Source of the DNA: a virus
Virus record (IMG/VR): IMGVR_UViG_3300013094_000223
Span: 1-26,823 of that record
Strand: one strand, 5' to 3'
DNA: 26,823 nt
The notes under the pieces are model-generated. The model searched no databases. It saw only the letters and a program-made list of their open reading frames with translations, and had not been told where the DNA came from. Each line of letters starts with the position of its first letter. The stretch's first letter is position 1. The position numbers and the translations under genes are program-made. Of this stretch, positions 1-26,823 are shown piece after piece.

Positions 1-1
1 A

Positions 2-265
2 AACAACTGGGGAGTATCCCTAGTACGTGGACATTCCCATCACATGGGTGCTTATTATCAAACATACAATATCACGGGACAAGAGTTGCGTGGATATGAA
101 ATAGGTCATCTATGTGATGAGGACAAGATGGATTATTCCATCCAAAAGAATTGGCAAGCAGGATTTGCAGTGGCACACGTTGTCAATGATTATCCACATA
201 TGCAGCTAATTCAAATAACAAAAGACTACACTTGTGTAGTTGACGGTAAAATTTTTACCGCATAA
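2..265 (+). CDS. Calcineurin-like metallophosphoesterase, C-terminal part (5' end outside window)
   Basis: The open frame runs in from the left edge, and the visible 87 codons are the C-terminal end of a larger protein. They contain the sequence VRGHSHHMGAYYQTYN, which fits the last metal-binding GH(S/T)H motif of calcineurin-like phosphoesterases. An NWQAGFAVAHV stretch typical of the phage members of this family follows. Such proteins hydrolyse phosphomonoesters or phosphodiesters with two metal ions. Phage copies may act on nucleotides or nucleic acid; the substrate cannot be read here. The internal ATG at 44 is not a plausible start because the metal motif lies across it. The last codons form an inverted repeat (244-260), probably by chance. 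Confidence 0.72.
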   Translation, partial: NNWGVSLVRGHSHHMGAYYQTYNITGQELRGYEIGHLCDEDKMDYSIQKNWQAGFAVAHVVNDYPHMQLIQITKDYTCVVDGKIFTA

Positions 266-280
266 CCTAAAGGAGAAAAC

Positions 281-580
281 GTGGCTAAGTTCACACAATC
301 AGAAAAGGCTCTAGTAGAGCACTATGTATATGCAACCGTAGCGTCTGCAACAATCATTTGGGAGCGTGGTGGCACTGCTAACCATAACCTAAAGCATGTT
401 TTGTTTGCAGCGATCTTTGGTGTAATTGGTCCAGTTCTTGCAAAGATTAACCCTAAGGGTGTCGTTGCTGATCTAACCAAGAAGGAACATCTTTCAGCAC
501 CAGAAGCATCTGTTCTTGATTCAGTAGCAACTACAGCGGTTGCAGATGCATCAGCAGCACTTGCAAAGGCAGCAAAGTAA
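281..580 (+). CDS. Small hydrophobic-segment protein of unknown function
   Basis: This is a 99-residue protein with a GTG start, chosen because AAAGGAG lies just upstream. I recognise no family. Residues 15-27 are moderately hydrophobic and residues 39-55 more strongly so, so one membrane-associated helix is possible. The C-terminal 25 residues are rich in Ala, Ser, Val and Asp and probably helical. It sits 15 bases after the phosphoesterase and may share its transcript. A small holin-like or membrane-associated role cannot be excluded, but nothing specific supports it. Confidence 0.6.
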   Translation: MAKFTQSEKALVEHYVYATVASATIIWERGGTANHNLKHVLFAAIFGVIGPVLAKINPKGVVADLTKKEHLSAPEASVLDSVATTAVADASAALAKAAK

Positions 581-600
581 AATATAGATAAAACTTAATA

Positions 601-789
601 ATGGTTACTTGCAAAAAATGCGACGGTAGGGTTTTTGTAGATAGAATCTATTCTCAAAATTTAAGAATAGAGCTCTACTGCCTCATGTGTGGCAAAAGGT
701 GGATGGTTAAGAGAGACACAAGGTTTGGTGCATGGATAGCAAAAAAGGAAGATCAGTTTCAAAAAAACCTGAACGGTATTTTTACTTAA
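601..789 (+). CDS. Small zinc-ribbon protein
   Basis: This 62-residue protein has CKKC at residues 4-7 and CLMC at 27-30, a two-knuckle zinc-ribbon arrangement, followed by a basic stretch. Proteins of this size with one ribbon usually bind nucleic acid or a protein partner; no catalytic residues are seen. There is no clear Shine-Dalgarno sequence before the ATG, so the start is less certain. The last 58 bases overlap the next gene in another frame. Confidence 0.6.
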   Translation: MVTCKKCDGRVFVDRIYSQNLRIELYCLMCGKRWMVKRDTRFGAWIAKKEDQFQKNLNGIFT

Positions 790-1250
790 ATAGTAAACTA
801 CATAAGGTTTTGAGACGATCTCGTGCAGAAGATCTTTTAGTTGCTTGGGACTATCAATTGGGTAAGCGTGTTGCTTATAGTTTGACTGATGTCAATAAAA
901 ATAAACAACACGCCTATCCTATATCAAAAGTAGTTAAAATTATTGGTAAACATGAAGATACTATCAAAATGCATATGTATCGTGGAGATTTAAAATTTCC
1001 ACAAAGATCATATTCACTTAATGGAAATAAAACTCCAGGAAAATATTTTTGGAGCGAAGATGATGTTAGAGAGATGCATGATTTTTTTAAAACAGTTCAT
1101 AGAGGTAGGCCTAGAATTGACGGCGGTATTACACCTGGCGATATGCCATCAAGAGCCGAATTAGAAGCTATAATGAAACAAGAAAAAATTTTATATATTA
1201 AAAATAATGATGGGGATTTTGTCCCAGTTTGGAAACAACCTGAATGGTAA
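732..1250 (+). CDS. MerR/excisionase-like helix-turn-helix DNA-binding protein
   Basis: This is a 172-residue protein. Residues about 60-120 read like a MerR or excisionase-type winged helix: a segment starting YPISKVVKIIGKHEDTIK for the helix-turn-helix, an aromatic wing (KYFWSEDDVREMHDFF), then a basic GRPR patch. In phages such proteins are usually small regulators or architectural DNA-binding proteins. The ATG at 732 lies inside the zinc-ribbon gene, and a 7-base overlap joins it to the next gene. Which sites it binds is not visible. Assignment is by fold pattern only. Confidence 0.55.
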   Translation: MDSKKGRSVSKKPERYFYLNSKLHKVLRRSRAEDLLVAWDYQLGKRVAYSLTDVNKNKQHAYPISKVVKIIGKHEDTIKMHMYRGDLKFPQRSYSLNGNKTPGKYFWSEDDVREMHDFFKTVHRGRPRIDGGITPGDMPSRAELEAIMKQEKILYIKNNDGDFVPVWKQPEW

Positions 1251-1480
1251 ATGATAAGCAAAATAAAAAAGCATCACATGTTTTAAATCAAGCATTAAAA
1301 GTATTAGAATTTACAATGGAATTAGCGGTAGAAAAAGGTGATATTGATGCTATGATAGGAATATCAGATCGTTTAATGGTTTTATATCAACATTTATCAG
1401 AAGGAAATATAAAGAAGTTTAAGCCAGGATTTGCTTTAACTACTAATGATAGGGTAGAATCAGAAGATGAATCAGACTAA
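1244..1480 (+). CDS. Small helical protein of unknown function
   Basis: This is a 78-residue protein. Residues 8-52 look like two amphipathic helices (about residues 10-32 and 35-52), and the C-terminus is acidic (ESEDESD). I recognise no family. The ATG overlaps the stop of the HTH gene in the arrangement ATGGTAA, which suggests translational coupling. The stop region overlaps the start of the next gene by 14 bases. A role linked to the replication genes downstream is only suggested by position. Confidence 0.5.
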   Translation: MVNDKQNKKASHVLNQALKVLEFTMELAVEKGDIDAMIGISDRLMVLYQHLSEGNIKKFKPGFALTTNDRVESEDESD

Positions 1481-1673
1481 CGTAAAAGTAGAATTGCAAT
1501 TTACAAGAAATCTTGGCAACTATGAAAGCTTAAAAGTTTCTATTGGTGTTGAAGATTTTAAAAGAGACCATGAAACAGTTGACGAAGCTACCAATAGGGT
1601 ATATACTTTTGTTGAAGGAAAAATTATGGAAAAGGTTAATGAGATTGAGTTAGAACTAAAAGGTAAGAAATGA
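1467..1673 (+). CDS. Small conserved-looking phage protein, unknown function
   Basis: This 68-residue protein is built around the phrase NLGNYESLKVSIGVEDF and then a helix with VYTFVEGKIMEKVNEIE. I have seen this pattern in small phage proteins encoded close to replication genes, but no function is established. A beta strand pair followed by a long helix is likely. It overlaps both neighbours by a few bases (ATGA at the 3' end), so it is part of one polycistronic unit. Confidence 0.55.
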   Translation: MNQTNVKVELQFTRNLGNYESLKVSIGVEDFKRDHETVDEATNRVYTFVEGKIMEKVNEIELELKGKK

Positions 1674-2035
1674 CAAAAGATGAAGCAAAGCTAGCATATG
1701 GGCTAGTTGGATTTTATTGTACTTTATATAAAAAAAATTATGGTAAAACTCCTGTTGTAAATAGATATCGTGAAAAATGGGCTATGCAAGATGTAATTGA
1801 TAGTATAGGTTATGACAGGGCAAAAACTTTATTAGAGTATTATTTTCAAGTTGGTAAGCCACCACATGGCATACAATGGTTTTTTTATAATTTTGAAAAA
1901 CTAGATTTTAATTTACAGCAACAAGAACAAGATAAAACTCGAAGAGAATTAATTAGATCACGCACTAAGTCTATGGTTGAAGAAAGAGATAATGAATACA
2001 GAGTCAGCAGTAATAACAGCGATTTGTCAGAATAA
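1670..2035 (+). CDS. Hypothetical protein directly upstream of helicase, possible helicase accessory factor
   Basis: This 121-residue protein is mainly alpha-helical and rich in Tyr, Lys and Arg, with a charged Gln/Glu/Arg-rich C-terminal third (residues 85-112). It starts in an ATGA overlap with the preceding gene. Its 3' end overlaps the helicase gene by 44 bases. Position directly before a DnaB-like helicase is where several phages keep a helicase loader or primosome partner, and the helical, basic character would fit. No P-loop is present, so it is not a DnaC/DnaI-type AAA+ loader. The functional suggestion is inference. Confidence 0.5.
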   Translation: MTKDEAKLAYGLVGFYCTLYKKNYGKTPVVNRYREKWAMQDVIDSIGYDRAKTLLEYYFQVGKPPHGIQWFFYNFEKLDFNLQQQEQDKTRRELIRSRTKSMVEERDNEYRVSSNNSDLSE

Positions 2036-3218
2036 GGATATTTCAACAGTCCTATCTGGAAATGTTGATGAAGTTTTTACGTCTCACAGGGATGTTTGGG
2101 AAGGCCTTAAATCTTATTATTTAAAATTTAAAGCTGTTCCAGATATTTCAGTTCTTACTGAAAAGTTTAAAGATTTTGAGCCAGTTAAGGTAAAAGGTGA
2201 AACGGCATACTATCTTGACCAATTAAAGAATGAATATCTTGCTTCACGTTTAAGAAATCTACTTTTGACATCAGGTGCTAGCCTTAAAACAGAAGCATCA
2301 AGTAGGGTTATTGCTCAAATGCAAGCAGAGCTAGGCTCGCTTGGAAAATTAACCTCAAATGTAAGAGATGTTGATTTGACTGATTATAAAGAAGCTGAAA
2401 AACATTTTCAGGCTATAAAAGATCGTTCTGATATTATGGGTGGAAGTCCAGGAATTAAAACTGGCTTCAAGGCTATTGATTATGCTTATCCGACAGGAAT
2501 GGCTCCAGGACATCTTATAGTTATGATTGGTTGGCCAGGTAAGGGTAAGACATGGTTCTCTTCTTATTTGGCTTGTAAAGCTTGGGAACAAGGCTTTAAG
2601 CCTATGATTGTATCTCTTGAAATGACACCAGAAAATATGCGTGATCGTATTTATACAATGATGGGGTCGGGACTGTTTAAGGCTTCAGACTTTGCTAGAG
2701 GAGATGTTAATATTGATCAGTTTGATGACTGGGGTTTAAAAAAGTTTACAGATAAAAATCAATTTATTCTAGTTTCAAATGAAGGTTTGGGAGAAGTTAC
2801 TCCAAATGTTATTCAAGGAAAGATTGACCAGTATAAGCCTGATATTGTAATTTTAGATTACCATCAGTTGTTTGCTGATAATCAAAATTCAAAAGGTCCA
2901 ACTGAAAGAAATATGAATATTTCAAAATCATTCAAAAAGCTAGCAATGTCTAATAATATTCCGATTATTGATATTACTGCTGCAACTGCAGAAGAGGTTG
3001 CAGATCATGATTCTCCCCCAATGTTAAGTCAGGTTGCTTGGTCAAAAGCAATTGAATATGATGCTGATATGGCTATTGCAGTTCATAAAAATCCTGATTC
3101 TAATATAATGGAGATTGTAAGTAGAAAAAACCGTCATGGTACAGAATTTGGGATGTATCTTGATTGGGATTTAAATAGAGGTATTGTTAAAGAAGTTTAT
3201 GATATACCTGTGGGGTAA
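1992..3218 (+). CDS. dnaB: DnaB-like replicative DNA helicase
   Basis: This is a RecA-fold hexameric helicase that would unwind the fork 5'-3' in the phage replisome. With the start at 1992 it has 408 residues. The N-terminal ESAVITAICQ region and residues 20-130 correspond to the DnaB N-terminal helical domain. The ATPase has Walker A GWPGKGKT at 180-187 and Walker B PDIVILDY at 283-290, and an Arg/Lys-rich SRKNRHG segment near the C-terminus fits the arginine finger and beta-hairpin region. An upstream TTG at 1977 is in frame, but the ATG at 1992 has AAAGAG at the right distance and gives the usual N-terminus. The protein is shorter than bacterial DnaB (about 450-470 residues). The primase and SSB genes follow. 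Confidence 0.9.
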   Translation: MNTESAVITAICQNKDISTVLSGNVDEVFTSHRDVWEGLKSYYLKFKAVPDISVLTEKFKDFEPVKVKGETAYYLDQLKNEYLASRLRNLLLTSGASLKTEASSRVIAQMQAELGSLGKLTSNVRDVDLTDYKEAEKHFQAIKDRSDIMGGSPGIKTGFKAIDYAYPTGMAPGHLIVMIGWPGKGKTWFSSYLACKAWEQGFKPMIVSLEMTPENMRDRIYTMMGSGLFKASDFARGDVNIDQFDDWGLKKFTDKNQFILVSNEGLGEVTPNVIQGKIDQYKPDIVILDYHQLFADNQNSKGPTERNMNISKSFKKLAMSNNIPIIDITAATAEEVADHDSPPMLSQVAWSKAIEYDADMAIAVHKNPDSNIMEIVSRKNRHGTEFGMYLDWDLNRGIVKEVYDIPVG

Positions 3219-3238
3219 TTTATGTAATCATTCTTTAA

Positions 3239-3256
3239 CTTGATATAATTATCAAG
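3239..3256. promoter_or_regulatory. Perfect inverted repeat containing an extended -10 box
   Basis: The short gap after the helicase gene holds CTTGATA-TAAT-TATCAAG, a perfect 7-bp inverted repeat around a 4-base centre. Inside it is TGATATAAT (3241-3249), an extended -10 element on the + strand. No good -35 is seen. An operator overlapping a -10 box is the natural reading, with a dimeric repressor or autoregulator as the likely partner; this is inference. Transcription would start near 3256, shortly before the next gene. Confidence 0.45.
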
Positions 3257-3270
3257 AAAGATTGGTGATC

Positions 3271-3552
3271 ATGTACCCACGTAAAATACATGACTTTTGG
3301 ATTAGCGGAACCATTAAAGATGATTCTAAATTCCAAAGCTCAAGGGAAAACTATGAAAGACTTTTGGTGCAGCAAATGCGAGACAAAGGTTACGTTCCTG
3401 TCCTTGACATGCAACCACAATTTAATGTAAAATATAATGAAAGCAAAGATCACTACACTTTCAATCTTGTAATGTATGGAATATATATTGGAAAATCTAA
3501 AGCATTACAATACGAAGGTTTTTCTGGTCAGAGTTTAATACCTAAAGGATAA
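3271..3552 (+). CDS. Small hypothetical protein
   Basis: This 93-residue protein has alternating hydrophobic and polar strands (for example TFNLVMYGIYIGK), suggesting a small alpha/beta or beta-rich fold. I recognise no family. TTG at 3262 and GTG at 3265 are in-frame alternative starts; I chose the ATG at 3271 because GGTG sits just before it. It lies behind the inverted-repeat promoter and immediately before the primase gene, so a replication-related role is possible but unproven. Confidence 0.5.
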   Translation: MYPRKIHDFWISGTIKDDSKFQSSRENYERLLVQQMRDKGYVPVLDMQPQFNVKYNESKDHYTFNLVMYGIYIGKSKALQYEGFSGQSLIPKG

Positions 3553-3554
3553 AA

Positions 3555-4517
3555 ATGACAGATGCATATACTAAAGCGGATCTCCGCTCTATTTTGCGTT
3601 CTTGCAATATAGAAATAGTTTCACAAACTGGCACTGATTTTCTTTGCTTATGTCCATTTCATCATAATACAGATTCTCCAGCTTTTGCAGTAAGTTATTC
3701 TAAAGGCTTATATGTTTGTTACAATCAAAATTGTAATTCTTCTGGTACTGTTTTAGATTTAGTGATGAAATTAACTAATAGAAATAATTTTGAAGCAATG
3801 CGTTTTATATCTTCAAATAAACTTACAGAAACAGAAAAGCTTGAAGAGGAGTTAGCTCAACTATTAGAAGATAAACCAGAGTTTGAAGAATTTTCACAGA
3901 AAACACTTGATAAATTATTTGATGATTTATTGAATTCAAATATAGCAAAAGAATATTTTAATTCAAGAAATATAACTTCTGAAGCGATAGACTATTTTAA
4001 GCTTGGATATTCAAACATTCAAGAAATGGTTACAGTTCCACTTCATTCGCCAGACGGCATTCCTGTTGGTGTAATTGGTAGATCAATTGAGGGCAAACGT
4101 TTCAAGAACAGTCCTAATTTACCAAGAAATAAAACTATGTTTAATTTACATAGAGCAAAACGTGAAGGTGGAACTATAATTGTTGTAGAATCTAGTTTCG
4201 ATGCTATTCGTTTATGGCAAGCGGGATTTCCAAATGCTGTAGCCACATTAGGCGGAAGCATATCAGATATAAATATTAATCATTTAAATAAATATTCATC
4301 TACAATTATTTTAATGACAGATAATGACTTAGCTGGAAAATCTCTAGGTAAAACAATTGCTGGTAAGTTAAAAAATAAAAATGTATTATGGGCTAACTAT
4401 AGTTATAATATAGTTTACCCACATGATGCAAAAGATGTGGGAGATTTAACAGATGAAGAAATCAAACAATGTATAAAAAATGCAATTCCACATTTTGAAT
4501 ATGCAAATATGCAGTAG
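3555..4517 (+). CDS. dnaG: DnaG-like DNA primase (CHC2 zinc finger plus Toprim)
   Basis: This enzyme synthesises RNA primers for lagging-strand replication. The N-terminus has a CHC2-type zinc-binding domain: C33-x2-H36 (CPFHH), then C55-x4-C60. The catalytic core has a Toprim fold with VVESSFDAIRLWQAG (E212), then LGG, then TDNDLAGK (D256 and D258) as metal-binding acids. At 320 residues it is much shorter than bacterial DnaG (about 600). It lacks the C-terminal helicase-interaction domain, so contact with the phage helicase must differ. The ATG at 3555 follows AAAGGA. It is adjacent to the helicase and ssDNA-binding genes. Confidence 0.88.
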   Translation: MTDAYTKADLRSILRSCNIEIVSQTGTDFLCLCPFHHNTDSPAFAVSYSKGLYVCYNQNCNSSGTVLDLVMKLTNRNNFEAMRFISSNKLTETEKLEEELAQLLEDKPEFEEFSQKTLDKLFDDLLNSNIAKEYFNSRNITSEAIDYFKLGYSNIQEMVTVPLHSPDGIPVGVIGRSIEGKRFKNSPNLPRNKTMFNLHRAKREGGTIIVVESSFDAIRLWQAGFPNAVATLGGSISDININHLNKYSSTIILMTDNDLAGKSLGKTIAGKLKNKNVLWANYSYNIVYPHDAKDVGDLTDEEIKQCIKNAIPHFEYANMQ

Positions 4518-4543
4518 ACAAACTCAATTATACGTGCTATAAT
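4515..4543 (+). promoter_or_regulatory. Sigma70-like promoter for SSB/polymerase genes
   Basis: TAGACA at 4515-4520 and TATAAT at 4538-4543 are separated by exactly 17 bases, and TGC directly before the -10 makes it an extended -10 (TGCTATAAT). The -35 hexamer overlaps the stop codon of the primase gene. Transcription would start about 4550, giving a leader of about 40 bases before the SSB gene, which has a strong AAGGAG. A host housekeeping sigma factor could read it. Confidence 0.7.
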
Positions 4544-4589
4544 AAAAACACAGGACAAGTTAGAGTCCATTACACTAAGGAGAATATAT

Positions 4590-5270
4590 ATGGGAATAGT
4601 AAGAGGCTTAAACGCATTAAATCAACAAATGGAAAAAACAGAGTATTCTGCAGATGGTCAAAAGGGTACTTGGTTAAAGATTAACGATGGTCAATCAGTA
4701 AAGATTCGTTTTATGCAAGAGATTGATCCAAATTCACCAAATTATAATGAAAAAGCAGGCACTGCTTTTATTGCTGTTGAACACACAAATCCAGATCATT
4801 ACCAACGTAAAGCACTTTGTTCAATTGATGATCAAGGTCGTTGCTTTGGCTGTGAAATGCATCGTCGTGATCCAAAGGCAAAGTGGGGCGGTAAGAAGCG
4901 TTTCTATGCAAATGTAATTGTTGACGATGGTTCAAAAGAACCATATGTTGCAATTCTTTCGCAAGGTCTAGGGCCAAAGGCAATTACTGAAACAGTTATC
5001 GCTTGGGCAGGCGAAACAGGTAGTATTACAAATACTAATTGGAAGGTAAAGCGTACAGGTAGTGGAGCAACTGATACAAGTTATTCTGCTATTCCTCTTC
5101 CAACTGCAGAAGTTGGTGCTATTGATTTCGAAAAGTATGAAATGTATGATCTTGAAAAGACAGCAGTTCGTGATGTACCTTATGCAGAACAAGAAGCTTT
5201 CTATTTTGGAACAACTTCTGATAATTCAAGTGAAAAAGAATCAGCCACATCATCAGCAGTTGAGTGGTAA
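4590..5270 (+). CDS. gp32-like single-stranded DNA-binding protein
   Basis: This 226-residue protein probably coats single-stranded DNA at the fork. Residues 20-150 have the strand-rich pattern of an OB fold. Residues 65-91 contain histidines H65 and H70 followed by C77-x7-C85-x2-C88 and H91. This closely parallels the zinc-binding His-Cys-Cys-Cys set of T4 gp32. The last 25 residues are Ser- and Glu-rich, as in SSB tails that bind partners. It has its own promoter and an AAGGAG ribosome site at good spacing, fitting high expression. It lies between primase and polymerase, where an SSB is expected. Sequence similarity is remote, so the call rests on the zinc motif and position. Confidence 0.68.
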   Translation: MGIVRGLNALNQQMEKTEYSADGQKGTWLKINDGQSVKIRFMQEIDPNSPNYNEKAGTAFIAVEHTNPDHYQRKALCSIDDQGRCFGCEMHRRDPKAKWGGKKRFYANVIVDDGSKEPYVAILSQGLGPKAITETVIAWAGETGSITNTNWKVKRTGSGATDTSYSAIPLPTAEVGAIDFEKYEMYDLEKTAVRDVPYAEQEAFYFGTTSDNSSEKESATSSAVEW

Positions 5271-5295
5271 TAAATAACTAGTAGAAAAGATTAAA

Positions 5296-8200
5296 ATGTC
5301 TGATTTTGTGCATTTGCATGTTCATAGCCATTATTCACTTATGGATGGTCTAAATACTCCATATGAATTATTGCAGGCTGCAAAAAATCAAGGTCAGACA
5401 TCTCTTTCTATTACAGATCATGGAACATTGTCATCTCATAGAGATATGCAAATCGCAGCTAAAGAATTAGGCATGAAGCCTATACTCGGTCTTGAGGCTT
5501 ATATCTCGGCTACAGATCGTTTTGATAAAAGAGCAGTTGCAAAAAGAGATGACAATACTTCCTTGTACAACCACATTATCCTATTAGCAAAAAATGACGA
5601 GGGTTTAAAAAACCTGCAAAAGCTTTCACAGATTGCTTGGACAGAAGGTTATTACCATAAGCCACGTATTGATATGGAATGCCTATTTGAGTTCGGTGAC
5701 GGTATAATTGTAGTATCTGGTTGTATGAATGGTCTTATCTCTAAAGCAATTGAGCGTGGGGATAATGAAAAAGCAAGAGAATATGTCAAGATGTTTAAAA
5801 ACCGTTTTGGCAAAGACTTTTATATTGAAGTACAAGCACACAATCCAGAAAACTTAAATACTGCCCTTTTAGCATTGGCAGATGAATTTGGGGTGAAGCC
5901 AGTTGCTACAGGAGACTGTCATTTTGCAAAGAAAGAGGAGAGGGATTTGGAAGAACTCCTTCTCATCCTATCAACAAAACCGTCGCAAAACAAAGAAGCA
6001 GACTATGCAAGTGGTCGCCAACATAGTAATATTATTGATCGCTTTGATCATTTATATCCCAACCGCCCTATTAGTTTCGCTGACATTAACGTGTATATTC
6101 AATCCTACGATGAAATTGCATTGGACTTTCAAGAGACGGGTATTACAAGAAAAGATATCTACGAATCTTCAGTAGAGATTTCTAATAAAGTTGAGTCTTA
6201 TGATTTTCATGAAAATCTTGATTTGCTTCCAGTTCCAAAAAAGAATGCATTAAAAACAGTTAAAGATATGTGTGAAAAATCATTAGTAGATATGGGATTA
6301 GATAATGAAACATACAGAGAAAGATTACAAGAAGAAATTAAAGTCATTGCTGATAAAAATTTTGCTAGTTACTTCCTTGTTGTTGGTGATATGGTTGGTT
6401 GGGCAAAAGAAAATGAAATCCTTGTTGGCCCAGGACGTGGATCCGCTGCTGGAAGTTTAGTTTGCTATTTATTGGGTATTACTGATGTAGACCCAATTAA
6501 ATTTGACTTATTGTTCTTCAGATTTATTAATCCAGAACGTAACGATTTTCCAGATATTGATACAGATTTTATGGACCGTCGTCGTGGTGAAGTTAAAGAT
6601 TATCTTAAAAAGAAGTTTAAGCATGTTGCATCTATTTCTACCTACACATATTTTAAAGATAAAGGCGTTATCCGTGACGTCGCAAGAGCATTTTTAGTAC
6701 CATTGGGTGAAGTTGATAAAGCTTTAAAAGGCGTAGAAACTTTTGAGGAATATGAAGTAAGTGAATCAACCATGGAATTTAGAAATAAGTATCCTGAAGT
6801 AACAAAATATGCTTCAATGTTGCGTGGAAAAATTCGTTCAAACGGAATGCATGCAGCGGGAGTTGTTGTTGCTAAGGATGATATTAGCAAGTATGTTCCA
6901 ATTGAAACACGTAAAGATCCAAATGATTCTGTATCAGGTCGTATACCAGTAGTAGCATATGATATGGAGCAAACAGCAGATCTCGGATTGATTAAGCTAG
7001 ACGTACTAGGACTTAAAACATTATCGGTTATTGATGATGCTTTAAGAACTATTGAACATATTAGCAAGAAAAAGATTGATCTTAAATCAATTAAACTTGA
7101 TGACAAAAAAGTATTTGAAATGCTTTCAGATGGATTTACAAAAGGTGTGTTTCAGGCTGAAGCAACACCATACACAAATCTACTAATGAAAATGGGTGTA
7201 AGCACATTTGAAGATTTGGCTGCATCTAATGCATTAGTTCGTCCAGGAGCCATGAATACAGTTGGAGGATCTTATATCCGACGTAAAAAGGGTGAAGAGA
7301 TAGTTACATATGCCCATCAAATAATGCATGAGTTTACAGAACGTACATATGGAGTTATTATTTATCAGGAACAGGTTATGCAAGCCTGTGTTTATTTGGG
7401 AGGAATGTCGTGGGCAGATGCTGACAAAGTTAGAAAAATTATTGGAAAAAAGAAAGATGCTAGTGAATTTGAGCAGTATAGAGAGAGCTTTGTTACGGGA
7501 GCTTCTAGATATATCACGAAAGAAGATGCCGAAAAGCTTTGGCATGACTTTGAAGCTCACGCTGGGTATTCTTTTAACCGTTCTCACGCTATTGCATACT
7601 CTATGCTTAGCTATTACACAGCTTGGCTTAAGTGCTATTACCCTCTTGAGTTTATGTTTGCCATTCTCAAGAATGAAAAAGATAAAGACGCTAGAACAGA
7701 CTATTTATTGGAAGCTAAACGCTTGGGCATTAAAGTCTTGCTCCCACATATCAACGAATCTGAACTTGATTTTAGCATCCAAGGGAACTCAATAAGATTT
7801 GGTTTGTCTAATATTAAATATATTTCTGATAATATAGGTAGTAAGATAATTGCTAATCGTCCTTATAAATCAATGTCGCATTTTACAGAGATAGCAGGGC
7901 AAAAAGGTAGTGGTATTAATTCAAGAGCAATTGATTCGTTAAATCAAATAGGTGCTGCAGCGTTTTCAGATAATCCACGTAAAGGTTATGAAAATGAAAA
8001 TTTATATGAATACTTAGGTGTTCCTAAATTTTATACTGGTAAGCTAAGTCCTAAAATTAAAGCACAAGTAAATCCACTTGAGGAGTTTCTTGAAGAAGGA
8101 TGCTTTGTTCTTCTTGCAATGGTTAAGTCAATTAAAAAGGGACCAACTTGGTCACGTGTTGAACTTGTTGATGATACTGGATCTATTGGCATCTTTCATG

Positions 8201-8571
8201 CTGTAAATACTCAAATTGAACCAGGAATGATGTATTTCTTTTTGGTTGGAGACAATAGAATTCATAAGTATGTTACAATTGATGATGTCGTTAATAAAAT
8301 TGATGAACCTTTTGTACAATGGCTTTATAGAGATAAATTAAAAATAGATGAAGGAAAAAGATTAGTTTTAGATTTTACGCATTATAAAACTAAAGCAAAT
8401 AAAATGATGGCTCATATCATATTGTCTGATTCAGATAAAAATCTTGAGCGAGTAATAGCTTTCCCAAAGTTATATACCAAAGCTTTGGGTAAAATGCAAG
8501 CGGGAAAGATTTGTGATCCCGCTATTGCAAAAATGGAAGATGGAACACTATACGTTAAGGAGGTTAGCTAA
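5296..8571 (+). CDS. dnaE: DNA polymerase III alpha subunit (DnaE type, with PHP domain)
   Basis: This 1091-residue C-family replicative polymerase is slightly shorter than bacterial DnaE (about 1160-1180). The N-terminal PHP domain has HLHVHSHYSLMDGL, SITDHGT and GLEAYI, and ends with GDCHF, so the metal-binding residues look intact and proofreading in cis is plausible, as shown for mycobacterial DnaE1. The polymerase core has GPGRGSAAGS (378-387), the catalytic acids D420 and D422 in PDIDTDF, and D569 in IKLDVLGLKT. A C-terminal OB-fold-like region is seen at about 930-1010. No clamp or clamp loader is visible in this window, so host factors are probably used. Transcription probably comes from the promoter at 4515. 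Confidence 0.95.
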   Translation: MSDFVHLHVHSHYSLMDGLNTPYELLQAAKNQGQTSLSITDHGTLSSHRDMQIAAKELGMKPILGLEAYISATDRFDKRAVAKRDDNTSLYNHIILLAKNDEGLKNLQKLSQIAWTEGYYHKPRIDMECLFEFGDGIIVVSGCMNGLISKAIERGDNEKAREYVKMFKNRFGKDFYIEVQAHNPENLNTALLALADEFGVKPVATGDCHFAKKEERDLEELLLILSTKPSQNKEADYASGRQHSNIIDRFDHLYPNRPISFADINVYIQSYDEIALDFQETGITRKDIYESSVEISNKVESYDFHENLDLLPVPKKNALKTVKDMCEKSLVDMGLDNETYRERLQEEIKVIADKNFASYFLVVGDMVGWAKENEILVGPGRGSAAGSLVCYLLGITDVDPIKFDLLFFRFINPERNDFPDIDTDFMDRRRGEVKDYLKKKFKHVASISTYTYFKDKGVIRDVARAFLVPLGEVDKALKGVETFEEYEVSESTMEFRNKYPEVTKYASMLRGKIRSNGMHAAGVVVAKDDISKYVPIETRKDPNDSVSGRIPVVAYDMEQTADLGLIKLDVLGLKTLSVIDDALRTIEHISKKKIDLKSIKLDDKKVFEMLSDGFTKGVFQAEATPYTNLLMKMGVSTFEDLAASNALVRPGAMNTVGGSYIRRKKGEEIVTYAHQIMHEFTERTYGVIIYQEQVMQACVYLGGMSWADADKVRKIIGKKKDASEFEQYRESFVTGASRYITKEDAEKLWHDFEAHAGYSFNRSHAIAYSMLSYYTAWLKCYYPLEFMFAILKNEKDKDARTDYLLEAKRLGIKVLLPHINESELDFSIQGNSIRFGLSNIKYISDNIGSKIIANRPYKSMSHFTEIAGQKGSGINSRAIDSLNQIGAAAFSDNPRKGYENENLYEYLGVPKFYTGKLSPKIKAQVNPLEEFLEEGCFVLLAMVKSIKKGPTWSRVELVDDTGSIGIFHAVNTQIEPGMMYFFLVGDNRIHKYVTIDDVVNKIDEPFVQWLYRDKLKIDEGKRLVLDFTHYKTKANKMMAHIILSDSDKNLERVIAFPKLYTKALGKMQAGKICDPAIAKMEDGTLYVKEVS

Positions 8572-8816
8572 TGGCTGACGAAAATGTTCAAGAAGAAACA
8601 ACAACGCAAGATCAAGATGTAAATATTACAGTTGAACAAATCTGTGCTGCAATTTTACAAACAGCTGGTTCAGTAGTAGTACCAATTGAAAATCTTTTGG
8701 GCAATTATTCTGGAATGAATATTGCTGTTACACAAGATGAGGACACAAAAGCAGTCACATTTTCTTTAGCAGCAGCAGTTGTAGAAAATACAGAAAATCC
8801 AGAAGAATCGGAATAA
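8571..8816 (+). CDS. Small acidic protein, unknown function
   Basis: This 81-residue, strongly acidic protein starts in a TAATG overlap with the polymerase stop, so it is translationally coupled to dnaE. The N-terminal 20 residues are Glu/Gln/Thr-rich and probably disordered. The middle (residues 22-72) looks like a compact alpha/beta piece, and the C-terminus is again acidic. I recognise no family. Coupling to the polymerase hints at a replisome partner or DNA mimic, but that is speculation. Confidence 0.55.
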   Translation: MADENVQEETTTQDQDVNITVEQICAAILQTAGSVVVPIENLLGNYSGMNIAVTQDEDTKAVTFSLAAAVVENTENPEESE

Positions 8817-8822
8817 ATGCTG

Positions 8823-8828
8823 TATAAT
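8823..8828 (+). promoter_or_regulatory. -10 box (TATAAT) placed for leaderless transcription
   Basis: A consensus TATAAT ends 8 bases before the ATG at 8837. Transcription would begin at or within two bases of the start codon, and no Shine-Dalgarno sequence is present. No good -35 hexamer is visible. The same arrangement recurs before the genes at 14394, 18945 and 21172. Confidence 0.5.
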
Positions 8829-8836
8829 ATAAGTAT

Positions 8837-9091
8837 ATGGCTCAGTCCTACATACTTAAAGGTACGGAGAACGAATATCTTTTGGTCATAAGAGCAGAAG
8901 ATGAAAAAGCAATCTATTCAATAATAGATTTATTATCAACGAGTCGTAACGAACAAATTAAAGAATTAGCAATAGAATTAGAGAAGAGTTTACATGATAA
9001 CGGAAGAGATTCTGGCAAAACTAGATCCAAAAACAAGAGCAAGGCTTCAACTAGCAACAACAGTAAGCGTAGAAAAACAAAAGACTCCTAG
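8837..9091 (+). CDS. Small protein with basic tail, overlapping recA
   Basis: This 84-residue protein is probably translated from a leaderless mRNA. Residues 1-55 alternate strands and helices (YLLVIRAEDEKAIYSIIDLL) and could form a small alpha/beta domain. From residue 56 the sequence becomes very basic and Ser/Asn/Lys-rich. That tail is encoded entirely inside the recA gene in another frame (98-base overlap), so its composition may partly be imposed by recA. No family recognised. Its position suggests a recombination-related role, without direct proof. Confidence 0.5.
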   Translation: MAQSYILKGTENEYLLVIRAEDEKAIYSIIDLLSTSRNEQIKELAIELEKSLHDNGRDSGKTRSKNKSKASTSNNSKRRKTKDS

Positions 9092-9992
9092 CATTGGTTT
9101 AACTATGGCTTTAAAGGGTGGTTTAGGTTTTGGTCGTCAAGTTCTTATTTGGGGAAATAAGTCCGCTGGTAAATCATCATTTTGTTTGCAGATGATTGGT
9201 GAAGCACAAAAGGCTGGCAAGACTTGTGCATGGATTGATGCAGAAGCATCTTATGATCCAGCATGGGCAGCACGTCTTGGTGTTGATTCCGAATCGCTTA
9301 TTTATTCTCCTGCTAAATCTATTAATGATATGGTTGACGTTGCACAACAACTTATGGAGGCGGGAGTAGATATTATTGTTGTAGATTCTATCTCAGCACT
9401 ACTCCCCGCCATCTATTTTGAAAAAGACAGTTCCGATCTCAAGAAACTTGAAGATACCAAGCAAATTGGTGCAGAAGCAAAGGATATGACACATGCAGTC
9501 AAAATGCTTAACTATGCTAATAAAAATACGCTACTCGTTCTTATTTCTCAACAGAGAAATCAATTTGGAAGCATGCATGCTTCCCACATTCCAACAGGGG
9601 GAATGGCTGTTAAATTTTTCAGCAGTACTGTTATCAAGCTCTGGGCATCGGAAGCTGATGCGAATGCTATTAAATCGGGAGTGCAAGTTGGTGATAAGAT
9701 TATTGAACAAAAGGTCGGCAGACCAGTTAATTGGATTATTGACTACAACAAAACAGGGCCAATGGGTTTATCAGGACAATACGACTTCTATTTTCAAGGT
9801 GATCAAGTTGGAGTTGACTCCGTTGGAGAAATTCTAGACGTTGCTGAGATGATGGGTATTGTGCAAAAAGGCGGGGCTTGGTATACAGTGGGAGAAGAAC
9901 GTTTTCAAGGACGTACTAAGGCTGTAGAATATATTAGGGAAAATAAAGATGTTCAGGAGAAATTAATTGGAGAAATCTATGACAAATCTTGA
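8994..9992 (+). CDS. recA: RecA-like recombinase
   Basis: This 332-residue ATPase would form filaments on ssDNA and drive strand exchange for phage recombination and repair. Walker A is GNKSAGKS at 54-61 (bacterial RecA usually has GPESSGKT), and Walker B is IIVVDS at 128-133. The DNA-binding loop region ends in GGMAVKFFSS, matching the RecA GGNALKFYAS motif. The N-terminus is short and the acidic C-terminal tail of bacterial RecA is missing. The ATG at 8994 is preceded by GAAGAG but lies 98 bases inside the previous gene. A later start would remove the conserved N-terminal residues, so the overlap seems real. The next gene starts inside its 3' end. Confidence 0.92.
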   Translation: MITEEILAKLDPKTRARLQLATTVSVEKQKTPSIGLTMALKGGLGFGRQVLIWGNKSAGKSSFCLQMIGEAQKAGKTCAWIDAEASYDPAWAARLGVDSESLIYSPAKSINDMVDVAQQLMEAGVDIIVVDSISALLPAIYFEKDSSDLKKLEDTKQIGAEAKDMTHAVKMLNYANKNTLLVLISQQRNQFGSMHASHIPTGGMAVKFFSSTVIKLWASEADANAIKSGVQVGDKIIEQKVGRPVNWIIDYNKTGPMGLSGQYDFYFQGDQVGVDSVGEILDVAEMMGIVQKGGAWYTVGEERFQGRTKAVEYIRENKDVQEKLIGEIYDKS

Positions 9993-10167
9993 AAAGTTTT
10001 TAAACAAATCAGTTGAAATAAAAACTGTTATGGAGCCAGCAAGTGGTTCTTTTAGATGCCAAAATTTAGATTGTAATGAAATTGTTTATGAAGGATATGT
10101 TGATAGATCACACAATAAACTAAAATGGACTTGCAGTAAAGGTCATGATTCGGCGGTATCAATTTAA
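9979..10167 (+). CDS. Small zinc-ribbon-like protein
   Basis: This 62-residue protein begins with a helix (MTNLEKFLNKS) and then has CQNLDC and CSKGH, giving a Cys-x4-Cys...Cys-x3-His set that could bind one zinc. I chose the ATG at 9979 because GGAGA precedes it by five bases; an upstream TTG at 9967 is possible. It overlaps the end of recA by 14 bases and ends in a TAATG overlap with the next gene, so it belongs to the recombination operon. No specific function recognised. Confidence 0.58.
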   Translation: MTNLEKFLNKSVEIKTVMEPASGSFRCQNLDCNEIVYEGYVDRSHNKLKWTCSKGHDSAVSI

Positions 10168-10478
10168 TGTCAGAACGTGGAGAAGTAAAGCGTGATGGTG
10201 CAAAAGCACAGAAAAATTCTGGTCGGGGAGACTACCAAAAAGGTGACGCTGTATGGCATGATTTTGTCGTTGACTATAAAGAGTATTCAAAGTCAATATC
10301 CATTAATAAAGAGATTTGGGCAAAAATCTGTACTGATACTTTTAAGGTATCACGTGAGAAATATCCTGTACTCAAACTTATCCTTGGAGGAAATGGAGCA
10401 AAGACTAGACTTGCTGTTATAGAGTGGGCTTTATTTGAACAGATGGTAGAGTGTTGGGAGAAAAATAATGATAACTGA
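10167..10478 (+). CDS. Candidate PD-(D/E)xK-type nuclease, Holliday-junction-resolvase-like
   Basis: This 103-residue protein starts with a Gly/Lys-rich region ending in KGDA, then a strand with VVDYKEY, then a helix after SISINKEIW, and a strand with PVLKLIL. The order KGD, (D/E)-x-K, Ser-containing strand and helix resembles small phage nucleases of the archaeal Hjc/RecU style. An Asp replaces the usual Glu before x-K. It sits in a recombination cluster with recA, a Cas4-like nuclease and a RuvC-like nuclease, which fits a DNA-processing role. The match is by motif only; it could also be an unrelated small protein. TAATG coupling joins it to the upstream gene. Confidence 0.42.
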   Translation: MSERGEVKRDGAKAQKNSGRGDYQKGDAVWHDFVVDYKEYSKSISINKEIWAKICTDTFKVSREKYPVLKLILGGNGAKTRLAVIEWALFEQMVECWEKNNDN

Positions 10479-10650
10479 AGAAAACCAGCAAGAATTTCTT
10501 ATTTGGTTTAATAATGGTGTAGAGCGTGGCTGGATATCTGAAATACAGTGTGCTACCCACGATGGTATTGAGCCTATTTCTGAAGAAGAGGTTAAAGAAT
10601 GGGAAGAAGGCGGAGATCCTTGCCAATTTGTAGTTAGGATTTTGGAATGA
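10468..10650 (+). CDS. Small acidic protein, unknown function
   Basis: This 60-residue acidic protein contains the phrase GWISEIQCATHDGIEP followed by EEEVKEWEEGGDPC. This pattern occurs in small phage proteins of unknown role. It overlaps the upstream gene by 11 bases and the downstream gene by 4 (ATGA), consistent with coupled translation. No catalytic signature is seen. Confidence 0.55.
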   Translation: MITEENQQEFLIWFNNGVERGWISEIQCATHDGIEPISEEEVKEWEEGGDPCQFVVRILE

Positions 10651-10973
10651 CAGAAAAGCCAGTAATTGAATTAATAAGTGAACTTACAGAGTTCAATGAT
10701 ATGAAAGCTTATATGAATGATGCTGATCTTGACTATGCTCTAGACTTAATTATTAAGCTTATTGCTAAGCCTGATGTGCCATCAACTAAAGCTCCCGACC
10801 TTATTGTAAAGATGCAAGCTCTTGCTGCTAAATTTGCAATCATGTCACGTTATTATACTACCTTTGAAAAAGGTGGGGAAAACTCAAAAAAGAAGAACGT
10901 GTATTACACAGCAGAAGAAGCAATTAATAGACTGGTGGATGCTCTAAAGTATTCAGCAAGATTTGGAGCATAA
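10647..10973 (+). CDS. Helical protein of unknown function
   Basis: This 108-residue protein appears almost entirely alpha-helical, with a helix-rich N-terminal half, KAPDLIVKMQALAAKFAIMSRYY in the middle (two segments), and a C-terminal helix EEAINRLVDALKYSARF. I recognise no family. It is joined to both neighbours by 4-base or 0-base spacing and directly precedes the Cas4-like nuclease gene. A structural or adaptor role in the recombination complex is possible but unsupported. Confidence 0.52.
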   Translation: MTEKPVIELISELTEFNDMKAYMNDADLDYALDLIIKLIAKPDVPSTKAPDLIVKMQALAAKFAIMSRYYTTFEKGGENSKKKNVYYTAEEAINRLVDALKYSARFGA

Positions 10974-11756
10974 ATGGGTAGAGATTTAATAGCAAACTTA
11001 AAATTTCAAAAGCCAGCAGATGGTGGCTTTGATCCAAATGCGTTTGCAAAAATGTATGAAGAAGCTGTTCTAAGTGGAAAGAGACCAAATGAATTTACTC
11101 AAAAGAAAACTTTTAGTCCTAGTAGTGTTGGTTACGGTAATGGTAACTGCCCTAGATATTGGTTCCTTGCTTTTACTGGTGCTGAATTTGAAAATGAAAC
11201 CGATGCTATGGGTGTGTCTAATATGGATAATGGTACGTATGTTCATGATCGCATTCAAAAGGTCATGGCTAAAATGGACATATTCAAAGCAAATGAAACA
11301 GAAGTTACCCATGATGATCCGCCAATTAGAGGATTTGCAGACACATTTATTGAATGGAATGGAAAAGAAGTAATAGGTGAAATAAAATCTGCTAAACAAG
11401 AAGTATTTGATATACGTCAAGCAGAAATGCAGGGTTTACCATATCATAAAGTTCAGCTTTTAACTTATATGAAAATTCGTGGAGCAGATCAGGGTTTCTT
11501 TTTTTATGAAAATAAAAATGATAATTCATTTTTAGTTATTCCAATTAATATGGATGAAAAAAATACTAAACTTATTGATTATGTTTGGGATTGGTTGCGT
11601 AAAGTATATTCTGCTTATGAAGCAGGAACTTTACCAGAAAGAACTTTTACAAAATCTCAGTGGGCATGTAAAGGTTGCCCAGTAAAAAAAGTTTGCTGGG
11701 AAAATAAAAAAGATTTAGGGGAAGTTTATATAGAACCGTTGGTGTTAGAAAAATGA
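10974..11756 (+). CDS. Cas4/RecB-like PD-(D/E)xK exonuclease with Fe-S cluster
   Basis: This 260-residue nuclease is of the Cas4/AddB type. The N-terminal SPSSVGYGNGNCPRYW contributes the first cluster cysteine (C59). H91 in GTYVHDRI, D123 in IRGFADTF, and E136 and K138 in GEIKSA form the nuclease active site. The conserved helix with Y157...Q161 (YHKVQLLTY) is the QhxxY-like motif. The C-terminal C232-x2-C235-x5-C241 supplies the remaining 4Fe-4S ligands. The family degrades single-stranded DNA ends. No Cas1, Cas2 or CRISPR repeat is seen, so this is a phage recombination nuclease and not an adaptation module. It lies in the RecA operon. Confidence 0.82.
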   Translation: MGRDLIANLKFQKPADGGFDPNAFAKMYEEAVLSGKRPNEFTQKKTFSPSSVGYGNGNCPRYWFLAFTGAEFENETDAMGVSNMDNGTYVHDRIQKVMAKMDIFKANETEVTHDDPPIRGFADTFIEWNGKEVIGEIKSAKQEVFDIRQAEMQGLPYHKVQLLTYMKIRGADQGFFFYENKNDNSFLVIPINMDEKNTKLIDYVWDWLRKVYSAYEAGTLPERTFTKSQWACKGCPVKKVCWENKKDLGEVYIEPLVLEK

Positions 11757-12040
11757 TATGTTCATATGACAATTGTAATAATGAATTTACTCCTAAAACT
11801 CATAATCAAAAATATTGTTCAGATGAATGTTGTCGCATAGCTACAAATGAAAATATAAAAAAAGCTTATTATGAAAAAAAAGCTAGGCTTTCAGGTAAAA
11901 AAAGAGTATGTAAAAGTAAAGATTGTGAGTCTATCCTAAGCAGATACAACGACTCAAATATTTGTGAGAAGTGTGTTAGTGCCAAAAAAGAAAAGCAGAG
12001 AAAAGAGCTTTTAGAAATGATAAAGCGTGTCACTAGCTAA
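11753..12040 (+). CDS. Double zinc-finger-like small protein
   Basis: This 95-residue basic protein has two possible zinc sites. Residues 1-30 contain C3, C8 and a KYCSDEC group, as seen in zinc knuckles of phage and HNH-related proteins. Residues 50-75 contain C53, C58 and CEKC. The C-terminal 20 residues are a charged helix. No catalytic HNH residues are visible, so I call it a nucleic-acid-binding protein of unknown role. It overlaps the Cas4-like gene (ATGA) and the RuvC-like gene (14 bases). Confidence 0.58.
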   Translation: MICSYDNCNNEFTPKTHNQKYCSDECCRIATNENIKKAYYEKKARLSGKKRVCKSKDCESILSRYNDSNICEKCVSAKKEKQRKELLEMIKRVTS

Positions 12041-12584
12041 ACTTGTTAAGCCTAAAGCGAGCAGAGTGCTTGGCATAGATGCTAGTACAAATAGCTTTGC
12101 TTTTTGTCTTATGGAAGATAAGAAGGCTAAGAAATGGGGCGAAATTCAATTTGAAGGCTCTGACGTATATGAAAGAATCCTAGATGCTAAAAATAAAATA
12201 AAATCATTTAAAAACTCTTTAGATTATGATTTTGTTGTTATAGAAGCAGCCATTTCTGTAAAATCTGTTCATACAGGAATGAAGATGGCCTATGTATTTG
12301 GTGCTATAATGGGAGAGCTACTGAGTGATAATGTGGAGGTTGTTGAAGTTCATCCAATAACTTGGCAGTCATATCTTGGAAATAAAAATTTCACTAAGGC
12401 TGAAAAGCAGAAAGTAAAAGATGATTTTCCAGGTAAGTCCGAAAACTGGTACAAAGGAAAGATCCGAGAACTTAGAAAATCTAGGACAATTGACTTTGCA
12501 AGAACATTGGGCATTAACACTGAAAATGATAACGTTGCTGATGCAGCGGGAATAGCATGGTATGCTGTAAATGAGATTGTGTGA
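12027..12584 (+). CDS. RuvC-like Holliday junction resolvase (RNase H fold)
   Basis: This 185-residue protein has the four-acid pattern of the RuvC family: D18 in VLGIDASTNSFAF, E73 in FVVIEAAI, and D168 and D172 in NDNVADAAGIAWYA. Such enzymes cut four-way junctions symmetrically before packaging or during recombination. Length is close to bacterial RuvC (about 170-190). The start is a GTG at 12027 inside the previous gene. It is the last enzyme of the recombination cluster. A closely related function (for example another structure-specific nuclease with this fold) cannot be excluded. Confidence 0.8.
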   Translation: MSLAKLVKPKASRVLGIDASTNSFAFCLMEDKKAKKWGEIQFEGSDVYERILDAKNKIKSFKNSLDYDFVVIEAAISVKSVHTGMKMAYVFGAIMGELLSDNVEVVEVHPITWQSYLGNKNFTKAEKQKVKDDFPGKSENWYKGKIRELRKSRTIDFARTLGINTENDNVADAAGIAWYAVNEIV

Positions 12585-12593
12585 GGAGGGATA

Positions 12594-12767
12594 ATGGCTA
12601 AAATTGTAAAACTTTGGGAAAGTAAAGACTGGGTATATAAAAGATACGTGGTTGAAAAGAAAAGTGTTTTAGAAATGGCTATGGAAGCAAGATGCTCACA
12701 TATGACTATACAACGTGCACTAGAAAGATTTGAACTTACTAAAAATAATAGAAAGAGAATGAAGTGA
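12594..12767 (+). CDS. Very small helix-turn-helix protein
   Basis: A 57-codon gene with GAGGAGGG just before its ATG, one of the better ribosome sites here. The protein begins MAKIVKLWESKDWVYKRYVV and has a predicted HTH at residues about 24-46 (VLEMAMEARCSHMTIQRAL), followed by a basic tail. The form resembles the HTH unit of small resolvase- or endonuclease-associated proteins. It could be a stand-alone DNA-binding regulator of the sugar cluster that follows, since its stop overlaps the GTG of the glycosyltransferase gene. Confidence 0.62.
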   Translation: MAKIVKLWESKDWVYKRYVVEKKSVLEMAMEARCSHMTIQRALERFELTKNNRKRMK

Positions 12768-13417
12768 TACCAGTATTAATTATTCCTGTTTTAAACAGGT
12801 ATGATCTTTTAGATCAGAATTTAAAAACAATTGATTATCCAATTGGAGAAATTCTTATTATAAATAATGGAAAAGAAAATTATGTTCCACCAGTTAGTGA
12901 TTTAAATATAAGAGTGCTTAATTTGCCTTCCAATCTTGGAATGTCTGGTTCTTGGAATTTAGGAATTAAATTATATCCTCATGAAAAATATTGGATGTTT
13001 TCTTCTGCAGACACGCACTGGATACCAGGGTCTTTAGAAAAATTACATGATATTAGTGGTCCAGGACAACTTGTAATGACAACCGAAGCGTGGAGTGCAT
13101 TTACAATTGGAGAAAACTTTCCACGAGTAGTTGGAATGTTTGATGAATATTTTTATCCAATATATTTTGAAGATAATGATTATTATGAAAGAGTCATGAT
13201 ATCTTCACTAAAAGATGGATACATAAGCTCTGGAATTTCTGTCAATGCACCACATGGTGCTTCTCAAACTATTAATAGTGATGAAAATTTAAAAAATAGA
13301 AATTATGAAACTTTTGAAGTTAACAAAGCTTACTTTGAAAAGAAAAAAACAGAAAACTTTTCAAATACAAAAGGTTGGGATATTGATAGAAGAAGGTTTA
13401 ATGAATGGCTGCGGTAA
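12764..13417 (+). CDS. GT2-like glycosyltransferase
   Basis: This 217-residue protein has the start of a GT-A fold (IPVLNRYDLLDQNLKTI, then ILIINNG) and LPSNLGMSGSWNLGI, which matches the NxGxxxaxNxG region of GT2 enzymes. SSADTHW at about residues 84-90 takes the place of the DxD metal motif. It would transfer a sugar from a nucleotide sugar to an acceptor, perhaps a virion protein, modified DNA or host surface glycan; the target is unknown. A GTG start overlaps the upstream HTH stop. The neighbouring nucleotidyltransferase and sugar dehydratase genes suggest the phage makes its own donor. Confidence 0.72.
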   Translation: MIPVLIIPVLNRYDLLDQNLKTIDYPIGEILIINNGKENYVPPVSDLNIRVLNLPSNLGMSGSWNLGIKLYPHEKYWMFSSADTHWIPGSLEKLHDISGPGQLVMTTEAWSAFTIGENFPRVVGMFDEYFYPIYFEDNDYYERVMISSLKDGYISSGISVNAPHGASQTINSDENLKNRNYETFEVNKAYFEKKKTENFSNTKGWDIDRRRFNEWLR

Positions 13418-14067
13418 TTGGATTACTACCTGCATCAGGTAGTGCAAGTAGATTGGGTGGAATTCCAAAGTTTTGCTTGCCATTAACTGATACCCAAAAC
13501 ATATTGCAATGGCATGTAGAACAAATGCTTAAAGTATGTGATATTGTAAAAATATCTACAAGAAGCAGCTGGCTACCAATTGTAAATCAAATGGATTTGC
13601 CACCCACTGCAGTTGTATATGAAATTGAACCTTCAACAATGTCAGACGCATTGGTAAAAATGATGGTTAATCCAAACTCTAAGTATATTATTGGTATGCC
13701 AGATACTTATATGCCAGGATCTAATGGTGAATTTTACAAACAATTAGCAGAATCAAATTCAGATATAACTTTGGCAGCCTTTGATTGTCATGAAGATTTA
13801 ATGGGTCGTGTAGGGCAAATAAAGTTTGATAAATCTAATAATGTTGTTGATGCTCTTGACAAGACTGCGGGTTGCGATTATAATTATATGTGGGGGTCAA
13901 TGGCTGTTCAAAATGTTTATATTGATGAAGAATTGCCAAACCCAGGTGTTCAAATAATGGATTGGATCAATGAAGGTAAGAGCGTTAAGGCGGTAGTTGC
14001 AAAAGGTAAGTACCTAGATATTGGTACAGTTAATGGTTTAAAAATGCTATATAGAGAGGAATTGTAG
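13405..14067 (+). CDS. Nucleotide-sugar pyrophosphorylase-like nucleotidyltransferase
   Basis: This 220-residue protein starts with the nucleotidyltransferase signature GLLPASGSASRLGGIPK (about residues 6-22), where the Arg and Lys bind the triphosphate. A GMPDTYM segment supplies the metal-binding Asp. The family (RfbA, GlmU and RfbF types) makes NDP-sugars from sugar-1-phosphate and NTP. The specific NTP and sugar cannot be read. It overlaps the glycosyltransferase by 13 bases, and the RfbG-like dehydratase lies nearby, so a CDP- or dTDP-sugar route is reasonable. Confidence 0.75.
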   Translation: MAAVIGLLPASGSASRLGGIPKFCLPLTDTQNILQWHVEQMLKVCDIVKISTRSSWLPIVNQMDLPPTAVVYEIEPSTMSDALVKMMVNPNSKYIIGMPDTYMPGSNGEFYKQLAESNSDITLAAFDCHEDLMGRVGQIKFDKSNNVVDALDKTAGCDYNYMWGSMAVQNVYIDEELPNPGVQIMDWINEGKSVKAVVAKGKYLDIGTVNGLKMLYREEL

Positions 14068-14387
14068 TGATATCTCCAAAAGATTATGAAGCTTTGTATC
14101 TTCATGCAAATACTGCACCTTCTGGCTTGAGGATATTAGATCAATGCATGAAAACTGCACAAATGCTTGTTGATAAAAACATTTCATATGGAGATTCAGC
14201 TTTAACTCCTAAGCGTGTATTTTCAAAATCAGACAATATAGAGCAATTAAAGGTAAGAATTGATGATAAATTAAATCGTATTGCTAATTCTCAAGGCTAT
14301 CCAGGAGACAATGATATTGATGATATGATTGGTTATTTAATCTTACTTAAAATTGCAGTTGACAAAAATAGAGAGTATAAGTTATAA
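14067..14387 (+). CDS. DUF1599-like (nucleotide-modification-associated) protein
   Basis: This 106-residue helical protein contains KNISYGDSALTP, FSKSDNIEQLKVRIDDKL and DDMIGYLILL (segments at about 38-49, 51-70 and 91-101). These fit DUF1599/Nmad1-type proteins, which have been linked by context to phage nucleotide modification. The GTG start is preceded by GAGAGGA. It sits within the sugar-nucleotide genes, so a link to modified nucleotides or glycosylated DNA is attractive but unproven. Its last 29 bases contain the promoter of the next gene. Confidence 0.62.
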   Translation: MISPKDYEALYLHANTAPSGLRILDQCMKTAQMLVDKNISYGDSALTPKRVFSKSDNIEQLKVRIDDKLNRIANSQGYPGDNDIDDMIGYLILLKIAVDKNREYKL

Positions 14388-14388
14388 T
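14359..14388 (+). promoter_or_regulatory. Consensus promoter overlapping a stop codon
   Basis: TTGACA (14359-14364) and TATAAT (14383-14388) are both perfect consensus hexamers with an 18-base spacer. The -10 overlaps the TAA of the upstream gene, and only 5 bases separate it from the ATG of the FmdB-like gene. Transcription should begin at about that ATG, giving a leaderless mRNA. Confidence 0.78.
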
Positions 14389-14393
14389 TAATT

Positions 14394-14573
14394 ATGCCAA
14401 CTTATGAATATAATTGTATAGAGTGTGAAACAAGCACTGACGTAGTTAGAAAATTTAATGAAGATGAGATTTTGCCATTATGTCCTAAATGTGGATACAA
14501 GATGGTAAGAGTTTATACGCCAGCTGGTATACAATTCAAAGGATCAGGTTTTTATAAAACAGATAATGGGTAA
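14394..14573 (+). CDS. FmdB-like zinc-ribbon protein
   Basis: This 59-residue protein starts with MPTYEYNCIEC, nearly the family signature of FmdB-type zinc ribbons (MPTYEYxCxxC). CPKCG follows at about residues 30-34, giving the four zinc-binding cysteines. The C-terminal PAGIQFKGSGFYKTD is also typical of the family. The biochemical role is unknown, although regulatory or chaperone-like functions have been suggested. There is no ribosome-binding site; the upstream promoter predicts a leaderless transcript. It overlaps the epimerase start by 8 bases. Confidence 0.82.
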   Translation: MPTYEYNCIECETSTDVVRKFNEDEILPLCPKCGYKMVRVYTPAGIQFKGSGFYKTDNG

Positions 14574-15498
14574 AAATATAGCCTTGACTGGAGCTACTGG
14601 ACTTTTAGGAAGCCATTTAGCAAATTATTTTATTAAAAATGGAGATAACGTTTATGTTCTTGTAAAAGATGAGAATTATAAAAGTATCCTTTCTAATAAA
14701 GTATTTAAAGTATATGGCAATATAAATAATAAATCTGACATAGAGTATTTTGTTCAAAAATCTAATCCCGATTATTTTATTCATCTTGCTGCTCAAACAC
14801 AAGCATACGATTCACTCAAGCATCCCTATCACACTTTTTATAATAATGTTGTAGGTACTTTAAATGTTCTTGAAACATTAAGAGAATATAATGAGTGTGA
14901 AGCTATAGTCATTGCATCAAGTGATAAATCATACGGAGAGCTAGAAGGTAAAGAATATTTTGAGGATCACAGGTTAAATGGTGTATACCCTTATGATGCT
15001 TCAAAATCCATGACTGATATTATTTCAAATTCTTATAGGCAAACATATTACATGCCTATAGTTACTACTCGTGCATGCAATATATACGGAATTGGTGATT
15101 ATAATAAGCAAAGACTAATTCCAGGAATAATAAATGCATATAATACTAATGGCATATTTAATATTAGAAATTCTGGTAGAGATATTCGTGAATACATCCA
15201 TGTTGACGATGTTGTTTGTGCTTATTCTAAAATAATTGAGCATATTGTTAAAAAAAATGAGCATGCATCTTTTAATATTTCTTCAGGTGATAGATACTCA
15301 ACATGGGAAATTTTAAAAATTATTGAAGATAATTTAGAAGCAAAAGTAAATATTAATATAGTTGATAAAGATTCTATGGAAATTAAAAGACAATTTATGA
15401 ATTCTAATTTATTAAAAAACGTTACTGGTTGGTATCCAGAACGTAGCATAAAAAAATCAATAGGTGAGGTGGTATCTTGGTACAAGAATACTCTGTAG
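14566..15498 (+). CDS. NAD-dependent sugar epimerase/dehydratase (extended SDR)
   Basis: This 310-residue protein has an N-terminal Rossmann fold with GATGLLGSH (GxxGxxG at 9-15), an SSD active-site segment (118-120), and Y143-x3-K147 in YPYDASK. RACNIYG and a later GRDIREYIHVDD complete the extended SDR pattern. The combination of SSDKSYGE with PYDASK is closest to CDP-glucose 4,6-dehydratase (RfbG). UDP-sugar epimerases remain possible. It probably modifies the NDP-sugar made by the enzyme at 13405. It overlaps the terminase small-subunit gene by 22 bases. Confidence 0.8.
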   Translation: MGKNIALTGATGLLGSHLANYFIKNGDNVYVLVKDENYKSILSNKVFKVYGNINNKSDIEYFVQKSNPDYFIHLAAQTQAYDSLKHPYHTFYNNVVGTLNVLETLREYNECEAIVIASSDKSYGELEGKEYFEDHRLNGVYPYDASKSMTDIISNSYRQTYYMPIVTTRACNIYGIGDYNKQRLIPGIINAYNTNGIFNIRNSGRDIREYIHVDDVVCAYSKIIEHIVKKNEHASFNISSGDRYSTWEILKIIEDNLEAKVNINIVDKDSMEIKRQFMNSNLLKNVTGWYPERSIKKSIGEVVSWYKNTL

Positions 15499-16010
15499 AA
15501 GTCGCTGGTCAATTTGATCAGATGAACAAAGTAGTTGAAGAGTTATTAAAGGGTAGCACAGCATCACAAATTGCTCGCTCTTTAGATTTAACAAGAGTTC
15601 AGGTTGATAACCATATAGCTACTTGGAAAGAAATGGTTCAAGATAATAGTGCAATTAAAGCTCGTGCTAAAGAGGCTCTTGCTGGGGCTGATGAACATTA
15701 TAGTATGCTTATAAAAGAAGCATGGAGAACACTTGAACAAGCAGATATGCAAGATGCACTTCCAGTAAAAGGGCAAATGATTAAAGCAATTGCTGATATT
15801 GAAGCAAAACGTATTGAAATGTTAAATAAAGCTGGAGTTTTAGAAAACAATGATATGGCTGATCAGATTTTAGAATCGGAAAGAAAACAAGAAATTCTTG
15901 TAAGTATTTTAAGGGATGTTACATCTTCATGCGAACATTGTAAGTGGGAAGTTTCTAAAAGATTGTCTCAAGTAACAGGGCAAGTTGAGGCTGTTGTAGT
16001 TAATGAATGA
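15477..16010 (+). CDS. terS: Probable terminase small subunit
   Basis: This 177-residue protein has an N-terminal HTH-like region (residues about 20-50, with GSTASQIARSLDLTRVQVDN) followed by long helices suited to oligomerisation. It lies directly upstream of the large terminase with an 8-base overlap. This layout and fold match small terminase subunits, which recognise phage DNA and present it to the motor. A late CEHC motif (about residue 146) might bind metal, which is less usual. The start is TTG with GAGGTGG before it. Confidence 0.72.
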   Translation: MVQEYSVEVAGQFDQMNKVVEELLKGSTASQIARSLDLTRVQVDNHIATWKEMVQDNSAIKARAKEALAGADEHYSMLIKEAWRTLEQADMQDALPVKGQMIKAIADIEAKRIEMLNKAGVLENNDMADQILESERKQEILVSILRDVTSSCEHCKWEVSKRLSQVTGQVEAVVVNE

Positions 16011-17844
16011 TTTTAATGTTTTTTTAGATGCATTAAGTGGGGATGAATTTGATGAAACCCCAGCTAATTTAGAAGACTTTGTTACTAAAAAAGAATATCT
16101 TGGGTTGCCACCATTATCTGAATTGCAATACACAATGATTAAGGCATCAACACAAATTTATAAGCGAGAAACTTTGCATAAAATTTATGGTGAAGTTGAA
16201 GGCGAAAAAATATTTAAGCAAACTTGTAATGAAGTTATTTTACAATTAGGTAAAGGTTCTGGAAAAGACTATACATCTACAATTGCTTGTGCATACATGG
16301 TTCATATGCTTTTATGCTTAAAGGATCCAGCAAAATATTATGGCAAGCCTCCAGGAGATGCTATTGATATTATTAATATTGCTATTAACGCTGTTCAGGC
16401 TAACCGAGTATTTTTTAAAGGATTTAATCAGCGTATTGAAAGGTCCCCCTGGTTTCAAGGAAAATATGTAGCTAAAGCTAACATGGTAGAATTTGATAAA
16501 GGCGTAACAGTTCATTCAGGTCACTCAGAGTCAGAAGCCTGGGAAGGTTATAACGTTATTGTAGTTATTCTTGATGAGATTTCTGGATTTGAACTTGAAT
16601 CAACATCTGGGCATGCCCAAGCAAAAACTGCTTCATCTATTTACAAAATGTATAAAGCTTCTGTTACATCTCGTTTTCCAGATTTTGGTAAAGTAATTCT
16701 TCTTTCATTTCCAAGATTTAAAATGGATTATATTCAACAAAAATATAATGAGTCTATTGCTGAAAAAGAAACTGTTTTAAGACATTATAAATTTAAAGTA
16801 GATCCAGATTTACCAGATGGAACTAATGGTAATGAATTTGAAATAGAATGGGAAGAAGACCATATATTATCGTATAGATTGCCCAAAGTTTTTGCATTAA
16901 AAAGACCTACATGGGAGATTAATCCAACAAGAAAAATTGATGATTTTATTACGGCTTTTTATGATGACCCATTAGATGCCTTAATGCGTTTTGCTTGTAT
17001 GCCACCAGATGCAACTGATGCTTTTTTTAAAAACCGTTCAGTAATTGAAAAAGCATTTAGTAATCCAAAATTAAATGTTGATGAGTATGGTAGGCTTGAT
17101 GATGATTTTAAACCAAAAGAAGATATGACTTATTTTATGCATGTTGACTTAGCACAAAAGCATGACCATTGTGCGGTAGCTTTGGCACACGTTGATGGTT
17201 GGGTAACTATGAAAATTGGTGAAAATTATAAACAAGCAGCACCTAGAGTTATAGTTGATGCAGTAAGATTTTGGACACCTACGGCATCAAAATCTGTTGA
17301 TTTTACAGAAGTTAAAGACTATATTTTATCAGTACGTGAACGTGGTTTTAATTTAAAAGTAGTAACATTTGACCGCTGGAACTCACACGATATGATGCAG
17401 CAACTTGGAGTACATGGTATTAAAACAGAAATTTTGTCTGTTGCAAAAAAGCATTATGAAGATATGTCTCTTACTTTAACTGAAGAAAGATTGCATGGAC
17501 CACATATTCAATTATTAATTGATGAATTGCTTCAATTGCGTATTGTTAAAGATAAAGTTGATCACCCTAGAAAAGGATCTAAAGATTTATCTGATGCTGT
17601 TTGTGGTGCAGTATTTAATTCTATATCTTTGACTCCTCCAGAAAAAAACAAGGAAGTTGAAATATACACCTATGCTGGAGTTTTTGCTGATGAAATTGAA
17701 CAATTAAAAAATGAATCTGATGCTAGATTAAAAAATACAATTAGAATTCCAGATAGAAAAGAAGTTCCAAAGAATTTGCGGGAGTTTATGGGGATTGATG
17801 ATGATGAAGATGATTTTCCTATTGACAGCGTGAGACTTTTGTAG
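16003..17844 (+). CDS. terL: Terminase large subunit (packaging ATPase and nuclease)
   Basis: This 613-residue protein is the DNA-packaging motor and headful or site-specific nuclease, acting at the portal. The ATPase has Walker A LGKGSGKD (82-89) and Walker B VIVVILDE (185-192). The RNase H-like nuclease domain has D382 in MHVDLAQKHDH, D457 in VTFDRWNSHD and D531 in DLSDAVCGA, so all three metal-binding acids are present. Length is normal to long for TerL. The C-terminal 70 residues are charged and extend past the nuclease core. The end of the gene carries the -35 of the next promoter. No portal gene follows directly, which is unusual. Confidence 0.93.
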   Translation: MNDFNVFLDALSGDEFDETPANLEDFVTKKEYLGLPPLSELQYTMIKASTQIYKRETLHKIYGEVEGEKIFKQTCNEVILQLGKGSGKDYTSTIACAYMVHMLLCLKDPAKYYGKPPGDAIDIINIAINAVQANRVFFKGFNQRIERSPWFQGKYVAKANMVEFDKGVTVHSGHSESEAWEGYNVIVVILDEISGFELESTSGHAQAKTASSIYKMYKASVTSRFPDFGKVILLSFPRFKMDYIQQKYNESIAEKETVLRHYKFKVDPDLPDGTNGNEFEIEWEEDHILSYRLPKVFALKRPTWEINPTRKIDDFITAFYDDPLDALMRFACMPPDATDAFFKNRSVIEKAFSNPKLNVDEYGRLDDDFKPKEDMTYFMHVDLAQKHDHCAVALAHVDGWVTMKIGENYKQAAPRVIVDAVRFWTPTASKSVDFTEVKDYILSVRERGFNLKVVTFDRWNSHDMMQQLGVHGIKTEILSVAKKHYEDMSLTLTEERLHGPHIQLLIDELLQLRIVKDKVDHPRKGSKDLSDAVCGAVFNSISLTPPEKNKEVEIYTYAGVFADEIEQLKNESDARLKNTIRIPDRKEVPKNLREFMGIDDDEDDFPIDSVRLL

Positions 17845-17850
17845 TAAAAT
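17822..17850 (+). promoter_or_regulatory. Sigma70-like promoter at end of terL
   Basis: TTGACA (17822-17827), a 17-base spacer and TAAAAT (17845-17850) lie across the terL stop. Transcription would start about 17857 and give a short leader with AAAGGA before the ATG at 17880. Confidence 0.72.
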
Positions 17851-17879
17851 ACATCTATAACAACAAACAAAGGATAATA

Positions 17880-18167
17880 ATGTTAGCAAACGGTACAATA
17901 CCTACAATTGAAGATGAAGAAGATATTTATATTAGTTTAACTGCACTTTGTGAATATTTTTCACAATCTGTAAAAAACATGCAATCTGAAATTAAAAATG
18001 CTGAACCAAAAGATAAAAGATATGCAATGGGTATTTATGATATGATGCATACAATTGCAACAGAAACAGTAGAGCTTGGAAAATTTGAAGCACAACGACG
18101 CATGATTAATGATGCAGGAGATCTTTTTAATATTATTGACAAAGCTAATAAAGGTATTGTAGAATAG
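17880..18167 (+). CDS. Small helical protein, unknown function
   Basis: This 95-residue, mostly alpha-helical acidic protein contains ALCEYFSQSVKNMQ and AMGIYDMMHTIATETVELGKFEAQ. I recognise no family. It has its own promoter and ribosome site (AAAGGAT), and is the only gene between terL and the first tRNA. Its final 32 bases carry the promoter of the tRNA-Asn unit. Confidence 0.55.
   Translation: MLANGTIPTIEDEEDIYISLTALCEYFSQSVKNMQSEIKNAEPKDKRYAMGIYDMMHTIATETVELGKFEAQRRMINDAGDLFNIIDKANKGIVE
18136..18165 (+). promoter_or_regulatory. Promoter of tRNA-Asn and the first structured RNA
   Basis: TTGACA (18136-18141), an 18-base spacer and TAGAAT (18160-18165) end at the stop codon of the upstream gene. 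The expected start at about 18172 lies only 4 bases before the mature 5' end of tRNA-Asn. The tRNA and the structured RNA just after it should therefore be made as one transcript. Confidence 0.72.
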
Positions 18168-18175
18168 TTCTACAA

Positions 18176-18248
18176 TGGGATGTAGCTCAGCAGGCAGAGC
18201 GTTCGGCTGTTAATCGAAATGTCGTAGGTTCGACCCCTACCATCCCAG
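18176..18248 (+). tRNA. tRNA-Asn (anticodon GTT)
   Basis: All arms fold: a 7-bp acceptor (TGGGATG with CATCCCA), D stem GCTC/GAGC, anticodon stem TTCGG/TCGAA (one G-T pair) with loop CTGTTAA, and T stem GTAGG/CCTAC with loop TTCGACC. The discriminator base is G, as expected for Asn. CCA is not encoded in full. The length is 73 bases. It decodes AAC and AAT, which are frequent in these genes. Confidence 0.93.
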
Positions 18249-18250
18249 CA

Positions 18251-18427
18251 GTGTAGTGACTAGCACTCGGTACCAGTTCTGTGATAACTGGTGTAGGAAC
18301 TGTTCCCGAATGAACAACTGTACTAAACCTTACAGCTGTGTCCTAAGAGTCACGTGGTTGCTCCTACTCGGAGGGTATCAGAGAGCAGAGTCGGTAGGGT
18401 AGAGACTAGTCACCTCTAGCCCTACAC
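18251..18427 (+). ncRNA. Structured RNA 1, directly downstream of tRNA-Asn
   Basis: This 177-base stretch has no credible reading frame and begins 2 bases after the tRNA. The ends pair (GTGTAG with CTACAC). A strong 3' hairpin spans 18394-18425: GTAGGG-TAGAG, loop ACTAGTCAC, CTCTA-(G)-CCCTAC, giving 11 bp with one bulge. Eight bases of its loop (CTAGTCAC) are exactly complementary to GTGACTAG at 18256-18263, predicting an 8-bp pseudoknot to the 5' end. Internal hairpins include ACCAGTT/AACTGGT (18272-18292), TGTTC/GAACA (18301-18316) and CTGTA/TACAG (18318-18335). Local G+C is clearly higher than in the neighbouring genes. I recognise no known RNA class. Confidence 0.72.
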
Positions 18428-18462
18428 TAATTATTAAATTATCAACAAACAAAAAGAAAGAG

Positions 18463-18468
18463 TATAAT
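18463..18468 (+). promoter_or_regulatory. TATAAT abutting a start codon
   Basis: TATAAT ends immediately before the ATG at 18469. If it works as a -10 box, transcription starts at about 18475, which would make the in-frame ATG at 18475 or 18478 a leaderless start. GAAAGAG upstream could instead be a weak ribosome site for 18469. No -35 is clear. Confidence 0.4.
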
Positions 18469-18711
18469 ATGAATATGATGGCAGAAAAGACAGAGGAAGT
18501 TGTAGAACAATCTTATGTGCTTGGTCCCCAAGATCGTTGTGATTCTTGTTCTGCAGAAGCTCTAATTTGGGTAAATGGAGTGGCGGGAGAATTGCTATTC
18601 TGTGGTCATCATTACAATAAGCACGAAGAAAAATTAAAAGATTATGCTTTTGAAATCATTGATGAAAGAAGCAAATTGGTTCAAAATAGAGCGATAGGTT
18701 CCGAGAACTAA
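18469..18711 (+). CDS. DUF7455-like small protein
   Basis: This 80-residue protein contains DRCDSCSAEALIWV, then GELLFCGHHYNKHEEKL. This C-x2-C...C-x2-H type zinc-binding pattern matches the DUF7455 family, which is common in Actinobacteria and their phages. Function is unknown; the fold suggests a small zinc ribbon that contacts RNA polymerase or nucleic acid, but that is inference. The start could be 18469, 18475 or 18478. It separates the two tRNA/structured-RNA pairs. Confidence 0.8.
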   Translation: MNMMAEKTEEVVEQSYVLGPQDRCDSCSAEALIWVNGVAGELLFCGHHYNKHEEKLKDYAFEIIDERSKLVQNRAIGSEN

Positions 18712-18718
18712 AATTCAA

Positions 18719-18791
18719 GGTCCAATAGCTTAACGGTTAAAGCACCTGTCTTATATACAGGCGACTGATGGTTCGAATCCATCTTGGACTA
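18719..18791 (+). tRNA. tRNA-Ile (anticodon TAT)
   Basis: The fold is complete: acceptor GGTCCAA/TTGGACT (the first pair is G-T), D stem GCTT/AAGC, anticodon stem CCTGT/ACAGG with loop CTTATAT, and T stem GATGG/CCATC with loop TTCGAAT. The discriminator is A and the length is 73 bases. Anticodon UAU reads ATA directly. Most bacteria instead use a CAU tRNA modified to lysidine for this codon, so a UAU tRNA is notable. ATA is common in the genes of this window. Confidence 0.9.
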
Positions 18792-18794
18792 CAA

Positions 18795-18919
18795 GGCTAT
18801 GTACGACACACCTTAGGTATGGATATAGTTACACATAACCAAGTAACCCGTGTGAGTAGAGTTCAGCGGGAGACTCTTAGGGCAGCGTCATTCGGTGCTG
18901 GAATACTTCGTACATAGCC
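18795..18919 (+). ncRNA. Structured RNA 2, directly downstream of tRNA-Ile
   Basis: This 125-base non-coding stretch begins 3 bases after the tRNA. It is closed by a perfect 12-bp helix, GGCTATGTACGA with TCGTACATAGCC. Inside are CACAC/GTGTG (18807-18811 with 18850-18854), AGAGT/ACTCT (18858-18877) and CAGCGTC-ATTC-GGTGCTG (18883-18900, with two G-U pairs). The closing helix is followed by CCTTTT, so the RNA may end at its own intrinsic terminator. No sequence similarity to structured RNA 1 is apparent. No known class recognised. Confidence 0.7.
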
Positions 18920-18929
18920 CCTTTTAATG

Positions 18930-18935
18930 TATAAT
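18930..18935 (+). promoter_or_regulatory. -10 box for leaderless HNH gene
   Basis: TGTATAAT ends 9 bases before the ATG at 18945, with no Shine-Dalgarno sequence. A weak -35 (TTCGTA, 18907-18912) at 17-base spacing lies inside the closing helix of structured RNA 2. A second TATAAT at 18941 overlaps the start codon and is too close to act on this ATG. Confidence 0.5.
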
Positions 18936-18944
18936 TAATCTATA

Positions 18945-19412
18945 ATGACTGATAAACATGATGTAAACATGCAATTAAATATTCTTGCTCATATTCCAGA
19001 GCACGATCCAAGATCTGATGATCCTAATTATAAATATTTTATGGCTGCTAAAAGAAAAATTAAAAAAGCGGGAATGTGGCAATGTGTTATTAATGATGAT
19101 TTATGTGGTGGTGAGCCAGAATTACATCATACACATATAGAATTTTCACAACTTCCAAATGCTGATAAAGACAAAGTTGAAAAATATTTTGGTTTAAATT
19201 TTAAAGATGATGATGAATTTCAGCAGTGGTTGGAAAGTCCAGGAAATCTTGAAGTATTATGCACAAATCATCATAGGACTCATTATGGAATCCATAGCCT
19301 TCCACATGCTCTATGGGAATCCTTACGTTTTAGAAAAGCTGGTACTTTACCAGCAGCCGAAGTTTTAACTAAAGATGATATAATTAATAATAAAAACAAA
19401 CAAGGAGCATAA
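18945..19412 (+). CDS. HNH endonuclease
   Basis: This 155-residue protein has an HNH core: ELHHTHIEF (H61, H62), then SPGNLEVLCTNHHRTHYG with N101 and H109/H110. Cysteines C47, C54 and C106 may hold a structural zinc. HNH enzymes near terminase genes often assist in cutting during DNA packaging, while others are free-standing homing endonucleases. The position one gene cluster after terL allows either. The N-terminal 40 residues are charged and unassigned. The mRNA is probably leaderless. Confidence 0.82.
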   Translation: MTDKHDVNMQLNILAHIPEHDPRSDDPNYKYFMAAKRKIKKAGMWQCVINDDLCGGEPELHHTHIEFSQLPNADKDKVEKYFGLNFKDDDEFQQWLESPGNLEVLCTNHHRTHYGIHSLPHALWESLRFRKAGTLPAAEVLTKDDIINNKNKQGA

Positions 19413-19413
19413 A

Positions 19414-20475
19414 ATGCCATATCATATTGAGCGTGAAGGAAATAAATACAACGTTGTAGTAGATGCTACAGGCAGGGTTGTTGGCTCACATCCTAATAAA
19501 GCTCAAGCACATGCACAATTAGGTGCTTTATATATGAATGTGCCTGAATCTAAAGTTAGAAAATGCATGACTTGCGGGTGCGATGATTTAGGAAATGATC
19601 ATCATTATATTTCAGATACCGAAAAATGTGCATATTGTATTGATAAGGGTCAAGGACCTTGTTGGGACGGATATGAATATGCTGGAACAAAAGAAGATGA
19701 AAATGGAAAGTCTGTTCCTAATTGTATTCCTGTTAAAAAAGAACGTGGAACAATTGCTGGGGATTCTTCAGTAAATTCTGGTCGAATTAGTGGCGGAGTT
19801 GGTTGGAAAATTGAATTTAATACACCAGATTGTCAGCATGGTTGGTCAGTAATTAAAGTAGGATCAGGACAATCAATTGGTTGTTTTTTTAAAGAAGAAG
19901 ATGCTAAAGCAGCACTTGAAGCACTTGCAGTAAATGAGCCAGTTGTTAAATCTGATGGTGGCTATAAACCAAATGCTGGTATGAAGTCAGCAGCACGTCA
20001 AGCAATTGCTTGGAAAGAAGATGGAAAAGCAAATGGTGCTGGAACAAATGTGGGATGGACAAGAGCACATCAAATTGTCAACGGAGAATCTTTATCTCTT
20101 GATACAGTAAAGCGGATGTATTCTTTTTTCTCTAGACATGAGGTTGATAAACAAGGAAAAGATTGGGACAAACCATCTCATGGAAAAGTAATGTGGTATG
20201 CATGGGGCGGGGATGCAGGATTTGCATGGTCACGTGCTATTGTAGAAAAAGAAAATAAAGTAGAAAAATCTGATGAAAAAGGTCAGGTTGATCAAGATGA
20301 ACAAGAAGGAATTGGTAGATTAAGTTTTTGGAATGGTTCATTTGCTCCTGTTATGGGATTGCAAAATGGAGATGCAGGTTGGAAATCAACTTATAACTCA
20401 CCTCCACAAAATGATGGAAAACAATCTGTGGGATACGGAAATCATAGCGATTCAAAGGGTCGCAGTAACCAATAA
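19414..20475 (+). CDS. Head-assembly-associated multidomain protein
   Basis: This is a 353-residue protein of several pieces. Residues 1-50 (including AHAQLGALYMNVPESK) match a short module often fused to phage prohead proteases or portal-adjacent proteins. Residues about 52-105 contain CMTCGC, CAYC and PCWDGYEY, a probable zinc site. Residues about 182-272 match a domain common beside phage prohead proteases, with ARQAIAWKEDGKANGAGT and MYSFFSRHEVDKQG and ending in GGDAGFAWSRA. The C-terminus carries FWNGSFAPVMG, similar to the tail of the protein at 22782. No Ser-His protease pair was identified, so it is not called a protease. A terminator follows. Confidence 0.6.
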   Translation: MPYHIEREGNKYNVVVDATGRVVGSHPNKAQAHAQLGALYMNVPESKVRKCMTCGCDDLGNDHHYISDTEKCAYCIDKGQGPCWDGYEYAGTKEDENGKSVPNCIPVKKERGTIAGDSSVNSGRISGGVGWKIEFNTPDCQHGWSVIKVGSGQSIGCFFKEEDAKAALEALAVNEPVVKSDGGYKPNAGMKSAARQAIAWKEDGKANGAGTNVGWTRAHQIVNGESLSLDTVKRMYSFFSRHEVDKQGKDWDKPSHGKVMWYAWGGDAGFAWSRAIVEKENKVEKSDEKGQVDQDEQEGIGRLSFWNGSFAPVMGLQNGDAGWKSTYNSPPQNDGKQSVGYGNHSDSKGRSNQ

Positions 20476-20482
20476 AATCTGG

Positions 20483-20488
20483 TATAAT
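20483..20488 (+). promoter_or_regulatory. Extended -10 box just upstream of a terminator hairpin
   Basis: TGGTATAAT (20480-20488) is an extended -10. Its start point, near 20495, lies directly before a GC-rich hairpin. If it is active, the hsp20 mRNA would begin with that hairpin. No -35 is seen, so activity is uncertain. Confidence 0.35.
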
Positions 20489-20499
20489 ATATTTACAGC

Positions 20500-20526
20500 C
20501 CCCGCCACTAGTGGGCGGGGTGTTTT
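20500..20526 (+). terminator. GC-rich hairpin followed by T run
   Basis: CCCCGCC (20500-20506) pairs perfectly with GGCGGGG (20514-20520) around a 7-base loop and is followed by TGTTTT. In this AT-rich DNA it stands out as an intrinsic terminator for the gene ending at 20475. It could also stabilise the 5' end of an hsp20 transcript started from the -10 box at 20483. Confidence 0.7.
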
Positions 20527-20563
20527 AAAAAGATTGCCTACGGGGATCTTAAAAATCTAACTA

Positions 20564-20585
20564 ACTTGCTGAAAAGGAGCTAAGT
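20564..20585 (+). promoter_or_regulatory. Hairpin presenting the hsp20 ribosome-binding site
   Basis: ACTTGCT pairs with AGC-(T)-AAGT (7 bp, one bulge) around the loop GAAAAGG, which contains part of the AAGGAG ribosome site. The ATG follows at 20590. The hairpin would expose part and bury part of the site, so temperature- or protein-dependent control is possible. The structure is weak and this is inference. Confidence 0.35.
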
Positions 20586-20589
20586 AAAA

Positions 20590-21063
20590 ATGACATATCT
20601 AAAAAATAATACATACACATATACAACAACAAACACAAATACACTAACAAACCCATTTACAGGTCTAGAAACATGGTTTAATGACCCGTTCTTTTTGGGA
20701 TTTGGAGATCAATGCCATCGTTGGCTATCTAATAAAACAACAACATCATCATTCCCGCCTTACAACGTAAAGCAGATTGATGATGATAATTATATTGTTG
20801 AACTGGCCGTAGCTGGTTATGATCGTGATGAAATCAATGTAACAGTAGATAAAGATACATTGGTTATTAAGAGTGAACGTGAAAATGATGATAAAGCAGA
20901 TTATCTACATAAAGGTATTGCTGGACGTAATTTCACACAAACATTCACACTTGGTGAGTATATGTTTGTAAAGTCTGCTTCACTTGAAAATGGATTGCTT
21001 TCCGTTAAAATTGAACGGGAAATTCCAGACGAAGCCAAGCCTAGACAAATCAAGATCAAGTAA
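20590..21063 (+). CDS. hsp20: Small heat shock protein (Hsp20/IbpA-like chaperone)
   Basis: This 157-residue protein carries an alpha-crystallin domain at about residues 55-150: FPPYNVKQIDDDNYIVELAV, then DEINVTVDKDTLVIKSE and GRNFTQTFTLGEYMFVKSA, ending in LENGLLSVKIEREIP. It holds unfolding proteins in a refoldable state. The N-terminal 45 residues are Thr/Asn-rich and contain an FFLGFG segment that probably forms oligomers. Phage-encoded Hsp20 proteins are known, especially from aquatic phages, perhaps aiding virion assembly or stress survival. A strong AAGGAG site is present. Confidence 0.9.
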   Translation: MTYLKNNTYTYTTTNTNTLTNPFTGLETWFNDPFFLGFGDQCHRWLSNKTTTSSFPPYNVKQIDDDNYIVELAVAGYDRDEINVTVDKDTLVIKSERENDDKADYLHKGIAGRNFTQTFTLGEYMFVKSASLENGLLSVKIEREIPDEAKPRQIKIK

Positions 21064-21158
21064 AATATAATAATAATTGTCGGGGAAGACAGCGACATTA
21101 AATAACTGGTATAGTCCTGAGCATGACTGTAAAAAACTGCTCATATTTAAAAATAATG
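21064..21158 (+). other. Intergenic region with two weak hairpins
   Basis: This short gap contains two inverted repeats: TGTCG/CGACA (21078-21097) and TGAGCA/TGCTCA (21118-21143). Neither has a clear T run, so they are weak terminator or leader candidates. No reading frame or strong promoter is visible apart from the -10 box at its end. Confidence 0.3.
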
Positions 21159-21164
21159 TATAAT
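21159..21164 (+). promoter_or_regulatory. -10 box for leaderless membrane-protein gene
   Basis: TGTATAAT ends 7 bases before the ATG at 21172, so the transcript should start on or next to the start codon. No Shine-Dalgarno sequence and no clear -35 are present. Confidence 0.5.
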
Positions 21165-21171
21165 TAGTTTT

Positions 21172-21504
21172 ATGAAGAAGTTTTGGCAAAGTTTAGCTTT
21201 TTATATACAGAAATACCCAGCAAGATTGTCTGGATATATGTCTGCAATTAGTTTAAATGCTATGAAATATTGGACCAATGTCCCTACTGGTTTACTTATT
21301 CCAATTGCCATGATTTTAATTATGATTGGTGAAGGTAGCCAAAGACTTGAAGATAAAAAAACACTTCATGCTCTTTATACACAAAATGATCCAGAAAAAC
21401 AAGATGAAGAAATATTAGCAGAAATGATTAAGCATCTTAATGAAGCGGAAGGTAGAAAAAATGTCAGATCAAAACGATCTCGTACAAGAACTAAAAGTTC
21501 TTAA
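21172..21504 (+). CDS. Small membrane protein, holin candidate
   Basis: This 110-residue protein has one clear transmembrane segment at about residues 38-53 (PTGLLIPIAMILIMIG) and a more amphipathic segment at about 18-34. A charged, very basic C-terminus (RSKRSRTRTKSS) would stay in the cytoplasm. Size, membrane segment and basic tail resemble holins, but no lysin gene is adjacent, so this is only a candidate. Translation is probably leaderless. Its last 44 bases overlap the Dps gene. Confidence 0.55.
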   Translation: MKKFWQSLAFYIQKYPARLSGYMSAISLNAMKYWTNVPTGLLIPIAMILIMIGEGSQRLEDKKTLHALYTQNDPEKQDEEILAEMIKHLNEAEGRKNVRSKRSRTRTKSS

Positions 21505-21922
21505 GTCTATGGTAGTAAAAATGTATGCTCAAGCACATGGGTATCATTGGAATGTTGAGGGAGCGGGATTTCCACAGTATCATCGTTTCTTTCTTAAGAT
21601 TTATGAAGATATTTATGAATCAATTGATCCTATTGCAGAAAATATTCGCAAACTTGGCATAAAAGCACCATTTGGCTTAAATTCATGGATGTCAACCAGT
21701 CCTGAATTTGAGATTAATGATTCAGAAGATTTAAATGCTAGACAAATGATACAAGAACTGGTAAACTCTAATACTGTAGTTATGGCACAACTTAAAAAGG
21801 TTTATGATATTTCTAATGAATTAGATTATCAGGGTATTTGCAACTTTATTGCTGGGAGACAAGAACAACATAGATTTTGGCAGTGGCAGTTGACAAGCAC
21901 ATTAAAGCCTACTATAATGTAA
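21461..21922 (+). CDS. dps: Dps-like ferritin family protein
   Basis: This 153-residue protein has the Dps signature AHGYHWNVEGAGF. With this start the ferroxidase ligands fall at H29, H41, D56 and E60, the same spacing as in E. coli Dps. It should therefore oxidise and store iron using peroxide, and in the dodecamer protect DNA. A Lys-rich N-terminal DNA-binding tail is absent. The start at 21461 was chosen over 21440 because GGAAGG lies 7 bases before it. The end of the gene carries a perfect promoter for the tRNAs. Confidence 0.87.
   Translation: MSDQNDLVQELKVLKSMVVKMYAQAHGYHWNVEGAGFPQYHRFFLKIYEDIYESIDPIAENIRKLGIKAPFGLNSWMSTSPEFEINDSEDLNARQMIQELVNSNTVVMAQLKKVYDISNELDYQGICNFIAGRQEQHRFWQWQLTSTLKPTIM
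21890..21918 (+). promoter_or_regulatory. Perfect consensus sigma70 promoter
   Basis: TTGACA (21890-21895), a 17-base spacer and TATAAT (21913-21918) form a textbook promoter inside the last codons of dps. Transcription would begin at about 21925, run into the hairpin at 21947-21972 and then into the two tRNAs. Confidence 0.85.
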
Positions 21923-21946
21923 TTAGCATTTGATAATTTTATTTTT

Positions 21947-21972
21947 AAAAGGTACTAGGAATAGTACCTTTT
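21947..21972. terminator. Terminator-like hairpin ahead of tRNAs
   Basis: AAAAGGTACT pairs perfectly with AGTACCTTTT around the loop AGGAAT. The A tract before and T tract after make it work in either direction. It should end the dps mRNA. Because the perfect promoter at 21890 lies upstream, most transcripts to the tRNAs must pass it, or it acts as an attenuator. Confidence 0.75.
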
Positions 21973-21978
21973 ATATTT

Positions 21979-22051
21979 GCCCCAGTAATCCAGTGGTAGA
22001 GATAGTGGACTTAAAATCCATACAGCGTTGGTTCGAATCCAACTTGGGGCA
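21979..22051 (+). tRNA. tRNA with anticodon TAA (Leu, UUA), short variable arm
   Basis: Acceptor GCCCCAG/TTGGGGC (one G-T pair), anticodon stem GTGGA/TCCAT with loop CTTAAAA, T stem GTTGG/CCAAC with loop TTCGAAT, discriminator A; 73 bases. The anticodon TAA reads TTA (Leu). Bacterial Leu tRNAs have a long variable arm, but here only 5 bases (ACAGC) are present. The D stem is also poor (ATCC against GAGA). So this is either an atypical Leu tRNA or a tRNA charged in an unexpected way. Confidence 0.82.
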
Positions 22052-22061
22052 CTAAAAGCAA

Positions 22062-22135
22062 GCCCCTGTAGCTCAGCGGATTAGAGCATATGGTTTCTAC
22101 CCATCAGGTCGGGAGTTCGAATCTCTTCGGGGGCA
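22062..22135 (+). tRNA. tRNA-Arg (anticodon TCT)
   Basis: Acceptor GCCCCTG/CGGGGGC (one T-G pair), D stem GCTC/GAGC, anticodon stem TATGG/CCATC with one T-C mismatch at the outer pair, loop TTTCTAC, T stem GGGAG/CTCTT (two G-T pairs), discriminator A; 74 bases. It reads AGA, the main Arg codon in these AT-rich genes but probably rarer in a higher-GC host. It lies 10 bases after the preceding tRNA and should share its transcript. Confidence 0.88.
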
Positions 22136-22158
22136 CGTGCATTTATTTTAATAACGTG

Positions 22159-22164
22159 TATAAT
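22159..22164 (+). promoter_or_regulatory. -10 box before TTG-start gene
   Basis: TGTATAAT lies 21 bases before the TTG at 22186. The start point would be at about 22171. The leader holds AGGAAG as ribosome site, embedded in a 4-codon mini-frame ATGAGGAAGTGGTAA (22170-22184) whose stop is next to the TTG. No -35 is clear. Confidence 0.42.
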
Positions 22165-22185
22165 AAGATATGAGGAAGTGGTAAA

Positions 22186-22512
22186 TTGGAATATAATCCA
22201 TCTGACGAAGAACATAGGGAAATAATGGAGTACCTTTTATCAGAAGGTGCAGCTATCCTAGAGGGTATAGATGAAGATGGTGAGCCAGTTTATAGATTTG
22301 ACATGGAAATTTTGGAAGAAGTCATGCCAGAGTTATACCAAGTTATGCAAGATGATATGGATCAAGTTTTAATTGATTTATATCAAAAAGGTTTAATTGA
22401 TGTAACTTATGATGAAGAGCTTAATGCTCAAATGACCATATCAGAAGAAGGCAGAATTGCACTTATGCAAGCTGGATTTGATATGGATGATTCAGAAGAT
22501 AATGATTTCTAA
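22186..22512 (+). CDS. Acidic protein with possible winged-helix fold
   Basis: This 108-residue, very acidic protein begins MEYNPSDEEHREIMEYLLSE. Residues about 60-105 (VLIDLYQKGLIDVTY, then AQMTISEEGRIALMQA) look like the recognition helix and wing of a winged-helix domain; similar text occurs in phage proteins near head genes. The TTG start is chosen because AGGAAG precedes it by 7 bases. High net negative charge argues against direct DNA binding. The function is unknown. Confidence 0.52.
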   Translation: MEYNPSDEEHREIMEYLLSEGAAILEGIDEDGEPVYRFDMEILEEVMPELYQVMQDDMDQVLIDLYQKGLIDVTYDEELNAQMTISEEGRIALMQAGFDMDDSEDNDF

Positions 22513-22544
22513 TACAACAATCTAACAAAGGTGGTGATTTAAAT

Positions 22545-22781
22545 ATGGATAACAACCAACAAGGTAAAGAGGGCGGAATTCAACAGCCAACAGTAGCATC
22601 TACAGTTGTAGAGGCAGCAGGCCCAGAAGCTCCCCTAGTTACAGACTCAAAGACTGATCTTGGCGTGAATAACCCAGGAACTGTAAATGTCGCAAGCCCT
22701 TTCACGGGGCGTGATGTTTCAATGACCACTCCACAATATGCTGGAGGAAATATCACGACAACAGAAGTGGGGTCAAAGTAA
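22545..22781 (+). CDS. Low-complexity protein, unknown function
   Basis: This 78-residue protein is rich in Gly, Pro, Thr, Val, Ala and Gln and has no obvious secondary structure. It may be a disordered structural or scaffold-like protein. AAGGTGGTG is a good ribosome site. It ends directly at the ATG of the next gene, which carries a DUF6582-like domain, so a virion or assembly role is plausible. Confidence 0.55.
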   Translation: MDNNQQGKEGGIQQPTVASTVVEAAGPEAPLVTDSKTDLGVNNPGTVNVASPFTGRDVSMTTPQYAGGNITTTEVGSK

Positions 22782-23612
22782 ATGGAACTAGTAATGAAAA
22801 GAGAATTTTCAGATGAAAAGCGTAAGCAATTGGCAGCAGCGGGTCACGCTCTACCAGATGGATCTTTTCCTATTGAAAATATAACTGATTTGCATAATGC
22901 AATTCAGTCTGTAGGTCGTTCTGGTAATTATGCTAAAGCTAAGGCTCACATAATTAATAGAGCAAAAGACCTAGAAGCAACAAACATTCTTCCAGAAGAC
23001 TGGAAGGTTAAAAAATTTATTGATGAAGTTAAAGATGCTTTTGAAAAAGCAATCGGAACAACGTCTTCTGTAAATCAAGAAGCGGATGAAAGATCCGTAG
23101 AAAATTACGTCAGAGAGAGTGCAAATGTAAATACAAAAACACAACCTGGCGATTATACGATTGGAGGTAATTTAATGTCAAATCAAACAACAGAACCAGA
23201 TCCAAAGGGTGATATTGCTGTACAGAAGGATCTTCCTTCTGCAACACGCCCAGATGCTGTAACAACAATTGATCAAGCAACACGTCCAGAGGGCGATGTT
23301 TCAGTATCAGCAGCACCAAATGACGATTCATTAGCTGATGTTTCAACAGGCGGAGCAGGAATTTACAAGTCAGGAATGACTTGCCCAGATTGCGGTGGTG
23401 CAGTAATGCACGAGTGCTGGGGAGATTCTTCAAATGTAAATAAGGCTGCAGCAGCAGATGAAGTTACAGAATCAAATGAAGATGATCAGACTGTAGAAAA
23501 GTCAGAAGATTCAGATAATGATGTTGATGCAGTTTCACATCAGGCACGTGAACAGATGAGCAAGTCTCTAGGTTCACCAATTTGGAAGGGTGCATTCGCA
23601 CCACGTAAGTAA
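22782..23612 (+). CDS. DUF6582-like, head-associated protein with zinc site
   Basis: In this 276-residue protein the N-terminal 65 residues match the DUF6582-like domain found on many phage capsid or scaffold-associated proteins: FSDEKRKQLAAAGHALPDGS, then DLHNAIQSVGRSGNYAKAKA and RAKDLEATNILPEDW. A long acidic, low-complexity middle follows. A CPDCGG...HECW segment at about 201-213 could bind zinc. The C-terminus ends SPIWKGAFAPRK, resembling FWNGSFAPVMG in the protein at 19414. It may be a scaffold, decoration or capsid-associated protein. A strong terminator follows, so it ends a transcription unit. Confidence 0.65.
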   Translation: MELVMKREFSDEKRKQLAAAGHALPDGSFPIENITDLHNAIQSVGRSGNYAKAKAHIINRAKDLEATNILPEDWKVKKFIDEVKDAFEKAIGTTSSVNQEADERSVENYVRESANVNTKTQPGDYTIGGNLMSNQTTEPDPKGDIAVQKDLPSATRPDAVTTIDQATRPEGDVSVSAAPNDDSLADVSTGGAGIYKSGMTCPDCGGAVMHECWGDSSNVNKAAAADEVTESNEDDQTVEKSEDSDNDVDAVSHQAREQMSKSLGSPIWKGAFAPRK

Positions 23613-23615
23613 ATT

Positions 23616-23631
23616 ATATATACGTATATAT
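23616..23631. repeat. 16-bp perfect palindrome
   Basis: ATATATACGTATATAT lies between the stop codon and the terminator hairpin. It may be an operator or simply an AT-rich spacer. Confidence 0.4.
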
Positions 23632-23634
23632 GTG

Positions 23635-23661
23635 CATAAGGACGGTTACCCCGTCCTTATG
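23635..23661 (+). terminator. Strong hairpin terminator
   Basis: CATAAGGACGG pairs perfectly with CCGTCCTTATG around the loop TTACC (11 bp), followed by TATTTAG. The T run is short, so the stem supplies most of the strength. It separates the head-associated genes from the accessory region. Confidence 0.72.
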
Positions 23662-23678
23662 TATTTAGAAAGGTAATA

Positions 23679-24047
23679 ATGAGAGTAATAGTTTTTGGAA
23701 GTAAAGACTGGGAAGATTATAATGATCTTATTCGTCAGCTAACTCTTTTAATTGAAGATAATAAGCATTTTTATCCCGATGACAAAGAATACGTATTTGT
23801 TCATAAAGGGCTTAAAGGTGCAGAAAATATGGTTACAGAGTACATTGGAAAAACAGAAAAATTTTTAAGACAAAAAGGCTATAAAATTAAAGAAGAATTA
23901 GTTAGAGATAAATCTTCTTTTTCTGATGTAACCATGATTGAATCTGATCCAAGTATTGCTTTAGTTTTTGGGGACTCTTCAAGAAATAGGCAATGCTTAA
24001 AGCTTTTGGAAGCAATGGAAGTTCCTTACAGATTCTTCTCAAAATAA
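23679..24047 (+). CDS. SLOG/DUF2493-like protein
   Basis: This 122-residue protein has the features of the SLOG superfamily (DUF2493, YspA-like). MRVIVFGSKDWEDYNDL at the N-terminus matches the GSR(D/N)W motif. VFVHKGLKGAENM in the middle matches the HGGARGAD region, and IALVFGDSSRN corresponds to the later binding site. SLOG proteins bind nucleotides or their derivatives; in phage they may take part in nucleotide sensing or salvage, but no substrate is established. Length is typical. AAAGGT precedes the ATG. Confidence 0.75.
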   Translation: MRVIVFGSKDWEDYNDLIRQLTLLIEDNKHFYPDDKEYVFVHKGLKGAENMVTEYIGKTEKFLRQKGYKIKEELVRDKSSFSDVTMIESDPSIALVFGDSSRNRQCLKLLEAMEVPYRFFSK

Positions 24048-24049
24048 GC

Positions 24050-24078
24050 TTGACATGTCATATATAAGCTGATACAAT
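24050..24078 (+). promoter_or_regulatory. Sigma70-like promoter for groES unit
   Basis: TTGACA (24050-24055), a 17-base spacer and TACAAT (24073-24078). Transcription starts at about 24085, leaving a 22-base leader with AAAGGAA before the TTG start. It probably drives the whole accessory cluster to about 26479. Confidence 0.8.
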
Positions 24079-24106
24079 ATAATATAACTACTAACAAAGG
24101 AAAAAA

Positions 24107-24409
24107 TTGACAAATATTGAGCCACTAGGCGGATTAATCCTAGTAAAAAGAATTGAAAAAGAAGACACATCAACAGCATCAGGCCTTATTTTAACTTCCG
24201 ACACCTTAGACTCGGAGCTTAATCGTGGAACTATTATTAAGGTGGGGCCAGGAGAAAGAGATCAAACTGGAACTACACATTCAATTCCATTAAATGTTGG
24301 TGATGTAGTTATTTATGCTGATGCACACGGAACAGAAGTAACAGATAAAAATCGCAATAAATATGAATTCGTTAACTGGAGAAATTTGTTTGGAGTAGAA
24401 AATGCCTAA
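24107..24409 (+). CDS. groES: GroES-like co-chaperonin
   Basis: This 100-residue protein matches GroES over its length: IEPLGGLILVKRIEKED, TASGLILTSDT, GTIIKVGPGERD, VGDVVIYADAHGTEV, and a C-terminal NLFGV segment. The middle loop after residue 20 would be the mobile loop that binds GroEL. Together with a host GroEL it would replace the host co-chaperonin for folding capsid proteins, as T4 gp31 does. No groEL gene is seen here. The TTG start has AAAGGA before it. Confidence 0.9.
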   Translation: MTNIEPLGGLILVKRIEKEDTSTASGLILTSDTLDSELNRGTIIKVGPGERDQTGTTHSIPLNVGDVVIYADAHGTEVTDKNRNKYEFVNWRNLFGVENA

Positions 24410-24632
24410 GATTTCATTAGATTATGATGCAGCAAATAAGTTTGTAGAAAAAAATAAAGATCAAGGATTTTTTTGGGATGGCTGGACTATTGTAAAATGG
24501 TCTCCAAGTAATAATGGCTATATGCAACCTAATGGTATGTTTAAAAATAATAAATGGGGATATTCTCATCGTTATGAGATGAATACTAAGGGTACATGGG
24601 ATATTAGCGATAAATATGCCAAGTTTATTTAG
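24402..24632 (+). CDS. Trp- and aromatic-rich small protein
   Basis: This 76-residue protein is rich in Trp, Tyr and Asn and may be a small beta domain. I recognise no family. It overlaps groES by 8 bases and the WhiB gene by 17, so the genes are co-expressed. The function is unknown. Confidence 0.5.
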   Translation: MPKISLDYDAANKFVEKNKDQGFFWDGWTIVKWSPSNNGYMQPNGMFKNNKWGYSHRYEMNTKGTWDISDKYAKFI

Positions 24633-24942
24633 CATACTTGGCATTGATGAAGATGATGCACAATGGTATCATCTTGCTGCATGTAATGGAATGACTAAAA
24701 ATTCAGAGTTTGATTGGTTTTATGATCTTTATGAGTCAGATAAAATTGCAGCAGAGCAGGTTGATCAGATATGTATGAACTGTCCCGTAATTAAGGTTTG
24801 TCATGATGAAGGCGTTAGAAATAAAGAAAAGGGTGTTTGGGGTGGAGTTTACATGGATCTAGGTAGACCAGATAAACAACATAACTCTCATAAGACACCA
24901 GAAGTATGGAAACGTTTGAAGAAGCTTCATGGCAAAAATTAA
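24616..24942 (+). CDS. WhiB-family Fe-S transcription regulator
   Basis: This 108-residue protein has the WhiB cysteine set C23...C53-x2-C56-x5-C62, holding a 4Fe-4S cluster. GVWGG at 73-77 follows, and the basic C-terminal helix (KTPEVWKRLKKLHGK) resembles the DNA-contact or AT-hook region. WhiB proteins bind the host sigma factor and change transcription in response to redox or NO; phage copies (for example in mycobacteriophages) can alter host gene expression or block superinfection. The family is essentially limited to Actinobacteria and their phages, which is the best host clue here. It overlaps both neighbours. Confidence 0.92.
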   Translation: MPSLFSILGIDEDDAQWYHLAACNGMTKNSEFDWFYDLYESDKIAAEQVDQICMNCPVIKVCHDEGVRNKEKGVWGGVYMDLGRPDKQHNSHKTPEVWKRLKKLHGKN

Positions 24943-25207
24943 ATATACGGTTGAGATGGCTAAAAAAATACGGGAAATGAAACCTCCCGTTAAAAACTTG
25001 TTGCTTGACGTAAGAGCTAGACCTAACTATCTTGCGTTAACTGTATATGAAAGCAATATCATGGAAATGACAGAATCGCAAAGATTTCAAGTCATGGAAT
25101 ATTTATTGTTAGTCAGAAAATTAATCATGGCATACGGTACACCATGTGAAATAGAAGGGATGAAATATACTGATGAGCAAGAAAGAGCACGAAGAGGAAT
25201 CGTCTGA
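24929..25207 (+). CDS. Small protein, unknown function
   Basis: This 92-residue protein has a positively charged N-terminal helix, then strands (NLLLDVRARPNYLALTVYES) and a helix EMTESQRFQVMEYLLLVRKL. No family recognised. The pattern suggests a compact alpha/beta fold. It overlaps the WhiB gene by 14 bases and the next gene by 35, consistent with a compact accessory operon. Confidence 0.55.
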   Translation: MAKIKYTVEMAKKIREMKPPVKNLLLDVRARPNYLALTVYESNIMEMTESQRFQVMEYLLLVRKLIMAYGTPCEIEGMKYTDEQERARRGIV

Positions 25208-25406
25208 AATAGAAAGAACATTAGAGTATGTTTATATTCCATACGAAAATGTTTATGGAACTATTGTAAGATATGGTGCATGGTCATCTTTAATTGAATA
25301 TTTTGACGGAGGTATTCAATATACTATAGAAGTTGCCAATGAAGACTTTATAGAGGTAGATCAAATAGGTATCGGTTATTTAGAAGAAACGGAAGATAAT
25401 TTATAA
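25173..25406 (+). CDS. Small acidic beta-rich protein, unknown function
   Basis: This 77-residue protein has alternating strands from residue 18 on (VYIPYENVYGTIVRYGAWSS, then IEYFDGGIQYTIEV), consistent with an SH3-like small barrel. Both ends are acidic. No family recognised. It overlaps the upstream gene by 35 bases and shares the TAATG junction with the next. Confidence 0.52.
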   Translation: MSKKEHEEESSEIERTLEYVYIPYENVYGTIVRYGAWSSLIEYFDGGIQYTIEVANEDFIEVDQIGIGYLEETEDNL

Positions 25407-25636
25407 TGCTATGTTTTAGCTGCGGAAAGCAAAAAAATGAACTACAGCCACAAAAATCAGATATACTTGATGGTGTGATGCTATTTATGTGTCAAACTTG
25501 TATTGAAAACAAGTACGAACCTAGGTGGGTTATAATCATGGGTGGAAGACAAAATGGTACTGATTCTGTAAGAGATTACATTGTTAAGCGTCGTTATGTT
25601 GGAAGACCTATTTCTGCGGAGGAACTAATTGCTTAA
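25406..25636 (+). CDS. Zinc-ribbon protein
   Basis: This 76-residue protein has CFSCGK (residues 3-8) and CQTC near residue 30, a two-CxxC zinc ribbon, followed by WVIIMGGRQNG and a basic DYIVKRRYVGRPISAEELI tail. This arrangement recurs in phage small proteins of unknown role. The tail may bind DNA or RNA. It overlaps the thioredoxin gene by 8 bases. Confidence 0.62.
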   Translation: MLCFSCGKQKNELQPQKSDILDGVMLFMCQTCIENKYEPRWVIIMGGRQNGTDSVRDYIVKRRYVGRPISAEELIA

Positions 25637-25931
25637 AATTACTGATGACGTGAATGAATTTAAGTCAGAAGATAAATGTGTAGTTTATTTTACTGCTGAA
25701 TGGTGTGGTCCATGTAAGCAATTGAAGCCACAATATGGTAAAGTATCGGTAACTGATCCAGATACTAACTATTATATGCTTGATGTTGACAAAATCCCTA
25801 CAGATGAGTTATCATATTATGGTATCCAGAGCATCCCGCAAGTTTTTGTAATGAAAAAGGGTGAGATTGCAAAGGTTATTAAGTCTAGAACTGCTGACGG
25901 CATTTTGTTAGAAAAGGATTCGGTGGAATGA
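25629..25931 (+). CDS. trxA: Thioredoxin
   Basis: This 100-residue thioredoxin has the redox motif WCGPC at 25-29 and the cis-proline loop (QSIPQVFV) near residue 70. It reduces disulfides using host thioredoxin reductase. Phages use such proteins to feed ribonucleotide reductase or, as in T7, as a polymerase processivity partner; the polymerase here is DnaE-type, so the latter is not expected. TTG start with GAGGAA upstream. Confidence 0.9.
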   Translation: MLKITDDVNEFKSEDKCVVYFTAEWCGPCKQLKPQYGKVSVTDPDTNYYMLDVDKIPTDELSYYGIQSIPQVFVMKKGEIAKVIKSRTADGILLEKDSVE

Positions 25932-26479
25932 CAACTATTGTTGCGGTTGCAAAAAATGGCAATGTGACTATGGGTGCAGACTCTCAAACTACTGTGGGTT
26001 CTAGACCAATTAGACATCCAAAGATGGAAAAGATCACTAAGAATAATGGTTGGCTAATTGCTGGAAGTGGCGATGCTACTCCATGCGATTTGTTCCAGCA
26101 TCTTTTTGTTCCACCAGTCCCAACAATTAAAGAGAGACATGATCTTCATAAGTTTATGATTACCAAGTTTGTTCCAGCAATGCAGGAATTTTTGGAAGAA
26201 AATAATTATAAACCAGACCCAAATGATAAAGATGCTGGTTTTAATATACTTTTTGCATTTGATGGAGAAATATTTGAAATCGGAAACGATTACACCGTAA
26301 CACTTAATAGCGAGGGTATTTACGGTATTGGAAATGGTTCACAATTCGCTATTGGTGCGTTGTACGCTGGGGCAAGTGTAGAGAAAGCTCTGGAAATTGC
26401 TGCTAACAATGATGTCTATACCTCTGGACCATTTCAGATAGTAAGGCAACAAAAACATATGATTCCTAAGAAACTTTAG
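25928..26479 (+). CDS. Proteasome beta/HslV-like Ntn hydrolase
   Basis: This 183-residue protein begins MTTIVAVAKNGNVTMGADSQ. Removal of Met1 would expose Thr2 as nucleophile. D18 aligns with HslV D17, and K32 in KMEKI is the likely counterpart of HslV K33. Later segments, IYGIGNGSQFAIGALYAGAS and VEKALEIAANNDVYTSG, match the HslV core. Length is normal for HslV (about 175). No HslU, ClpX or proteasomal ATPase is encoded here, so it must use a host partner or act alone. It may process virion proteins or degrade host ones. Joined to thioredoxin by an ATGA overlap. Confidence 0.82.
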   Translation: MTTIVAVAKNGNVTMGADSQTTVGSRPIRHPKMEKITKNNGWLIAGSGDATPCDLFQHLFVPPVPTIKERHDLHKFMITKFVPAMQEFLEENNYKPDPNDKDAGFNILFAFDGEIFEIGNDYTVTLNSEGIYGIGNGSQFAIGALYAGASVEKALEIAANNDVYTSGPFQIVRQQKHMIPKKL

Positions 26480-26495
26480 AGTTTCCTGAATTGCC

Positions 26496-26524
26496 TTGAC
26501 ATAGGCACAAACATAAGATAGAAT
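26496..26524 (+). promoter_or_regulatory. Near-consensus promoter before a secreted-protein gene
   Basis: TTGACA (26496-26501), a 17-base spacer and TAGAAT (26519-26524) are in the gap after the Ntn hydrolase gene. Transcription would start at about 26531, giving a leader of about 60 bases with the palindrome CCTGTACAGG and AAAGG before the ATG. Confidence 0.8.
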
Positions 26525-26589
26525 AGAGTATTCGTGTTGCAATGACACGATATCCTGTACAGGGATAATAACGTATACGAAAGGTATAA

Positions 26590-26823
26590 ATGAAGCTAAA
26601 TAAGAAGATCGCTGTAGCCGTAGTTGGTGCATTGGCGTTTGCAGGTATTACTGCACTCCCGTCACAAGCTGCCCCTACAGTAGCGTACACAACAATGTAC
26701 GACACAACAAATGGTATTCAAGCTGTTAATGGCCTAGCAACTTTGACTGTCCATACTGATACATCAACTGTTGACAACGTAGTTCTAACTGGTGTAGGAA
26801 GTATCCTACAGGTTACTGCTGGT
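26590..26823 (+). CDS. Predicted secreted protein (3' end outside window)
   Basis: The frame stays open to the right edge (78 codons). It starts with a classical signal peptide: MKLNKK, a hydrophobic core of about 15 residues (IAVAVVGALAFAGI), and a likely cleavage site after SQA (residue 27). The mature part is rich in Thr, Val, Ala, Asn and Gly with short alternating strands, suggesting a beta-rich extracellular or surface protein. Wobble positions look less AT-rich than in the neighbours, and the strong promoter suggests high expression. A signal peptide is unusual on a phage protein. Family unknown. Confidence 0.7.
   Translation, partial: MKLNKKIAVAVVGALAFAGITALPSQAAPTVAYTTMYDTTNGIQAVNGLATLTVHTDTSTVDNVVLTGVGSILQVTAG

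Follow-up and report, generated by a model that had tools for sequence, protein, structure and literature searches.

The block that lies between a tRNA-Asn gene and an 80-aa gene in the window (the whole stretch of 26.8 kb analyzed here, positions 1 to 26,823 of IMG/VR record IMGVR_UViG_3300013094_000223) is a real non-coding RNA gene, previously uncatalogued. It belongs to a family, designated family A, of which searches of IMG/VR yielded 15 distinct members: the window copy and 14 further ones. The members share a covarying fold and abut tRNA genes exactly, their distribution among related phages is patchy, and they occur as a single copy per contig, on contigs of up to 113 kb. We consider it probable that family A is a new family of phage non-coding RNA genes, carried as a cassette of tRNA arrays, from which the enzymes acting on tRNAs would release a trans-acting RNA; expression and function are inferred only. 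Phage tRNA arrays are treated as inventories of tRNAs; across a wide set of phages akin to the Stanwilliamsviridae of Streptomyces, they additionally contain conserved, covarying RNAs. The defined fold, the exact ends and the 15 available sequences make the structure and function of family A directly testable.

Identification of the family

The extent of the block, given as 18251-18427 in a preliminary description of this DNA, proved correct, and all sequence features named there were present on re-check. The mature RNA in the window is predicted to measure ~176-178 nt. The block is indeed less AT-rich than its surroundings, with a GC content of 0.50 vs 0.35 for the window, and only 0.26% of 177-base segments are as GC-rich. 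It was also rightly called non-coding: no ORF is conserved in any family A member, and coding-type conservation is absent. Since the lengths of the members (173-180 nt) differ by numbers that are not multiples of three, and the members share no preserved reading frame, family A is not coding. The remark that the block fits no known RNA class agrees with the Rfam searches, in which no family matches it: at the gathering threshold, none of the 4227 families except tRNA scored in the window or in 10 homologue-bearing loci, and a lax search of the block gave chance matches only. This absence is no proof of novelty, since Rfam also lacks the T4 RNAs rnaC and rnaD. Folding energy alone provides no support—the minimum free energy of the window block is not below that of shuffled sequences (z = +0.43), and z-values across family A range from -2.3 to +0.6 with a mean of -0.7—so the case for structure is made by comparison.

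Homologues were sought among the 80 closest terminase relatives, then with the 80-aa gene, then with word patterns over IMG/VR, followed by an HMM check. Among the 80 terminase relatives, the sole copy is found in L001, which is 99.7% identical over 10.6 kb and carries an identical block. The 80-aa gene led to L220, whose block is 71% identical and is flanked immediately by tRNA-Asn upstream and by tRNA-Glu downstream; the conserved words of this block served as the patterns for the IMG/VR scan. A first pattern, GTGACTAG..CTAGTCACC, retrieved only the near-identical contig and chance matches. Loci L246-L248, L250, L251, L255 and L256 were rejected as members, being pattern matches by chance in mostly coding-like sequence. 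The family alignment A4 comprises the window, L220, L233, L234, L235, L236, L239, L240, L242, L243, L244, L249, L252, L253 and L254. The window copy is 59-72% identical to the 14 other members, and the covariance model R1 recovers 15/15 members full-length at 131-204 bits, the window scoring 134 bits. A blastn search against INPHARED returned nothing for the window block or for two homologues, 85,000 prokaryote genomes held no family A match, and five Streptomyces phages that are near relatives yielded no copy even at E values of up to 10. The open-access literature contains no account of family A that we could find, which is weak evidence, as subscription papers were mostly outside the scope of the search.

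Table 1. Features of the family A locus, in window positions; pairing and variation refer to the family alignments.
Feature	Positions	Strand	Support
tRNA-Asn(GTT), directly upstream of the element	18176..18249	+	ARAGORN and Rfam
Whole RNA element (family A)	18250..18427	+	cmsearch 134.3 bits, full-length to model R1; alignments A4/A5
Invariant 5' GTGTAG	18251..18256	+	pairing with 3' CTACAC unsupported by covariation
Pseudoknot, 5' strand TGACTA	18257..18262	+	97.8% of cells paired, no covariation
P1, 5' strand ACTC (pairs with GAGT 18388-18391)	18265..18268	+	100% paired, never varies
P2 hairpin, ACCAGTT/AACTGGT	18272..18292	+	both sides change in 4/5 counted pairs; 100% paired
P3 hairpin, GTTC/GAAC, CGAA loop	18302..18315	+	both sides change in 5/5; 67% paired in A5
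P4 hairpin, CTGTA/TACAG, loop CTAACCT in most members	18318..18335	+	both sides change in 5/5; 97% paired
P5 hairpin, weak in the window itself (GTG/CAC)	18338..18353	+	both sides change in 5/5; 85% paired
P6 hairpin, CTCC-TACTC-GGAG, loop TACTC invariant	18361..18373	+	100% paired; A-U/C-G/G-C exchange
P1, 3' strand GAGT (pairs with ACTC 18265-18268)	18388..18391	+	100% paired, never varies
3' hairpin (helices 8 and 9), loop ACTAGTCAC	18394..18425	+	both sides change in 7/10 pairs
Pseudoknot, 3' strand TAGTCA, in 3' hairpin loop	18407..18412	+	TAGTC in 14/15, stem varying
80-aa gene (phrog_1720), downstream; conserved flank of the slot	18469..18711	+	

Covarying fold, predicted pseudoknot and ends

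Alignment A5, in which 44 pairs in 9 helices were counted, has standard pairs in 93.6% of its cells, compared with 77.7% after shuffling and 28-43% in slid controls. Changes on both sides are found in 27 of the 44 pairs, and the covariation score of 0.49 (shuffled 0.19) is reached in 0/500 shuffles. A5 was fitted to the counted structure, and the counts lean towards it accordingly; even so, given how far the controls fall short and what the raw sequences show, there is little doubt that the covarying fold, inferred as it is from aligned sequences, is real. Two-sided changes affect nearly all pairs of P2, P4, P5 and the upper part of the 3' hairpin; at its base, this hairpin is GTAGG/CCTAC in some members and GTGAG/CTCAC or GTAAG/CTTAC in others. 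The 11-bp 3' hairpin noted earlier, which consists of 6+5 bp with one bulge (G18419), is confirmed by strong compensatory changes, and the suggestion of several hairpins is supported by compensatory change in most other helices among homologous phage contigs. P1 never varies and is left without covariation support. An alternative fold from RNAalifold on a MAFFT alignment, pairing the 5' end with 3' GTTGCTAC, was rejected, as it would disrupt both the pseudoknot and the covarying P6.

The pseudoknot was originally proposed as an 8-bp match between the loop of the 3' hairpin (CTAGTCAC at 18406-18413) and the 5' end (GTGACTAG at 18256-18263). The pairing itself stands, with a core shortened to 6 bp, and the family is consistent with it without proving it by covariation. 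The loop core TAGTC is fixed in all members but one, the complementary 5' TGACTA is nearly invariant, and a single G-U change occurs in the two strands across the family; with so little variation, covariation cannot test the pairing. Support comes instead from the retention of the loop core while every pair of the stem that carries it changes, and from the low probability of a chance match: a random 6-nt loop would be Watson-Crick complementary to some conserved family A 6-mer in ~0.4% of cases (6% with G-U). On these grounds the predicted pseudoknot is well supported, though not by covariation. By contrast, the supposed pairing of the ends, GTGTAG with CTACAC, has to be given up: it shows no compensatory change and is in competition with the 3' hairpin, whose base covaries. 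A conserved second motif, AGTC[AG] near 18390, is also complementary to TGACT, and the minimum free energy fold uses it. Judged from complementarity, a switch between two exclusive folds is possible, in which TGACTA would pair either with AGTC[AG] or with the loop TAGTCA.

Position in tRNA arrays and probable exchange between phages

All 15 members lie inside tRNA arrays, on the sense strand of the array. In every member the element starts 0-1 nt past the tRNA gene predicted by ARAGORN, and the 5' junction consists of the discriminator base, C, then A or G, then GTGTAG. The tRNA preceding the element is one for Asn, Trp, Glu, Leu or Gly; except in the window, another tRNA (Leu, Glu, Gly, Ser, Val or Asp) begins 1-3 nt beyond the end of the element. 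As five kinds of tRNA precede the element and six or more different neighbors follow it, it is independent of any one neighbor. The tie to tRNA-Asn is accordingly correct as regards direct abutment in the window, but the link is to tRNA arrays in general and not specific to Asn. Only in the window is the next gene a protein gene, and with no tRNA there the 3' end of this copy is not set by RNase P.

The exact start at the tRNA 3' end is the site described for tRNA-associated theta ribozymes (PMC10879173), and it raises the question of whether the element might be a ribozyme whose self-cleavage, at its own 5' end, would generate the mature 3' end of the tRNA that precedes it. Family A has a pseudoknot and unpaired stretches that do not vary, as would befit a ribozyme; tight abutment, however, is equally typical of ordinary tRNA arrays, and the boundary is the only feature that family A shares with theta (HDV-like) ribozymes. 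The topology is not the nested double pseudoknot of HDV-like ribozymes, as the outer strands pair with the loop of the far 3' hairpin, the element is roughly twice as long as minimal HDV-like ribozymes, and no Rfam ribozyme family matches it. Judging by helix order and Rfam, without a dedicated motif search, a nested double pseudoknot with a catalytic C in J4/2 was not found. Self-cleavage therefore appears improbable to us. Somewhat less so, yet still unlikely, is a role in cis, as part of the array transcript, in the folding, processing or stability of neighboring tRNAs or in the regulation of downstream genes. Such a role would agree with the constant placement within the array on one strand and with the two possible exclusive folds, but not with neighbors that vary from phage to phage, nor with the lack of family A in most related arrays.

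For the trans-acting RNA that we favor, tRNA biology suggests the following course. Family A would be co-transcribed with the tRNA array and released by 3' processing of the upstream tRNA together with RNase P acting on the tRNA that follows; the product would be a stable RNA of ~176 nt, for which there are no expression data. In the inferred structure, five hairpins would branch from the short P1, and the loop of the 3' hairpin would dock on the 5' end as the pseudoknot, locking the fold. The weakest step is the action in trans, in which the fixed loops CTAACCT, TACTC and CGAA, presented on variable stems, might contact a host or phage factor. No neighboring gene points to a function; the partner would most plausibly be translation or tRNA-targeting defense machinery, and the RNA would stand alongside others of phage tRNA arrays whose function is unknown (T4 rnaC/rnaD, GOLLD, ROOL).

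Relatives of the window terminase, 54-76% identical, are encoded on 10 of the 14 other member contigs, the remaining four being fragments without a terminase. Among isolated phages, those closest in terminase and DNA polymerase are Streptomyces phages, including Stanwilliamsviridae, in which the gene order around the terminase is the same; the window phage and its nearest relatives we take to be freshwater phages, a reading of the group rather than the result of a tool. Most close relatives have no family A element, and the slot is taken by other tRNAs or other RNA families. In L003-L005, tRNA-Asp and tRNA-Trp follow tRNA-Asn at this place; other relatives read among the 80 have tRNA-Asn, then an AT-rich leader and the same 80-aa gene. 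The identity of the element is out of step with that of the terminase: the window and L254 share 76% identity in the terminase but only 60% in the element, whereas the window copy is 66-72% identical to most copies from phages with a terminase ~55% identical. This makes exchange of family A as a cassette between phages likely, as far as sequence comparison can tell. Going further, one may conjecture that the tRNA arrays of these phages are cargo sites through which at least five unrelated structured RNA families rotate (A, B after tRNA-Ile, and C, D and E in relatives), excised at no cost by the tRNA-processing enzymes, with family A acting in trans, perhaps against host defense or in steering translation; we hold this broader view only tentatively and do not expect all of it to stand.

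Patchy presence and exchange, together with the nearby terminase gene in the window, could also point to an element acting as DNA, for instance a mobile insertion with inverted repeats, or a site of recombination or packaging. This is very improbable: the helices form internal hairpins whose exchanges include G-U pairs besides Watson-Crick ones, the element is always on the sense strand of tRNA arrays, and array and terminase are widely separated in other members (in G001 the element is at 96.7 kb and the terminase at 77 kb). The pair of tRNAs occupying the slot in L003-L005, similar in total length, would alternatively allow the block to have arisen by decay from one or two tRNA genes. Neither ARAGORN nor the Rfam tRNA model finds a tRNA (nor is there a tmRNA match) in the block even at lax thresholds, and covarying helices kept in 15 members are unlike decay, by which this origin is largely refuted and scarcely credible. 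No credible candidate emerged for an odd intron-bearing tRNA either.

Known phage RNAs and further RNAs of the arrays

The nearest analogues of family A are T4 rnaC and rnaD, the species 1 and 2 RNAs, which are small and stable and measure 139 and 119 nt. They were detected as late RNAs by Northern blot and their function is unknown (PMC9697503). Like family A, they are small RNA genes in a phage tRNA array, with rnaD located 1 nt after tRNA-Arg, and family A thus matches them in location, as a small RNA gene abutting a tRNA. Homology between them was not detected by HMM or covariance model, the best model score in the T4 region (3.4 bits, E 0.7) falling outside rnaC/rnaD. A T-arm-like GGTTCGAATCC is present in rnaC, which ends with a T-arm-like hairpin; family A has no such GGTTCGAATCC. 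Neither T4 gene (L262 1409-1547 and 1554-1672, minus strand) matches an Rfam 15 family at the gathering score. Family A reopens the old question of the role of the species 1 and 2 RNAs. GOLLD and ROOL, structured phage and prophage RNAs often found near tRNA islands, are likewise of unknown function (PMC12286853). They are oligomeric and ~660-800 nt long, in contrast to the 173-180 nt of family A, which meets neither mark of these families: it matches no Rfam model and does not exceed 600 nt.

Sorting the inter-tRNA gaps in all fetched loci revealed several non-coding clusters besides A, namely B, C, D, E and smaller ones. Family B is located in the window at 18795-18921 (plus strand), directly after tRNA-Ile, and has a core CTTAG..ATAGTTAC and a closing stem of 11-12 bp. 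It comprises 31 distinct gaps in the sorting and 46 distinct sequences by motif, with minimal 79-nt versions in L006 and L018. Both sides change in 10/11 pairs of the closing stem, the only part covered by covariation; the family folds better than shuffled sequences (z -2.73) and is absent from Rfam and INPHARED. Families A and B occupy the same niche in the same phages and co-occur in the window and L254, but the fold of B is one long closing stem, unlike that of A, and no sequence relation was found. The words GACTCTTAGG and TCATTCGG that the reverse complement of A shares with B look like chance, R1 having no significant match to B loci.

Families C, D and E are known as gap clusters only, without covariation evidence. 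Family C is a non-coding block at L159 2330-2470, L173 2307-2470, L146 5112-5251 (minus strand), L180 3571-3732 and L242 11972-12107 (minus strand), with words partly shared around ACTCGG..CCTTAC..ATAAAC. Family D, ~153-172 nt between tRNAs with conserved GCATCATACGAAG..GTTCAG..GGAGATTGCTCTGC, is found at L158 2163-2315, L180 3326-3495, L128 4142-4313 and, on the minus strand, L235 911-1079, L120 366-534 and L124 3909-4063. Family E, ~130 nt between tRNAs, starts with GATAC and ends in a strong hairpin (L120 163-293 and L124 3628-3758, both minus strand; L236 810-938; L249 8506-8634). Three smaller clusters or singletons are also non-coding: L142 2190-2269 (minus strand) with L254 4055-4133; L242 11792-11883 with L244 6589-6679 (both minus strand); and L243 1222-1340 (minus strand), which is closed by GGCGTATCC/GGATACGCC. 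In the Streptomyces phages TunaTartare and Francob (L257, L260), an unannotated motif AAGCTTwCGGGTCG..GTTATCT is repeated in tRNA gaps, and once it apparently lies within a tRNA-like gene, in an intron-like placement.
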